A stretch of 64,000 bases of DNA from Aromatoleum buckelii (lineage in GTDB: Bacteria; Pseudomonadota; Gammaproteobacteria; Burkholderiales; Rhodocyclaceae). This document shows positions 1-64,000 of the stretch, piece by piece (positions within the stretch are counted from its first letter, which is position 1; every line of letters begins with the position of its first letter). The notes under the pieces were generated by a model, which did not search any database, was not told the origin of the DNA, and worked only from the letters and a program-made list of their open reading frames with translations. The DNA is taken from the NCBI RefSeq assembly GCF_012910785.2, contig NZ_WTVH02000010.1:1612001-1676000 (forward strand), given 5' to 3'. Made by a program: the position numbers and the translations under genes.

Positions 1-1055
1 CGCAGGACAAGGATGACGTGAAGCGCGGTTTCGCGCTGCTGCTCGACTTCGACGATGGCGACGCCGCCGGCGACGGCATCGCCGCGGCGACGACCGGCGC
101 GAGCAAAGTGTTCGAGGACGCCGCGCTCGCGTACCGCGTGCATACGACGCGCTTCGACACCGAGATCGCCACCGCCACGCTCGTGCGCCGCGCGTTGCTC
201 GCGGAATACCGCGAGCAACTCGACCGGCGTGTCGCCGAACAGGGCGTCAATCTCGCCCGCCTCGCGCGCGGACTCGCCGCGGTGCTCGCGCGTCCGGCAC
301 AGGAGGGCTGGCGCTTCGGCGAGGAGGAAGGCCACATCGACGGGCGGCGCCTCGCCCAGCTCATCAGCTCGCCGGGCGAGCGCCGCGTGTTCCGCCGCGA
401 GCGCCACGTCCCGCAGGCCGACTGCGTCGTGAGCTTCCTGCTCGACTGCTCCGGGTCGATGAAGACGTACATCGAGCCGGTTGCGGTGATGCTCGACGTG
501 CTGATCCGCGCGCTAGGGATGATCGACGTCGCGACCGAGCTGCTCGGGTTCACGACCGGCGCCTGGAACGGCGGCCGCGCATATCGCGACTGGATGAACC
601 GCGGTCGCCCTCGCCATCCCGGGCGACTCAACGAGGTCTGCCACCTGGTGTTCAAGGAGGCCGATCGCGGCTGGCGCCGCGCACGCGCCGACATCGCCGC
701 GCTGTTCAAGGGCGACCTGTTCCGCGAAGGCATCGACGGCGAGGCGGTCGACTGGGCATGCAACCGGCTGCTCGCGAGGAGTGCGTCGCGCCGCATCCTG
801 GTCGTGATCTCCGACGGCTGCCCGTCCGACAGCGCGACCGGCCTCGCGAACGACCCGTTCTACCTCGACAACCACTTGAAAGATGTTGTCGCACGGCGCG
901 AACGCGAAGGCCAGGTCGAGATCGTCGGCATCGGCGTCGGGCTCGACCTGAGCCCGTTCTATCGCCGCAGCCTCGCGACCGACATGACGCAGGGGCTCGA
1001 CAACGCGCTCTTTGCCGACATCGTGCAACTCATCGGCGGGTCGCGACGGCGCTGA
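1..1055 (+). CDS. CobT-like VWA-domain protein (5' end outside window)
   Basis: The reading frame is open to the left edge, so the N-terminus is missing. The visible part resembles the C-terminal half of CobT-type cobaltochelatase subunits and related proteins that work with MoxR/CobS-like AAA ATPases. A von Willebrand A domain begins near the middle with the MIDAS motif DCSGSM, followed further on by a second acidic motif (ISDGCPSDS). The GTG at 18 lacks a convincing ribosome binding site and is probably internal. No cobalamin gene is visible nearby, so a role in aerobic cobalt insertion is uncertain. A generic AAA/VWA chaperone role for maturing a metalloenzyme is equally possible. Confidence 0.7.
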   Translation, partial: QDKDDVKRGFALLLDFDDGDAAGDGIAAATTGASKVFEDAALAYRVHTTRFDTEIATATLVRRALLAEYREQLDRRVAEQGVNLARLARGLAAVLARPAQEGWRFGEEEGHIDGRRLAQLISSPGERRVFRRERHVPQADCVVSFLLDCSGSMKTYIEPVAVMLDVLIRALGMIDVATELLGFTTGAWNGGRAYRDWMNRGRPRHPGRLNEVCHLVFKEADRGWRRARADIAALFKGDLFREGIDGEAVDWACNRLLARSASRRILVVISDGCPSDSATGLANDPFYLDNHLKDVVARREREGQVEIVGIGVGLDLSPFYRRSLATDMTQGLDNALFADIVQLIGGSRRR

Positions 1056-1136
1056 GCGCCGGCCTCGCCCGAGCAATCAAAGCGAAGGACGAAGACTGGA
1101 GTGCCGCCTGAGCGGACCGCCGGGCGAGGCTGAAGC

Positions 1137-1511
1137 TCAAGCCGCCGCGCCGCCGGCCGCGCCCCTTCTCGACTGCCGCCCGCCGTCGTCCCGCTGGTCG
1201 GCGCGGCGCGCGAGCGACGCGTCAAGCGCCGCGCGATCGTCGGGCGACAACGCGAGGCCGAGGGCCCCGAGGCGACGCAGCGTGTCGTCGAGCTCCCACG
1301 GCGCCGCGATCATGCGTTTCCTCCCGCTCCGCATCTGCACGTGCAGCCAGTAGCCGTCGGCCTCGGCTGCAGCGCGAAGATAAAGCCGCGCGACATTGTC
1401 CGGCTGCGCTTCGACCCACGCGAGCCCTTCGTGCTTGCGCCGCCGCCCGGCCACCCATGCAAGCGTCAGTGCGACGATGACCGCAGCAGCGGCGAGGATC
1501 AGTTCGAGCAT
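1137..1511 (-). CDS. small membrane-anchored hypothetical protein
   Basis: About 124 residues. The ATG at 1511 is chosen because AAAGGAG lies a few bases upstream; the frame stays open further upstream without a better site. Residues about 2-22 form one hydrophobic membrane segment (LELILAAAAVIVALTLAWVAG), followed by a basic stretch and a soluble domain rich in Arg, Ala and Leu. The C-terminal 20 residues are low-complexity Arg/Gly/Ala. I do not recognise the family. It converges with the CobT-like gene, 81 bases away. Confidence 0.6.
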   Translation of the reverse strand: MLELILAAAAVIVALTLAWVAGRRRKHEGLAWVEAQPDNVARLYLRAAAEADGYWLHVQMRSGRKRMIAAPWELDDTLRRLGALGLALSPDDRAALDASLARRADQRDDGGRQSRRGAAGGAAA

Positions 1512-1837
1512 CGGATTCTCCTTTCGCAAATGACTTGCCATACCCGGCAAGGGAGCGGGCATCGCAACCACGGAACGGAGAATAAGACCGGATGCGGTTA
1601 TAAGGAGCGTATATCCTTAGCGCCTCTTTTCATATGGACCCCACGGCGCCCGTGCGGACGTGCCGCGCAATCGTGCGTAATTGCGACCCGTCGTGAAACG
1701 AGCCGGAGCGCGGACGTCGTCGCGCTCGCGTTCCTGTTGCCCCTGTCGCTGCGCGCAGACGAAAACGCCGGGAGGCGCGAGCCCCCCGGCATGAACGACC
1801 CCGCTGAAACCGGCGAAGGACGCGGCCGCGCGCTCCG
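1512..1837. other. intergenic stretch with no gene seen
   Basis: I see no supported gene here. It holds the promoter side of the small membrane protein and, at 1762-1790, a hairpin terminator for the minus-strand operon that ends at 1838. Short ORFs in this stretch have no ribosome binding site and no recognisable product. Confidence 0.5.
1762..1790 (-). terminator. intrinsic terminator after the MHS transporter gene
   Basis: On the minus strand a GC-rich stem (GCCGGG with a matching CCCGGC arm, one internal mismatch, 4-base loop) at 1767-1790 is followed by GTTTTC. It lies 47 bases after the transporter stop, where the operon should end. Confidence 0.6.
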
Positions 1838-3163
1838 TCAGCGCATGTCGACCGCCGGTTTCAGCTGCGCGACTGCCCGCTTCCTTCGGCCGATCCACGC
1901 AGCCGAGAGTGCGCTCACGAGCCCCGCGAACAGCACGTACGCGCACACCAGCCACGGCTCGCCGCCGCCTTTCTGCAGTAGGTAGGTCGCGATGATCGGC
2001 GTGATCCCGCTGGCGAAGATGCCCGAGAACTGATAGACGAACGAAATGCCGGAATAGCGCACCTTCGCGTCGAAGAGCTCGGAGAACAGCGCGGCTTCCG
2101 GCCCATAGACTGACGCGTAGAACACGCCGAACGGGATGATGATCGCCAGCCACACCGTCAGCATGTCGGCGTTGCTGTGCTTCATGAACCAGAAGCCGGC
2201 GAACGCGGACAGGCCGGTCAGCAGCGAACCCCAAAAGTAGATTCGCGTGCGTCCGATCTTGTCCGACAGCCCTCCGAACAGCGGAATCGTGAAGATCATC
2301 ACGAACGCGGCCGCCATCACGCCGAGCAGTGCGTCGGTGCGGCTGAGGTTCAGCGTCTGCGTGAGGTACGCGATCGAGAACACGCCGAACACGTTGAAGA
2401 ACACGCCATCGATGTAGCGGGCGCCCATCCCCGCCAGCACGTTGCCCGGATACTTCGTGATCACCTCCTTGATCGGCAGCTTGATCTCCTCGCCGCCCTC
2501 CTTCACTTTCTTGAACTCCGGCGTCTCCATCACGTTCAGGCGGATGTACATGCCAACCGCAACGAGCAGGAAGGACAGCACGAAAGCGGCGCGCCAGCCC
2601 CACGACAGGAACTGCTCCTCGCTCAACGCCCACGACAACCCGGCCACGACGCCCGACGCCAGGCACAGGCCGAGCGCAAGGCCGATTTGCGGGATGCTGG
2701 CGTAGAAACCGCGCTTTTCCTTCGGCGCGTATTCGAACGCCATCAACACTGCGCCACCCCACTCTCCCCCGAGGCCGATGCCTTGCGCGATGCGCAGCAC
2801 GAGCAGGATCAGCGGCGCCCAGATGCCGATCTGATCGTAAGTTGGGACGAGCCCGATCAGCACCGTCGACACCCCCATGATCATCAGCGTCATCACGAGC
2901 ATGCTCTTGCGGCCGAGCTTGTCGCCGAAGTGGCCGAAGATCACGCCGCCGAGCGGCCGGCTGAGAAAGCCGACCGCGAAAGTCCCGTACGCGAGCATCG
3001 TCGAGACGAGCGGGTCCGACGCCGGAAAATAGAGCTTGTTGAATACGATCCCGGCGACGACGCCGTACAGAAAGAAGTCGTACCACTCGATCGTCGCACC
3101 GATCAGGCTCGCGGTGACGACCCTGCGTACTTCCTTCGAATCCCTGGTTGCAGAACGGCTCAT
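1838..3163 (-). CDS. MFS transporter, metabolite:H+ symporter (MHS) family
   Basis: A 441-residue, twelve-segment secondary transporter. The conserved cytoplasmic loop [10 protein letters not shown] (residues 77-86) and the N-terminal motif [14 protein letters not shown] are characteristic of MHS proteins such as the shikimate, proline/betaine and dicarboxylate carriers. ATG at 3163 has GAGGAG at good spacing. It lies 48 bases after the GMC dehydrogenase gene on the same strand, so the two are probably co-transcribed. In isethionate-degrading Cupriavidus an MFS transporter (IseU) is paired with a dehydrogenase of the next gene's type. By that analogy, uptake of a small hydroxylated sulfonate or a related acid is plausible but not shown by the sequence. 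Confidence 0.85.
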
Positions 3164-3211
3164 GTTTGTCTCCTCTGTACTTCCTTTTATAGGGGGGTGT
3201 GGCAGTCGTTT

Positions 3212-4852
3212 TCAGATCAGTGCGGGCTCTCCCCCCGTGACGATCGACGCAGGCCGTGCCCGCGCGTCGGCGAGAATCATGTCGGCGGCCTTTTCCGCGA
3301 TCATGATCGTCGGCGCATTGGTGTTGCCGGACACGATCTCCGGCATGATTGAGGCATCGACGACGCGCAGCCCGACGAGCCCGCGCACGCGCAGGCGGTC
3401 ATCGACGACGGCCATCGCGTCCGCGCCCATCTTGCAAGTGCCCGCCGGGTGGTAGATCGACTGGCTGAAGCGGCGCGCGGCGTCGAGAAGCTCGTCGTCG
3501 CTGCGATAGCCCGCGCCCGGCACGAACTCCGAAATGATGTGCGGGCTCATCGACGGCGATGTGGCGATCCGCCGGGCGACCTTGATGCCGCCGATGATGA
3601 TCGGATGGTCGCGCTCGTCGGCAAGGTAGTTCGGGTGGATCGCCGGGTAACGCAACGGGTCGGCCGAGCGGATTTCGACACGTCCCCGGCTGTAGGGACG
3701 CAGCTGGCACACCGACGCGGTGAAAGCCGAGAACGGATGCGCGCCCTCGCCCGGCTTGTCGGCGCTCAGCGGCTGCATGTGGAACTGGATGTCGGGCCGC
3801 TCGACGCCGGGCGCCGAGCGCGTGAAGATCGCGACTTGGCTCGCCGCGAGCGTCAGCGGCCCGCTGCGCGACACCATGTACTGCAGCCCGATCCACAGCT
3901 TGTGGATCGGGCTGTTGACCTCGTCGTTGAGCGTGCGCTGACGCGTCTTGAAAACGAGGCGGACCTGCAGGTGATCCTGCAGGTTTTCGCCGACGCCCGG
4001 CAGGTGATGCACGACCGGCACGCCGACGCCCGCAAGGAGATTCAGCGGGCCGACGCCGGAGCACTGCAGGATCTGCGGCGAGCCGATCGCGCCCGCAGCG
4101 AGGATCACTTCGCGCTGCGCTCGGACCTGACGCAGTTGCCCGCCCTGGCGGAACTCGACCCCGACCGCGCGCTTGCCTTCGAACAGCACCCGCGTCGTCT
4201 GTGCATGGGTCTCGACCAGGAGGTTCGCACGCTTGCGCGCCGGGCGCAGGAAAGCCTTCGCCGTACTGCAGCGAAAGCCCTTGTGTGCGGTCTGCTGGAA
4301 ATAGCCGACGCCTTCCTGGCTCGCACCGTTGAAGTCGGGGTTGAACGGGATGCCGAGGTCGCGCGCGCCGGCGATGAAATAGTCCGCGATCGGTCGGCGC
4401 AGCCGCAGGTCGGACACCTTCAGCGGCCCGCCGGCGCCGTGGAACTCGGACGCGCCGCGTTCCTGGTCCTCGGATTTCCGGAAATACGGCAGAACCTCGT
4501 CGTAGCTCCAGCCCTTGTTGCCGAGCGCGGCCCAGCGGTCGTAGTCCTCGCGCTGGCCACGCACGTACAGCAAGCCGTTCAGCGAGCTCGATCCGCCGAG
4601 CACCTTGCCGCGCGGCCACTGCAGCTTGCGCCCGGCGATGCCTTCGTCCGGCTCGGTGACGAAGCACCAGTCGAACTTCGGGTCGTGCATCGTCTTGAAA
4701 TAGCCCACTGGAATGTGGATCCATGGATTGCTGTCGGGCCCTCCGGCCTCGAGCAGCAGCACGCGTACGCTGGGGTCGGCGGAGAGCCGGTTCGCGAGCA
4801 CGCATCCCGCTGAGCCTGCACCCACGACGACGTAGTCGACGGTGTCCCGCAT
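3212..4852 (-). CDS. GMC-family FAD-dependent alcohol dehydrogenase (choline / isethionate dehydrogenase-like)
   Basis: A 546-residue flavoprotein of the glucose-methanol-choline family. The FAD dinucleotide-binding motif GAGSAG is at residues 11-16, and both GMC signature regions are present. The active-site pair is His468 (HPAGTCKMG) and Asn512 (GNTNAP). The enzyme should oxidise a primary alcohol to an aldehyde and pass electrons to a membrane or cytochrome acceptor. ATG at 4852 has GGAGA upstream. It is first in an operon with the MHS transporter and divergent from an IclR regulator, with a palindromic candidate operator between them. This order resembles the iseR/iseJ/iseU arrangement for isethionate. 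Choline or another alcohol remains possible. Confidence 0.85.
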
Positions 4853-4920
4853 GGTTGTTGTCTCCTGGTTGTACCGACCGCAGGGGATGGCTCCTTCGCG
4901 TATCGGAATTTAGAATTTAT

Positions 4921-4935
4921 GGAACGCCGCGTTTC
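4921..4935. promoter_or_regulatory. candidate IclR-type operator, copy 1
   Basis: GGAACGCCGCGTTTC is a near-perfect palindrome with 7-base arms around a central C and one mismatch. It lies midway between the divergent GMC dehydrogenase (start 4852) and IclR gene (start 5007). The same 15-mer with one change occurs at 9146-9160. A weaker inverted repeat, TGCGGA with TCCGCA, is at 4939-4962. Confidence 0.5.
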
Positions 4936-5006
4936 ACTTGCGGACGTTTCAACTATTCCGCACAGTGCAAGGCGGAGACAACAGCGAACTGCATGGGGGA
5001 CGCCAA

Positions 5007-5861
5007 GTGAAACAAGCCTCGTCCGATCCGTTTCAAAATCGCAGTGCAACATGGCCGAACGACGAGTTCGACGACGACGAATCGCCCGACGTCGGCGGCG
5101 AGGACGTGCGGGTGCTGCGTGCGTTGAACGTGCTGGAACAGCTTTCCGCGTCCGCGAACCCGGTGACTCTCGCGGTGCTCGCGCACCGTCTGCGGGTGCC
5201 GAAGCCCACGTTGATGCGGCTGCTGCGCGCGATGGAAATCGCCGGCTATGTGCTGCGCGGGCCGGCTGCCAGCGGTTTCGTCGCCGGGCCGCGAGCCGCC
5301 GCGCTTGCGCTGCGCACCCTGCGCGGTCCGGACCTGCGCCGTCACTGCCGCTCGATCCTGCGGCGGCTGGTCAACCGCCTTGGCGAGACCTGCAACCTGA
5401 CCGTCCCGGACGGCGCGCGTGTGCTGTACGTCGAGCGCGTCGAAACGAGCGAGCCGCTGCGCCTGCACCTGACGCCCGGAAGCTGGGTGCCGCTGCACTG
5501 CACCGCGAGCGGCAAGCTCTTCCTCGCGTCGATGTCGCTGCTCGAGCGCAGGCGCACGCTCGCGCATCTGCCACTGACGCGGGCGGCGCCGCGCACCCTC
5601 GTCGACCGCGACGCGCTCGACACCGAGCTCGACCGCCTTGTCCGGCTCGGCATCGGCGTCGATAACGAGGAGTTCGTGCGCGGCATGATCGCGGTCGCCG
5701 TGCCGGTGTTCGACAAGGACCGCAAGGTCGTCGCGGCGGTTGCGTGCCACGCGCCGACCGCGCGGTTGTCGCTCGACGAGCTTCTGACCTGCGTGCCTCA
5801 TCTGCGCACAGCTGCGGACGAGATGACGTCGGTGCTGTCGCCGGCGGTGACGTCGGCGTGA
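5007..5861 (+). CDS. IclR-family transcriptional regulator
   Basis: About 284 residues with the usual two-part IclR layout. A winged helix-turn-helix covers roughly residues 33-95 (NPVTLAVLAHRLRVPKPTLMR), and an effector-binding domain spans about 105-275, with the conserved HCTASGKLFLA and DNEEF motifs. The GTG at 5007 is chosen because GGGGGA lies six bases upstream; a TTG at 4938 would add 23 non-family residues. It is divergent from the GMC dehydrogenase/MHS transporter operon, which it probably controls together with itself through the palindrome at 4921. The N-terminal 30 residues are acidic and not conserved in the family. Confidence 0.85.
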   Translation: MKQASSDPFQNRSATWPNDEFDDDESPDVGGEDVRVLRALNVLEQLSASANPVTLAVLAHRLRVPKPTLMRLLRAMEIAGYVLRGPAASGFVAGPRAAALALRTLRGPDLRRHCRSILRRLVNRLGETCNLTVPDGARVLYVERVETSEPLRLHLTPGSWVPLHCTASGKLFLASMSLLERRRTLAHLPLTRAAPRTLVDRDALDTELDRLVRLGIGVDNEEFVRGMIAVAVPVFDKDRKVVAAVACHAPTARLSLDELLTCVPHLRTAADEMTSVLSPAVTSA

Positions 5862-5871
5862 CGGATGGCCG

Positions 5872-6633
5872 TCAGGCCGTGAAACTCCTGAGCGCCGAGA
5901 CGACGAGGCTCACGCCGATCGCGACGAGCGTGAGCGACGCGATGCGGCGCATCGTGCGCGGCGCAAGCGCCGGCGGATACCGCCTGCCCGCGAGCGTCGC
6001 GAGCGCGACCAGCGGAAGCGTGAAGGCGGCGAGTGTCAGGATCTCGGCATCGAAGCCGCCCTGCGCGGCGATGAACAGCGAGCGCGTGCCGGCCGTCACG
6101 GCAAACAGCAGTAGCAGCATGTTGCGCACCACGGCCGGCTCCATCGGCTGGCGGTAGAACTGGAAAATCAACGGCGGTCCGGCGATGCCGAAGAGTCCGC
6201 CGCTGAGCCCGGACAGGAAGCCGCTCGCGAAGAAGCTGCGCTCGGACGAGCGCGTGGCGAGCGTCGCCGGACGCAGCGAGAACGTGATGCTGCCGTGCAG
6301 GATCACGACGCCGAGCAGGAGTTGCAGCAGGTTCGACGCCGTGCCGCTGAGGAAGTCGAGCAGCAGCACGCCGGCGAGAATCGCCGGCAGGATTCCGAGC
6401 GACGCGGCACCGGCCGCGCGCCAGTCGATATGGTGCAGCCGGCCCGGCAATGCGCACGCGCTGTTCGCGACCGAGATCAGGCTGACGACAGTCGCGACCG
6501 TCGCGATCGACGCGAGGCCGAAGCCGCTGGTCGCTCCCATCACGATCATTCCGAGCCCGAAGCCGGTGACGGTCTGGAAATAGGTCGCGAGCGCGATGAC
6601 CGCGAGCAGCGGGAGCAGCGTCTCGAGGTTCAT
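5872..6633 (-). CDS. TauE/SafE-family sulfite/anion exporter
   Basis: A 253-residue integral membrane protein with about eight hydrophobic segments and the family's internal duplication: GFGLGMIVMG in the first half and SGLSGGLFGIAGPPL in the second. The ATG at 6633 fits the family N-terminus; the longer open frame upstream is not family-like. TauE proteins export sulfite released from C2 sulfonates. It lies downstream of pta on the same strand, 94 bases away, and pta-tauE adjacency is typical of sulfonate catabolism. Other TauE/SafE members move different anions, so the substrate is inferred from context. Confidence 0.85.
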   Translation of the reverse strand: MNLETLLPLLAVIALATYFQTVTGFGLGMIVMGATSGFGLASIATVATVVSLISVANSACALPGRLHHIDWRAAGAASLGILPAILAGVLLLDFLSGTASNLLQLLLGVVILHGSITFSLRPATLATRSSERSFFASGFLSGLSGGLFGIAGPPLIFQFYRQPMEPAVVRNMLLLLFAVTAGTRSLFIAAQGGFDAEILTLAAFTLPLVALATLAGRRYPPALAPRTMRRIASLTLVAIGVSLVVSALRSFTA

Positions 6634-6727
6634 CGCCGGACGCCCGATCGGTGGCGACCGGCGATCCGCCCGCGCTGCGCCGTGGCGCCCGGCACGATGC
6701 AGGCCGCCGAGGAAAGCAGCAGCCGGT

Positions 6728-7792
6728 TCATGCCGTCTCGCGAACCACCGCCGGCGCGCCCGACAGCGCCAATTCGGCGATGCGCCGCCGCTGCGCCGCC
6801 GCGTGCCCCTGCATGACCGTGACGGCGATGACGTGGAAGACGTCGTCGACGCTACAGCCGCGCGACAGGTCGTTCGCCGGCTTCGCGAGCCCCTGCAGCA
6901 GCGGGCCGATCGCGACTGCCCCGCCGACGCGTTCGGCGAGCTTGTAGCCGATGTTGCCCGCCTCGAGGTTCGGGAACACGAGCACGTTCGCGCGGCCGCC
7001 GACCTGCGAATCCGGAATCTTCCGGCTCGCGATCTCGGCGACGATCGCCGCATCGAGCTGCACGTCGCCGTCGATCGCGAGGTCCGGGCGCTGCGCGCGG
7101 ACCCGTCGCGCAGCATCCGCGACCTTGTCGACGGCGGCGTGCTTTGCGCTGCCGCCGGTCGAAAACGACAGCATCGCGACGCGCGGCTCTTCCATCAGCA
7201 GGCTGCGCGCACTGTCGGCCGCCGCCATCGCGATCTCCGACAGCGCTTCGGCATCCGGATCGATGACCAGGCCGCAGTCCGAGAAGATCAGGCCGCCCTT
7301 GAGACTGTGGAACGACTCGCACAGCATCATCAGGAAGAAGCTCGACACGAGCTTGAACGACGGGTCCGGACCGACGACCTGGATCGCGGTGCGGACGACG
7401 TCGGCGCTCGTGCGCACTGCGCCCGCGACCGAACCGTCGACGTGGCCGAGCCGCAGCATCAGGTTCGCGAAGCACAGCGGATCGAGCACCGCGCGCCGCG
7501 CCTCTTCAAGGCTCATGCCCTTGTTCCGCCGCAACGCGTGAAGCTCGTCGGCGAAACCGGCGGCGAGTGCGGAGTCGGTCGGGTCGACCAGCTCGGCGCC
7601 CTCGAGATCGATGCCTTCCGCTTCGGCGCATTTCCGTATCGCAGCACGGTCGCCCACGACGACGATATGCGCGATGCCGGCGCAAACGGCCCGCTCAGCC
7701 GCGCGGAGGATGCGCGGATCGTCGCCTTCGCTGAGCACGACCCGTCCGGGCCGGGCGCGAGCCTCATCGACGATCCGGTGGATTGCTTTCAT
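6728..7792 (-). CDS. pta: phosphate acetyltransferase, short form
   Basis: About 354 residues made almost entirely of the PTA/PTB catalytic domain, without the N-terminal domains of E. coli Pta. It interconverts acetyl phosphate and acetyl-CoA. Family motifs include the N-terminal LSEGDDPR, the central FSDCGLVIDPDAEA and the C-terminal GPLLQGLAKPANDLSRG. The ATG at 7792 has GAGGA eight bases upstream; ATG 7801 directly abuts that site and is less likely. Short Pta enzymes accompany Xsc in sulfonate degraders, where Xsc makes acetyl phosphate. No xsc and no acetate kinase gene are in the window. A terminator-like hairpin lies in its leader. Confidence 0.9.
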   Translation of the reverse strand: MKAIHRIVDEARARPGRVVLSEGDDPRILRAAERAVCAGIAHIVVVGDRAAIRKCAEAEGIDLEGAELVDPTDSALAAGFADELHALRRNKGMSLEEARRAVLDPLCFANLMLRLGHVDGSVAGAVRTSADVVRTAIQVVGPDPSFKLVSSFFLMMLCESFHSLKGGLIFSDCGLVIDPDAEALSEIAMAAADSARSLLMEEPRVAMLSFSTGGSAKHAAVDKVADAARRVRAQRPDLAIDGDVQLDAAIVAEIASRKIPDSQVGGRANVLVFPNLEAGNIGYKLAERVGGAVAIGPLLQGLAKPANDLSRGCSVDDVFHVIAVTVMQGHAAAQRRRIAELALSGAPAVVRETA

Positions 7793-8133
7793 TCGTTTCA
7801 TCCTCAAAAAATCGCCGGAACGGCTGAAACGTGGCCGTTCCGGCCAAAATCCCTGCCCCGTGCCGGGGCAGAGGAGGGAGGCTTGGATTCACGCGTCCGC
7901 CGCCTCGTTGGGGACGCGCGCAAAACCGTAGTCGAGGTCGGCGGACGCGTTCGACTGCGCTGCAACCGCCAAGCTTTATTTTGCTTATTTTTCAATTTGC
8001 GATACTTAATGTTCCGTTTTTTTAAACATGTTGCGAATCTAGGCGGCCTCGTAGCGATCGTCAACTGTTATTTCCATAAACCGGTACGGGGAGTATTATT
8101 TAGTGAAATACCGAAGCCAGGAGGCTCCACATC
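7793..8133. other. divergent promoter region between pta and the second IclR gene
   Basis: No gene is seen. Next to pta is the hairpin at 7814-7844. The centre (about 7970-8100) is much more AT-rich than the surroundings, with T and A runs, which suits two divergent promoters. Confidence 0.5.
7805..7844 (-). promoter_or_regulatory. terminator-like hairpin in the pta leader (candidate attenuator or operator)
   Basis: A perfect 11-bp inverted repeat, GCCGGAACGGC at 7814-7824 and GCCGTTCCGGC at 7834-7844, encloses a 9-base loop. Reading on the minus strand toward pta, the stem is followed by GA and then six Ts, immediately before the GAGGA ribosome binding site. This is the form of an intrinsic terminator placed just before a start codon. 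The arms also contain GGAACG/CGTTCC half-sites like those in the IclR-type palindromes, so a DNA operator is the alternative. Confidence 0.5.
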
Positions 8134-8955
8134 ATGAAGAACACGGCAAGCTTGCGCGCCGAACCCGGCCGGCTCGACGGCGACACCCCGACGATGCGGC
8201 TTTTCAGCCTGCTCGAAGTGATCGCCGAGAAGGATGAGACGTTCTCGCTGCAGAGTCTCGTCGAGGAGACGGGGCTGCCGAAGCCGACACTGCACCGGAT
8301 GCTGCAGCAGCTCGAATCGGAAGGCATGCTCCAACGCGAAGGCGACGGCCGCCACTACAGCACCGGCGTGCGGCTGCGGCGCCTCGCCGAGAATCTCCTC
8401 CTCAACAGCACGACGCACGGCGCGCGCCACGTCGTGCTGCGCCAGCTCGTCGAGGAAGTCGGCGAGAGCTGCAACATCACCGCGTTCTCCGGCAGCGAAG
8501 TCATGTACCTCGACCGACTGGAATCGCCGGCGCCGTTGCGCTTCTACCTCCAGCCCGGTTCACGTGTGCCGGTGCACTGCTCCGCGACCGGCAAGTTGTT
8601 CCTTGCACAGATGACGCCCGCACAACGGCGCCGCCTGCTCGCACATGTTCCGCTCGAGAAATTCACCGCCAACACGATCACGGATTTCGACGCGCTCGAA
8701 CGCGAAATCGAGGAGGTCAAGCGCAACGGATACGCGCTCGACAACGAGGAATTCCTGCCGGGTTTGCAGTGCATCGGAGTGCTGGTTCCGTCGGAGGGCC
8801 GTCACTGCAACATGGGCCTTGCGATTCAGGCCCCGATCATGCGCTTTCCGCGGGAGAAGGCGCTTAGCTTCCTGCCCGCCCTCGAGCGGGCGGCTGAGGC
8901 TTTGGCGAGCATCGAGCGCAGTGGCGCAGCAGAGCGGCGACGCCACGAAGCGTAG
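8134..8955 (+). CDS. IclR-family transcriptional regulator (second copy)
   Basis: 273 residues. The winged helix-turn-helix lies at about residues 20-85 (FSLQSLVEETGLPKPTLHRML) and the effector domain at about 95-265, with VHCSATGKLFLAQM and the DNEEF motif. ATG at 8134 follows CCAGGAGGCTCCACATC, a good ribosome binding site. It is divergent from pta-tauE and clearly related to the regulator at 5007, though the two are far from identical. Its likely targets are the pta promoter and its own gene. Confidence 0.85.
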   Translation: MKNTASLRAEPGRLDGDTPTMRLFSLLEVIAEKDETFSLQSLVEETGLPKPTLHRMLQQLESEGMLQREGDGRHYSTGVRLRRLAENLLLNSTTHGARHVVLRQLVEEVGESCNITAFSGSEVMYLDRLESPAPLRFYLQPGSRVPVHCSATGKLFLAQMTPAQRRRLLAHVPLEKFTANTITDFDALEREIEEVKRNGYALDNEEFLPGLQCIGVLVPSEGRHCNMGLAIQAPIMRFPREKALSFLPALERAAEALASIERSGAAERRRHEA

Positions 8956-8973
8956 TCGAAGACAATGCTGCTC

Positions 8974-9132
8974 TCACTTGCGGTAATACGGGCGGGCTAC
9001 AGGCGTTCGGACGCTCCACAGGGGCTGCTGCATCAGGGCGTTTGCATCTGCGTCCTGTTCAGCCGAAAACACCGTCCGGCTCCTGCCCGCTGGACGGCAT
9101 TCGTAAGCCGGCGCCCAACTGCTGCCGTTCAT
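8974..9132 (-). CDS. candidate small protein, 52 residues
   Basis: ATG at 9132 is preceded by GAGGT with seven bases of spacing, and a perfect 15-bp palindrome (9146-9160) lies directly upstream of that site. The product begins MNGSSWAPAYECRPAGRSR, ends PYYRK, has one Cys and no membrane segment. I do not recognise it. It converges with the IclR gene, 18 bases away. Support comes from the start context, since no homology is known to me. It could instead be a remnant of a longer gene whose promoter was cut off by the IS insertion at 9187. Confidence 0.4.
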   Translation of the reverse strand: MNGSSWAPAYECRPAGRSRTVFSAEQDADANALMQQPLWSVRTPVARPYYRK

Positions 9133-9145
9133 CACAATTACCTCT

Positions 9146-9160
9146 GAAACGCCGCGTTTC
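9146..9160. promoter_or_regulatory. candidate IclR-type operator, copy 2
   Basis: GAAACGCCGCGTTTC is a perfect palindrome (7-base arms, central C) and differs by one base from the 15-mer at 4921-4935. It abuts the ribosome binding site of the small ORF starting at 9132, a position suited to repression. Confidence 0.5.
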
Positions 9161-9186
9161 CTGCTCCTGAGCGACACGTCCCGACC

Positions 9187-9204
9187 GAGGCTGTGTGAAA
9201 ACAC
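9187..9204 (+). repeat. IS left terminal inverted repeat
   Basis: GAGGCTGTGTGAAAACAC, the partner of the right end at 10844-10861, with two mismatches. Confidence 0.75.
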
Positions 9205-9260
9205 CGTGAACCATCCCGCCAGGGTTCTGTCTATGCATAAAGCATGGTTTGAGGTGGGCG

Positions 9261-10709
9261 ATGAAGCGATACATCGAAGGGAAGAGTCGGGCGCAGATGG
9301 TGTTGATGCCCGAATCACTGGATGACTTCATTGGTGAAGACAATCCGGTGCGGGTGATCGACCTGTTTGTCGATGAACTGGATTTGCAAGGTCTGGGGTT
9401 CGCGTCTGCGCAGCCTGCCGTCACGGGACGGCCGGGCTACCACCCGGGCTTGCTGCTCAAGCTTTACATCTACGGCTATCTGAATCGGGTTCAGTCCAGC
9501 CGCCGACTTGAGCGGGAGGCCCAGCGCAACGTTGAAGTCATGTGGCTCACGGGGCACTTGACGCCCGACTTCAAGACCATTGCCGATTTCCGTCGAGACA
9601 ATGGCATCGGCATTCGCAACGCCTGCAAGCAGTTCATCGCGTTGTGCCGCGAGCTGGACCTGTTCAGCCATGCGGTGGTGGCCATCGATGGAGCCAAGTT
9701 CAAGGCCGTGAACAACCGGGATAAGAACTTCACGCCGCACAAACTGGAGCAGCGCATCAAGCAGATCGAGGAAAGCATCGAGCGCTACCTGCACGCCTTG
9801 GATACCGCCGATCGCACGCAGCCTGCGGAGGTGGAAGCCAAGACGAAGAACCTGAAAGAGAAACTCGTCCGGCTCAGAAAGCAGATGCGTTACCTGCAGG
9901 AGATGGGCGAGCGCCTGCGCCAGGCCCCCGATGAGCAGGTCTCGCTGACCGATCCGGACGCCCGCTCCATGGCGACCAGCGGTCGTGGCACCGGGATGGT
10001 CGGTTACAACGTGCAGGTCGCGGTCGATACCGAGCATCACCTGATCGTCGCGCACGATGTCGTGAATCTCGGTCATGATCGTACGCAACTCGCCTCGATG
10101 GCCATGCAGGCCAAGGTGGCGATAGATGAAGAAACCCTGGAGGTGCTTGCTGATCGTGGCTACTACAAGGGGCCGGAAATTCTGGCCTGTGAGCAGTCAG
10201 GCATTACGCCCTTCGTGCCCATGACGATGACCAGCGACAACAAGGCGCGTGGCCTGTTCGACAAGCGCGACTTCGTCTAACCCGATCAGGATGCGTACCG
10301 CTGCCCCAGCGATCAGTTATTGTCACGTCATCATCAGTCTGTCGAGCAGGGGTTGGTCATCCACACCTATTACAACCTGGGTGCATGCATGCAATGCCCC
10401 ATCAAGGCGCGGTGCACGACCGCGGAGAAAGAGCGCCGAGTTCGGCGCTGGGAGCATGAGGCCGTATTGGAGTCCATGCAGCGTCGCCTCGATGCCTGCC
10501 CCGGCAAGATGCGACAGCGGCGCAGCACGGTTGAGCATGTGTTCGGGACCCTGAAGTCCTGGATGGGCGCCACGCACTTCCTTACGAAAACCCGACCACG
10601 TGTGCAGACGGAGATGAGCTTGCATGTGATGGCGTACAACCTACGCCGGATCATCAGCCTGTACGGCCCAAAAGGCGCAATGAATGCGCTGCGGTGGGCC
10701 GCAGCTTGA
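9261..10709 (+). pseudogene. IS1182-family DDE transposase with an in-frame stop
   Basis: ATG at 9261 follows GAGG at good spacing. The N-terminal DUF772-like region (MVLMPESLDDFIGEDNPVRV) and the RNase H-like DDE core (VAIDGAKFKAVN, later VLADRGYYKG) are present. TAA at 10278-10280 interrupts the frame after DKRDFV. The same frame then continues to 10709 with family C-terminal sequence, including the Cys pair CMQCPIKARC and the acidic VEHVFGTLKSW. The stop is therefore a point nonsense change, probably from a Tyr codon. The element is likely inactive unless the stop is read through or helped in trans. Confidence 0.8.
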
Positions 10710-10843
10710 TGTAAAACCGACCCAATTCCCTGCCCGAATTGCCCTGCTGGACGCGGTGCAGGCTCTGATCACGCCCATTCGGCCGGAAAACCACGCGCCT
10801 ATCGCACTCGACTGAACTCTACCTGCCTGCGTTCATTGCAATT

Positions 10844-10861
10844 GCGTTTCCACACAGCCTC
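10844..10861 (-). repeat. IS right terminal inverted repeat
   Basis: Read on the minus strand it is GAGGCTGTGTGGAAACGC, the partner of the left end at 9187-9204. Confidence 0.75.
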
Positions 10862-10922
10862 GACCCGTTGCTGTCATTAGCCGAAAGCTAACGCAGCGGC
10901 CGGCCCGATAATGCCAATCACA

Positions 10923-11160
10923 TCAAGCCGGGTTCATCATCGCATCGCGACTGGCCGCCTTTTCGGAGGCACGCCCATCAGGATCTTCCGGACCGGAATC
11001 TCCATCTTCTTGCCGGTCAATGTGTACGGAACGGCGTGGACGCTGTGGATCGCGTGCGGCACTGGCGCGGGCTGCAGTCGGTCCGCAGGCGGGACGCAAT
11101 CTTCGCCTCCAGCGCCGCGTCGAGGACGACACCGTCGACGAGGCGCACGAACAGTGGCAT
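10923..11160 (-). pseudogene. C-terminal remnant of acetoacetyl-CoA synthetase, two frameshifts
   Basis: The minus strand just after paaF encodes, in three successive frames, a typical acetoacetyl-CoA synthetase tail: MPLFVRLVDGVVLDAALEAK, then VPHAIHSVHAVPYTLTGKK with the AMP-ligase catalytic-lysine segment TGKKMEIPV, then EKAASRDAMMNPA and a stop at 10923. Each switch fits loss of one base, near 11066 and near 10966. About 80 residues remain of a protein normally about 650 long. The rest is absent; the fragment abuts the paaF stop, so a deletion joined the two. No function is expected. Confidence 0.7.
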
Positions 11161-11165
11161 TCGGC

Positions 11166-11972
11166 TCAGCGATGGGTGTAGATCGCGCTGCGTTTGGCGA
11201 CGAAGGCCGCCATGCCTTCCTTTTGGTCCTGCAGCCCGAAGGTCGCGTGGAAACTCCGTCGCTCGAACAGCAGGCCTTCCGACAGGCCCGATTCGAAGGC
11301 GCGGTTCACCGACTCTTTGATCATCATCGCGACCGGGAGCGAAAAGGCAGCGATCCGCGCGGCTGCTTCGAGCGCTTCGTCGAGCAGGCGCTCGGGGGGG
11401 ACGATGCGCGATACGAGTCCGACACGCTCGGCTTCCTGCGCATCCATCATCCGGCCAGTCAGGCACATGTCCATCGCCTTCGCCTTGCCGACCGCGCGCG
11501 GCAGCCGTTGCGTGCCGCCCGCGCCCGGCAGCACGCCGAGCCGGATCTCGGGCTGGCCGAACCGGGCGTCCTCGGCGGCGATGACGAAGTCGCACGTCAT
11601 CGCCAGCTCGCAGCCGCCGCCGAGCGCGAAGCCCCGAACCGCTGCGACGACGGGCTTGCGGACGCGGGCGAGCCGGTCCCAATTGCGCGACACGTAGTTC
11701 GTCTTGTAGACATCCATGAAACTCCATTCCGCCGTCGCGCCGATGTCGGCGCCGGCGGCGAAGGCCTTTCCGGCGCCGGCGATGACGATGGCGCCGATGC
11801 CGTCGTCGGCGTCCATCGCCTCGAGTTCGTCGCCGAGCTGGTCAATGAGGGCGTCGCTCAACGCGTTGAGCCGGTCGGGCCGGTTCAGCGTGAGCAGGCC
11901 GACGCGGCCTCGGCGCTCGGCCAGGACCAGCGGTTCGGCGAGCTTGCCGATTGAATCGTGGAGGTCGGTCAC
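11166..11972 (-). CDS. paaF: enoyl-CoA hydratase, PaaF-type (2,3-dehydroadipyl-CoA hydratase)
   Basis: A 268-residue crotonase. Both catalytic acids of true hydratases are present, Glu122 (GGGCELAM) and Glu142 (GQPEIRLG), with the oxyanion-hole segment AAGADI near 72-77. In phenylacetate degradation PaaF hydrates 2,3-dehydroadipyl-CoA before PaaH and PaaJ act. GTG at 11972 has GGGAG upstream. It is last in the minus-strand paa operon, 28 bases after the hemerythrin-ATPase gene. The PaaF assignment over a general short-chain enoyl-CoA hydratase rests mainly on location. Confidence 0.8.
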   Translation of the reverse strand: MTDLHDSIGKLAEPLVLAERRGRVGLLTLNRPDRLNALSDALIDQLGDELEAMDADDGIGAIVIAGAGKAFAAGADIGATAEWSFMDVYKTNYVSRNWDRLARVRKPVVAAVRGFALGGGCELAMTCDFVIAAEDARFGQPEIRLGVLPGAGGTQRLPRAVGKAKAMDMCLTGRMMDAQEAERVGLVSRIVPPERLLDEALEAAARIAAFSLPVAMMIKESVNRAFESGLSEGLLFERRSFHATFGLQDQKEGMAAFVAKRSAIYTHR

Positions 11973-12000
11973 GGCTTTCTCCCTGTATTCGTGACGGGCA

Positions 12001-13347
12001 TCACATGCCCAGATAAGCCTTCTTCACCTGTTCGTCGTGCAGCAGCTCCGGCCCAGGACCGCTCAGGATCGTGTGGCCGGTCTCGATGACATAACCGATG
12101 TCGGCGATCGCCAACGCCGCGTGCGCGTTCTGCTCGACGAGGAAGATCGTGATGCCCTCGGCCTTGAGGCGCCTGATGACGCGAAAGATCTCCTCGACAA
12201 GCAACGGCGCGAGGCCCATCGAAGGCTCGTCGAGCAGCAGCAGCTTCGGCCGTCCCATCAACGCGCGCGCCATCGCGAGCATCTGCTGCTGCCCGCCGGA
12301 GAGCGTCCCCGCGGGCAGCGCGCGCTTCTCCTTCAGGATCGGGAAGATGCCGTACATGCGCTCGAGGTCCTGCTCGATCTCGCGATCACGGCGGACGTAG
12401 GCACCCAGGCGCAGGTTGTCCTCGATGCTCATCGGGCTGAACACCTGCCGCCCTTCGGGCACTTGGCAGATGCCGGCGCGCACGCGTTTTTCCGGGACGA
12501 GACGCGTGATGTCCTCGCCCCGGAAGCGCACCGCCCCGCTCGAAGCGGGCTGCACGCCGGAGATCGTGCGCAGCAGCGTCGTCTTGCCGGCGCCGTTCGC
12601 CCCCACCAGCGCGACGAGCTGGCCCTGCTTCACGTCGAGGTCGATACCGTGCAGCGCCTGGATGCGGCCGTAGTGCGAGGTCAAGCAGCGGATCTCGAGG
12701 ACGGTTTCGCGCACCGGCTGGGCGGGGGCGAGGAAGGACGGCGTCTCGCGCCGGCCGCCGAGACCGACGGGCTCGGGCGCGAGCGCGATGATGCGGGCCT
12801 TGAGCATGTCGAGCTCACCCCGGGCGCGGCTGCCGAACAGCGGATCTTCGTCGGCCGCGAAGGCTTCGTCGATGCGCTCCCAGTCCTCGGCCGTCAGCGC
12901 GCGGCGTGCGGAGGGAATGACCGTCGTTTCCTCGAAGCGCATGTGCTGGCGCAGGTGCTCGGCGAACTCGCGCAAGGCGTCGAGGAAGACCTGCTGGTCG
13001 CCGCGTCGGCCCTCGCGGAACGTCACCGCCAGTGCATGGACGCGGTCGCGGTGGGCCGGGCCGTCGCGGTGCTCTGCTTCGAGCCGGGCGATGGCTTCCG
13101 CCGCAGCCGGATCCCTGCGCCGCAGGGCCGGGAACAGAAACTCGTCTTCCTTGCGGTGATGGATGCGGTCGATGTACGCGTCCAGGTATTCCAGCAGCTC
13201 CAACGTCGTCGCGGCCGCGGCCCGCGCGTCGCGGTCGGCGGCAATGGCTTCGCCCAGCGCGTCGAGGGCCGTCGCGACGCGCCACATCCCGCGGTGCTCC
13301 GCCTGGATGACGTCGATCGCCAGCATCCGTGATTCAAGAACTTCCAT
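12001..13347 (-). CDS. livF: hemerythrin domain fused to LivF-type ABC transporter ATPase
   Basis: One 448-residue frame holds two unrelated domains. Residues about 8-165 are a hemerythrin/HHE four-helix domain with likely diiron ligands His18, His63 or 64, Glu67, His93, His131, His135 and Glu139 or 140. Residues about 214-448 are a full LivF-type ATPase: Walker A GANGAGKT at 249-256, signature LSGGQ at 349-353, Walker B at 369-375 and H-loop His409. ATG at 13347 has AAGGAG seven bases upstream and lies 11 bases after livG. Normal LivF has about 235 residues and no such extension. Methionine 181 (12807), with GGGTGAG upstream, could start a separate ATPase. The fusion suggests O2, NO or redox sensing linked to aromatic-acid uptake. 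Confidence 0.85.
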   Translation of the reverse strand: MEVLESRMLAIDVIQAEHRGMWRVATALDALGEAIAADRDARAAAATTLELLEYLDAYIDRIHHRKEDEFLFPALRRRDPAAAEAIARLEAEHRDGPAHRDRVHALAVTFREGRRGDQQVFLDALREFAEHLRQHMRFEETTVIPSARRALTAEDWERIDEAFAADEDPLFGSRARGELDMLKARIIALAPEPVGLGGRRETPSFLAPAQPVRETVLEIRCLTSHYGRIQALHGIDLDVKQGQLVALVGANGAGKTTLLRTISGVQPASSGAVRFRGEDITRLVPEKRVRAGICQVPEGRQVFSPMSIEDNLRLGAYVRRDREIEQDLERMYGIFPILKEKRALPAGTLSGGQQQMLAMARALMGRPKLLLLDEPSMGLAPLLVEEIFRVIRRLKAEGITIFLVEQNAHAALAIADIGYVIETGHTILSGPGPELLHDEQVKKAYLGM

Positions 13348-13358
13348 GGAGGGCTCCT

Positions 13359-14114
13359 TCAGGCAGATGCGCCGAGATAGGCGGCGATGACGTCGGGGTT
13401 CTCGCGGATCTCGGCGGCGCTGCCTTCGGCAAGCTTGCGGCCGTAGTCGAGCACGAGGATGTGGTCCGACAGGTTCATGACGAGCTTCATGTCGTGCTCC
13501 ACGAGGACGACCGTGACGCCAGAATCCGCGACCTTGCGGATCAGCGCCTCGATCTCGGCCGTCTCCGTGTGGTTGAGGCCGGCGGCCGGCTCGTCGAGCA
13601 GCAAAAGCTTGGGCTTGGCCGCGAGGGCGCGCGCGATTTCGAGGCGCTTCAGCGCCCCGTAGGACATCTGGCTCGCGTGCGCGTCACGGTACCGGCCGAC
13701 GCCGACGAACTCCATCAGCCGCGCGGCCTCGTCGCGGCACTCGGCATCCGCCTTCGCCAGCCCCGGCAGCCGGAACAGCCCCGCGAGCAAGCTGGTGCCG
13801 AGGCGCAGGTGGGCGCCGACCATGACGTTCTCGATCGCGCTCATGTTCATGCACACCTGCAGGTTCTGGAACGTGCGGCTCATGCCGCGCCGCGCGAGTC
13901 GGTCGGGGCTCTCGCCCCCCGCAGATGCGTCGTCGAACAGGATTTCCCCGCTGGTCGGCGTGTAGATGCCCGTGATGAGGTTGAAAAGCGTCGTCTTGCC
14001 GGCGCCGTTCGGGCCGATCACGGCGTGGATCGTCCCCGCCCGCACCGTGAAGGACACATCCTGCACCGCCTTCACGCCGCCGAACGTCTTCGAGAGGTTG
14101 CGGACTTCGAGCAT
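13359..14114 (-). CDS. livG: LivG-type ABC transporter ATPase
   Basis: A 251-residue ATPase of the branched-chain amino acid (HAAT) family. Walker A GPNGAGKT is at residues 34-41 and Walker B reads LLLLDEP. The signature is MSYGALKR, a variant of the LSYGQQR common in LivG. ATG at 14114 overlaps the livM stop by one base (TGATG), indicating translational coupling. It pairs with the hemerythrin-fused LivF to power the transporter; the substrate is inferred to be phenylacetate or a related aromatic acid from its place in the paa operon. Confidence 0.9.
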
Positions 14115-15052
14115 CACGCGGCCCTCCCGGCGAATTTCAGGCGCAGCGTCGGCAAGATGCCGCGCGGCAGGAAGATCATCGTCAGCATCAGGATCAGGCC
14201 GAAGACGACCGTCTCCCAGCCCTCGAACGCCGACAGCAGCTGCGGCAGCAGCGTCAGCACGACGGCGCCGAGGATCGAGCCGAACACCGACGCCATGCCG
14301 CCGAGCACGACCATGGTCACGAGCTCGATCGAATGGAAGAAGCCCGCGACGCCCGGCGTGAGGAAGCCGACGTAGTGGGCGGTGACACTGCCCATGACGC
14401 TGGCGACGACGGCCGAGAGCACGAAAACTCTCACCTTGAACGAGGTCGTATCCACGCCCGCGACGCGGGCCGCGATCTCGGCGCCGTGGATGGCCTGCAG
14501 CGCGCGACCGGCGGGCGCGTCGATGAGGTTCAGCGCCGCGCGGGTGACGAGCAGAAGGATGAGCACAACGACGACGTACCACGCCTGCTCGCCCACGATC
14601 TGCATCCCGAACAGGCTGAACGCGTCGACCGGCATGCCGTCGGGTCCGCCGGTAAGATCGGTCTCGTTGACGACCACCATCGACAGGATGATGCCGAGGC
14701 CGAGCGTCGCCATCGCAAGGTAATGCCCCTTCAGCTTCAGGATCGGGCGCGCGACCGCGAAGGCGAGGCCTGCGGTGGCGACCGCCCCGATGATCAGCGC
14801 GAGGCCGGACGGCAGGCCGTAGCGGCTGGTAAGGATCGCCGACGCGTAGGCGCCGATGCCGAAGAAGCCGGCGTGGCCAAGGCTGATCTGACCGGTGTAG
14901 CCGATCAGGAGGTTGAGCCCGACGGCGATCGTGGCGTTGATCGCCATCCGGATCGCGAGGTCGTAGTAGTACCCGTTCGTCAGCGCCAGCGGCAGCACCG
15001 CCAGCACGAACGCGAGAAACAGGAATCCGCGTGTGGTCGGCTTCATGGTCAT
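14114..15052 (-). CDS. livM: LivM-type ABC transporter permease
   Basis: A 312-residue inner-membrane permease with about eight to ten hydrophobic segments and the family motif [26 protein letters not shown] at 15052 overlaps the livH stop (ATGA), and its own stop overlaps livG. It should pair with LivH to form the channel of the paa-linked uptake system. The start was set by the overlap and the family N-terminus; the frame is open much further upstream. Confidence 0.9.
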
Positions 15053-15924
15053 ACCCGGTCGGTGGCCTTCTTCCCGAACAGGCCCTGCGGCAGGAAGAAG
15101 AGGATGAGGAGGATCAGCACGAAGGGCATCGCGTCCTTGTACGCGGACGAGATGTAGCCGGCAGTCATCGCCTCGACGATGCCCAGCAGCAGCCCGCCGA
15201 CGATCGCGCCGAAGCCGCTGCCCAGACCGCCCAGCGCCGCCGCGACGAAGCCCTTGAGGCCCATCATGATCCCGACGTCGTAGCTGGTGTAGGTCATCGG
15301 CGCGACGAGGATGCCGCCGACGGCGCCGAGCGCCGCGGACAGCCCGAAGGCCAGCAGCAGGATGAAGCGCGTATTGATGCCGACGAGCTGTGCCGCAAGC
15401 TTGTTGCAGGAGGTCGCGAGCACCCCCTTGCCGAGCGTCGTGCGGCCGAAGAACAGCCCGAGCGCGAGCACGACGACGAGCGTCACGCCCATGACCCATA
15501 GGCTCTGCGGCATCAGGGTCGCCCCGAAGATGACGAGCGGGTCCTCGCCGGAGAAAGCCGGCAGCGCGTGGTTGCCCTTGCCGAGGAACACTTCCGCAAG
15601 GCCGCGCAGCGTGAGCGAGGCGCCGATCGTGATGATGACCAGCGTGACGACTTCGGAATTGCCGGCCGGCTCGATCGCGAGCTTCTCGACGATCAGCCCG
15701 GCTGCCGCGGCGACCAGCACCGCGAGCGCGATCGCGAGCGGCAGCGGGACGCCCGCCTGCACGAGCAGCGCCGCGGACATGCCGCCCAGCATGATGAACT
15801 CGCCCTGCGCGAAGTTGATCACGCCGGACGCGCTGTAGATGAGTGAGAAACCGACCGCCGCCAGCGCATACATCGCGCCGACGGTGAGGCCGGAGAAGAG
15901 GAACTGCAGAAGTTCGGACAGCAC
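15049..15924 (-). CDS. livH: LivH-type ABC transporter permease
   Basis: A 291-residue permease with about eight membrane segments. The motifs ALAAVGFSLIYSASGVINFAQGEF and LKGFVAAALGGLGSGFGAIVGG are diagnostic of the LivH family. GTG at 15924 follows GAAGGAGG with six bases of spacing. It lies downstream of the substrate-binding protein gene and is separated from it by a strong hairpin at 15961-15988, which could lower permease expression relative to the binding protein. Confidence 0.9.
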   Translation of the reverse strand: MLSELLQFLFSGLTVGAMYALAAVGFSLIYSASGVINFAQGEFIMLGGMSAALLVQAGVPLPLAIALAVLVAAAAGLIVEKLAIEPAGNSEVVTLVIITIGASLTLRGLAEVFLGKGNHALPAFSGEDPLVIFGATLMPQSLWVMGVTLVVVLALGLFFGRTTLGKGVLATSCNKLAAQLVGINTRFILLLAFGLSAALGAVGGILVAPMTYTSYDVGIMMGLKGFVAAALGGLGSGFGAIVGGLLLGIVEAMTAGYISSAYKDAMPFVLILLILFFLPQGLFGKKATDRV

Positions 15925-15960
15925 GGAATGCCTCCTTCGGATTTCGGGACGAACGGAGCT

Positions 15961-15988
15961 ACGCTGCCCGGGGGAACCCGGGCAGCGT
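15961..15988 (-). other. perfect intercistronic hairpin between the binding protein and livH
   Basis: ACGCTGCCCGGG (15961-15972) and CCCGGGCAGCGT (15977-15988) form a perfect 12-bp stem with a 4-base loop. There is no T run, so it is unlikely to be a full terminator. Such hairpins often protect the upstream binding-protein transcript and set unequal expression. Confidence 0.6.
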
Positions 15989-16010
15989 GTCGAGCACAGG
16001 AGGGCGGGGC

Positions 16011-17159
16011 TTAGTTCAGCAGCGTCCAGTCACCGTTGCGTATTTCCAGCATGCGGAAAGCCGAGAGGCTCAGTCCCATGTGGTCCGAGGCCGACATGTT
16101 GAAAGCCCCGCTCGTCGCGACGAAATTCGTCGTCGCTTCGAGCGCGTCACGCACCTTCCCCTTGTCGGTCGAGCCCGCACGGCGCATCGCGTCGGTCGCA
16201 AGCATCAGGCCGTCGTAGGCATAGCCGCCGAAGGTCGAGGGTTCCGCCTTCCAGCGCTCGGCAAATAGCTTGGCGTAATCGCTGACCACCTTTTTCTGCG
16301 GATCGGTCGCGGGCAGCTTCGCAGCGACCGGCAATGCGGGCGACGGCAGGCGCACACCTTCGGCCGCCGCACCGGCGAGCCGGATGTACTCGTCCGAGGC
16401 CACCCCGTGCGATTGATACAGCGGCAGCTTGATGCCCAGCTGCGCGAAGTTCTTCGTCACGACCGCGGGCCCCTGGCCGAGACCGAACACGAAGACGGCC
16501 TGCACCCCCGGCACACCCTTGATCTTGGTGAGCTGGGCCGTCATGTCCGTGTCCTTGGGACCGTAGGTCTCGTCCGCGACGAGCGTGATGCCGTACTTGG
16601 CGGCCACGGCCTGCGCTTCCTTGCGCCCGGACTGCCCGAAGCCGCTGTTCTCGGACAGCAACGCAACCTTCGTCAGGCCCGCCTTCTTCATGTCGTCGAA
16701 GACGCGCTCGGCGGCCATGCGGTCGGTGTGCGGCGTCTTGAACACCCACTTCTTCGCCGGCTCGACGATGACGACCGCGCCGGCGAGCGAGATGAACGGG
16801 ACCTGCGCGCGTTCGACCAGCGGCGCGATCGCCATCGTCGCCCCGCTCGTCGTGCCGCCGATGATGAAATCGACCTTGTCGTTCTCGATCAGCCGCTTCG
16901 CGAAGCCGTTCGCCTTGCCCGCCTCGCTGCCGTCGTCGTAATGCACGAGCTCGAGCGGACGGCCCAGCACGCCGCCGCTCTTGTTCAGCGTTTCGACGTA
17001 CATCTGCAGCGTCTTCAGCTCGGGGTCGCCGAGGTAGGCCGCCGGGCCGGTGACAGAAAGCACCGCGCCGATGCGGATCGGGTCCGCAGCCGTAGCCGTG
17101 CCAATCGCGGCGCAGGCGGCCGCGGCGAGGGTGAACTTGATGAAAGTGCGCTTTTCCAT
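16011..17159 (-). CDS. periplasmic substrate-binding protein of the LIV/aromatic-acid ABC transporter
   Basis: 382 residues with a signal peptide (basic MEKRTFIKF, hydrophobic core, cleavage near ATAA-D at about residue 25). The mature part is a type I periplasmic binding fold of the LivJ/K family (DPIRIGAVLSVTGPAAYLGDPE). ATG at 17159 follows GGAGACTCCCC. It lies between paaJ and livH in the paa operon. Related binding proteins in aromatic clusters bind benzoate-like or phenyl acids; ligand specificity cannot be read from the sequence. Confidence 0.88.
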   Translation of the reverse strand: MEKRTFIKFTLAAAACAAIGTATAADPIRIGAVLSVTGPAAYLGDPELKTLQMYVETLNKSGGVLGRPLELVHYDDGSEAGKANGFAKRLIENDKVDFIIGGTTSGATMAIAPLVERAQVPFISLAGAVVIVEPAKKWVFKTPHTDRMAAERVFDDMKKAGLTKVALLSENSGFGQSGRKEAQAVAAKYGITLVADETYGPKDTDMTAQLTKIKGVPGVQAVFVFGLGQGPAVVTKNFAQLGIKLPLYQSHGVASDEYIRLAGAAAEGVRLPSPALPVAAKLPATDPQKKVVSDYAKLFAERWKAEPSTFGGYAYDGLMLATDAMRRAGSTDKGKVRDALEATTNFVATSGAFNMSASDHMGLSLSAFRMLEIRNGDWTLLN

Positions 17160-17214
17160 TGGGGAGTCTCCTTCGATATCTTTCTTATGCGGTGCGTGCC
17201 GCGGCGGAGCCGTG

Positions 17215-18420
<1,206 letters not shown>

Positions 18421-18433
18421 CGTCCCTCCCTCC

Positions 18434-19753
18434 TCAGGCCGTCACGTTGCGCTTGTCGATCAGGCGCTTGGCCTTGCCGACGGAGCGGAACAGCGAACCG
18501 GGCTGCGCCATCGTCGTCTTCGTGCTGATGCCGATATACGACTTGATGTTGTGCTGCAGCAGCTTGCCGATTTCCTGCTGGCGCAGCGGGCCGAGGTCGG
18601 CCGCTTCGGTCGAGAGCTCGACGACGACTTCCATCTTGTCCATGTGGCCGTCGCGGGTGAGCTCGATCTGGTAGTGCGGCGAGAGCTCCTTCTGCTTCAG
18701 GATCAGCTCCTCGATCTGGCTCGGGAAGACGTTCACGCCGCGGATGATCAGCATGTCGTCCGAGCGGCCGGTGATCTTGCCGATGCGGCGCATCGAGCGC
18801 GAAGTCGGCGGCAGGAGCCGCGTGAGGTCCCGGGTGCGGTAGCGGATCACCGGCAGCGCTTCCTTCGACAGCGACGTGAACACCAGCTCACCTTCCTCGC
18901 CGTCGGGCAGCACTTCGCCGGTCTCCGGATCGATGACTTCGGGGTAGAAGTGGTCTTCCCAGATCACCGGGCCGTCCTTGCTTTCGATGCACTCGCTGGC
19001 GACGCCCGGCCCCATCACTTCGGACAGGCCGTAGATGTCGACCGCATCGATGCCGGCACGCGCCTCGATCTCGTGGCGCATCGCCTCGGTCCAGGGCTCG
19101 GCGCCGAAAATGCCGATCTTCAGCGACGACTCGGCCGGGTCCAGGCCCTGGCGCACGAACTGCTCGAGGATGTTGAGCATGTAGGACGGCGTCACCATGA
19201 TGGCCTTCGGTCTGAAGTCCTGGATCAGCTGGACCTGGCGCTCGGTCTGGCCGCCCGACATCGGCACGACGGTGCAGCCCAGCCGCTCGGCGCCGTAATG
19301 CGCGCCCATGCCGCCGGTGAAAAGGCCGTAGCCGTAGGAGATATGCACGACATCGCCCTTGCGCACGCCCGCGGCGTAGATGGAGCGCGCGACGAGGTTC
19401 GCCCAGTTGTCGATGTCGTTCTGCGTGTAGCCGACGACCGTCGGCTTGCCGGTCGTGCCGCTGGAAGCATGCACGCGGACGACTTCCTCACGCGGCACGG
19501 CGAAGAGGCCGAACGGGTAGTTGACGCGGAAGTCCTTCTTCACCGTGAAGGGGAATTTCGACAAGTCTTCCAGCGTCTTCAGGTCCGACGGATGCACGCC
19601 GGCCGCTTCGAAGCTGCGGCGATAGTGCGGGACGTTGTCGTAGGCGTGCTGGACGGTCTTCTTCAGGCGCTCGAGCTGCAGTGCGCGCAGTTCGTCGCGG
19701 CTCGCGCTCTCGATCGGGTCGAACCCGATGGAATTTTCCATGCGTGCGTTCAT
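18434..19753 (-). CDS. paaK: phenylacetate-CoA ligase
   Basis: A 439-residue member of the adenylate-forming ligase family, the usual PaaK length. The AMP-binding P-loop ASSGTTGKP is at residues 96-104, followed by IFGAEPWTE, DIYGLSEVMGPG and the hinge region YRTRDLT. It activates phenylacetate with ATP and CoA, the first cytoplasmic step. ATG at 19753 has AGGAG upstream; an in-frame ATG at 19741 is less well placed. It follows paaN by about 107 bases. Confidence 0.95.
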   Translation of the reverse strand: MNARMENSIGFDPIESASRDELRALQLERLKKTVQHAYDNVPHYRRSFEAAGVHPSDLKTLEDLSKFPFTVKKDFRVNYPFGLFAVPREEVVRVHASSGTTGKPTVVGYTQNDIDNWANLVARSIYAAGVRKGDVVHISYGYGLFTGGMGAHYGAERLGCTVVPMSGGQTERQVQLIQDFRPKAIMVTPSYMLNILEQFVRQGLDPAESSLKIGIFGAEPWTEAMRHEIEARAGIDAVDIYGLSEVMGPGVASECIESKDGPVIWEDHFYPEVIDPETGEVLPDGEEGELVFTSLSKEALPVIRYRTRDLTRLLPPTSRSMRRIGKITGRSDDMLIIRGVNVFPSQIEELILKQKELSPHYQIELTRDGHMDKMEVVVELSTEAADLGPLRQQEIGKLLQHNIKSYIGISTKTTMAQPGSLFRSVGKAKRLIDKRNVTA

Positions 19754-19860
19754 TGTCCTGCTCCTCTCTATGTGGGGTTGGAGCGGCGGCGGATCTTCCT
19801 GTCCGGATCCGCTTCGCCGCCCTGTCTGCTGGGTATGTCGTTCTTGGTTTTTCTGGCCGC

Positions 19861-21522
19861 TTACACGGCGAAGCGGTGCTGGATCACGCGGAAGCGGTTC
19901 GCGACGAAGGCACTGTCCGCATAGCTCGCGTTGGCCGACGGATTCGCACCCGTGCCGTGGTAATCCGAATATGCCGCCGACTGGTTCACATAGACGCCGG
20001 CGGTCAGGTTCAGCGACAGCGCCACGCCTGCGCGCTGCGTCGCGGCGATGACCTGCTGCGCGAACTCGGGCTTTGCCGTATAGGCGCCCACCGTCAATGC
20101 ACCGTGTTCGGTCGTGATGCGTTCGGACAGCGCAATGGCTGCGGCAGCGTCGGGCGTGCGCACGACGAAGGCGATCGGGCCGAAGCGCTCTTCCATGTAG
20201 GCGGCCTCGTCGGCGGCGTCGCACTTGAGCAGCACCGGCGTGCGCACAGTCGCTTCCGGATACTCGGGGTGCGCGACGGGCTGCGATGCCAGCACGACGT
20301 CACCCCAGCGTGAGGCTTCGTCGAGGCGTCCGAGCGTGTCGGAGGACTGGATGCAGCCGAGCACCGCGCTGGCGACGGCGGGGTCCGCAAGCAGCTTGTC
20401 GATCGAACGGCCCAGATCGGCTGCGACCTCGTCGTAGCTCTTGTGGCCCTGGTCGGTATCGATGCCAGTGGCGGGAACGAGGATCGCCTGGGTCGTCGTG
20501 CACATCTGCCCTGAATACAGGGACAGCGTGAAGGCGAGGTTGCGCAGCATGCCCTTGTAGTCGTCGGTCGATTCGATGACGACGTTGTTCACCCCGGCGA
20601 GCTCGGCATACACCTGAGCCTGGCGGCAGTTCTCGACGAGCCAGTTGCCGAAAGTGTTGCTGCCGGTGAAGTCGATCGATTTGACCGCCTTGTGCGTCGC
20701 GAGGAAGCGCGTGAGTTCGCGCGAGTCATCGACCGCGAGCAGCACGGCGTTGGGGTCCGCGCCCGCTTCCGCGAGCACTTCGCGCAGCACGCGCACGGTG
20801 ATCGCCGCAGGGAGGATCGCGTTGCGGTGCGGCTTCACGATAACGGGGTTGCCGGTCGCGAGCGCCGCGAAGAGGCCCGGATAGGTGTTCCAGGTCGGGA
20901 AGGTGCCGCAGCCGATTACCAGCGCAGTGCCGCGGCCGACAATCTCGTAGCGCTTCTTCAGCACCAGCGCCGGGTTCTTGCCTTGCGGCTTTTCCCAGTG
21001 CGCCTCGGCGGGAATCGCCGACATTTCGCGCCAGGCGTAAGCGACGGCTTCGAGCGCGCGGTCCTGCGCATGCGCAGCGCCCGCCTGGAAGGCCATCATC
21101 CAGCCCTGGCCCGTCGTGAACATCACCGCGTGAGCGATCTCGAAGCTGCGCTGGTTCAGACGCACGAGCGCTTCGAGCAGCGCACCGACGCGGCCCTGCG
21201 GGCCCAGCGCCTGCAAAGAGCCGCGGGCGGCTTGCGACGCCTCGATCAGCGCTTCGCCGCTGCAACGCGGATAGCGGATATTAATCGGCACACCGTACGG
21301 CGAACGCTCGCTTCCCGCGGTTCCGGTGCAGCCGGGCTGGTCGAGCTGGAATTCGGTACCGCAATAGGCGTCGAACGCGGCGCGGCCGTCGGCCATCGCG
21401 GTTTCGCCATAGACTTTCGGGCTCGGGTTCTCCGAGAAGGGGCTCCAGTAGCCGCGGTCGATGACCGCCTGGACTGCACGGTCCAGCATCGCCTGATGGC
21501 GAGCAAACATGGGATGGGTCAT
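19861..21522 (-). CDS. paaN: PaaN, ring-cleavage semialdehyde dehydrogenase (no MaoC domain)
   Basis: A 553-residue aldehyde dehydrogenase superfamily protein of the PaaN type. Glu307 (YAELAGVNN) and Cys341 (SGQMCTTTQ) are the likely catalytic residues, and GTFPTWNTYPGL contributes to the cofactor site. E. coli PaaZ is about 680 residues and carries a C-terminal MaoC-like hydrolase that opens the oxepin ring; here that domain is missing. The hydrolase must be encoded elsewhere, since no MaoC-like gene is in the window. The expected role is oxidation of the 3-oxo-5,6-dehydrosuberyl-CoA semialdehyde. Confidence 0.9.
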   Translation of the reverse strand: MTHPMFARHQAMLDRAVQAVIDRGYWSPFSENPSPKVYGETAMADGRAAFDAYCGTEFQLDQPGCTGTAGSERSPYGVPINIRYPRCSGEALIEASQAARGSLQALGPQGRVGALLEALVRLNQRSFEIAHAVMFTTGQGWMMAFQAGAAHAQDRALEAVAYAWREMSAIPAEAHWEKPQGKNPALVLKKRYEIVGRGTALVIGCGTFPTWNTYPGLFAALATGNPVIVKPHRNAILPAAITVRVLREVLAEAGADPNAVLLAVDDSRELTRFLATHKAVKSIDFTGSNTFGNWLVENCRQAQVYAELAGVNNVVIESTDDYKGMLRNLAFTLSLYSGQMCTTTQAILVPATGIDTDQGHKSYDEVAADLGRSIDKLLADPAVASAVLGCIQSSDTLGRLDEASRWGDVVLASQPVAHPEYPEATVRTPVLLKCDAADEAAYMEERFGPIAFVVRTPDAAAAIALSERITTEHGALTVGAYTAKPEFAQQVIAATQRAGVALSLNLTAGVYVNQSAAYSDYHGTGANPSANASYADSAFVANRFRVIQHRFAV

Positions 21523-21604
21523 CTCGATTCTCTCTGTAGGGTATTGGGGTCGGGCAGGCGCGGCCTCTCGCGGGCCGCTGTCTGAATTGCTGCAGTCCTG
21601 CTCG

Positions 21605-22681
21605 TCAGGTTTCCTGATCGAAATCTAGGACCAGCTTGTCAGTGACTGGATAGCTCTGACACGACAGGCGGAAGCCGCGCGCGATTTCGTAGTCCTCGAG
21701 CGCGAAGTTGGTGTCGTGATCAACCTCGCCGTCGATGACTTTGCAGCGGCAGGTCGAACAGACGCCGCCCTTGCACGAATACGGCATCTCGATGCCCTGG
21801 GCGAGGCCCGCGTCGAGCACCGAGTCACGGTTCTTCGGCATCGTGAATTGGCGCACGCGACCGTCCTGGATCACCGTGACCTCGCAGTCCTCGGTCCCCT
21901 TGACCGGATGCGAATGCACCGGGCGCAGCCCTTTCGGCAGGCTGGTCGCGAAGAGCTCCATCTTGATCGCCGACTTCGCCACGCCATGCGCCTGCAGCGA
22001 CGCCGATACCGCTTCCATCATGTCCATCGGGCCGCAGATGAAAGCCACGTCGATGCGCTTCGGATCGATCCAGCGCGTGAGCAGCGCGTCGCAGCGCTCG
22101 CGGTCGATGCGGCCGTTGAAGAGGTCGATGTCCTGCTGCTCACGCGACAGCACATGCACGAGGTTCAGGCGCTCGCCGTACTGGTCCTTCAGGTCCGCCA
22201 GCTCTTCGCGGAACATCACGCTCGACGACGAGCGGTTGCCGTACACCAGCGTGAAGCGGCTGCCCGGCTCGGCGGCGAGGATCGTCGTGATCAGCGACAG
22301 GATCGGCGTGATGCCGCTGCCCGCCGCAAAAGCGACATAGCTGCGATGCTGGTGCGCGTCCGGCGCGATGCCGAAGTGACCCGAGGGCGGCATCACTTCG
22401 ACGCTCACGCCCGGCTTCAGGAAATCGTTCGCCCAGTTCGAGAACAGGCCGCCATGCACGCGCTTGATCGCAATGCGCAGTGCGCGCTCGTCGGCGCCCG
22501 AACAGATCGAGTAGGACCGGCGCACGTCCTCGCCGCCGATCTCCGTGCGCAGCGTCAGGTGCTGGCCGGGAGCGTAGTGGAACGCCTCCGCGAGCGACGG
22601 CGGCACGTCGAAGGTGACGACGATCGCGTCGCGGGTCTCGGGGCGCACGCTGGCGACCCGCATATCGTGGAACTTGCTCAT
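21605..22681 (-). CDS. paaE: PaaE, phenylacetyl-CoA epoxidase reductase
   Basis: 358 residues: an FAD-binding ferredoxin reductase domain (RRSYSIC near residue 54), an NAD(P)-binding domain, and a C-terminal plant-type 2Fe-2S ferredoxin domain with Cys303, Cys308, Cys311 and Cys341. It moves electrons from NADPH to the PaaA diiron centre. ATG at 22681 follows AGGAGCAAGAGAG. It is fifth in paaABCDE and lies 28 bases after paaD. Confidence 0.95.
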   Translation of the reverse strand: MSKFHDMRVASVRPETRDAIVVTFDVPPSLAEAFHYAPGQHLTLRTEIGGEDVRRSYSICSGADERALRIAIKRVHGGLFSNWANDFLKPGVSVEVMPPSGHFGIAPDAHQHRSYVAFAAGSGITPILSLITTILAAEPGSRFTLVYGNRSSSSVMFREELADLKDQYGERLNLVHVLSREQQDIDLFNGRIDRERCDALLTRWIDPKRIDVAFICGPMDMMEAVSASLQAHGVAKSAIKMELFATSLPKGLRPVHSHPVKGTEDCEVTVIQDGRVRQFTMPKNRDSVLDAGLAQGIEMPYSCKGGVCSTCRCKVIDGEVDHDTNFALEDYEIARGFRLSCQSYPVTDKLVLDFDQET

Positions 22682-22709
22682 CTCTCTTGCTCCTCTTGGC
22701 GTGCCTTTC

Positions 22710-23243
22710 TCAGTGGCACTTGAAGTAGTCGAACGGCTCGAGGCAGTCGAGGCAGCGATGGAGCGCCTTGCACGGGGTCGAACCATGACGGCTGATCGGC
22801 TCGGTGTTCGCCGAACCGCAGTGCGGGCACGCAGCGGGCGCGTCGTCGGCCGTATGCCGGCGCAGCCCGCTGATGTCGATCACCTGGCGGCCGTCGGCAC
22901 GACGGGCAGGCGGCGCGATGCCGTATTCCTGCAGCTTCCGGCGCCCCTCGCTGGTCAGCCAGTCCGTCGTCCAGGCCGGCGCGATACGGCTTTGCAGCCG
23001 CACGCGTTCCACGCCCCGCTCGCGCAGCGCCTCCTCGATGGAGCGGCCGATGACTTCCGTCGCCGGACATCCCGAATAGGTCGGCGTGATCACCACCTCG
23101 CACACCGCCCCGGCCGGCTCGTCGTGCCAGTTCACCTCCCTCACGATCCCCAGATCGACGATCGAAATGACCGGAATTTCGGGATCGGGCACATCGGCAA
23201 GCCAGCCCCAAACTCTCTCGTTGCGTTCGCGCAAGTCGCCCAT
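22710..23243 (-). CDS. paaD: PaaD, phenylacetyl-CoA epoxidase maturation protein
   Basis: About 177 residues with an N-terminal MIP18/DUF59 fold (DPEIPVISIVDLGIV, TPTYSGCPA) and a C-terminal zinc-ribbon-like part with two Cys pairs (CPHC and CLDC). PaaD is needed for PaaABCE activity and probably takes part in metal or Fe-S assembly. ATG at 23243 has GAGG at six bases; a GTG at 23261 would add six residues. It starts 22 bases after paaC. Confidence 0.92.
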   Translation of the reverse strand: MGDLRERNERVWGWLADVPDPEIPVISIVDLGIVREVNWHDEPAGAVCEVVITPTYSGCPATEVIGRSIEEALRERGVERVRLQSRIAPAWTTDWLTSEGRRKLQEYGIAPPARRADGRQVIDISGLRRHTADDAPAACPHCGSANTEPISRHGSTPCKALHRCLDCLEPFDYFKCH

Positions 23244-23265
23244 CGCTGCCTCACTTACCACGCTG

Positions 23266-24021
23266 TCACCAGGTCGCGCCGGGATAGGCGCGCTGCAGGA
23301 ACTGCATCTCCGCGAGCAGCAGGCCGAGGTGTTCCCCGTGCCGACCCTGCTTGCCGCCCTTCTGCATCCATTCGCCCGCGGGAAGCTCGAGCGTCGCCTC
23401 GGCGAAGACTTCGCTCACCATCGCCAGCCACGCGTCCATCAGCGTCGAGGGATCGCACGCCAGCCCCTGCGCGCCGAGCAGTTCCTCGGTCTCGTCGGCG
23501 TTGAACATCTCGCCGGTGAACATCCACAGTTCGTCCACCGCGTCCTGCATGCGGCGGCGACTCTCCGCGCTGCCGTCACCCAGGCGCACGACCAAGTCGC
23601 TGCTGCGGCGCAGGTGGTAGGCCACTTCCTTGATCGCCTTCGCGGCGATGTCGGCGATGCGGTCGTCGGACGAGCGCCTCAGCGCCTCCAGCACGAGCTG
23701 ATGCCACGCGTCGAAGAAGAACTGGCGCACCAGCGTCTGGGCGTAATCGCCGTTCGGCTGCTCGACCAGCAGCAGGTTGGTGAACTCGTGCGAGTCGCGG
23801 CGGAAGGCCAACGCGTCCTCGTCGCGGCCGCGTCCTTCGACCTCGCCGGCGTAGGACAGCCACATCCGCGCCTGGCCGATCAGGTCGAGCGCGATGTTGG
23901 TCAGCGCCATGTCCTCTTCGAAGGCCGGGCCCTTGCCGCACCATTCGGAAAGGCGCTGCGACAGCACCAGCGCGTTGTCGCCGAGGCGCATCAGATAAAC
24001 GGATTTGTCATCGAGCAGCAT
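23266..24021 (-). CDS. paaC: PaaC, structural subunit of phenylacetyl-CoA epoxidase
   Basis: 251 residues, an all-helical ferritin-like protein without a full catalytic diiron set, as in known PaaC. It forms a stable heterodimer with PaaA. Conserved stretches include LRLGDNALVLSQRLSEWCGKGP, ALTNIALDLIGQAR and AKAIKEVAYHLRRSSD, allowing for one-residue differences. ATG at 24021 has GGAG six bases upstream; the TTG at 24033 is not preferred. It lies 21 bases after paaB. Confidence 0.93.
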   Translation of the reverse strand: MLLDDKSVYLMRLGDNALVLSQRLSEWCGKGPAFEEDMALTNIALDLIGQARMWLSYAGEVEGRGRDEDALAFRRDSHEFTNLLLVEQPNGDYAQTLVRQFFFDAWHQLVLEALRRSSDDRIADIAAKAIKEVAYHLRRSSDLVVRLGDGSAESRRRMQDAVDELWMFTGEMFNADETEELLGAQGLACDPSTLMDAWLAMVSEVFAEATLELPAGEWMQKGGKQGRHGEHLGLLLAEMQFLQRAYPGATW

Positions 24022-24042
24022 GTCTGTCTCCAAATCCCGTCA

Positions 24043-24324
24043 TCACATGTGCTTCACTTCTTCCGGCACCGGGAAGAAGGTCGGGTGACGATAGATCTTG
24101 TTGTTCGCGGGCTCGAACAGCGCTTCCTTGTCGGCCGGGCTGCTCGCGCTCACTTCGGATGCGGGCACGACCCAGATCGACAGACCTTCGTTGCGGCGCG
24201 TGTAGACGTCGCGAGCGTTGTTGATCGCCATCTCGGCATCCGGCGCGTGCAGGCTGCCGACGTGCTTGTGCGCGAGGCCATGCTGGCTGCGGATGAACAC
24301 TTCCCAAAGGGGCCATTCCTTCAT
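24043..24324 (-). CDS. paaB: PaaB subunit of phenylacetyl-CoA epoxidase
   Basis: 93 residues, the usual PaaB length. Family motifs are WPLWEVFIRSQHGLAHKHVG at the N-terminus and the central NARDVYTRR. PaaB bridges PaaAC heterodimers in the epoxidase complex. ATG at 24324 follows GAGGAGAAGACAA. It lies 25 bases after paaA. Confidence 0.95.
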   Translation of the reverse strand: MKEWPLWEVFIRSQHGLAHKHVGSLHAPDAEMAINNARDVYTRRNEGLSIWVVPASEVSASSPADKEALFEPANNKIYRHPTFFPVPEEVKHM

Positions 24325-24349
24325 TTGTCTTCTCCTCTCGATCTCGTTA

Positions 24350-25351
24350 TCAGGCGGCCTTGGCTGCCGCGACTTGTCTTTCGGATTTCTTTTCGGCGTG
24401 CGCGAGCAGCGCGTCGCGGAACCACGCACCGTCGTCCCAGGCCTTCACGCGGGTGCGCAGGCGGTCGCGGTTGCACGGGCCGTTGCCGGCGACGACCTGG
24501 CGGAACTCCTCCCAGTCGATTTCGCCGAAGTCGTAGTGTCCGGTGTCCTCGTTCCATTTCAGTTCGGGATCGGGCACTGTGAGGCCCAGGTATTCGGCCT
24601 GCGGCACGGTCTGGTCGACGAACTTCTGGCGCAGCTCGTCGTTCGACAGGATCTTGATCTTCCACTGCATCGACTGCGCGCTATGCACGGAGTCGCTGTC
24701 TGGCGGCCCGAACATCATCAGCGCCGGCCACCACCAGCGGTTCAGCGCGTCCTGCGCCATCTGCTTCTGTTCGGGCGTGCCGCGCGCCATCGTCATCACG
24801 AGGTCGTAGCCCTGGCGCTGGTGGAAGGACTCTTCCTTGCACACGCGCACCATCGCCCGCGAATACGGGCCGTAGGAGCAGCGGCACAGCGGAATCTGGT
24901 TCATGATCGCCGCGCCGTCGACCAGCCAGCCGACCGTGCCGATATCGGCCCAGTTCGTGGTCGGGTAGTTGAAGATGCTGGAATATTTCACCTTGCCCGA
25001 CAGCAGGTCCGCGTAGACCTGGTCGCGCGTCACGCCGAGCGTCTCGGCCGCGCTGTAGAGGTACAGCCCGTGGCCGGCCTCGTCCTGGATCTTGGCCAGC
25101 AGGATCGCCTTACGCTTGAGCGACGGCGCGCGAGTGACCCAGTTGCCTTCGGGCAGCTGGCCGACGATCTCGGAGTGCGCATGCTGCGAGATCTGGCGGA
25201 TCAGCGTGCGACGGTAGCCCTCGGGCATCCAGTCCTTCGCCTCGATCTTGATGCCGGCGTCGATCCGCTCCTGAAACGCGCGCTCTTCGGCCGACATCTC
25301 GTCGAGCCCCTGCACCCGCTTCACCCCTGTGTCCACCATCTGGGCGTACAT
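24350..25351 (-). CDS. paaA: PaaA, catalytic diiron subunit of phenylacetyl-CoA 1,2-epoxidase
   Basis: 333 residues. The helices carrying diiron ligands are recognisable in QDEAGHGLY and in [11 protein letters not shown] (an EXXH motif). PaaA uses O2 to epoxidise the ring of phenylacetyl-CoA. ATG at 25351 follows GAGGAGGAAGGCC. It heads the long minus-strand paa operon, whose promoter must lie in 25352-25712. An inverted repeat at 25415-25443 lies 64-92 bases upstream of the start. Confidence 0.96.
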
Positions 25352-25712
25352 GGCCTTCCTCCTCTGTCCGGGTTCGTGCATTTGTCGTCTGACGTGATAC
25401 TTATCCTCGCGATTCGATTGTCCGTGCTGACTCATGACAATCGCGCGTTGGAACGAATCTTAGGGGAGTGCCCCGGGGCAGAATGTCGGCGTGTTCTCGA
25501 CCTCTTGTAGGAATTTTCCGATTGCGGAATGCGGGAAATTGGTAGGCCGCGAAAGCCTTATGCCGCAACCAAGCGAGAGCGAACCGCTGGCGCTTGCGAC
25601 ACACACCGCTCGGCGTGCCACACTGTTTTTTGGATCACATCCGTGGGTATTCCACTTCGCCCTGCGCGGAGAGCGCAGAAAGCGAAGAAGACGGTTCCCG
25701 ACGGGTCCCGAT
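25352..25712 (-). promoter_or_regulatory. paa operon promoter region
   Basis: A 361-base gap without a supported gene, between the response regulator stop and paaA. It contains a perfect inverted repeat, CGATTGTC at 25415-25422 and GACAATCG at 25436-25443, with a 13-base spacer, placed as a possible operator or activator site. I could not assign clear -35 and -10 boxes. Confidence 0.5.
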
Positions 25713-26345
25713 TCAGTCCAGCAGGCCGTTGCGCATCGCGTATTGCACGAGCTCGGCATTGCTCGAGAGACCAAGCTTCTCGAGGATCCGCACGCGGTAG
25801 GTGCTGACCGTCTTGACCGACAGGCACATCTGCACGCCCACATCCGTGAGCGACATGCCACGCACGATCTTCATCATCACCTGCATTTCGCGCACCGTGA
25901 GCTTCTCGTGCGGCGCGCCTCCACGCGCGCGGTCCATCTGCATTAGGAGATTCGCCGCGCTGCGCGGAGAGACGTAGCGTCCGCCGCCGACGACGTGGCG
26001 GATCGCTGCCAGCAGTTCCTGCGGCTCCACATCCTTCGAAAGGTAGGCATTCGCGCGGGCGCGCAGCGCGAGCACCGCGTACTGCTCCTCCGGGTACATC
26101 GACAACATGATGACCGGCAGATCCGGGCGCTCGGCACGGATCGACTCGAGGGTGTCGAGGCCGCTGCGTCCGGCCATGTTGATGTCCATGATCACGACGT
26201 CGAACTTGCCCGCGCGTATCTTCGCCAGCGCACTCGCCCCGTCGCTCGCTTCGTCCGCGACGTGCATGTCCGCTTCGTCCGAGAGCATGCGTCTCAAACC
26301 GGAGCGGAAGATCGTATGGTCGTCAACGATCAGCAGGTCGATCAT
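25713..26345 (-). CDS. NarL/FixJ-type response regulator
   Basis: 210 residues. The receiver domain (about 1-120) begins MIDLLIVDDHTIF, with the phospho-acceptor Asp in VVIMDINMAG and a conserved Lys in YLSKDVEP. A C-terminal LuxR-type helix-turn-helix (about 145-205) reads LTVREMQVMMKIVRGMSLTD and SVKTVSTYRVRILEKL. ATG at 26345 overlaps the kinase gene by 23 bases, indicating coupling. It lies immediately upstream of the paa promoter on the same strand, so control of phenylacetate genes is likely but unproven. Confidence 0.88.
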   Translation of the reverse strand: MIDLLIVDDHTIFRSGLRRMLSDEADMHVADEASDGASALAKIRAGKFDVVIMDINMAGRSGLDTLESIRAERPDLPVIMLSMYPEEQYAVLALRARANAYLSKDVEPQELLAAIRHVVGGGRYVSPRSAANLLMQMDRARGGAPHEKLTVREMQVMMKIVRGMSLTDVGVQMCLSVKTVSTYRVRILEKLGLSSNAELVQYAMRNGLLD

Positions 26346-27450
26346 TGCTTCGCCGCCCCATATAGCCCGGTACTGCGAGGAGCACGGCCGTTCCGCCGCC
26401 GGCGCGGGCATGAACATACAGTGACCCGCCGATGCTGCGCGCACGTTCGGTCATGCTCAACATCCCGATCGACCCTTCCCTCATCGATGGTCGATCGATT
26501 CCCTTCCCGTCGTCGCGCACTTGCATCTCGAAGCGACCATCCCGGTTGCGCACGCGCACTTCCACAGTTTCCGCTTGCGCGTGCCGTCCGATATTCGTCA
26601 ATGCCTCCTGGAACACCCGGAAGCACTGGGTCGCCACTTGCGCGGACAGCTCGGGTTCGGCCCCCTCTACCGTGCATCCGACGACAATTTCGTTGCGCCG
26701 GCCGAAGGCCTCAAGCTCGCTGCGAATCGCGGCAACAAGCCCGAGCGTATCGAGCATCCGCGGTCGCAGCTCGTCCGAAATCTGCCGGGCGGTATCGATC
26801 GTGTCCTGGATCAGTGGGAGGAGTTCTTCCGTGATCCCGCGAATCTCGGCCAAGGCGGGATCGGAGGCCCGCCGCTGGATCCGGAAGACGTCGAGCTTGA
26901 TCGAGCTGAGCATCCCGCCCAGCACATCATGCACCTCACGGGCCAATTGGCTGCGCAACTCCTCGCGCGAGCTGTTCAGATATGAGGCGAGTTCCCGCAA
27001 CCGCCGCCGCGAGCGCTGAAGATCCTGATCCCGGCGAACACGTCCGCTGACGTCGATCACGACCCCCGCCAGCGCGGGCTCGCCCTGGTAGTCCACCCGA
27101 GATCCGTGCACCTCGATATGAACAGTGTGACCATCCCGATGCCGACACCGCGTGAAATAGCGAATCGACGGCACGCCCTCGTAAACGCGAAGGCGGTAGT
27201 ACTCCATCGCTTCCCCGACGAACTCCGGGAGAACGAGGTCCCGAATCGACGTACCGACGAACTCCTCCTGCGTGTAGCCGAACATCTCGGCAAAGGTCGA
27301 GTTCGCGTACTGGAAACGCTCGCCGAAGACCAGATACACGCCCGCCAAGGACTGCTCGACGATTCCCTGGAAAGGGATCTCGCGGAAGTCGATTTCCACG
27401 CGTTCAGGCTGGCGGTCCGGCACGTCGGCGGGAGGTTCACGTTGGGCCAT
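26323..27450 (-). CDS. cytosolic PAS-domain histidine kinase (NarX/HisKA_3 type)
   Basis: 375 residues and no membrane segment. One PAS domain covers about residues 25-150 (AGVYLVFGERFQYANSTFAE), followed by a HisKA_3 dimerisation helix with phospho-accepting His174 (REVHDVLGG) and an HATPase domain with DDGKGI and GSIGMLSM motifs. A cytosolic PAS sensor could bind phenylacetyl-CoA, an aromatic acid, or respond to redox state. It overlaps its response regulator and is probably co-transcribed with it. The ATG at 27450 has only a weak ribosome binding site. Confidence 0.88.
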   Translation of the reverse strand: MAQREPPADVPDRQPERVEIDFREIPFQGIVEQSLAGVYLVFGERFQYANSTFAEMFGYTQEEFVGTSIRDLVLPEFVGEAMEYYRLRVYEGVPSIRYFTRCRHRDGHTVHIEVHGSRVDYQGEPALAGVVIDVSGRVRRDQDLQRSRRRLRELASYLNSSREELRSQLAREVHDVLGGMLSSIKLDVFRIQRRASDPALAEIRGITEELLPLIQDTIDTARQISDELRPRMLDTLGLVAAIRSELEAFGRRNEIVVGCTVEGAEPELSAQVATQCFRVFQEALTNIGRHAQAETVEVRVRNRDGRFEMQVRDDGKGIDRPSMREGSIGMLSMTERARSIGGSLYVHARAGGGTAVLLAVPGYMGRRSNDRPADR

Positions 27451-27564
27451 GGCTTATCGGAACATTCCTCCCGATCGACGTCAATCGTTGCGCGGCCTCA
27501 CCCGCGAGTTCGGTACAGGCTTGCGGCACGCCGACCGGCACCGCGACGAGGATCCGGGCCGGGC

Positions 27565-27798
27565 TCAGGCGCGGTCGCGAAGCTGCTCGACTCCGGCGCT
27601 CTTCGCGCAGTTGGCGCAGCAGAAGTACTTACCCCCGCCTTCGACGCCATGGCCGACGATCTTGCAACCGCAATGCGCGCACGCCGGCGCGCACGCATGG
27701 ATCGCGCATTCGAAGCTGTCGAACGTCTTGGTCTGGCCTTCCATCGTGACCTGAAACGCCTTGTCGTACTCGTTGCCGCATACATCACATCGCGCCAT
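27565..27798 (-). CDS. small Cys-rich metal-binding protein
   Basis: 77 residues with about ten Cys, starting MARCDVCGNEYDKAF, then FECAIHACAPACAHCGCKI and YFCCANCAKSAG. The paired Cys suggest two zinc-ribbon or treble-clef sites. Proteins of this look are found widely as conserved hypotheticals, sometimes called metallothionein-like. ATG at 27798 follows GGAGAGAGAC. It lies upstream of the PAS kinase gene on the same strand, 114 bases away. A link to paa regulation is not shown. Confidence 0.65.
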   Translation of the reverse strand: MARCDVCGNEYDKAFQVTMEGQTKTFDSFECAIHACAPACAHCGCKIVGHGVEGGGKYFCCANCAKSAGVEQLRDRA

Positions 27799-28254
27799 GT
27801 CTCTCTCCTGACGAAATCTCAACGAATGCGGCGGCGGGAAACCCGCGCCGCGGCGAATGGACCCGCAGGGCCCGGATAACGAGGGTGCGGAAGAGTCCCG
27901 CTCCGCACGTCCCCCTGCAATCGCCCTTCCCGGCTTCCCGCGGCCGGCGCGACGAGGCCCTGCAAACAAGAGTGAGGGCGCGTGAAAAGTCGATAGGACA
28001 CCTCACTTGCTCGCCTACGTGACGGCAGAGACCTCGTTCAGTCGGGCTGGTACCATGCTGCCCCTGCCGGACGGTCTCGAAGCGAACCGACAGCGAGACC
28101 GGAAACCGATCGGTTTGATGTTCGGGTTCGCTCCGGCCCGAGCGCCAATCAAGCTACACCGACGCCGATAGCGTCGACGGGCGTTGCCCGGACACGCTAC
28201 CTTTCACACGTTACGCTGCGCATACACCAACCCTTTCGGCACTATCTCGACTCG
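27799..28254. other. 456-base intergenic region upstream of mutS
   Basis: No gene is supported here. It holds the divergent promoters for the small Cys-rich protein and mutS. A nested palindrome lies at 28081-28132. Short ORFs on the minus strand lack family resemblance. Confidence 0.5.
28081..28132. other. nested inverted repeats upstream of mutS
   Basis: An outer pair, AGCGAACC (28081-28088) and GGTTCGCT (28125-28132), encloses a perfect 14-bp palindrome, AAACCGATCGGTTT (28103-28116). There is no T run. It may be a regulator site or a structured leader; function unknown. Confidence 0.4.
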
Positions 28255-30867
28255 ATGGAACAACCGCTCAATCATCAGAAGGGTGCTGCGCCTACCCACA
28301 CTGCAATGATGCAGCAGTATCTCCGCATCAAGGCGCAGCATCCGGACACGTTGCTGTTCTACCGCATGGGAGACTTCTACGAGCTGTTCTTCGATGACGC
28401 GGAGAAAGCCGCGCGCCTGCTCGACATCACGCTGACGACGCGCGGGCAGTCGGCCGGCACGCCGATCCGCATGGCCGGGGTGCCTTTCCACGCGGTCGAA
28501 CAATACCTCGCGCGGCTCGTGAAGCTCGGCGAATCGGTCGTGATTGCCGAGCAGGTCGGCGAGCCGGGAGCGACCAAAGGGCCGATGGAGCGCGCGGTGA
28601 GCCGCATCGTGACGCCCGGCACCTTGACCGACGCGGCGCTGCTCGACGATCGCGCCGACTCGCTGCTGCTCGCGGCGACGCTGCATCGCGGAGTGCTCGG
28701 GCTCGCGTGGCTCAATCTCGCCAATGGCGACCTGCGAGTGATGGAATGCCCGGCCGAGCAGTTGCAGGCGCAGTTCGAACGGCTGCGCCCGGCTGAAGTG
28801 CTGGTGCCGGACGGGCTGGCGCTGCCGCTGGTCGAATCGCTGTCGCCGGTGCTGCGCCGGCTCGCCGACTGGCAGTTCGACGCGGCCAACGGGGAACGCC
28901 TGCTGAGCGCTCATTTCGGCACTCGGGACCTGGCCGGCTTCGACGCCGAAGGCCTGCCGGTTGCCCTCGCGGCCGCGGCGGCGCTGTTCGAGTACGCGCG
29001 CAGCACGCAGCGCCAGAGCCTCGAGCACGTTACCGGAATGCGCGTCGAGCGCGAAGCCGAATACCTGCGCCTCGATGCGGCGACGCGGCGCAACCTGGAA
29101 CTGACCGAAAACTTGCGCGGAGAGGCGTCGCCGACGCTGTTTTCGCTGCTCGACTCATGCATCACCAGCATGGGCTCGCGCTGGCTACGACATGCGCTGC
29201 ATCATCCGCTGCGCGATCGTGGAGTCGCTGCACAGCGCCACGGTGCCGTCGGGGAACTCGCCGGAGCGGACGCCGGCGCCCCCGCGGACACCGGTGACGC
29301 CCGAATGCTCGGCGACGTCCGTTCTGCGCTGCGCGGCGTGGCCGACGTCGATCGCATCACCGCGCGAATCGCGTTGCGCAGTGCGAGGCCGCGCGATCTC
29401 GCCGCGCTGCGCGACAGCCTTGCGCGCCTGCCGGAACTGCACGCCGCGCTCGGCCGCGCGCAGGCCCCGCTGCTTTGCGACCTGCTCGCCGCGATCGCGG
29501 TGCCGCACGACGCGCTCGATCTCCTCGTGCGCGCCGTCGCCGCCGAGCCGGCCGCTGCAGTGCGCGACGGCGGCGTGATCGCTCCCGGCTTCGACGCGGA
29601 GCTCGACGAACTGCGTGGCATCCAGTCGAACTGCGGCGAATTCCTGCTGGCGCTCGAAGCGCGCGAACGCGAACGCAGCGGCATCGTGAACCTCAAGGTC
29701 GAATTCAACAAGGTGCATGGCTTCTACATCGAAGTGAGCCACGCGAACACCGGCAAAGTGCCGGACGACTACCGCCGCCGCCAGACGCTGAAGAACGCCG
29801 AGCGCTACATCACGCCGGAACTGAAGGCGTTCGAGGACAAGGCTCTGTCGGCGCAGGAGCGCGCACTCGCCCGCGAGAAGCTGCTCTATGAAGCACTGCT
29901 CGAAACGCTCGCCGCACATATCCCGGCGCTGCAGCGCATTGCCCGCGCGCTTGCATGTCTCGATGGCCTCGGCGCGTTCGCGGAAACTGCGGTGCGCCAC
30001 GGCTACGTCTGCCCGCAGTTTTCGGAGCAGCCGGGCGTCGACATCACCGGCGGGCGCCATCCGGTCGTCGAGCGACAGGTCGAAGATTTCATTTCCAACG
30101 ATTGCCGCCTCGCCCCGACCCGCCGCATGCTGCTGATCACCGGGCCGAACATGGGCGGCAAATCGACGTTCATGCGCCAAGTCGCGCTGATCGCGCTGCT
30201 TGCTCACGTCGGCGCGTTCGTGCCGGCGCAAAGTGCGCGCCTCGGCCCGCTCGACGCGCTCTTCACGCGCATCGGCGCATCCGACGATCTCGCCTCAGGC
30301 CGCTCGACGTTCATGGTCGAGATGACTGAGGCATCGGCAATCCTCCACGGCGCAACCGAACAGAGCCTCGTGCTGATGGACGAGATTGGCCGCGGCACCT
30401 CGACTTTCGACGGGCTCGCGCTGGCATTCGCGATCGCCCGCCACCTGCTCAAGAAAAACCGCTGCCTGACGCTGTTCGCGACGCATTACTTCGAGCTAAC
30501 CCGCCTCAACGGCGACTACCCGGAATGCGCGAACGTGCACCTCGACGCCGTCGAGCACGCGCACCGCATCGTGTTCCTGCATGCGGTCGAGGACGGGCCG
30601 GCGAGCCAAAGCTACGGCATCGAAGTCGCGGCGCTCGCCGGCATTCCGGGGTCGGTCGTGCGCGACGCGAAACGGCGCCTGCGTGCACTCGAGAACCGCG
30701 AAATCGGCAATGGGCCGCAGGCGGACCTTTTTGCCGCGCTGCCGGATCGTGAACCCGCGACGCCGTCGCACCCGGCGCTTACCGCGCTCGCCGAACTGGA
30801 CCCCGACGCCCTGAGCCCGCGAGAGGCGCTCGAGCGTCTGTATGCGCTGAAAAGGATGACTGCGTGA
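28255..30867 (+). CDS. mutS: DNA mismatch repair protein MutS
   Basis: 870 residues, normal for MutS. The N-terminal mismatch-reading motif is in [11 protein letters not shown], with the clamp and lever domains in the middle and the C-terminal ABC-type ATPase with Walker [11 protein letters not shown] and Walker [17 protein letters not shown]. It recognises mismatches and recruits MutL. ATG at 28255 fits family alignments, but there is no good ribosome binding site ahead of it. Confidence 0.97.
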
Positions 30868-30899
30868 GCACTTCGCCGGCCCGCCCCAAGAAGCGCTCA

Positions 30900-30916
30900 G
30901 TCCCGCCTGGCGGGAC
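30900..30916. repeat. short hairpin between mutS and the spermidine-synthase-like gene
   Basis: GTCCCGCC and GGCGGGAC flank a single T, followed at once by CGCGCGTAGCGCG, itself inverted. This looks like a REP-type intergenic element; only one copy was noticed in the window. Confidence 0.3.
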
Positions 30917-30940
30917 CGCGCGTAGCGCGAGGGTGCTCCA

Positions 30941-31696
30941 GTGAGCACGCCGATCGACATCAGCGAAGACCGCGGCGTCCGCTATCTTCATTTCGGCTCG
31001 GAATGGATCCAGGGTGCGATGCGCATCCGCCGGCCGCATGCACTCGAACTCGCCTACACGCGCGAGATGATGGCGGGCCTGCTGCTGCGTGATGCCGAGG
31101 CGTGGCCGCGCACCGCGCTGGTGATCGGCCTCGGCGCTGCCTCGCTGGTGCGCTTTGTGCATCGCCACTGCCCGCAGACGCGTATCCAGGTCGTCGAAAT
31201 CGAACGGCAGGTCGTCGCGGCTGCACGCCAGTTCTTCCGCCTGCCGGACGAGGACGCACGCTTTTCGATCCACATCGGCGACGGCGCCCGTTACGTGATC
31301 GAAACCGACCGCCGCTTCGACCTGATTCTCGTCGATGGCTTCGACCGCCACGCACGCGCCGGCGCGCTCGACACTGCGCCGTTCTACGCCGCGGCGCGTG
31401 CGCGCCTGTCGGACGCGGGACTGATGTCGACGAACCTCTTCGGCCGGTCGCGCGGGTTTCGCGCCAGCGTCGAGCGGATCATCGACGCGTTCGAGAACCG
31501 CGCGATCGCGTTTCCCTCGTGCGACAGCGGCAACGTCGTCGCATTCGGCGCGCAAGGTGAAGAGATCGCAGTGCCGGTGACGGAGTTGCGCGAACGTGCC
31601 CGGGCATTGAAAGACCGCACCGGCCTCGACCTCGGCCCGACCGTCGCCCGGCTCGAACAGGCTGGCAGTCTGCCGGGCGGCCGGCTGATCCTGTAG
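30941..31696 (+). CDS. spermidine synthase-like methyltransferase-fold protein
   Basis: 251 residues with a Rossmann core: VIGLGAASLVRFVHRH, then the acidic VVEIERQVV and VDGFDRHARAG regions typical of polyamine synthase-like proteins. The N-terminal part is shorter than in true SpeE, so spermidine synthesis is uncertain; many such proteins are of unknown function. GTG at 30941 follows GAGGG. It lies 73 bases after mutS on the same strand. Confidence 0.7.
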   Translation: MSTPIDISEDRGVRYLHFGSEWIQGAMRIRRPHALELAYTREMMAGLLLRDAEAWPRTALVIGLGAASLVRFVHRHCPQTRIQVVEIERQVVAAARQFFRLPDEDARFSIHIGDGARYVIETDRRFDLILVDGFDRHARAGALDTAPFYAAARARLSDAGLMSTNLFGRSRGFRASVERIIDAFENRAIAFPSCDSGNVVAFGAQGEEIAVPVTELRERARALKDRTGLDLGPTVARLEQAGSLPGGRLIL

Positions 31697-31738
31697 CTGC
31701 GCCTGCGGTCGCTTCAGGCCCTCGCTCTGCCCGCCCTG

Positions 31739-32458
31739 TCAGGCGGCTGCCGCTTCATGCGCCGGCGGGATCCACAGGCAGGTGCCTTTCGTCCCTTTCA
31801 CGATGTCCTGCAGCACCCGCTCGTGTTCGGCCAGTTCCTCGCCGCTTGCGCAGAGCACTTTCAGCGGAGGCCGATCGACGAGCACGCCGCCGGCTTCGGC
31901 GCTGCCCGGCACGGGCTCTTCGAGCACCATCATCAGGCTCTCCTGGCCGCGCGTCATCGCCAGGTAGACTTCGGCGAGCAACTCCGCGTCGAGCAATGCG
32001 CCGTGCAGCGTCCGCGACGCGTTGTCGATCTGGTGTCGGTCGCACAACGCGTCGAGCGACGCCTTCTTGCCCGGGTTCTGCTCCTTCGCCATCTTCAGCG
32101 TATCGATGACGCCCGCGCAAAGGCTGTCGAGCTTTCCGCGCCCGAGCCGCGACAGCTCGTGGTTCAGGAAGCCGACGTCGAAGTTCGCGTTATGGATGAT
32201 CAGTTCGGCGTCGCGGATGAAATCCTCGAACTCGGCCGCGATGGCGCTGAACGTCGGCTTGTCGGCGAGGAAATCCTCGGTGATGCCGTGCACCGCGATC
32301 GCCTCGGCATCGATGCCGCGCTCCGGGTTGATATAGACGTGGTAATGCCGTCCCGTCAGGTTGCGGTTCAGCAGCTCGACGCAGCCGATTTCAATGACGC
32401 GGTCGCCGTTGCGCCAGTCGAGGCCGGTGGTTTCCGTGTCGAGGACGATCTGTCTCAT
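31739..32458 (-). CDS. dnaQ: DNA polymerase III epsilon subunit (3'-5' proofreading exonuclease)
   Basis: 239 residues with the DEDDh exonuclease motifs: Exo I LDTETTGL (Asp7, Glu9), Exo II HNANFDVGFLNHE, and Exo III with LHGALLDAELLAEVYL carrying the catalytic His and Asp. It proofreads for the replicative polymerase. The C-terminal tail (about 185-239) differs from enteric DnaQ. ATG at 32458 fits the family start. It lies 38 bases after rnhA on the same strand, as in many proteobacteria. Confidence 0.95.
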   Translation of the reverse strand: MRQIVLDTETTGLDWRNGDRVIEIGCVELLNRNLTGRHYHVYINPERGIDAEAIAVHGITEDFLADKPTFSAIAAEFEDFIRDAELIIHNANFDVGFLNHELSRLGRGKLDSLCAGVIDTLKMAKEQNPGKKASLDALCDRHQIDNASRTLHGALLDAELLAEVYLAMTRGQESLMMVLEEPVPGSAEAGGVLVDRPPLKVLCASGEELAEHERVLQDIVKGTKGTCLWIPPAHEAAAA

Positions 32459-32496
32459 GCGTTTTCCCCAATATTGTTCCAGGCGCCGCCGAAGCT

Positions 32497-32958
32497 TCAG
32501 CCTGCGACAGTCGTGCCCTGCGTGCGCACCGCGTCGACGCCGCGACGGGCGAGTTCGTCCGCGCGCTCGTTCTCGACATGGCCGGCATGCCCCCGGACCC
32601 ACACCCACTGCACCTGATGACGGCTCGCGGCTTCGTCGAGCGCGCGCCACAGATCCTCGTTTTTCACCGGCGTCTTTGCCGCGGTCTTCCAGCCACGCGC
32701 CTTCCAGCCATGGATCCACTCGGAGATGCCTTTCTGCACGTACTGGCTGTCGGTATGCACGCGCGCGACGACTGGACGCTTGAGCAGTTCGAGCGCCCGG
32801 ATCACCGCGAGCAGTTCCATGCGGTTGTTCGTCGTGTGCGGTTCACCACCCCAGATTTCCTTCTCGTGCTCCCCCGAGCGCAGGATTGCGCCCCAGCCGC
32901 CTGGTCCCGGATTGCCGCTGCAGGCGCCGTCGGTGAATATTTCGATTTGATCGGTCAT
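32497..32958 (-). CDS. rnhA: ribonuclease HI
   Basis: 153 residues with the four catalytic acids in place: Asp10 ([15 protein letters not shown]), Glu48 (NNRMELLA), Asp70 (VHTDSQYV) and an Asp in NERADELAR near 134. It removes RNA from RNA:DNA hybrids. ATG at 32958 overlaps the stop of the methyltransferase gene by four bases (ATGA). Confidence 0.96.
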
Positions 32959-33695
32959 TTAGTCTTTTGTACTCCGCCCGTCACCTGGCGCCCCCGCTGG
33001 GCCACCGGCGAGAGCCGTTTGGCTGTGGCGCGACGATCGCGCCAGTTGGGGGTGATCAGGCGCATTCCCTGCACCCGCTTGATTCCCTGAAGGATGTAGG
33101 CGCCGCCGAATATCGGCCACCAGCGATCCCCGGCCTTGTCGATGAATCGCCAGCGTTCGAGCCATTTTCCGCTCGTGACCGCGGGCGCGTAGCAGCCGAA
33201 ACTGCCCGACTGGGTTTCGAATCCCAGCAGCGCGAGCCAATCCTTCGTGCGGCGCACCGACAGATACTGTCCGCGCCACGGGAATGCCCCGTTGCCGCGT
33301 GCCAGCAGGCGGCGCACGCCCCACAGGCTGAGCGGGTTGAAACCGCTGATGATGACGTTGCCTTCGGGCACCAGCACGCGTTCGACCTCCCGCAGCACCT
33401 GATGAGGGTTCGGCGAAAACTCGAGCACGTGCGGCAGCAGCACCAGATCGAGAGTGGCGGTGGCGAACGGCAGCGCTTCAGCGTTGGACATCACTTCGGC
33501 CTCGCCCAGCCGCGCGCAACGGAAGCGAAACGGCATGCGGTTGCCGCGCAGGAACTCGTGCTCGGGCAGCCCGATCTGAACTGCGTTGTAGCCGAAAATA
33601 TCGGCCACCATGACGTCGAACTTGGCCGACTCCCACTGCAGCAGGTATTGTCCCTGCGGGGTTTCAAGCCAGTCCGACAGACTGAGGATGGACAT
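32955..33695 (-). CDS. SAM-dependent methyltransferase of the gloB-rnhA-dnaQ block
   Basis: 246 residues. A class I methyltransferase fold starts near residue 20, but the first SAM-binding loop is weak; [27 protein letters not shown] matches the post-motif region. E. coli YafS sits at the same position between gloB and rnhA. The substrate is unknown. The start codon at 33695 shares its bases with the start of gloB on the other strand (CATG). Its stop overlaps rnhA. Confidence 0.8.
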
Positions 33696-34485
33696 GAACG
33701 ATCAGCACTCAAAAATCGGCAGCATCGAAATTATCCCTCTCCCGGCGTTCCGGGATAACTACCTGTGGCTGCTGCGTCGCGGCCAGCTTGCAGCAGTCGT
33801 CGACCCGGGTGACGCGGCAGTCGTCGAAGACGGTCTCGCGGCGCAGGGACTCGACCTTTGCGCGATCCTGCTGACCCATCACCACGCGGATCACGTCGGT
33901 GGCGTCGCCGAGCTGATCGCAAGCCGCGACATCCCGGTATTCGGCCCGGCTACGGCAGACATCGAAGGCGTGAACAATCCGGTTGCCGAAGGCGACGAAG
34001 TCAATCTCGATCGGCTCGGCATCCGCTTTCGCGTGCTCGAAGTGCCCGGCCATACCGCGAGCCACATCGCCTATCTCGCGCCGGGCCTCCTGTTTCCCGG
34101 TGACACGCTCTTCAGCGCCGGCTGCGGACGGCTGCTCGGCGGAACCGCTGCGCAACTTCATGCTTCGCTGCGCCGCCTTGCAGAGCTGCCCGGCGACACC
34201 GCCGTGTATTGCACCCATGAGTATACGCTCGCCAACCTCGCGTTTGCGCGTGTCGCCGACCCCGGGAATCCCGAGCGGGACGAATGGCTCGTCGAATGCG
34301 AGGCGCGGCGCGATGCCGGGCAGCCGACGCTGCCGACCACCATCGAACGCGAGCGGCGCGTGAACCCCTTCCTGCGCACGGGCGAACCGGCAGTGATGGG
34401 CGTGATCGCCGACCGCACCGGCTGGCGCCCGCGCGACTCGCTCGAATGCTTCACCGCGCTGAGGGCCTGGAAGGACGTTTTCTGA
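33694..34485 (+). CDS. gloB: hydroxyacylglutathione hydrolase (glyoxalase II)
   Basis: 263 residues. The metallo-beta-lactamase metal motif THHHADHVGG supplies His62, His64, Asp66 and His67; later ligands are in VPGHTASH, FPGDTLFSAGCGR and CTHEYT. It hydrolyses S-lactoylglutathione to lactate in methylglyoxal detoxification. ATG at 33694 has GAGG eight bases upstream and is the last start compatible with the family N-terminus. It overlaps the divergent methyltransferase start by two bases. Confidence 0.95.
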   Translation: MNDQHSKIGSIEIIPLPAFRDNYLWLLRRGQLAAVVDPGDAAVVEDGLAAQGLDLCAILLTHHHADHVGGVAELIASRDIPVFGPATADIEGVNNPVAEGDEVNLDRLGIRFRVLEVPGHTASHIAYLAPGLLFPGDTLFSAGCGRLLGGTAAQLHASLRRLAELPGDTAVYCTHEYTLANLAFARVADPGNPERDEWLVECEARRDAGQPTLPTTIERERRVNPFLRTGEPAVMGVIADRTGWRPRDSLECFTALRAWKDVF

Positions 34486-34590
34486 CGCGAAAAACCGAGG
34501 TCCGCGCGGCGGCGTCGACACCGGTTTGACGCCCCCCCGCCCCTGCCCTAGAGTCCACCCTCTTTTTTCCTCTCCCGGGGCGCCGGCTCA

Positions 34591-36075
34591 ATGGCGATTC
34601 GTTTCGCAAGCCTCCTGTTTCTCGTGTTCCTGGGCATCGCTTCGGGGGCTGTCGTGGCGTCTGCCGATTCGACGGCGCCGGGTCTCTCGCCGGAGCCGGA
34701 CGCGACCAGCTTCGTCGTCAGTGATGAGGCCGCTCCGGATGGCCTTAAGATGCCTCGCGGGCCGGTCCTCGAACTGACGGACCCTCCGCTGCGCGTGCTC
34801 ACGCTCGACCTCACGCGTGACGCCAACGATATCTGGGACCGCATTCGCCGCGGTTTCGGCATGCCGGACCTCGACAGCGAGGTGGTTGCCGAACAACAGC
34901 TTTTCTACATCAACCGCCCGGGTTTCCTGAAAAAGGTTTTCGAGCGTGGCGGGCGCTATCTCTACCACATCGTCGACGAGCTCGAACGCCGCGGCATGCC
35001 GACCGAGCTCGCGCTGCTGCCGATGGTCGAAAGCAGCTACAACCCGATGGCCTACTCGCGCTCGCACGCGTCCGGGCTGTGGCAGTTCATCCCCTCGACA
35101 GGGCGGAACTACAACCTCACACAGGACACATGGGTCGACGAGCGGCGCGACGTGATCGCCTCCACCGCCGCGGCGCTCGACTACCTGCAGACGATCTACG
35201 ACATGCACGGCGACTGGCATCTGGCACTCGCCTCGTACAACTGGGGCGAAGGTGCGGTCGGCCGCGCGATTCAGCGCAACCTCGACGAGGGGCTTCCGGC
35301 CGAATACAGCCACCTGCGCATGCCCGGGGAAACACGCAACTATGTACCCAAGCTGCAGGCGCTGAAGAACATCGTCGCACAGCCCGAGCTGTACCGATTT
35401 GAACTTCCCTACGTGCCGAACAGCCCCCACTTCGTCACCGTCGACGCTCCCGCGACGATCGAACTCGCGACCGCGGCCCGCCTTGCCGGAATGCCGCTCG
35501 ACGAGTTCCTCGCCCTGAACCCCAGCCACAACCGTCCGGCCGTCACCGAAGGCAGCGCGCTTGTCGTGCCCGTCGATCGCGCCGAACAGTTCCAGCTGCG
35601 GCTCGCCGAACATCAGCGCAACGGGACGCAGTGGCGCACCTATGAATTGCAGCGCGGCGAGACGCTCGCCTCCGTGGCGCGGGCTTTCGGCCTGTCGCTG
35701 AACCAGCTCTACCAGATCAACCGGCTCGATGCGCGCAGCCGTGTAAGCGCCGGCTACTCGCTGCTCGTCCCTGACGGCGTCGATCCAGGCAATCAGCCCG
35801 GCGATGTGCTCGAAGAGGCCGGCTCCCCCGCGCACTCGATCGTCCCGCGGTTGACTGGCGGCAAGACCGTCAGGATGGATGCGAAGGGCACGGACAAGTC
35901 GACCGCGACGAAAGGCACGAAACCCGCGGCGAAGAACGGCGCCAAGCGCGCGGCTGGCAAAAACGCGGGGACTGCGACGAGGAAAACTCCAACCGCGCCA
36001 GCAGCGAAAAAAATGAGCGGCGGACCGGAGAAATCGACGTCGGGCAAGAAGCAGCCGCAAAAAAACCAGCGCTGA
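34591..36075 (+). CDS. mltD: membrane-bound lytic murein transglycosylase, MltD-like
   Basis: 494 residues. It has a signal sequence (about 1-25), then an SLT domain with the catalytic Glu in LLPMVESSYNP and the motifs SGLWQFIPSTGR and ASYNWGEGAVGRA. One LysM repeat covers about residues 348-393 (YELQRGETLASVARAFGLS). The last 70 residues are a low-complexity Lys/Ala/Thr tail, possibly for wall binding. It cleaves peptidoglycan glycan chains. No lipobox Cys is seen, so membrane anchoring is not certain. Confidence 0.9.
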   Translation: MAIRFASLLFLVFLGIASGAVVASADSTAPGLSPEPDATSFVVSDEAAPDGLKMPRGPVLELTDPPLRVLTLDLTRDANDIWDRIRRGFGMPDLDSEVVAEQQLFYINRPGFLKKVFERGGRYLYHIVDELERRGMPTELALLPMVESSYNPMAYSRSHASGLWQFIPSTGRNYNLTQDTWVDERRDVIASTAAALDYLQTIYDMHGDWHLALASYNWGEGAVGRAIQRNLDEGLPAEYSHLRMPGETRNYVPKLQALKNIVAQPELYRFELPYVPNSPHFVTVDAPATIELATAARLAGMPLDEFLALNPSHNRPAVTEGSALVVPVDRAEQFQLRLAEHQRNGTQWRTYELQRGETLASVARAFGLSLNQLYQINRLDARSRVSAGYSLLVPDGVDPGNQPGDVLEEAGSPAHSIVPRLTGGKTVRMDAKGTDKSTATKGTKPAAKNGAKRAAGKNAGTATRKTPTAPAAKKMSGGPEKSTSGKKQPQKNQR

Positions 36076-36173
36076 GGACAGAGCGTGGGCCGATCGTTCG
36101 CTCGCAATGCATTGCGGCGGCAAAGGTAAGTGGCGGAACAGCCGGAAGCCCGAAACTTCGACTGCTGTCGCGC

Positions 36174-38249
<2,076 letters not shown>

Positions 38250-38265
38250 AGGATAACGGAGCAGA

Positions 38266-38293
38266 CAGGAAAAGGGCCGCTTGCGCGGCCCCC
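38266..38293 (-). terminator. intrinsic terminator after slyD
   Basis: On the minus strand GGGCCGC, a GCAA loop and GCGGCCC (38274-38291) are followed by TTTTCC. It lies 24 bases past the slyD stop. Confidence 0.7.
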
Positions 38294-38315
38294 TTCGTGC
38301 GGGATCAGCGAATCA

Positions 38316-38795
38316 TCAGTGGTGGTGTCCGCCGGCCCCGTGAACGTGACCGTGCGAGAGTTCTTCGGCAGTTGCCGGACGCACCTCTGCGACGGTGACA
38401 TCGAACACGAGGGCCGTGCCGGCGAGCGGGTGATTGCCGTCGACGACGACCTTGCCTTCGGCAATGTCGGTGATGCGGTAAATCATCTCCTCTTCGCCGT
38501 CGTCACTGACGCGTTCGAACGACATGCCGACTTCGATGTTGTCGGGGAACTGGCCGACTTCCTCGACCAGCACCAGCTCTTCGTCGTAGTCGCCAAAAGC
38601 GTCTTCGGGCTGCAGCTTGATCTTGACCTGGTCGCCGACCTTCTTGCCGTGCAGCGCTTCTTCCAGCGCCGGGAAGATGCCGTCGTAGCCGCCGTGGAGG
38701 TAGACCAGCGGTTGCTGACCGTCGTCGATCATGTTGCCGTCCGGATCGACGACGGTGTAGTTAAGCGTTACCACGCTGTTCTTGACGATTTCCAT
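38316..38795 (-). CDS. slyD: FKBP-type peptidyl-prolyl isomerase, SlyD
   Basis: About 159 residues. An FKBP domain (VVTLNYTVVDPDGNMIDDG) is interrupted by the insert-in-flap chaperone domain (about 75-125). The C-terminus is His-rich (HGHVHGAGGHHH) and should bind nickel or other metals. SlyD acts in protein folding and hydrogenase nickel delivery. ATG 38795 is chosen by comparison with SlyD N-termini; ATG 38801 is also possible. The start overlaps the end of the upstream bcp gene by about 35 bases. Confidence 0.92.
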   Translation of the reverse strand: MEIVKNSVVTLNYTVVDPDGNMIDDGQQPLVYLHGGYDGIFPALEEALHGKKVGDQVKIKLQPEDAFGDYDEELVLVEEVGQFPDNIEVGMSFERVSDDGEEEMIYRITDIAEGKVVVDGNHPLAGTALVFDVTVAEVRPATAEELSHGHVHGAGGHHH

Positions 38796-39270
38796 GTGCA
38801 TTCTCTGTTAGTTTCCTGACCAGTTCGAAAACCCCCGCCACGTGGCCGCGGGCGGAAACGTCCTGGAGCTTGTGGCGGATGACGCCTTCCTTGTCGATGA
38901 CGAAAGTCGTCCGCACCACCCCCATCTTCTTCACACCGTCGACTTCCCTCGGCTGCCACACGTGGTAGAGCCGGCAGACCTCCCTCTCGACGTCAGAGAG
39001 CAGACGTACCGACAACCCGTGCTGGTCGCGAAACTCGGCGTGGGTCAGGCAATCGTCGGGACTCACACCGACCACGATGCAGTCATGACGGGCAAAGTCG
39101 TCTTCGTGATCGCTGAAGTCGGCCGCCTGGCGCGTGCATCCCGGGGTGTTGTCGCGCGGATAAAAGTAGAGGACCACATGATGCCTGCCGCGTTCCGCGG
39201 CGAGGTCGAAAACCTCCATCTCCGCATCCGGCAATGAAAACGCTGGCGCCATCTCACCGATCTGCAGCAT
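38761..39270 (-). CDS. bcp: peroxiredoxin of the Bcp/AhpC-TSA family
   Basis: 169 residues, thioredoxin fold. The peroxidatic Cys is in DNTPGCTRQAADF, but there is no second Cys five residues later as in E. coli Bcp; another Cys occurs in HDCIVVGVSPDD and one in REVCRLYH. It reduces organic hydroperoxides with thiol reductants. ATG at 39270 fits the family. Its 3' end runs into slyD, so the two are probably co-transcribed. Confidence 0.88.
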   Translation of the reverse strand: MLQIGEMAPAFSLPDAEMEVFDLAAERGRHHVVLYFYPRDNTPGCTRQAADFSDHEDDFARHDCIVVGVSPDDCLTHAEFRDQHGLSVRLLSDVEREVCRLYHVWQPREVDGVKKMGVVRTTFVIDKEGVIRHKLQDVSARGHVAGVFELVRKLTENAHGNRQEQRGNA

Positions 39271-39360
39271 GTGATCCCCCTGACGTGCGAAAGATTCTAA
39301 CGGAGAGCCGGAGCGAACTCTACCGGTAACCGGAGCGGGCCGCAGCGCCCTGAAAAGTCT

Positions 39361-40356
39361 TCAACGGGCGCGGCGACGCCAGGTCGCGGGCGGCAGGCCG
39401 ACCAGACGCTTGAAGGCGCGCGAGAACGCAGCTTCCGATTCGTAGCCGACATCGAGCGCGATCGAGGCGACGTTGCGGCCGGTTTCGCGCAGCAGGCGCG
39501 AACCGACCTGGATGCGCCAGTTCGCCAGATAGTGCATCAGCGGTTCGCCGAGGAACTGCACGAACCGCTCATGCAGCGCGGAGCGGGACAGCCCGACCTG
39601 CTGGCCGAGTTCATCGATCGTCCACGGACGCTGGGGGTATTCATGCAGGAGAGCAAGGGCGTGGCCGACGTAGCAGTCGCGCAAACCGGCCAGCCAGCCG
39701 GTCGCGTCTTCCGGCAGGCCGTCGAGATAGCGCCGCGCGGTGTCGACGAACATCATCTCGGCCAGGCGTTCGAGCACCGCGTCAGCGCCGGGACGGCGCT
39801 GCGTCGACTCCTGCGCCGCCTGGTCGATGACGCCTGCGATGGCCCCTCCGGCGCGCGCCGCCGGCAGGTGCAGCAGGCGTGGCAAGGCAGCTAACAGCGG
39901 ATTGAACGGCCGCAGGTCGCAGCCGAGGAATCCGCACACCAGGATCGTGTCGGCGTCGGCGACCGGTGCCGCCGAGCCGGGTTCCCTGACGCCCCGATGA
40001 TAGGCGACGGGCATCGGCCGGGGTTCGTGCCGCATGGCGAAAACCCAGTCGGCGTCCAGCCGTACAGGTTCCACGTCCGGAGCGCTGGACATGACGTGGG
40101 CGTCGCCGTGGGGAAACATGACAATGTCGCCGACCCCGAGCCACACCGGCGTCAACCCGCTGACAGCGGCCCAGCCGGCGCCCTTCGCGACCATGTGGAA
40201 CTCCATGACCTGCTCCGCGCCGGGCAGCACTGCCGCCGCAATTTCACGCGCGGGAGGCGCTTCGGCGGCCCAGTCCTCCCAGCAGCTGACGTAGTAGAAG
40301 ACCGCGCCCCGCAGGCGAACGGCACGCAACAGATCGGACAGCGGATCTCGGCTCAT
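39361..40356 (-). CDS. AraC-family regulator with N-terminal cupin domain
   Basis: 331 residues. The N-terminal cupin-like region (about 1-190) belongs to the class beginning DPLSDLLRAVRLRGAVFYYVSC (here cut short for length), which often senses small hydrophobic compounds. The C-terminal AraC DNA-binding domain (about 225-325) contains WTIDELGQQVGLSRSALHERF and VASIALDVGYESEAAFSRAF. It is divergent from a methyltransferase gene 206 bases away, its probable target. Confidence 0.88.
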   Translation of the reverse strand: MSRDPLSDLLRAVRLRGAVFYYVSCWEDWAAEAPPAREIAAAVLPGAEQVMEFHMVAKGAGWAAVSGLTPVWLGVGDIVMFPHGDAHVMSSAPDVEPVRLDADWVFAMRHEPRPMPVAYHRGVREPGSAAPVADADTILVCGFLGCDLRPFNPLLAALPRLLHLPAARAGGAIAGVIDQAAQESTQRRPGADAVLERLAEMMFVDTARRYLDGLPEDATGWLAGLRDCYVGHALALLHEYPQRPWTIDELGQQVGLSRSALHERFVQFLGEPLMHYLANWRIQVGSRLLRETGRNVASIALDVGYESEAAFSRAFKRLVGLPPATWRRRAR

Positions 40357-40562
40357 GGTGTTGTTCCGGTCGGCAATGCCCGGGCTGCGCAGTGCCTTCG
40401 GATCGACCGGCAGTCAACTGCGGACGCACGAGCAAATTTGCCCGACTTTCAGTGAAGCATCAAACGCAGCGCGGCGAAAGAATGACTGCGTCGGAAGGTG
40501 ATGCTCGCCGCGCCGACCCGGGCCCGGAGAGGACCGGTTTTCCCCCTCGACAGGAGATCATC

Positions 40563-41420
40563 ATGAACGCACCCACCGCCCTGTGCCCCTCCAGCCAGTC
40601 CATTGCGGTTCCACCGCCACCCGACCTCGAAGCGATCAAGCTGCGTCAGCAAGCGACCTGGGCAAGCGGAGATTACGGATTCATCGGCACGCGCCTGCAG
40701 ATCGTCGGCGAATTGCTGGCCGAAGCCGTCGACCTGCGGGCGGGCGAACGCGTGATCGATGTGGCCGCCGGCAACGGCAATGCAACGCTGGCCGCGGCAC
40801 GGCGCTTCGCCGAAGTGACCGCGATCGATTACGTGCCGCACCTCCTCGACCAGGCCGCCGGGCGTGCACGCGCCGATGGCCTGGCGGTGGACTTCCGCGT
40901 CGCCGACGCCGAAGCGCTGCCCTTTGCCGACAGCAGCTTCGACGTCGCGCTGTCAACGTTCGGCGTGATGTTTACCCCCGACCACGACCGCAGTGCCGGC
41001 GAATTGCTGCGCATGGTTCGCCCCGGCGGGCGCATCGGCCTTGCTGCCTGGACTCCGGCCGGATTCATCGGCGAACTGTTCCGCGTCATCGGCACCCACG
41101 TTCCGCCTCCGGCCGGCGTCCGCTCGCCGTTGCGGTGGGGCGATGAACCGTATCTCGTCGAGTTGTTCGGTTCCCACGCCGCCGACATCCGCTGCGCGCG
41201 CCGGTCGTTCAACTTCCGCTTCCGCTCCCCCGCGCACTGGATCGAGGTCTTCCGCACCTACTACGGCCCGACGCACAAGGCCTTCGTAGCGCTGGACGGC
41301 GACGGGCAGGCGCGGCTTCACGCCGACCTGCTGCAACTGCTCGAATCCCGCAATACGGCGGGGCCGGATTCGCTGGTGATTCCAGGTGAATATCTCGAAG
41401 TAGTAGTCATGCGGCAGTAG
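40563..41420 (+). CDS. class I SAM-dependent methyltransferase (UbiE-like)
   Basis: 285 residues. SAM-binding motif I is VIDVAAGNGNATLAAA, followed by AIDYVPHLLDQA, VADAEALPFADSSFD and LRMVRPGGRIGLAAW. Substrate unknown. ATG at 40563 follows AGGAGATCATC; the longer open frame upstream has no family similarity. It is divergent from the AraC regulator, which suggests inducible expression. Confidence 0.82.
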   Translation: MNAPTALCPSSQSIAVPPPPDLEAIKLRQQATWASGDYGFIGTRLQIVGELLAEAVDLRAGERVIDVAAGNGNATLAAARRFAEVTAIDYVPHLLDQAAGRARADGLAVDFRVADAEALPFADSSFDVALSTFGVMFTPDHDRSAGELLRMVRPGGRIGLAAWTPAGFIGELFRVIGTHVPPPAGVRSPLRWGDEPYLVELFGSHAADIRCARRSFNFRFRSPAHWIEVFRTYYGPTHKAFVALDGDGQARLHADLLQLLESRNTAGPDSLVIPGEYLEVVVMRQ

Positions 41421-41564
41421 CGCAGCGGCGTAAAACACACCCGTCCCACGTTTTTTGCCCGGTGCCCGGCACGATGCGCGCCGGGCATCCTAGCCGCGAC
41501 AACGGACGGGTCGAAAACGGGGCCGAAGCAGGCGAGACGGCAACGAGCGGAAAACGCAACGGAT

Positions 41565-44500
41565 TCAATGGCTCTTGTGATCGAGCCTTTTCCGGCTGCG
41601 CAGGAAGTCCACAACCTGGTCGGGAGGCAGCGGCCGGCTGATCAGGTAGCCCTGCAGCTCGTTGCACTTGAACAGGCGCAGGAATTTCGCCTGCTCTTCC
41701 TCCTCGACGCCCTCGGCGATCACCTTCAGATCCAGCGAATGGGCGAGCGAGATGATCGTCGCGACGATCGTCATGCTCTCGGGCGTCGTCGCCATGGTCT
41801 CGATGAACGACTTGTCGATCTTCAGCGCGCCCACCGGCAGCTTCGCGAGGTAGCCCAGCGACGAGTACCCGGTGCCGAAATCGTCGATCGCGATGTCTCC
41901 GCCCATGAGCCGGATCTCGGTCAGCTTCGCGATGTTTTCCTGCATCTCCGTCATCACCATGCTCTCGGTGATCTCGAGATCCACATGCCGCGCATCGCCA
42001 TTGGCGTCCTCGACCGCGCAGCGCACGGATTCGACGAAGTTCTTCTGCTGCAGCTGGATCGCGGACACGTTGACGGCAATGCGCGGCGGATCGATCCCCG
42101 TTTCCCGCCAATCATGGGCGTCGGCGAGCGCCCGTCGGATCGCCCATAATCCCACCTGCAGGATCATCCCGGTCTCTTCCAGGATCGGAATGAACTTGTC
42201 CGGCTGCACCAGGCCGACCGTCGGGTCGTTCCATCGCATCAGGGCTTCGAGTCCGGTGACGAGGCCGGTCGCCCCGGACACTTTCGGCTGGTAATAGAGC
42301 ACGAATTCGTCGCGCTCGAGGGCTTGGCGCAGGCGATTCTCGAGCATCAGCGACTCGGCGACGCGGGCATTCATTTCCGGCCCGTAGAACAGGTAGTTCA
42401 CCCCCGAGCCCTTGGCCTTGCGCAACGCCGCCTCGGCATTCCTGAGCACGGTGTCGGCGTCCTGGTCTTCGCCAGTCGAGACCGCGATCCCCGCCGACGC
42501 GGCCACGCGCAGTTCGTTGTCGCCGACCAGGATCGATCTGCCGAAGACGTCGACAGCGAACTGCTCGATCAGGTGTGCGATTTCGGTGACTTGCCGGTTG
42601 TCGCTGACGATGCCGGCGAAGTGGTCGACGGCGATGCGGGCGACATCGAGCGGATTGGGCCACGCTGCGCTCAGCCGCTGCCCGACCTCGCGCAGCACCG
42701 CGTCGCCGACCTGGCGGCCGAAGGTTTCATTGATGTTGCGGAAGCGGTGGATATTCCATACCACGACCGCCAGACGCTCGCCCGGATGCTGCCGAACGCT
42801 TTGCAGCGCTTGGGCCAAGTGTTCGAGCAGATGGGCGCGATTCGGCATGCCGGTGAGGAGATCGTGGTACGCGACGAACGCGAGGCGGTCCTTCTTGGCG
42901 ATGAATTCGAGCGCGAACGACACGTCGCCGGCCAGTTCACCAAGAAGTTGCAGTTCGTCGCCGGCAAAAAAACCGGGCTCCGCGGCATAGAGCACCAGTA
43001 CCGCCGCGACCTTCCCTTCGGAGAAAAGCGGCAGCGCGATTTTCGAGCGGTATCCGTAGCGCTGCGCTTCGGACAATCCTGCCATGCTCGCCCCTGATGC
43101 CGGTATGTCGTTGATGAACACCGGAACTCCGCTGCGCACCGCCTCTCCGACCGGATCGCCGGTTTCTCCCGCGGTGGAAGCGGCGAGTTCCCGGGCCGCA
43201 ACCGCATCGTCGGTTCCGGCCCACGCCACCGCCGCAACCTGCATCGTCGCCGGATCGAGTTCGCCGATCCACGCGATGCCGAACTCCCCCTCCTCGACCG
43301 CGATGCGGCAAGCCTCGTCGAACAGCGCGTCACGACTGTGAATGCGCACGATCGCGGAGTTGATGCCGCTCAGAACGGCATACACGCGCGTGAGGCGGCG
43401 AATGCGCTGTTGCTGCTCGCTGCGTTCGAGAAACTGCCCGATCTGGCCGCCCAGCGAAGCCAGGGTATCGGTCAGTCGCGAATCTTCATCCTGATATTCG
43501 CGACTGAAGACCTCGAGCACGCCCGCGACCTCCCCGCGCACGACGATTGGAAACGCGCCTCCAGAGTGCAGCCCTGCGTCGAGTGCCTCTAGGGTCCAGG
43601 AGCAACCCGGATTCGGTTCGATTCGCGAACGCCACAGCGGCCGGCGCGACGACCAGACGTTGCCGGGAGCCCCTCGGTCGGGTTCGAGCACCATCCGGCA
43701 TGTCTTCGCCACCCATTCGCCGCACAGTTCCGTCGGCTGGCACCACGCTCCGAGGCAGCGCAGCACCCCTCCGGGCTCATCCACCTTCCACAACGCCCCC
43801 GCCGCGAAATCGAGCTTTGCGCAGATCGCCTGCAATACCTTCAGCGCGACTTCGTCAAAGCTCACTGCTTCCCCGAGGATGCGCGCCACCTCGTATTGCG
43901 AGCTCAAATGCCGCTGTGCCCGTTCGCGGGCGACGATCTCGACTTCGAGTTCGAGGGCGTGCCCGCTTACCTGCCGGTACAGGCTGCCGTTCTCGTAGAT
44001 CCGTCCGACCTGCGCCGCGAGGATGCGCAGCAATTTCTCGTCGTCCGCGGTAAAACCGCCCTCCCCCTGCTTGTTGCCGAGGCACAGCCAGCCATAAACC
44101 TTGGTCAGGGACGTGAGCGGTGCGGCGACGATGGAACGCAGTGGCGGATACCCTGCCGGCAAGCCGGTTTCGACGCCGCGCTCGCCGGGAAACTCGTAAC
44201 GCTCCGCCTGTTGCTCGCGATAGACCCTGCCGAGCAGGCCCTCCTCAAGTTGCACCGCTCCCATCGTCGCGACAACTTCCGGTGGAATGCCGCAATGGAC
44301 GGTGTATGCCAGCGCCTCGCTGTCCGTACAGCGTGCGACGAGGCTGCCATAGTCCGCGCCGATGAGCTGCCGCGCCCGCTTGCAGACGTGGTCGAGCAGT
44401 TGGGCCAGATCACGCTGCGACGCAAGTTGCAGATTGAGCTCGATCAGCGCCTCGAGCTTGTCGCTTGCCGCCTGCAGTTCCGCGACTTTCTCGGCGAGCT

Positions 44501-44939
44501 TGCCGGTCATCAGTTGCAGGTGCCGGCGGTCGAACTCGGGCTCCGGGAGGGTCGCGACCGGCGCGCTCGCCGATTGCTCGAGCGCCTTCGTCACCACCCG
44601 GATGATCTCTTCGGGATCGGACGGCTTGATCAGAATATCGACAACTCCGCATGCGTTGGCGAGCCGTTGCGCGTCGTCCTCTAGATAGTAGGCGGTGTAG
44701 AAGATCACCGGCGTCTCGCTGATCGCCGCATCGGCACGCAGCTGCCGCACGAATTCGTAGCCATCGACCTGCGGCATCAGGATGTCGCAAATCACCAGCG
44801 CCGGCTTTTCCTCGCGCACCAGCCGAAGCGCCTCGGCACCATCGGCCGCCTCGATGACGCGATGATTCAAGGCCTTGAGAATCGTCGCCAGCAACTCGCG
44901 GTTGTCAGGCATGTCATCGACGACGGCGATAGTAGCCAT
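41565..44939 (-). CDS. REC-GAF-GGDEF(degenerate)-EAL signalling protein, likely c-di-GMP phosphodiesterase
   Basis: 1124 residues. An N-terminal receiver domain (about 1-125) starts with VVDDMPDN and has the phospho-acceptor in VICDILMPQVDGYEF. Two or three GAF-like domains follow (about 165-700), linked by coiled regions. The GGDEF domain has AVDHF at the signature position, so cyclase activity is unlikely. The EAL domain at the C-terminus keeps LEALMRW, NVSAIQL, ITES and DDFGTGYSSL, so phosphodiesterase activity is likely. ATG 44939 starts the protein 20 bases after the CheY-like gene. It is the output end of a three-gene signalling operon. Confidence 0.88.
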   Translation of the reverse strand: MATIAVVDDMPDNRELLATILKALNHRVIEAADGAEALRLVREEKPALVICDILMPQVDGYEFVRQLRADAAISETPVIFYTAYYLEDDAQRLANACGVVDILIKPSDPEEIIRVVTKALEQSASAPVATLPEPEFDRRHLQLMTGKLAEKVAELQAASDKLEALIELNLQLASQRDLAQLLDHVCKRARQLIGADYGSLVARCTDSEALAYTVHCGIPPEVVATMGAVQLEEGLLGRVYREQQAERYEFPGERGVETGLPAGYPPLRSIVAAPLTSLTKVYGWLCLGNKQGEGGFTADDEKLLRILAAQVGRIYENGSLYRQVSGHALELEVEIVARERAQRHLSSQYEVARILGEAVSFDEVALKVLQAICAKLDFAAGALWKVDEPGGVLRCLGAWCQPTELCGEWVAKTCRMVLEPDRGAPGNVWSSRRPLWRSRIEPNPGCSWTLEALDAGLHSGGAFPIVVRGEVAGVLEVFSREYQDEDSRLTDTLASLGGQIGQFLERSEQQQRIRRLTRVYAVLSGINSAIVRIHSRDALFDEACRIAVEEGEFGIAWIGELDPATMQVAAVAWAGTDDAVAARELAASTAGETGDPVGEAVRSGVPVFINDIPASGASMAGLSEAQRYGYRSKIALPLFSEGKVAAVLVLYAAEPGFFAGDELQLLGELAGDVSFALEFIAKKDRLAFVAYHDLLTGMPNRAHLLEHLAQALQSVRQHPGERLAVVVWNIHRFRNINETFGRQVGDAVLREVGQRLSAAWPNPLDVARIAVDHFAGIVSDNRQVTEIAHLIEQFAVDVFGRSILVGDNELRVAASAGIAVSTGEDQDADTVLRNAEAALRKAKGSGVNYLFYGPEMNARVAESLMLENRLRQALERDEFVLYYQPKVSGATGLVTGLEALMRWNDPTVGLVQPDKFIPILEETGMILQVGLWAIRRALADAHDWRETGIDPPRIAVNVSAIQLQQKNFVESVRCAVEDANGDARHVDLEITESMVMTEMQENIAKLTEIRLMGGDIAIDDFGTGYSSLGYLAKLPVGALKIDKSFIETMATTPESMTIVATIISLAHSLDLKVIAEGVEEEEQAKFLRLFKCNELQGYLISRPLPPDQVVDFLRSRKRLDHKSH

Positions 44940-44959
44940 GCTCGGGTACCGTCCCCCAA

Positions 44960-45355
44960 TCACCGGCCGCCGTGCTGCTGGCGCAGCGACAGCGGCAGAT
45001 ACTGTTCGATCAGTGAGACAAACTCTTCCGGTTCGATCGGTTTCGACAGATAACCGTCGAACCCTGCGGCGAGCACCTGCTCCCGGTCTCCGATCATCGA
45101 AAACGCGGTGACTGCGACAACCGGGATCTGCGCCAGGGCGGGGTCGCTCTTGAGCTCCCCCACCACTTCGTAGCCGTTCTTCTTGGGCATCTGTAGGTCG
45201 CAGATAATCAGATCCGGCGGGTGGCGGCGCGCCAGCTCGAGCGCTGCCTCCCCGTCTTCGGCCGAAAGAATGTCGTAACCGTTTGCCGAGAGAAGGTAGC
45301 GCAGCAGTTCGAGGCTGGCAGGATGATCTTCCGCGATGAGTATTCGTGCGGCCAC
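44960..45355 (-). CDS. single-domain response regulator (CheY-like)
   Basis: 131 residues made of one receiver domain: ILIAEDHPAS, phospho-acceptor Asp in LIICDLQMPKKNGYE, Thr in AVTAFSM and Lys in YLSKPIEPEEF. It has no output domain and probably relays phosphate within the operon or modulates the kinase. GTG at 45355 is three bases after the kinase gene. Confidence 0.88.
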   Translation of the reverse strand: MAARILIAEDHPASLELLRYLLSANGYDILSAEDGEAALELARRHPPDLIICDLQMPKKNGYEVVGELKSDPALAQIPVVAVTAFSMIGDREQVLAAGFDGYLSKPIEPEEFVSLIEQYLPLSLRQQHGGR

Positions 45356-45358
45356 TTT

Positions 45359-46837
45359 TCAGGGCTCCGGCAAAGTCAGGGTGAAGACGCTGCCTGTACC
45401 CAGCGTGCTCGTACAACTCAGCTCGCCTCCTAGCAACACGGCGAGCTTGCGGCTCAGATGCAGCCCGAGACCGGTGCCTTCCACTCCCTTCGTCCGCGAC
45501 GCCTGTCCCTGGACGAAAGCTTCGAACAACGAGGAAAGCTCCTGTTCCCCGATTCCCGGTCCGGTGTCGCTGACCGACAGCACGAGTTCGCGCTTTTTGC
45601 CCGCCTTGTCGAGTGCCAGGTCGATCCGGACGCTGCCGTGCACGGTGAACTTTATGGCGTTGCCGACGAGGTTGATGATGATCTGACTCAGGGCGCGCCG
45701 ATCGGTTTCGACGACGATCGGGTCCGAGCGCATAGCCACGATCAGTTCGAGCCCCTTCGACAGCGCCTGCGGACGCAGCGAGGCAGCGATTTCACCGACC
45801 AGCGCGCCGCAGTCGATCAGCTCGAAATTGAGTTCGATCTTGCCGGCCTCGATCTTGGCGAGATTCAACAGGTCGTTGATCAGCGCGAGCAGATGGCGCG
45901 CGTTGTTGCGGACGATCTCCAGCTGGCGGGTCTGCTCGGGATTGAGCTCGCCCGGCAGCTTCATCAGCAGCGTGCCGGTGAAGCCGATGACTGCGTTGAG
46001 CGGCGTGCGCAGCTCATGGCTCATGCTGGCAAGGAAGTGGTCTTTCGCGCGGTTGGCGGCGAGCAGTTCGAGATTCTTTTCCTGCAACGTCTGCTCGAAA
46101 CCCCGGCGCTCGCTGACGTCCCGGATCGCGCTCATGACGACCGGCGTTTCCTCGGTCTTCAACGGACTCAGGCTGATCTCGACGGGAAACTCCGTTCCGT
46201 CCTTGCGCAAGCCGTACAGTTCGAGCCCGGCACCCATCGCCCGAGTACGGGGAGCCGAGAAGTAATGCGACCGATGCCCCTTGTGCGCGCCGCGGAAACG
46301 CTGCGGCAGCAGGTCCTCGATCGGGCGGGCGCGCAGTTCGTCGCGCTCGTAGCCGAACAGCCACTCGGCCTGCCTGTTCGCGATCAGGATGTGACCCGTG
46401 GGATTGACGATGACGATGCCGTCCGGCATCGAATCGAGCAGTTCCCGGAACTTCGATTCGAGCGACTTGCTGTCGCGCTGCACTTTCAGCTGCGTGACGT
46501 CCTTTTCCGAAAACAGCAGAAACAGCTCCCCCGGCCCGCCCTGCCCGACCTTGCCTGAAATGACGACGTAAATCAGCGTGCCGTCGCTGCGCCGGCGCAA
46601 GGCCTCGAAAGTGCCGCGCCCGAGTTCGATCGTTTCGGCGATGAAATGGTCCTGCTCCGCTTCGCTGCCCGGCACCGTCACGAGCTCGTGGATCCTCGTG
46701 CCGACGGCCTCCGTGCGCGAGTAGCCGAACATCCGCTCGGCGCCGTCGTTCCACTCCAGCACCTTGCCCGCGTGATCGAGCATCATCAACGCATCGGGGT
46801 CATCCGCGATCCATCTGTAATCGACCTGGTCGGGCAT
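45359..46837 (-). CDS. PAS-PAS hybrid-free sensor histidine kinase
   Basis: 492 residues without membrane segments. PAS domain 1 covers about 8-120 (DDPDALMMLDHAGKVLEWN), PAS domain 2 about 130-255 (DSMPDGIVIVNPTGHILIAN), then HisKA with the phospho-His in MSHELRTPLNAVIGF and an HATPase domain with NLVGNAIKFT, SDTGPGIG and GTGLGLHLS. It is a cytosolic sensor, first gene of the operon with the CheY-like and EAL proteins. The signal is unknown. Confidence 0.9.
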   Translation of the reverse strand: MPDQVDYRWIADDPDALMMLDHAGKVLEWNDGAERMFGYSRTEAVGTRIHELVTVPGSEAEQDHFIAETIELGRGTFEALRRRSDGTLIYVVISGKVGQGGPGELFLLFSEKDVTQLKVQRDSKSLESKFRELLDSMPDGIVIVNPTGHILIANRQAEWLFGYERDELRARPIEDLLPQRFRGAHKGHRSHYFSAPRTRAMGAGLELYGLRKDGTEFPVEISLSPLKTEETPVVMSAIRDVSERRGFEQTLQEKNLELLAANRAKDHFLASMSHELRTPLNAVIGFTGTLLMKLPGELNPEQTRQLEIVRNNARHLLALINDLLNLAKIEAGKIELNFELIDCGALVGEIAASLRPQALSKGLELIVAMRSDPIVVETDRRALSQIIINLVGNAIKFTVHGSVRIDLALDKAGKKRELVLSVSDTGPGIGEQELSSLFEAFVQGQASRTKGVEGTGLGLHLSRKLAVLLGGELSCTSTLGTGSVFTLTLPEP

Positions 46838-46993
46838 CGCTCGCTCCGGAAGGTGGCACGCCGGCCGCGCGGGGATCCCCTGCTCGAAAGCGAACCGCGG
46901 CTACGGTGCACAGCTTATTCAATAACCGCTAGAAACGGGACGCCGGACCGTAACAAATCGCGCCCGGCGAACGAGCCGATGCGCGCGCGCCCC

Positions 46994-48361
46994 TCAGCCT
47001 TCGAGCTCGCGAGCGCGGTCGATCGCCTCCTCGATGCGATCGACCGCGATCACCCGCATCTCGCCGACCGCCTGTCGGGGAGCGTTCGCCTTGGGGATGA
47101 TCGCAGTGGTAAAGCCGAGCTTCGCCGCTTCCCGAAGCCGCTCCTGGCCGCGCGGCGCCGGGCGGATTTCGCCCGCCAGCCCGACTTCACCAAACACCAC
47201 CAGCTCACGTGGCAGCGGGCGGTTGCGCAGCGACGACACGATCGCCAGCAACACTGCGAGGTCGGCGGCGGGCTCGGCGATTTTCACCCCCCCGACGGCA
47301 TTGACGAACACGTCCTGGTCGAAGCACACGACTCCGGCGTGCCGGTGCAGCACGGCCAGGAGCATCGCCAGTCGGTTCTGTTCGAGTCCCACCGACAGCC
47401 GTCGCGGATTCGGGCTGTGCGCACCGTCGACGAGCGCCTGGATCTCGACGAGCAGCGGACGCGTGCCTTCCTGCGTGACCAGCACGCAGCTGCCCGACAC
47501 CTGCTGGCTGTGCTGCGACAGGAAAAGCGCCGACGGATTGCTGACGCCGCGCAGACCGCGCTCGGTCATCGCGAACACGCCCAGTTCATTGACCGCGCCG
47601 AAGCGGTTCTTGAACGCACGCACCAGGCGGAAGCTCGAATGGGTGTCGCCTTCGAAGTACAGGACGGTGTCGACCATGTGCTCGAGCACGCGCGGGCCGG
47701 CCAGCGTGCCGTCCTTCGTCACGTGGCCGACCATGATCATGCAGGTGCCGCTCTGCTTCGCGTGGCGTGTCAGCTGCGCGGCGCATTCGCGCACTTGCGC
47801 GACCGAGCCGGGCGCCGACTGCAGCACTTCAGAATACACCGTCTGGATCGAGTCGATCACGACGATGCGCGGGCGTTCGTCGCGGAGCATCGCGAGGATC
47901 CGCTCCAGGTTGATCTCCGCGAGCAGTTGCAGGCCGGCGGGATCGAGCTGCAGGCGCTGCGCCCGCAGCGCCACCTGTTCGCCCGACTCCTCGCCGCTGA
48001 CGTAGATCGCCTTGTGCCGCGCAGCCAGCACCGACAGTGCCTGCAGCAGCAGCGTCGATTTGCCGATGCCAGGGTCGCCGCCGATCAGCACGACGCCGCC
48101 CGCCACCAGCCCGCCGCCCAGCACCCGGTCGAACTCGTCGATCCCGGTCGGGGTGCGGGGCTCTTCGCGCGGCTCGAGTTCGGCCAGCGTCTGCAGTTGC
48201 GCAGTGCTGCCTGCCAGCGCCGCGAACCGGCTGCCGCCGCCAGCTTCGGCCACGGCTTCGACGAGCGTGTTCCACGCCTTGCACTGCGGGCACTGCCCCT
48301 GCCAACGCGGCGCCTGCGCGCCGCATTCAGTGCAGCTGAAGACCGTCTTCGCTTTCGCCAT
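46994..48361 (-). CDS. radA: DNA repair protein RadA
   Basis: 455 residues. The N-terminal zinc finger has CTECG and CPQC pairs, followed by a RecA-like ATPase with Walker A GDPGIGKST, the RadA-specific KNRFGAVNE motif, and a C-terminal Lon-protease-like domain. It promotes branch migration in recombination. ATG at 48361 overlaps the LysR gene stop by one base (TGATG), so it is co-translated with that regulator. Confidence 0.95.
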   Translation of the reverse strand: MAKAKTVFSCTECGAQAPRWQGQCPQCKAWNTLVEAVAEAGGGSRFAALAGSTAQLQTLAELEPREEPRTPTGIDEFDRVLGGGLVAGGVVLIGGDPGIGKSTLLLQALSVLAARHKAIYVSGEESGEQVALRAQRLQLDPAGLQLLAEINLERILAMLRDERPRIVVIDSIQTVYSEVLQSAPGSVAQVRECAAQLTRHAKQSGTCMIMVGHVTKDGTLAGPRVLEHMVDTVLYFEGDTHSSFRLVRAFKNRFGAVNELGVFAMTERGLRGVSNPSALFLSQHSQQVSGSCVLVTQEGTRPLLVEIQALVDGAHSPNPRRLSVGLEQNRLAMLLAVLHRHAGVVCFDQDVFVNAVGGVKIAEPAADLAVLLAIVSSLRNRPLPRELVVFGEVGLAGEIRPAPRGQERLREAAKLGFTTAIIPKANAPRQAVGEMRVIAVDRIEEAIDRARELEG

Positions 48362-49281
48362 CACTCGCGTCCGGGCAAGGCTGCGGCCATCGCGGAGAGC
48401 TCCGCGACGGCGTGTTCCGCAAACGTCGTGATGAGGGCCGAGCGGAACTTGTCCTTCGGGATGATCACTTCGAGCGGCGTGTACTGCTTCGGTTCAAGCG
48501 GCACCGAAACCAGGCGTCCCTCCCGGATGTCGCGCTGGATCGCGGCGGACGACGCGATCGCAAAGCCGATGCCTTCGCCAGCCAGATATTTGACGGTCGC
48601 GAGGCTGCCGAGCTCGGCGCAGACGTTCACTTCGTCGATGCCGATTCCGGCCGCGGCAAAGAACTGCTCGGCCAGTTCGCGGATCGCGTTGCCCGGATCG
48701 CGCGTAATGAAAGCGTGTTCGAGCAGATCGTGCGCGGTGAGCCGCGTCTTCGACGCGAGCGGGTGGCCCGGGCGGCAGATCACGAACAATTCGTCGCGCG
48801 CGGCGGTGAAGCGTTCGATCGCCGGCTGTTCGGACACGATCTCGATCAGCCCTAGATCGAGCTCCCGCGCCGCGACCCGGTCCTCGGTGAGCTGCGAATT
48901 GCCCACCACGACTCGTGGAATCACCCGCGGATATTTATGCTTGAAGCGCTCGAGCAGTTTCGGCAGCCAGTACGCGGCGATCGTCGTGCTGGTGCCGATG
49001 CTCAGCGTTCCGCCCAGCTCGTCGGTCAGTTCCGACACGCGCGACTCGAGCTCCTCCGAGAGGTCCAGGATCCGGTCGGCATAGGCGAGCACGACTTCGC
49101 CGGCCGTCGTAAGGGTGACCTTGCCGTGCCCGCGCTCGAGCAGTCGCGTGTTGAAGTGTTCCTCGAGCTGCTTGATCTGGAACGTGACCGCCGGCTGGGT
49201 CATGAAAAGATGTTCGGCGGCGCGGGTAAAGGAACCGTGCTTGGCCACCGCGCTGAATACCTGCAGCCTGCGATCTGCCAT
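48361..49281 (-). CDS. LysR-family transcriptional regulator (CbbR/YeiE-like)
   Basis: 306 residues. The N-terminal helix-turn-helix spans about 5-65 (FTRAAEHLFMTQPAVTFQIKQLE), followed by a periplasmic-binding-like effector domain (about 90-295). The N-terminal sequence type is shared with CbbR, CysB-like and YeiE-like regulators. ATG at 49281 has GAGAGGTGGGG upstream; the longer open frame begins in the promoter. It is divergent from lplT (gap 178 bases) and overlaps radA. Confidence 0.88.
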   Translation of the reverse strand: MADRRLQVFSAVAKHGSFTRAAEHLFMTQPAVTFQIKQLEEHFNTRLLERGHGKVTLTTAGEVVLAYADRILDLSEELESRVSELTDELGGTLSIGTSTTIAAYWLPKLLERFKHKYPRVIPRVVVGNSQLTEDRVAARELDLGLIEIVSEQPAIERFTAARDELFVICRPGHPLASKTRLTAHDLLEHAFITRDPGNAIRELAEQFFAAAGIGIDEVNVCAELGSLATVKYLAGEGIGFAIASSAAIQRDIREGRLVSVPLEPKQYTPLEVIIPKDKFRSALITTFAEHAVAELSAMAAALPGRE

Positions 49282-49459
49282 CCCCACCTCTCCATAAATC
49301 GTGTTTATACGCTGTATTAAACCACATGCCGTCGCTGCGGTCGCCACCTGATTGGTACGGTCCGATCCCGGAACAGGCGGAGCCTTGTTTCGAATCAAAA
49401 CATTTCAGCCCTGGCGTGATATAAACCGCCCTTTACTCACGTGACGGCGCTTCCCTCCG

Positions 49460-50710
49460 ATGCCGCTCGGCTTCTACATCATCATGGCAGCGCAGTTTTT
49501 TTCCGCGCTGGCCGACAATGCCTTGCTGATCGTTGCAATCGCGCTTCTCCGTGAAATGGCGGCCCCGGAACAATTCGAGCCGCTGCTGAAACTGTTCTTC
49601 ACGGTTTCCTACGTCGCCCTCGCCGCGTTCGTCGGCGCCTTTGCGGATTCGATGCCGAAGTGGCGTGTGATGCTGATCAGCAACACGATCAAGATCGGCG
49701 GGTGCCTGATGCTGTTCCTGGGCGCGCATCCGCTGCTCGCGTACGCGGTGATCGGTCTCGGCGCAGCCGCCTACTCGCCGGCGAAATACGGCATTCTTAC
49801 CGAATATCTCCCGCACCGGCTGCTGGTCGTTGCCAACGGCTGGATCGAAGGCCTGACCGTCGGCGCGATCATCCTCGGCACCGTGCTCGGCGGTCTCCTC
49901 ATTCGCCCCGATGCATCGGCCTGGCTCACGAGCTTGGGGCTGCCGCTGGTCGACGGCACCTTCAGCGCCACGATCGCGGTGATCGGCCTGTTTTACGTGA
50001 TCGGCGGAATCTTCAATTTCTACATTCCCGACACCGGCGTCGATCACAAGCCGCTCAAGAACAACCCGGTCTACCTGATCCATGATTTCAACCATTGCCT
50101 GAAGCTCCTGTGGCGCGACAAGCTCGGCCAGATCTCGCTCGCCGTCACGACGCTGTTCTGGGGCGCCGGGGCGACGCTTCAATTCATTGTCATCAAGTGG
50201 GCCGAACACAATCTGGGATTCAATCTCTCGCAGGCGTCGATGCTGCAGGGTGTGGTCGCGATCGGCGTGGCGCTGGGGGCGGTGATGGCGGCGAAGATGA
50301 TCAGCCTGCGTCGTTCCGTCCACGTGATTCCGCTCGGAATCGCGATGGGACTCGTGGTGACGGCGATGGTCACCGTCACCCACGCGACGCTCGCGATGCT
50401 GCTGATGGTGCTCGTCGGCGCTCTCGCCGGATTTTTCGTCGTGCCGATGAATGCGCTGCTGCAGCACCGCGGCCATATCCTGATGGGCGCCGGGCACTCG
50501 ATCGCGGTGCAGAACTTCAACGAGAACCTGTCGATCCTGGTGATGACCGGCCTTTACGCGCTGCTGATCATGTCGGGCCTGTCGATCCACATCGTCATCG
50601 TGATGTTCGGGCTGTTCGTCGCGGGAATGATGCTGATGGTCAAGTGCCACCACGAACGGAACCAGCGCGAATTCGATTCAGTCGCGCTGCTCGATGAACA
50701 CAAGCACTGA
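49460..50710 (+). CDS. lplT: lysophospholipid transporter LplT (MFS)
   Basis: 416 residues, about twelve membrane segments. The N-terminus (FYIIMAAQFFSALADNALLI) and YSPAKYGILTEYLPH with NGWIEGLTVGAIILGT are typical of LplT, which flips lysophosphatidylethanolamine across the inner membrane for re-acylation. The usual partner Aas acyltransferase is not in the window. The ATG at 49460 has GGCGCTTCCCTCCG ahead, a poor ribosome binding site. Confidence 0.9.
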   Translation: MPLGFYIIMAAQFFSALADNALLIVAIALLREMAAPEQFEPLLKLFFTVSYVALAAFVGAFADSMPKWRVMLISNTIKIGGCLMLFLGAHPLLAYAVIGLGAAAYSPAKYGILTEYLPHRLLVVANGWIEGLTVGAIILGTVLGGLLIRPDASAWLTSLGLPLVDGTFSATIAVIGLFYVIGGIFNFYIPDTGVDHKPLKNNPVYLIHDFNHCLKLLWRDKLGQISLAVTTLFWGAGATLQFIVIKWAEHNLGFNLSQASMLQGVVAIGVALGAVMAAKMISLRRSVHVIPLGIAMGLVVTAMVTVTHATLAMLLMVLVGALAGFFVVPMNALLQHRGHILMGAGHSIAVQNFNENLSILVMTGLYALLIMSGLSIHIVIVMFGLFVAGMMLMVKCHHERNQREFDSVALLDEHKH

Positions 50711-50746
50711 GCAGGTCCTCAGCGAGGCCGCCGCGCCTGTCTTGCG

Positions 50747-51583
50747 TCATCCCGGGGTCGATTTTTCCATGAGTTGCCGGGCAAAACACAGGTCTTCCCA
50801 GACTTTCGCCTTGTCCCGCTGATTACGCAGCAGGTAGGCCGGATGGTAGGTCACGATGACCGGCGTTCCGCGATACCTGAACACCTGTCCGCGCGCAGCG
50901 CCGATCGCCACATCGACGCCGAGCAGCGCGCGCGCTGCCGGACGGCCGAGCGCAACCAGCAGGCGCGGCTGCACCAGCGCGATCTGCCGGGCGAGATAGG
51001 GTTGGCAGGCCTCGATCTCGTCGTTTTCCGGCGTGCGGTTGTGCGGCGGTCGGCACTTGACCGCATTCGCGATATATACCCCTTCGTCCCGCTTCAACCC
51101 GATCGCTGCCAGCATCGCGTCGAGGAGCTTGCCGGCGACGCCGACGAACGGTTCGCCGCGCTGGTCTTCTTCCGCTCCGGGCCCCTCGCCGACGAACATC
51201 CAGCGCGCCTGCCGATCGCCGACCCCCGGCACTGCCTGGCGACGCCGCTCGCACAGGCGGCATGCTGTGCAGGCACGAATATCGGCGTCGAGTGCGTCCC
51301 AGTCGAGGGTTTCGATCCGCCCCGCGCGCTCGTCAGGGTAGTCGGCCGCAGGGGCGAGTGCAACGGGCCCCGGCTGTGGCGCAGGGACGGACTGCGACCG
51401 GTGGGAGGCTTGCCGTTCTTGGGCAGAGACGATGCCGGCTTCCCTCGCGGACGGGGCCACGGCAGCCGGTTCTTCCGGCACTGCCTCCGGCGCGTCCGCC
51501 TGCAGCGCCTGCGGTGTTCCACGCAACCGCCACAGCGGGGCGAGGCCCATTTCGCGCAGAACCGCATCCCGACGCTGGTTCAT
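50747..51583 (-). CDS. uracil-DNA glycosylase, family 4 (Fe-S type)
   Basis: 278 residues. The catalytic region GEGPGAEEDQRGEPFVG and the C-terminal HPAYLLR motif are diagnostic. Four Cys for the 4Fe-4S cluster are seen in ACRLCERR-type spacing and in NAVKCRPPHNR with EACQPYL. The first 85 residues are a Pro/Ala-rich extension absent from short homologues. ATG at 51583 overlaps the rimI stop (ATGA). It removes uracil from DNA. Confidence 0.9.
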   Translation of the reverse strand: MNQRRDAVLREMGLAPLWRLRGTPQALQADAPEAVPEEPAAVAPSAREAGIVSAQERQASHRSQSVPAPQPGPVALAPAADYPDERAGRIETLDWDALDADIRACTACRLCERRRQAVPGVGDRQARWMFVGEGPGAEEDQRGEPFVGVAGKLLDAMLAAIGLKRDEGVYIANAVKCRPPHNRTPENDEIEACQPYLARQIALVQPRLLVALGRPAARALLGVDVAIGAARGQVFRYRGTPVIVTYHPAYLLRNQRDKAKVWEDLCFARQLMEKSTPG

Positions 51584-52035
51584 AATTCGACCCGCATCAC
51601 GATCGCGTCCTCGCGACCGCCTTCGCGCAGCGCGTAGTAGCCCTTGCGCCGTCCGATCGGCTGGAGGCCGTGCGAGCGATACAGCGCCAGAGCCGCGGAA
51701 TTCGAGGGACGGACTTCGAGAAAGAACTGCGACGCACCGCATCGCCGCGCTTCGGCCAAAAGATGGCGCAGGAGAGCCGTGCCGAGCTTCGCGCGCTGGG
51801 ACTCGCGCGCCACGCTGATGTTGAGCAGATGCGCTTCGTCCAGCACCATCAACATGACGGCATATGCAACAAGGGATCCGCCGACACGCATCACCCATGC
51901 GCTGTGGCCGGCCGCCAGCGAGTCTGCGAAGTTTCCCCGGGACCACGGGAAAGCATGAAGTACCCCTTCTTGGTGGACGACCCAGTCGAGGTCGCCATCG
52001 CTCATCGGGGAGAAATCGGGTGCTGCGGCGTTCAA
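51580..52035 (-). CDS. rimI: ribosomal protein S18-alanine N-acetyltransferase RimI
   Basis: 151 residues of GNAT fold, with the acetyl-CoA loop in ARESQRAKLGTALLRHLL and the C-terminal motif FLEVRPSNSAALALYRSHGL. TTG at 52035 overlaps the tsaB stop (TTGA) and has GGGGAGGG upstream; ATG 52002 is a shorter alternative. tsaB-rimI adjacency is widely conserved. Confidence 0.92.
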   Translation of the reverse strand: MNAAAPDFSPMSDGDLDWVVHQEGVLHAFPWSRGNFADSLAAGHSAWVMRVGGSLVAYAVMLMVLDEAHLLNISVARESQRAKLGTALLRHLLAEARRCGASQFFLEVRPSNSAALALYRSHGLQPIGRRKGYYALREGGREDAIVMRVEL

Positions 52036-52724
52036 GCGCGCCCTCCCCGGGCGAGACGTTCCGCCGTCGTCAGCGCGACCTTGTCGCGCACATACAGGGG
52101 GACGGCGTATTCGGGCGCCAGCATCCGCCCTTCGCGGACCTCGCCAGCCGCCAGCCGGGCAACATCGGCAGCGCGGGGAACGGCCGTCGAATTGCGGCCC
52201 GACAAGCGCGCGACGACAGACGCCGGGATCCCGGCTTCATGAACGCGGAACGCCGAGCCGACGCCGAACCACCGTTCGCCGGCAGGCAAAGCCAGATGCT
52301 GCGGCGGCGAGCAGGCGGGAACCTGCACTTGGATCGCCCGTTCGCCCTCTACGCGATATGCCGCCGAATACACTTCGCCCATGCGGGCATCGGTAGCGGC
52401 GAAAACCGTGCTCCCTTCGCCCTGCAACGCCAGCGCGGCGAGGCTGCATATCGGCACCACCCCGATCCCGGCGCCCATCCCGAGACCCTGAGCGACCCCG
52501 CACGCCAGCCTCAGCCCCGTGAACGCACCGGGTCCCGCGCCGAACGCGATCGCATCGAGTGTGGCGATCGACAACTCGGCGTCCCGGAGCAGTGTCCGAA
52601 GCGTCGCCAGCAGGTGCTCGGAATGATTGGCATGCCCTTCAAGGCGACGGTCGACGACGACGTCGTCGACCAGCAAGGCGACGCTCGCGTGTTCACACGA
52701 GGTCTCGATGGCGAGGATTTTCAT
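52032..52724 (-). CDS. tsaB: tRNA threonylcarbamoyladenosine biosynthesis protein TsaB
   Basis: 230 residues, ASKHA fold, starting MKILAIETSCEHASVAL, with the motif GAGPGAFTGLRLACGVAQGL. TsaB works with TsaD and TsaE to make the t6A modification of ANN-decoding tRNAs. ATG at 52724. It is the first gene of the tsaB-rimI-udg4 run. Confidence 0.95.
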   Translation of the reverse strand: MKILAIETSCEHASVALLVDDVVVDRRLEGHANHSEHLLATLRTLLRDAELSIATLDAIAFGAGPGAFTGLRLACGVAQGLGMGAGIGVVPICSLAALALQGEGSTVFAATDARMGEVYSAAYRVEGERAIQVQVPACSPPQHLALPAGERWFGVGSAFRVHEAGIPASVVARLSGRNSTAVPRAADVARLAAGEVREGRMLAPEYAVPLYVRDKVALTTAERLARGGRA

Positions 52725-52861
52725 AGGCCGCCATTTTACCGGCAGCGGCGCCCGACAAGTGAAATGCGCGTGGAACGGAAACGGCGCTCCGATCAGCCCG
52801 CGGCACGCGTCCGCGGAAAAACGGCGCCGGAAAGTCTGTGGCGGGCAGCGGACCTCCGTGT

Positions 52862-53233
52862 CTAGCGGGCAGCAGCCCTCCGGCTCTCATAGACACCGCG
52901 CATCGCCTCGCGCAATTCGCGGTTCAACGCCTCGCGCTCATTCCGGGACAAGGACGACCGTTCGTTCGCTGCGACCGGGAGATCGGCCCCGCTGATCAAC
53001 GCACGCCTGAGTTCGGCGCGACGCAGATCCTGGGGGCTTTGCAGCGTAGTCAACGGCTCCTCCGCGAGAACCCCGGGCACCGCCTGCGCAAATACGGGAC
53101 TCCACGTGGCGAACGCCACGACCAGGGCCAGGACCAGCAGTCCTTGTCCACGCCCCCACGCGTGCACGTGAACCGGAGCACCAGTTCGACAAGCGGACGT
53201 CGGGGGATCTGATGTCAATCTCGAATGTGTCAT
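52862..53233 (-). CDS. hypothetical exported protein
   Basis: About 123 residues. ATG at 53233 has GGAGA eight bases upstream. A hydrophobic segment around residues 31-50 (GLLVLALVVAFATWSPVFAQA) looks like a late signal peptide with cleavage after FAQA, leaving a small charged helical domain (LRRAELRRALISGADLP, NEREALNRELREAMRGVYE). Family not recognised. It faces the ompR promoter region. Confidence 0.6.
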   Translation of the reverse strand: MTHSRLTSDPPTSACRTGAPVHVHAWGRGQGLLVLALVVAFATWSPVFAQAVPGVLAEEPLTTLQSPQDLRRAELRRALISGADLPVAANERSSLSRNEREALNRELREAMRGVYESRRAAAR

Positions 53234-53448
53234 GATGATGATCTCCAGCCTCTTCACGGGGGCGAATTTCGCATACCCGAAAAATACTAGGAATTACCCG
53301 TGCCGTGGGAGATGTCCGTGCGCGTTTCGGACCATGCTGTAACGGGGTGTTGCCTATTCCACACCACCTTACGAAGCGTTACTCGGGTACCCGGCATGGG
53401 CTGCTGAAGCGCTAGCATGCCAAATGTTCAAAGGATAGGATGCGACTT

Positions 53449-54186
<738 letters not shown>

Positions 54187-55745
54187 CCATCCTCCGCGTC
54201 CCGCCGGGTGGACCGGCATTCGTGAGACCATCAGCCAGGCAGTGAACGATCTTCCGCCGCGCACGCTGCTGTGGCAGACCTTTCTGCTCATTGCCCTCCT
54301 GCTGACGCTCGCGCTGGTGGCCTGGTCGCAGATTTTTCGCCATTTCGAGGACCCGGTGCGCGCACGCGATCTGGCGCAGATGGCGACGAGCGTCGTGAAC
54401 CTGACGCGCACCGCGCTGATCAACGCGGACGTCGAGCGCCGAACCGAATTGCTCATCGACTTGGCAGCGCTCGAGGGGATCCGGATCTATCCGGCCGAAC
54501 CTTCCGACGAACTTCTTCCGCTGCCGGACAGTCGCGCCATGCGTCTGCTGACCGAAGAGATTCGCCGTCAGCTCGGCGCTCACACGCGGTTTGCCTCGCG
54601 CTGGAAAACGCTCGACGGTTTCTGGATCAGCTTCAGGCTCCACCCGGAAGACAAGGAAGATTTCTGGGTCATGCTGCCGTCCGAGCGGCTGCAACAGACC
54701 GAGGCGATCGAGTGGCTGACGTGGGGAGGCGGCGCGCTCCTCGTCGCGCTGCTCGGCGCCTATCTGATCGTGTCCCGGATCAGCGTGCCGCTGCGCAACC
54801 TCGCCCGCTCCGCGCGGGTCGTCGGCAGCGGTCGCACCCCGCCGCACCTGCCCGAAACCGGCCCGCAGGAAATTGCAGCGGTGGCGAAAGCCTTCAACCA
54901 GATGGCAGGAGATCTGGCCCGCACCGACGCGGATCGCGCGCTGATTCTCGCCGGCGTCTCCCACGATCTGCGTACGCCGCTGGCGCGCTTGCGCCTTGGC
55001 GTGGAAATGTCGGGGGCACCGGAAACCGAGGTCGCCGCGATGGTAAGCGACGTCGAGGAGATGGACCGGATCATCGGCCAGTTCCTCGATTTCGGGCGCG
55101 GAGAACCGCAGGAGCCGATGGAGGCGCTCAACTTGCCGGGCCTCGTGCGCGATCTCGTGGAACCTTACCGGCTACGCGGCATCGATATACGCGCAGACCT
55201 GCCCGAGAAGCTGGTGCTGCCCGCCCGCAGCCTGTCCCTGCGGCGGGCGCTTGCCAACCTCATCGACAACGCCATCCGCTATGCGGGCGAGAACCATCCC
55301 ATAGATATCAAAGTGAACAGCACCGAAGAAGAGGCGACGATCGAAGTCGCGGACCGCGGGCCGGGCATTCCGGAAAGCGAAATCGAGAGGATGCGCCATC
55401 CCTTCACGCGGCTCGAGAACGCGCGCTCGAACACCAAGGGCGCCGGCCTCGGCCTCGCGATCGTCGAACGCATCATCCGTTCGCACAACGGGCGACTGGA
55501 CCTGGGGCGCCGCATGGGAGGCGGACTGCTCGCGGTGGTGCGTCTGCCGCTGGAAAAGCGCCGTCTCGGCACGAGAATGCGCGGGCCGGAGCAGGATGAC
55601 CCCCCCGCTTGAAGCTGGTCCCGCGTCCGGCAGGCGCCCACGATACCGGCTGTCGCCACGGCACCATCGTCCTGTCCGGCGATCAGCGCTGATTCGGCCA
55701 GATTCCGTCACCTCAAAGCTCAGCCGGGTACAACGGACAAGTCGC

Positions 55746-55751
55746 TATAAT
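55746..55751 (+). promoter_or_regulatory. consensus -10 box close to the yciB start
   Basis: TATAAT lies only eight bases before the yciB ATG (55760), and no ribosome binding site is visible. Transcription from it would start at about the start codon, giving a leaderless or nearly leaderless mRNA. No clear -35 box was found. Confidence 0.4.
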
Positions 55752-55759
55752 TCTGTCGC

Positions 55760-56368
55760 ATGAAAATTCTCTTCGATCTGCTGCCGGTCATCCTCTTCTT
55801 CGTCGCCTACAAGATCGCCGGCGGAAACCAGGCTTTCGCACACGAGCTCGCGTCGCGCTGGCTCGGCGAGGGCATTGCCGTCACGCAGGCCCCGATCCTG
55901 CTGGCGACCGCGGTGGCGATCCTGGCCACGGTAGCCCAGATCGCCTGGGTATGGATGCGGCATCGCAAGGTCGACACGATGCTTTGGATCAGCCTAGGCA
56001 TCATCGTGGTGTTCGGGGGCGCGACCCTGTTTTTTCACAATCCGACGTTCATCAAGTGGAAGCCGACCGCGCTGTACTGGCTGTTCGGCGCGACCTTGAC
56101 GGTATCGGCCGTGATATTCCGCCGCAATCTCATCCGGAAGATGCTCGAAGCTCAGGTGCGGTTGCCGGACCCCATCTGGGGACGCCTCAACTTCGCCTGG
56201 GCCGGGTTTTTCATCCTCATGGGTTTTCTGAACCTGTACGTTGCATACAACTTTTCTGAAGAGACCTGGGTCAATTTCAAACTTTTCGGCGGCATGGGCC
56301 TGATGTTGCTGTTCGTACTTGGCCAGGGCTTCTATCTGTCCCGACACATGCAGGAGGAAACCACCTGA
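55760..56368 (+). CDS. yciB: inner membrane septation protein A (YciB/IspZ)
   Basis: 202 residues with five to six membrane segments. Conserved motifs are [50 protein letters not shown] and [12 protein letters not shown]. YciB takes part in cell-envelope synthesis and septation. Its stop overlaps the yciI start. Confidence 0.93.
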
Positions 56369-56667
56369 TGCTTTACGTACTGCTCGGCGAAGATGCGCCG
56401 GGTTCGCTTGAGGCGCGCATCAGCGCGCGTCCAGCCCATCTCTCCCGACTGGAGGGATTGCGCGATGAAGGACGCCTGCTGATGGCAGGCCCGATGCCGG
56501 CAATAGACTCTCCGGACCCCGGCCCGGCGGCTTTCTTCGGCAGCCTCGTCGTTGCCGAGTTCGCGTCCCAAGGGGACGCCGAGCGCTGGCTGGCCGAAGA
56601 TCCCTATGTTAAACAGGGCGTGTTCGCGCGCATCACCGTGAAACCCTTCAAGAAGGTGCTGCCTTGA
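56368..56667 (+). CDS. yciI: YciI-family protein
   Basis: 99 residues, the size of the dimeric ferredoxin-like YciI family, with [25 protein letters not shown] and the conserved Asp/His pair region. Enzymatic role unknown; some homologues dehalogenate or act on muconate analogues. ATG overlaps the yciB stop and its own stop overlaps the bolA start. Confidence 0.88.
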
Positions 56668-56927
56668 CGACGATCGACGAAATCCGCGAACGCCTCGCCG
56701 TGCTCGATCCCGTATCGATCGAGATCGACGATGACAGTGCATTGCACGCCGGCCACGCGGGAGCGAGAAGTGGCGGCGGCCATTATCGTCTGACCATCGT
56801 CGCCGACTGTTTCAAGGGCAAGAACACTGTCGCCCGTCACCGCCTTGTCTATGACGCGCTCGGCGATCTGATGCGCACGCGCGTGCACGCGCTCGCCGTC
56901 CGCGCCCTGACGGCCGATGAAGCATGA
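56664..56927 (+). CDS. BolA-family protein
   Basis: 87 residues. The BolA core reads [20 protein letters not shown], then [24 protein letters not shown], with the conserved metal/glutaredoxin-binding His. TTG at 56664 overlaps the yciI stop (TTGA) and has AAGGTG upstream. BolA proteins act with monothiol glutaredoxins in iron-sulfur handling. Confidence 0.9.
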
Positions 56928-56953
56928 ATTCAACCCACCCGGAAGGAACCTTG

Positions 56954-57736
56954 ATGAAACGTTTTCCCAGCCGCCTCGCCCTCGGTCTCACGGCCGCCCT
57001 GCTGGTCCACGCAGCGGGCGCGGCTACCCCGGTCGCGACCGTAAACGGCGCCCCGATTCCTTCGTCCCGCATGGACGTCATGGTCAATGAGCAGCGTGCG
57101 CAAGGTGCCCCCGATGGCGCCGAACTGCGCGAGGCCGCTCGCGAGCAACTCGTGCGCCTCGAAGTGCTGGCACAGGAAGCAGCAAAGAAAGGCCTCGACA
57201 AGAAGCCGGAAATCCAGGCCCAGATGGACCTCGCCCGCCAAGGCGTGCTGATCCGCGCGTACATGCAGGACTTCATCAAGACCAATCCCGCCACCGATGC
57301 CGATCTGCGGAAAGAATACGAAAGCATCAAGGGCCAGATGGGTTCGAAAGAATACAAGCCGCGCCACATCCTCGTCGAAACCGAAGAGGAAGCAAAAGCG
57401 ATCATCGGCAAGCTGCGTGCCGGCGAGAAGTTCGAGGCGCTTGCCACCGCGTCCAAGGACCCGGGCTCGAAGGACAAGGGCGGCGAACTGGGCTGGAGCA
57501 ACCCCGGGATGTTCGTCAAGCCGTTCTCGGAAGCGATGGTCAAACTCGAGAAGGGTCAATACAGCGCGACGCCGGTCAAGAGCGATTTCGGCTACCACGT
57601 GATCCAGCTCGACGACGTCCGCGACCTGAAAGCGCCTGCTTTCGAAGAGGTCAAGCCGCAACTCGAACAGCGGCTGCAGCAGAAGAAAATCGAGAAGCAC
57701 GTCGCCGACCTGAGGGCCAAGGCGAAAGTCGAGTAA
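56954..57736 (+). CDS. periplasmic parvulin-type peptidyl-prolyl isomerase (PpiC/SurA family)
   Basis: About 260 residues. A signal peptide (1-24, ALLVHAAGAA) precedes a helical SurA_N-like region and a PpiC domain at about 130-225 (YKPRHILVETEEEAKAII, GGELGWSNPGMFVKPF, SDFGYHVIQLDD). ATG 56954 follows GGAAGGAACCTTG. It ends a four-gene run with yciB, yciI and the BolA gene and is followed by a terminator. Confidence 0.92.
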   Translation: MKRFPSRLALGLTAALLVHAAGAATPVATVNGAPIPSSRMDVMVNEQRAQGAPDGAELREAAREQLVRLEVLAQEAAKKGLDKKPEIQAQMDLARQGVLIRAYMQDFIKTNPATDADLRKEYESIKGQMGSKEYKPRHILVETEEEAKAIIGKLRAGEKFEALATASKDPGSKDKGGELGWSNPGMFVKPFSEAMVKLEKGQYSATPVKSDFGYHVIQLDDVRDLKAPAFEEVKPQLEQRLQQKKIEKHVADLRAKAKVE

Positions 57737-57753
57737 CTGCGATCCAGCGCGAC

Positions 57754-57793
57754 AAGGGCCGGTTTCTGCGCAGGCAGGCCGGCCCTTTCGTTT
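57754..57793 (+). terminator. intrinsic terminator after the ppiC-type gene
   Basis: AAGGGCCGG (57754-57762) pairs with CCGGCCCTT (57779-57787), followed by TCGTTT. It lies 18 bases after the stop codon. Confidence 0.7.
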
Positions 57794-57835
57794 CAAGGCG
57801 GGCGCGGCACCGCCGGCGCCGCCATCAAGTCACAT

Positions 57836-59629
57836 TCAGAATTGCGCCTCGTCGAGCGCCAGCGCACCGGCCGCTCCGTTCACCACCGCGTAGGCCAGCG
57901 CCGGAGCGAGCGACAGGACGTGATCGGCGTAGAAACGCGCCGTCACGATCTTCGTCGGGTAGAACACGTCGTCGGACCCCGCCGTGATGCGAGCCTGCGA
58001 GGCCAGCGCCGCGCGCGCCATTTGCCATCCGCCGCCGACGATGCCGAGCAGCTTCAGGAACGGCACCGAGCCGACCGAGGCCGCCTTGATGTCGTTGTTG
58101 TACGTCGCGACGATGTAGTCCACCGCCGCTTCGACCGCCGCGATGCCGGCATCGAGCGATTTGCGGATCGCCGCAAACGCGTCACCCTGCTGCTCGGCAA
58201 GTTGCGCCTGGACGACGCGCATCTCGCCGATCAGCGCTCTGACCGTGACGCCGTCCTCACGTGCGATCTTCCGCCCGATCAGGTCGTTCGCCTGGATCGC
58301 CGTCGTGCCTTCGTAGATCGTCGTGATCCGAGCGTCGCGCAGATGCTGCGCCGCTCCGGCTTCTTCGATGAAGCCCATGCCGCCATGCACCTGCACACCT
58401 GTCGAGGCGATGTCGATCGAATTCTCGGTGCACCATCCCTTGACGACCGGAATCATCAGGTCGACGAAAGCCTGCTGGCGCGCCCGCACTTCGGCGTCCG
58501 GGTGCCGATGTGCCTGGTCGGTCGCCGCACCGACAACATACGCCAGCGCCCGCATCGCCTCGGTCTGCGACTTCATCGACATCAGCATGCGGCGCACGTC
58601 GGGGTGATGGATGATCGATACTTTCGGTCCGCCGCGCACCCCGGCTTCGGTGCCCTGGACACGATCCTTCGCATAGCCCAGGGCATGCTGGTAGGCGCGC
58701 TCGGACAACGCCAGGCCTTCCAGGCCGACTGCAAAGCGCGCCTCGTTCATCATGATGAACATGTATTCGAGACCGCGGTTCGCTTCGCCGACCAGCGTGC
58801 CGATGGCACCGCCGTTGTCGCCGAACGCGAGCACGCAGGTCGGGCTCGCGTGGATGCCGAGCTTGTGCTCGATCGAGACGCACTGCACGTCGTTGCGCGC
58901 GCCGGGCGTGCCGTCGGCATTGAGCAGGAACTTCGGCACGACGAAAAGCGAAATCCCCTTCACGCCTTCCGGAGCATCCGGAAGGCGTGCAAGCACCAGG
59001 TGAACGATGTTGTCGGTCAAGTCGTGCTCACCATAGGTGATGAAGATCTTCTGTCCGAAGACGCGGTACGTGCCGTCGCCCTGGGGTTCGGCGCGCGTGC
59101 GCACCGCCGCCAGGTCGGAACCCGCCTGCGGCTCGGTGAGGTTCATCGTACCGGTCCACTCGCCGCTGATCATCTTCGGCAGGTAAGCGGCCTTCTGCTC
59201 GTCGCTGCCGCGCAGCGCGATCGCCTCGATCGCACCGTTCGTCAGCATCGGGCACAGCGAGAAGGCCATGTTCGCCGCCTTCCACATTTCCATGACCGCC
59301 GTCGAGAGCAGCTTCGGCAACCCCTGTCCGCCGTATTCCGGATCGCCTGCCACCGCAGTCCATCCGGCCTCGGAGAACTGGCGATAGGCCTCCTTCCAGC
59401 CGGGGGCCGTCGTCACCTTGCCATGCTCCCACTTCGCACCCTCCTCGTCCCCGACCCGGTTCAGGGGCGCCAGAACGCCGCTGGCGAACTTGTTCGCTTC
59501 GTCGAGGATCGCATCGACCAGGTCGCTCGACACCTCTTCGCAGCCGGGAAGCTTTGCAACTTCCTCCAGGCCGGCCAGTTCGTGCATGACGAACTGCATG
59601 TCGCGAACGGGTGCAGTGTATTGGCTCAT
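57836..59629 (-). CDS. acyl-CoA dehydrogenase
   Basis: 597 residues, the long type with a C-terminal extension (like DmdC/AcdA proteins). FAD-site motifs include MNLTEPQAGSDLAAVRT and HDLTDNIVHLVLAR; the late motif TIYEGTTAIQANDLIGRKI is conserved, with the catalytic Glu in YEGT. It oxidises an acyl-CoA at the alpha-beta bond and passes electrons to ETF, whose genes lie upstream in the same run. Chain-length specificity cannot be read. Confidence 0.92.
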   Translation of the reverse strand: MSQYTAPVRDMQFVMHELAGLEEVAKLPGCEEVSSDLVDAILDEANKFASGVLAPLNRVGDEEGAKWEHGKVTTAPGWKEAYRQFSEAGWTAVAGDPEYGGQGLPKLLSTAVMEMWKAANMAFSLCPMLTNGAIEAIALRGSDEQKAAYLPKMISGEWTGTMNLTEPQAGSDLAAVRTRAEPQGDGTYRVFGQKIFITYGEHDLTDNIVHLVLARLPDAPEGVKGISLFVVPKFLLNADGTPGARNDVQCVSIEHKLGIHASPTCVLAFGDNGGAIGTLVGEANRGLEYMFIMMNEARFAVGLEGLALSERAYQHALGYAKDRVQGTEAGVRGGPKVSIIHHPDVRRMLMSMKSQTEAMRALAYVVGAATDQAHRHPDAEVRARQQAFVDLMIPVVKGWCTENSIDIASTGVQVHGGMGFIEEAGAAQHLRDARITTIYEGTTAIQANDLIGRKIAREDGVTVRALIGEMRVVQAQLAEQQGDAFAAIRKSLDAGIAAVEAAVDYIVATYNNDIKAASVGSVPFLKLLGIVGGGWQMARAALASQARITAGSDDVFYPTKIVTARFYADHVLSLAPALAYAVVNGAAGALALDEAQF

Positions 59630-59687
59630 TTTCTAACCTCTCCAGTAGTACTTTGTTGTAATTTGCGGCTCTTGCTGCCGCATCGGG

Positions 59688-60353
59688 TTACTTGTTGATC
59701 AGGTAGCGGCGATCATCGAACGCCACCACCCAGTCGGGCCGGTACACCACCATCAGCGTGATCGCCGCCCCGCTCATCCATGCCTCGGCAAAACCGAGCA
59801 ACAGGAGGTAAGGAAGATAATCGCTGGCCAGAAACGCAAACGAGTAGGCACTGCCCGCCACCATCGCCGCGGCGGCAAGAGCACCCTGCAGCATCGCCGT
59901 GACTGCGGAGCCGATGAATGCCACGACGAAGATGAACACGAACAAATGCGCCGGCAGGCGACGTTCCACCGTGCGCAGCCACAGTTGCGCAGCGAGCACC
60001 GGAAGGACACCCATCAGCAGGAAATTGAGCGGCCAGGCCTGCCACTCGAGCGCCCCGTTCAGCGTGATCCCGGCGAGCGCCAACCCCAGCGCGACGATCG
60101 CCAGCCGGGGACCCAGCGCGAGGGTGGCGACCATCGCGCCGAGCAAATGGAGGTTCAGGCCGGGCTTGACGCCGGCCCTCAGGCTCCACAACAGGATCAG
60201 GCTTACGACGAAGCCGAGCAGCAGGTTCAGCTGCGCCGGCGCTGCAACGTGCTTCCATCGGATTGTCATTGCGAGGTGATGGAACACGAACAGCGAAAGG
60301 ATGAGCGAAATCCAGTGCCAGGAGGCGGGGAACAGCGAGACAGGGAGGTCCAA
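59688..60353 (-). CDS. CbiM-like energy-coupling factor membrane protein, standalone
   Basis: 221 residues, six to seven membrane segments. The middle (NLLLGFVVSLILLWSLRAG, NLHLLGAMVATLALGPRLAI) resembles CbiM-type S-components for Co/Ni. The N-terminal metal-binding start (Met-His at positions 1-2) of classical CbiM is absent. No CbiQ, CbiO or CbiN genes are near. It lies between etfA and the acyl-CoA dehydrogenase. The start is TTG 60353 with weak support. Confidence 0.65.
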   Translation of the reverse strand: MDLPVSLFPASWHWISLILSLFVFHHLAMTIRWKHVAAPAQLNLLLGFVVSLILLWSLRAGVKPGLNLHLLGAMVATLALGPRLAIVALGLALAGITLNGALEWQAWPLNFLLMGVLPVLAAQLWLRTVERRLPAHLFVFIFVVAFIGSAVTAMLQGALAAAAMVAGSAYSFAFLASDYLPYLLLLGFAEAWMSGAAITLMVVYRPDWVVAFDDRRYLINK

Positions 60354-60402
60354 TCTCGCTGCTCCCCGTGCCGGTCCGGGTTCCGGTTTCGCTCGCGCGG
60401 CG

Positions 60403-61353
60403 TCAGCCTACCGCGTTCGTCAGCTCGGGGACGAGCTCGAACAGATCGCCGACGAGCCCGTAGTCCGCGACCTGGAAGATCGGCGCTTCCGGATCCTTGT
60501 TGATCGCGACGATGACCTTCGAGTCCTTCATGCCCGCCAAGTGCTGGATCGCGCCCGAGACGCCGACCGCGATGTAGAGCTGCGGCGCGACGATCTTGCC
60601 GGTCTGGCCGACCTGGTAGTCGTTCGGGGCGAAACCGGCGTCGACCGCGGCGCGCGAAGCGCCGAGCGCGGCACCGAGCTTGTCGGCGAGCGGCTCGAGC
60701 AGCTTGTGGTAGTTCTCGCCGCTGCCGAGCCCGCGGCCCCCAGAGACGATGATCTTCGCCGCGCCGAGTTCGGGGCGCGCGCTCTTCGTGAGTTCGCGCC
60801 CGACGAGCTTCGCCACGCCGAGGTCGGGCCCCGCGGCGAGCGCTTCGACGGCGGCCCCGCCTTCATTGGCCACTGCGGCCGCTTCGAACGCGGTCGTGCG
60901 CACCGTCAGCACCTTCACGCGATCGGCGCTCTTGACAGTCGCGAGCGCGTTGCCGGCGTAAATCGGACGCTGGAAAGTGTCGGCCGATTCGATCGCGACG
61001 ACGTCGGAGATTTGTGCCACATCGAGGAGTGCCGCCACGCGCGGGGTCACGTTCTTGCCGTACGAAGTGCCCGGTGCGACGACGTGCGAGTAGTCGCCGG
61101 CCGCGGCGACGACGAGCGCCGCGACGTTCTCGGCGGTCTGCGCCTCGTAGTGCGCGGCATCGGCGACGCGCACCTTGGCCACGCCAGCGAGCTTCGCGGC
61201 TTCTGCCGCGGCCGCGGCGCAGTTCGCGCCCGCGACGAGGATATGCACTTCGCCTCCGCCCGCCTTGCCGAGCTCGGCGGCTGCAGCCACGGCGTTCAGG
61301 GTCGCGGCCTTCAGGCTCGCGTTGTCGTGTTCAGCAATAACCAGAATCGCCAT
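60403..61353 (-). CDS. etfA: electron transfer flavoprotein alpha subunit
   Basis: 316 residues. The C-terminal FAD-binding domain contains [38 protein letters not shown] and [10 protein letters not shown], all diagnostic. ETF accepts electrons from acyl-CoA dehydrogenases and delivers them to ETF:quinone oxidoreductase. ATG at 61353 lies two bases after etfB. Confidence 0.96.
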
Positions 61354-61355
61354 GG

Positions 61356-62105
61356 TCAGATCACCTTCGCTTCGTTCTTGAGCTTGTCGACGAGCTGCGC
61401 GACGTCGGCAACGCGCACGCCGGCGCTGCGCTTCGCCGGTTCGACGACTTTCAGCGTCGCCAGGCGCGGTGCGACATCGACGCCGAGGTCGGCGGGCTTG
61501 ACCGTCTCGAGCGGCTTCTTCTTCGCTTTCATGATGTTCGGCAGCGTCGCGTAGCGCGGCTCGTTCAGGCGCAGGTCGGTCGTGACGACTGCCGGCAGCT
61601 TGATTTCGAGGGTTTCGAGGCCGCCGTCGATCTCGCGCGTGACGGTCGCAGCACCGTCGGCAATGACGAGCTTCGACGCGAAAGTGGCTTGCGGCCAGCC
61701 CATCAACGCGGCCAGCATCTGGCCGGTCTGGTTCGAGTCGTCGTCGATCGCCTGCTTGCCGCAGATCACCACTTGCGGAGCTTCCTTGCCGCACAGCGCC
61801 TTCAGGAGCTTCGCGACGGCGAGCGGCTGCAGTTCGACGTCGGTTTCGACGAGAATGCCGCGGTCCGCGCCGATCGCCATCGCCGCACGCAGCGTCTCCT
61901 GGCACGCAGCGAGGCCGCAGCTCACCGCCACCACTTCGGTCGCAATGCCGGCTTCCTTCAGCCGCACCGCTTCTTCGATTGCAATCTCGTCGAACGGATT
62001 CATCGACATCTTCACGTTGGCGATATCCACGCCGGTGCCGTCGCTCTTGACACGCACCTTGACGTTGTAATCGACCACGCGCTTAACGGGTACCAGGATC
62101 TTCAA
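61356..62105 (-). CDS. etfB: electron transfer flavoprotein beta subunit
   Basis: 249 residues, starting [16 protein letters not shown], with [17 protein letters not shown] and the AMP/ADP-binding [18 protein letters not shown] at 62105 has GGAG seven bases upstream. It heads the minus-strand run etfB-etfA-CbiM-like-acyl-CoA dehydrogenase and is divergent from the TetR gene. Confidence 0.96.
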
Positions 62106-62208
62106 TGCCGCGCTCCTTAATCAGTCTGGTCAGTGTTTTTATGGGTCCGGGCATTATGTCACTGCCCGAAATCGAATGACACCTTGACCGCCGCCCAAAA
62201 AAATCGTT

Positions 62209-62276
62209 CCATACGCATCGGTATGGATGCGTACGGTAGCGTATGGTCCAGGATTCGTCAATACTATCCCGTATGG
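62209..62276. promoter_or_regulatory. cluster of GTATGG half-sites between etfB and the TetR gene
   Basis: CCATAC (62209-62214) and GTATGG (62221-62226) form an inverted pair with a six-base spacer. Further copies on the plus strand are GTACGG (62231), GTATGG (62241) and GTATGG (62271). The last two overlap the candidate TetR start codons at 62243 and 62273. This is a likely operator array for the TetR protein. Confidence 0.5.
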
Positions 62277-62875
62277 AAAACGTCGTGAACAAACCCCGGG
62301 TTCAACTTGACCGCGATGCATGGATCGTCGCCGCTACCGACGTGCTCGCCGACGAAGGTCTCGCCGGCCTGCGCGTCGAGGTGCTGGCCAAGCGACTGAA
62401 AGTCACGAAAGGAAGCTTCTACTGGCATTTCCAGGATCGGCGCGACCTGCTGATGGCCGTGTTGCAAACCTGGCGCGACGGCCGGATCCGCGACATCGTC
62501 AAGCAGACCCGGGCGAACCCGGGGCACGAGCTGGAGCAGATCTACCACGTCATCGACATCTACAGCACGAGCCGCAGCCGCCGCGGGGCGATGATCGAAC
62601 TGGCGGTGCGGGACTGGGCGCGACGCGACCCGGAAGCTGCGGCGATCGTCGCCGAAGTCGACGACATCCGCTTGCGCTGCGCACGCGACCTGTTTCTCGC
62701 GTGCGGCGTGCCGATGGAAGAAGCATCGAGCCGCTGCATGCTGCTCTATGCATACGTATTCGGGATTTCGCTGATGATCTATGACAAGTTCGACAGCGAC
62801 GTGGGACGCGTCAAGCGCGACATCGCCGATCTCATCGCCCAGTCCGCGAACATGAAGAAAAGGCAGTCGGCCTAA
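62273..62875 (+). CDS. TetR-family transcriptional regulator
   Basis: About 200 residues. The TetR helix-turn-helix covers roughly 15-60 (ATDVLADEGLAGLRVEVLAKRL, then KGSFYWHFQDRRDLLMAVL). The ligand domain follows. ATG 62273 is preferred to ATG 62243, though both overlap GTATGG half-sites and neither has a clear ribosome binding site. It is divergent from the etf operon and is its likely acyl-CoA-responsive repressor, by analogy with other beta-oxidation regulators. Confidence 0.85.
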   Translation: MENVVNKPRVQLDRDAWIVAATDVLADEGLAGLRVEVLAKRLKVTKGSFYWHFQDRRDLLMAVLQTWRDGRIRDIVKQTRANPGHELEQIYHVIDIYSTSRSRRGAMIELAVRDWARRDPEAAAIVAEVDDIRLRCARDLFLACGVPMEEASSRCMLLYAYVFGISLMIYDKFDSDVGRVKRDIADLIAQSANMKKRQSA

Positions 62876-63639
62876 AGCTTTCCGGCGAATACGGAAATCG
62901 CGTTGCGGCCCGTCGCCGCGCTCGCCTCATCGACCGAAATCCCCCTCAGGTCCGCGAGAATCCGGGCATAGTGCGACAAGTTGCACGGCTCGTTGCGCCT
63001 CCCCTGCGCCCACGCGGGAGGCATGTCCGGCGCGTCCGTCTCGAGAACGACCGCATCCAGCGGCAGGGTCGCGGCGAGTGCACGGATGCGACGCGATCCG
63101 TCAAAACTCATCGCCCCGCCGAAACCGAGCTTGAAGCCCATCGCGATGAACACGTCGGCCTGCTGCCGGCTGCCGTTGAACGCATGGGCGATGCCGCCGC
63201 GCACCCGCACGCGTCGCAAATGCTTGAGGATCGCGTCGACCGCGCGTCGCACATGCAGGATCACCGGCAGATCGAAGCGGCGCGCGAGCTTCAGCTGCGC
63301 GACGTAGAACTGCTCCTGCCGGTCCCTGTTGCGCCCGCCATCAACGAAGAAATCGAGACCGATCTCACCCACGGCGATGGCGTCGCCGTTGCTCAGGTGA
63401 TCCTCGAGAATCGCCAGATCGTCAGGCCCCGCAGCGTCCACGTATAGCGGATGAATGCCGTAGGCGTGGCGGATGTCGGAATGCGCCGCGGCGAGCGCCG
63501 CGACGCGATCGAAGTTTGCAACTTCGACGCCCGGGACGACGAAACGCGCTATGCCGGCCGAGCGGGCCGACGCGAGCACGGCTTCGCGGTCGTGCTCGAA
63601 CTCGTCCGCGTCGAGGTGAATATGGGTGTCGACAAGCAT
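62872..63639 (-). CDS. TatD-family metal-dependent hydrolase / 3'-5' DNase
   Basis: 255 residues. Metal ligands are in VDTHIHLD (two His), GEIGLDFF (Glu), LHVRRAVD (His), AHAFNGS (His) and ETDAPDMP (Asp). TatD-type proteins trim DNA or RNA ends. ATG 63639 is chosen from the family N-terminus; upstream GTG or TTG starts to 63675 are possible. The 3' end overlaps the TetR gene end by four bases, converging. Confidence 0.88.
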   Translation of the reverse strand: MLVDTHIHLDADEFEHDREAVLASARSAGIARFVVPGVEVANFDRVAALAAAHSDIRHAYGIHPLYVDAAGPDDLAILEDHLSNGDAIAVGEIGLDFFVDGGRNRDRQEQFYVAQLKLARRFDLPVILHVRRAVDAILKHLRRVRVRGGIAHAFNGSRQQADVFIAMGFKLGFGGAMSFDGSRRIRALAATLPLDAVVLETDAPDMPPAWAQGRRNEPCNLSHYARILADLRGISVDEASAATGRNAISVFAGKL

Positions 63640-63682
63640 TGGGGTGTCGACAGACACGCGCACAGCCCCCGTCAAGGGGGGC

Positions 63683-64000
63683 TCAGCGGCCTCGCCACTG
63701 CGGCTTGCGCTTGGCGACGAAGGCGTCGATGCCCTCCGCGGCGTCCTCGGTCATCATGTTGCAAGCCATTGTCTCGGCGGCCATCTGGTAAGCCGCCTCC
63801 ATTCCCATCTCGAGCTGGCGGTAGAACATCTGCTTGCCCATCTGCACGGCGATCGGTGACTTCGCGCAGATCGACGCGGTGAGTTTCGCGACCTCGTCAT
63901 CGAGTTGCTCGAGCGGCACGACGCGATTGACCAGCCCGCGGCGCTGCGCTTCATGCGCATCGATGAAGTCGCCGGTGACGAGCATCTCGAACGCCTCCTT
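63683..64000 (-). CDS. enoyl-CoA hydratase/isomerase family protein (5' end outside window)
   Basis: The last 105 or so residues of a crotonase-fold protein are visible, including the AHEAQRRGLVNRVVPLEQLDD segment that follows the active site. The frame runs off the right edge, so the catalytic residues are not visible. It lies upstream of tatD on the same strand. Confidence 0.8.
   Translation of the reverse strand, partial: KEAFEMLVTGDFIDAHEAQRRGLVNRVVPLEQLDDEVAKLTASICAKSPIAVQMGKQMFYRQLEMGMEAAYQMAAETMACNMMTEDAAEGIDAFVAKRKPQWRGR

Follow-up and report, generated by a model that had tools for sequence, protein, structure and literature searches.

The hairpin that lies directly before the phosphate acetyltransferase gene pta in Aromatoleum buckelii is conserved throughout the pta loci of its genus, with compensatory changes in its stem, and is probably a genuine intrinsic terminator that acts as a leaky, essentially fixed attenuator of pta and tauE, descended from a terminator between xsc and pta and kept by selection. 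This reading comes from comparison of a 64,000-nucleotide stretch of A. buckelii DNA (hereafter, the window) with loci of 17 genomes of the genus, 13 of which have a close pta, and with xsc-pta loci of more distant relatives. According to the model that we favor, polymerase would start at an IclR-controlled promoter near position 8030 and transcribe about 220 nt, after which a fraction of the transcripts would end at 7811-7806 and the remainder would read into pta. The terminator would descend from the one between xsc and pta in an ancestral operon in which an IclR-family gene was divergent from xsc, terminator, pta and tauE, and in which termination would have let Xsc exceed Pta. Upon the loss of xsc from this position, with another copy and a similar operator-like site staying about 10 kb away, the terminator would have been retained as the pta leader by selection, preserving the Xsc:Pta ratio.

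Structure of the hairpin before pta

The pta gene encodes a protein of 354 aa (6728..7792, minus strand; TIGR00651, 352 bits against a cut-off of 311) and is followed in the same direction by a gene for a tauE-like sulfite exporter (5872..6774, minus strand, start approximate; Pfam TauE, 67 bits against a cut-off of 33). Along the minus strand the leader ends in the order GCCGGAACGGC-CACGTTTCA-GCCGTTCCGGC-GA-TTTTTT-GAGG, then nine bases and the pta ATG (7792-7790). The terminator hairpin (7814..7844, minus strand), as read from the sequence and from covariation, has a perfect 11-bp stem, nine pairs of which are G-C, formed by the 5' arm GCCGGAACGGC (7844-7834) and the 3' arm GCCGTTCCGGC (7824-7814) around the 9-nt loop CACGTTTCA (7833-7825). 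It is followed by a 2-nt GA spacer (7813-7812) and by the run of six Ts (7811-7806) that is the predicted 3' end of the terminated leader RNA, and the pta Shine-Dalgarno sequence GAGG, as read from the sequence, abuts that run (7805-7802). These features agree with the sequence-only reading from which the analysis departed, which had correctly described the 11-bp stem, the six Ts and their position before the ribosome binding site. A G+C-rich hairpin and then a U-run, the hallmarks of an intrinsic (Rho-independent) terminator, are both present, and the GA between them may weaken termination.

The rarity of such a structure was gauged in 460 kb of the A. buckelii genome, made up of the window and 20 sampled stretches, in which four perfect T-tailed stems of at least 9 bp were found on the two strands together. 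The pta hairpin is the only one of the four directly 5' of a called gene start, the remaining three being at least 255 bases from the next called start on the same strand. Six Markov-1 simulations of 460 kb gave 0, 0, 1, 0, 0 and 0 stems of at least 9 bp and none of at least 11 bp. With imperfect stems allowed, a T-tailed hairpin of -18 kcal/mol or lower was present at 4 of 84 divergent starts, pta included, in genes called by a simple codon-usage script, and a leader hairpin of terminator type is therefore uncommon, yet not unique, in this genome. A second control covered 36 divergent leader directions, of which one reached -12 kcal/mol or lower; the pta hairpin is missing from this count, the pta start having been placed too far 5' by the script. 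A consensus terminator scan did not list the pta hairpin, presumably owing to the scan's loop limit of 8, against a loop of 9. Membership of a repeat family was ruled out, the hairpin being single-copy in its own genome when up to three arm mismatches were allowed at the same loop length.

Conservation and covariation

The hairpin and T-run were found in all 12 genus pta loci that do not have xsc directly upstream, with five Ts 3' of the stem invariant in every one, and where measured (11 of these loci) 10-14 nt separate the end of the 8-nt tail from the start codon. Sequence identity among five divergent representatives (L084, which has no such promoter, was left out of this comparison and of the antiterminator duplex test described below) was 94% in the arms, 85% in the tail, 75% in the operator-like site, 58% in the stretch of the upstream hairpin 1, 56% in the promoter, 37% in the loop and 24% between the operator and the hairpins. 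Covariation was assessed on 25 chosen sequences (alignment A2), in which 92.4% of cells were paired and both-side changes occurred in 7 of the 11 pairs; none of 500 shuffles equaled this and slid controls were far lower. Both this alignment and the 18-sequence alignment of the two hairpins (A4) consist of hairpin-bearing loci, and L121, L126, L006, L013, L017, L018 and others without the hairpin were not counted in them. The 12 genus loci taken alone contain seven double-change cells, a number that none of 500 shuffles matched. Their signal is otherwise smaller, with two pairs showing double changes (reached by 139 of 500 shuffles), eight of the 11 pairs never varying, and further pair types reached by 39 of 500 shuffles. 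The compensatory changes that the sequence-only reading had suggested seeking in the leaders of relatives are present, in the broad set and in the genus, and the absence of stem conservation, which it had named as grounds for abandoning the idea, was not observed. The near-identity of the arms beside a diverged loop and leader, together with the compensatory changes in the stem, indicates that the pta hairpin is under selection.

Two other readings of the hairpin were considered. It could be a non-functional relic, left behind after the loss of xsc and persisting by inertia while pta is transcribed through it; an origin by xsc loss fits the gene orders described below, but conserved arms, a diverged loop and leader and compensatory changes speak for selection rather than inertia, and make a relic highly improbable. 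A post-transcriptional role, with the hairpin either stabilizing pta mRNA at its 5' end or marking a site for its processing, or else forming the 3' terminus of a small RNA derived from the leader, would suit its place beside the Shine-Dalgarno sequence and the stability of the leader fold (z -4.5). We consider such a role very unlikely, as the five Ts invariant in 12 of 12 genus loci would be unneeded for mRNA stability, in xsc-pta relatives belonging to the family the hairpin is 46-60 nt from the start codon, and in several others 20-39 nt, and a small RNA would require a target.

Gene order and proposed origin of the leader

It had been remarked from the sequence that no minus-strand gene lies directly upstream whose transcript the hairpin could end. 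This is true of the window as it is now, the next gene (8134..8955, plus strand) being divergent and encoding an IclR-family regulator. An upstream gene was probably present in the past, however, since relatives have xsc at that place. One genus member (G012; L003, L175 and L176) has the IclR gene divergent from xsc, which is followed by the hairpin, pta and tauE, with a second xsc and then yeiH about 15 kb further on; another (G001; L174) has the IclR gene divergent from xsc, followed by an amino-acid permease gene (Pfam AA_permease), the hairpin, pta and tauE, and also possesses a second xsc-yeiH pair. In the remaining 11 of the 13 genus members it is pta from which the IclR gene diverges, and xsc is elsewhere, as in A. 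buckelii, whose xsc (C2:1606530-1608284), followed by yeiH, is to the left of the window. The same 13 genomes have xsc above the family cut-off, and G002, G003, G010 and G016 are without both genes. A position between co-directional genes, which defines an internal operon terminator, is therefore occupied by the hairpin in the relatives with xsc upstream and not in the window.

The ancestral order was likely the IclR gene (divergent), xsc, the hairpins, pta and tauE. The simplest reading of the rearrangement, whose direction we infer, is a loss of the promoter-proximal xsc, by which its promoter, operator and downstream terminator came to be fused to pta. Since xsc is absent from that place in 11 of the 13 genus members, the intercistronic terminator probably became a 5' leader in them.

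The two xsc copies within each of the two exceptional genomes are about 11-16 kb apart and identical, over 1809 of 1809 bases in G001 (L174, 3195-5003 and 16390-18198) and 1791 of 1791 in G012 (L175, 1270-3060; L176, 3672-5462), which would be accounted for by gene conversion, by a recent duplication or, possibly, by an effect of assembly. The xsc of G009 (L169) matches the family model only over positions 179-579, with the start and end motifs present, and may contain a frameshift or sequence error. A G+C-rich inverted repeat with no T-run behind it lies in the xsc-yeiH gap of L138 (10435-10514, minus strand); it is also visible by eye in several relatives and is perhaps an mRNA-stabilizing hairpin. 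Within the window, an IS1182-family transposase lies beside the IclR gene (9249-10709, plus strand) as an NCBIfam-matched ORF (9249-10280) and a separate DDE end (10320-10709; Pfam DDE_Tnp_1_6), and is probably a frame-shifted or degraded insertion sequence. A second IclR-family gene (4938-5861, plus strand) stands beside tauE and a choline-dehydrogenase-like gene (3212-4852), an order that is kept in G001 (L174).

In the wider Proteobacteria, 36 of 47 gaps between xsc and pta hold a T-tailed hairpin of -12 kcal/mol or lower, whereas 12 of 80 same-strand gaps of the A. buckelii genome, taken as a control, do so; the 47 loci are related, and the 36 are therefore not independent events. The scan left out 29 of 80 loci, namely L039, which has no gene start, and the more distant L054-L081. 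As 11 of the 47 loci are without a hairpin of that stability, with intergenic gaps of only 13-24 nt in L013, L017 and L018, a terminator is not needed everywhere. In the genus, the leaders of the xsc genes with an operator-like site (13 of 13) have a T-tailed hairpin of -4.8 kcal/mol at best, or none, and the terminator before pta would for this reason keep pta-tauE below xsc.

Promoter and candidate operator

The predicted pta promoter (8036..8064, minus strand) consists of TTGACG, 17 nt and TAGATT, and the same layout is seen in relatives. If it is the sole promoter, termination at the hairpin would have to be partial, since no promoter fits into the 13 nt between the T-run and the start codon. 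Just downstream of its -10 is a predicted operator, CGGAACATTAAGTATCG (8000..8016, minus strand), and a second, degenerate operator-like site, TAATAC-N5-GTACCG (8082..8098, minus strand), recognized by eye with the relatives as a guide, may lie upstream of the -35. A longer inverted repeat with 12-bp arms, ACGCGTCCGCCG / CGGCGGACGCGT (7891..7950, minus strand), lies in a part of the leader that shows little conservation across the genus and is almost wholly missing in L085, and was set aside as accessory.

The pattern of the candidate operator, CGGWAC-N5-GTAYCG, is by itself not enriched in the A. buckelii genome, with three exact occurrences (one of them at 8000-8016) against seven of the reversed pattern, and its candidacy follows from its fixed place at promoters and not from its genome-wide frequency. 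When one position was relaxed, an operator-like site was found at the same place in 10 of 12 genus pta promoters, the exceptions being L084, with the permease gene upstream, and L085, with a weaker version. With the same relaxation it was found in 13 of 15 genus xsc loci, and by eye the other two, L164 and L165, come close to a match there. The site at the A. buckelii xsc is CGGAACGAAGAGTGCCG. In the form of the 17-bp palindrome CGGAAC-N5-GTACCG, it stands just after the -10 of xsc promoters (e.g., in L163 and L168) and pta promoters. We propose this promoter palindrome as a putative binding site of the divergently encoded IclR protein.

IclR proteins generally require a fixed spacing of half-sites, and this requirement bears on the second proposal of the sequence-only reading, that the hairpin itself is a regulator site composed of GGAACG/CGTTCC half-sites. 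CGGAAC does recur as a half-site in the operator-like promoter sequence, but the gap between CGGAAC and GTTCCG in the hairpin is 15 (two loci), 18, 20, 22 or 23 (seven loci), against a 5-bp spacer at the promoter sites that is fixed by the search pattern. The half-sites moreover change in the xsc-pta relatives while pairing persists, and the five Ts are invariant. That the hairpin is an operator is hardly credible on these grounds.

A two-hairpin element upstream of pta

The terminator is preceded by a second structure, hairpin 1 (7853..7871, minus strand; core CTGCCCCG / CGGGGCAG), which forms the first half of a two-hairpin element. It covaries as well, with both-side changes in 5 of 9 pairs and 80.6% of cells paired among 18 chosen sequences; for the two-hairpin alignment as a whole, 42 of 500 shuffles matched its further pair types, and none matched the remaining four whole-structure measures. 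R1, a covariance model built on both hairpins, gave one strong match in the A. buckelii genome (E 3.7e-17, followed by a match at E 0.2, with 150 of 2549 candidates scored) and 48 matches in 47 of 346 family genomes (12 first-look candidates scored per genome), numbers of candidates small enough that weak copies elsewhere could be missed. Thirty of the 48 matches, those with E 9e-7 or better, were examined and all 30 are directly upstream of pta, 18 of them being training sequences and 12 from outside the training set; the other 18 comprise the G012 xsc-pta gap and 17 matches at E 2e-6 to 9e-4. Applied to 33 named-genome loci with xsc upstream, R1 gave 10 matches at E 0.1 or lower, one elsewhere (L020) and nine in the gap before pta, which belong to L009 (a training sequence) and to loci of Janthinobacterium, Paraburkholderia, Burkholderia, Cupriavidus, an Azoarcus and a Rudaea MAG. 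Near hairpin 1, loops rich in C and poor in G are recurrent, as is a stretch resembling CCCTCC. The latter may be an anti-Shine-Dalgarno or factor-binding site, though it does not keep to one structural position.

The covariation of both hairpins, the invariable position of the 30 examined R1 matches before pta and the recurrent C-rich loops and CCCTCC-like stretch are what might be expected of a regulated attenuator, in which a metabolite (acetyl phosphate, sulfite or a taurine-derived compound), a protein or a small RNA would switch termination, with hairpin 1 and the C-rich loops as the sensor. We consider this rather unlikely. A simple two-segment duplex test on 11 genus loci found no antiterminator, as no leader segment paired with the terminator arms or the Shine-Dalgarno region clearly better than in 200 resampled leaders of each locus, 40 to 200 of which did as well. 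No short ORF that could encode a leader peptide is common to all 12 leaders, an 18-codon ORF being present in some close relatives only, and a search of positions 7000-9000 of the window against Rfam gave five matches, all sub-threshold. Two of these, Collinsella-1 (16 bits, cut-off 35) and P10 (17.1 bits, cut-off 37), overlap or adjoin the hairpin on the plus strand. In L085, only about 54 nt separate the operator from the terminator, leaving little room for an aptamer. Pairing between the loop and the Shine-Dalgarno region (CGUUUCA with UGAAACG) can be drawn in the window and is absent by eye from L083 and L084, and was taken as chance.

These tests found in the leader neither a mutually exclusive antiterminator nor a known aptamer or shared leader peptide, by which conditional attenuators and riboswitches are recognized, and a fixed ratio device is preferred over a sensor because no switch was found. 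The attenuation of pta-tauE proposed in the sequence-only reading holds in so far as the leader carries a terminator-like element, whose conservation and covariation are best read as partial termination, but for its regulated form no antiterminator, shared leader ORF or Rfam family above its cut-off was found. Distinctly unlikely, in our estimation, is the further idea that the two hairpins constitute a new pta-specific regulatory RNA responding to a metabolite of the acetyl phosphate or sulfite step, which arose between xsc and pta and was captured as a stand-alone leader after xsc loss.

Comparison with known systems

The genomes compared here form a natural series in which a terminator between genes seems, once the first gene had been lost, to have become a leader attenuator and to have been kept. 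Such a series favors the idea that selection for enzyme ratios acts on terminators inside operons, in a setting where loci with and without xsc in front can be compared, and the analysis also provides a candidate operator for an IclR-type regulator of the genus's taurine genes. No paper on a terminator at xsc-pta was found in the open-licence literature, and the element is unnamed among the matches listed there on taurine or xsc regulation, on Aromatoleum and taurine, and on structured RNA motifs. Leaders such as those of trp, his and riboswitch-controlled operons hold attenuators whose terminator is part of the 5' leader and stands immediately ahead of the first gene. The pta leader is alike in the placement of its terminator and differs from leader-peptide and riboswitch attenuators in that no antiterminator, known aptamer or shared leader peptide was found in it.

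With respect to its genes, the locus resembles the regulons of TauR, a regulator of the MocR/GntR family described as controlling taurine genes that include xsc, pta and tauE (PMC5320631). Pathway genes are shared between them, whereas the divergently encoded regulator here is of the IclR family, and the word "terminator" is absent from the main text of the TauR paper. Termination sites inside operons of Methanococcus maripaludis are described as tuning downstream genes, with mutation of the sites raising downstream expression (PMC10450193); unlike the pta leader, these sites are archaeal, are not in a leader and have been measured. A further likeness is to the ABC-importer operons of cellulolytic clostridia, in which, as described in PMC9045158, internal intrinsic terminators set stoichiometry, a stem-loop between operon genes causing premature termination such that the upstream transcript exceeds the downstream one. 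The clostridial operons keep their upstream gene and their transcripts were measured, whereas the pta terminator, with no upstream gene left, heads its operon and is predicted from sequence. Internal terminators that set ratios are thus already known, and what is unusual in the pta element is its history, from between-gene terminator to leader.
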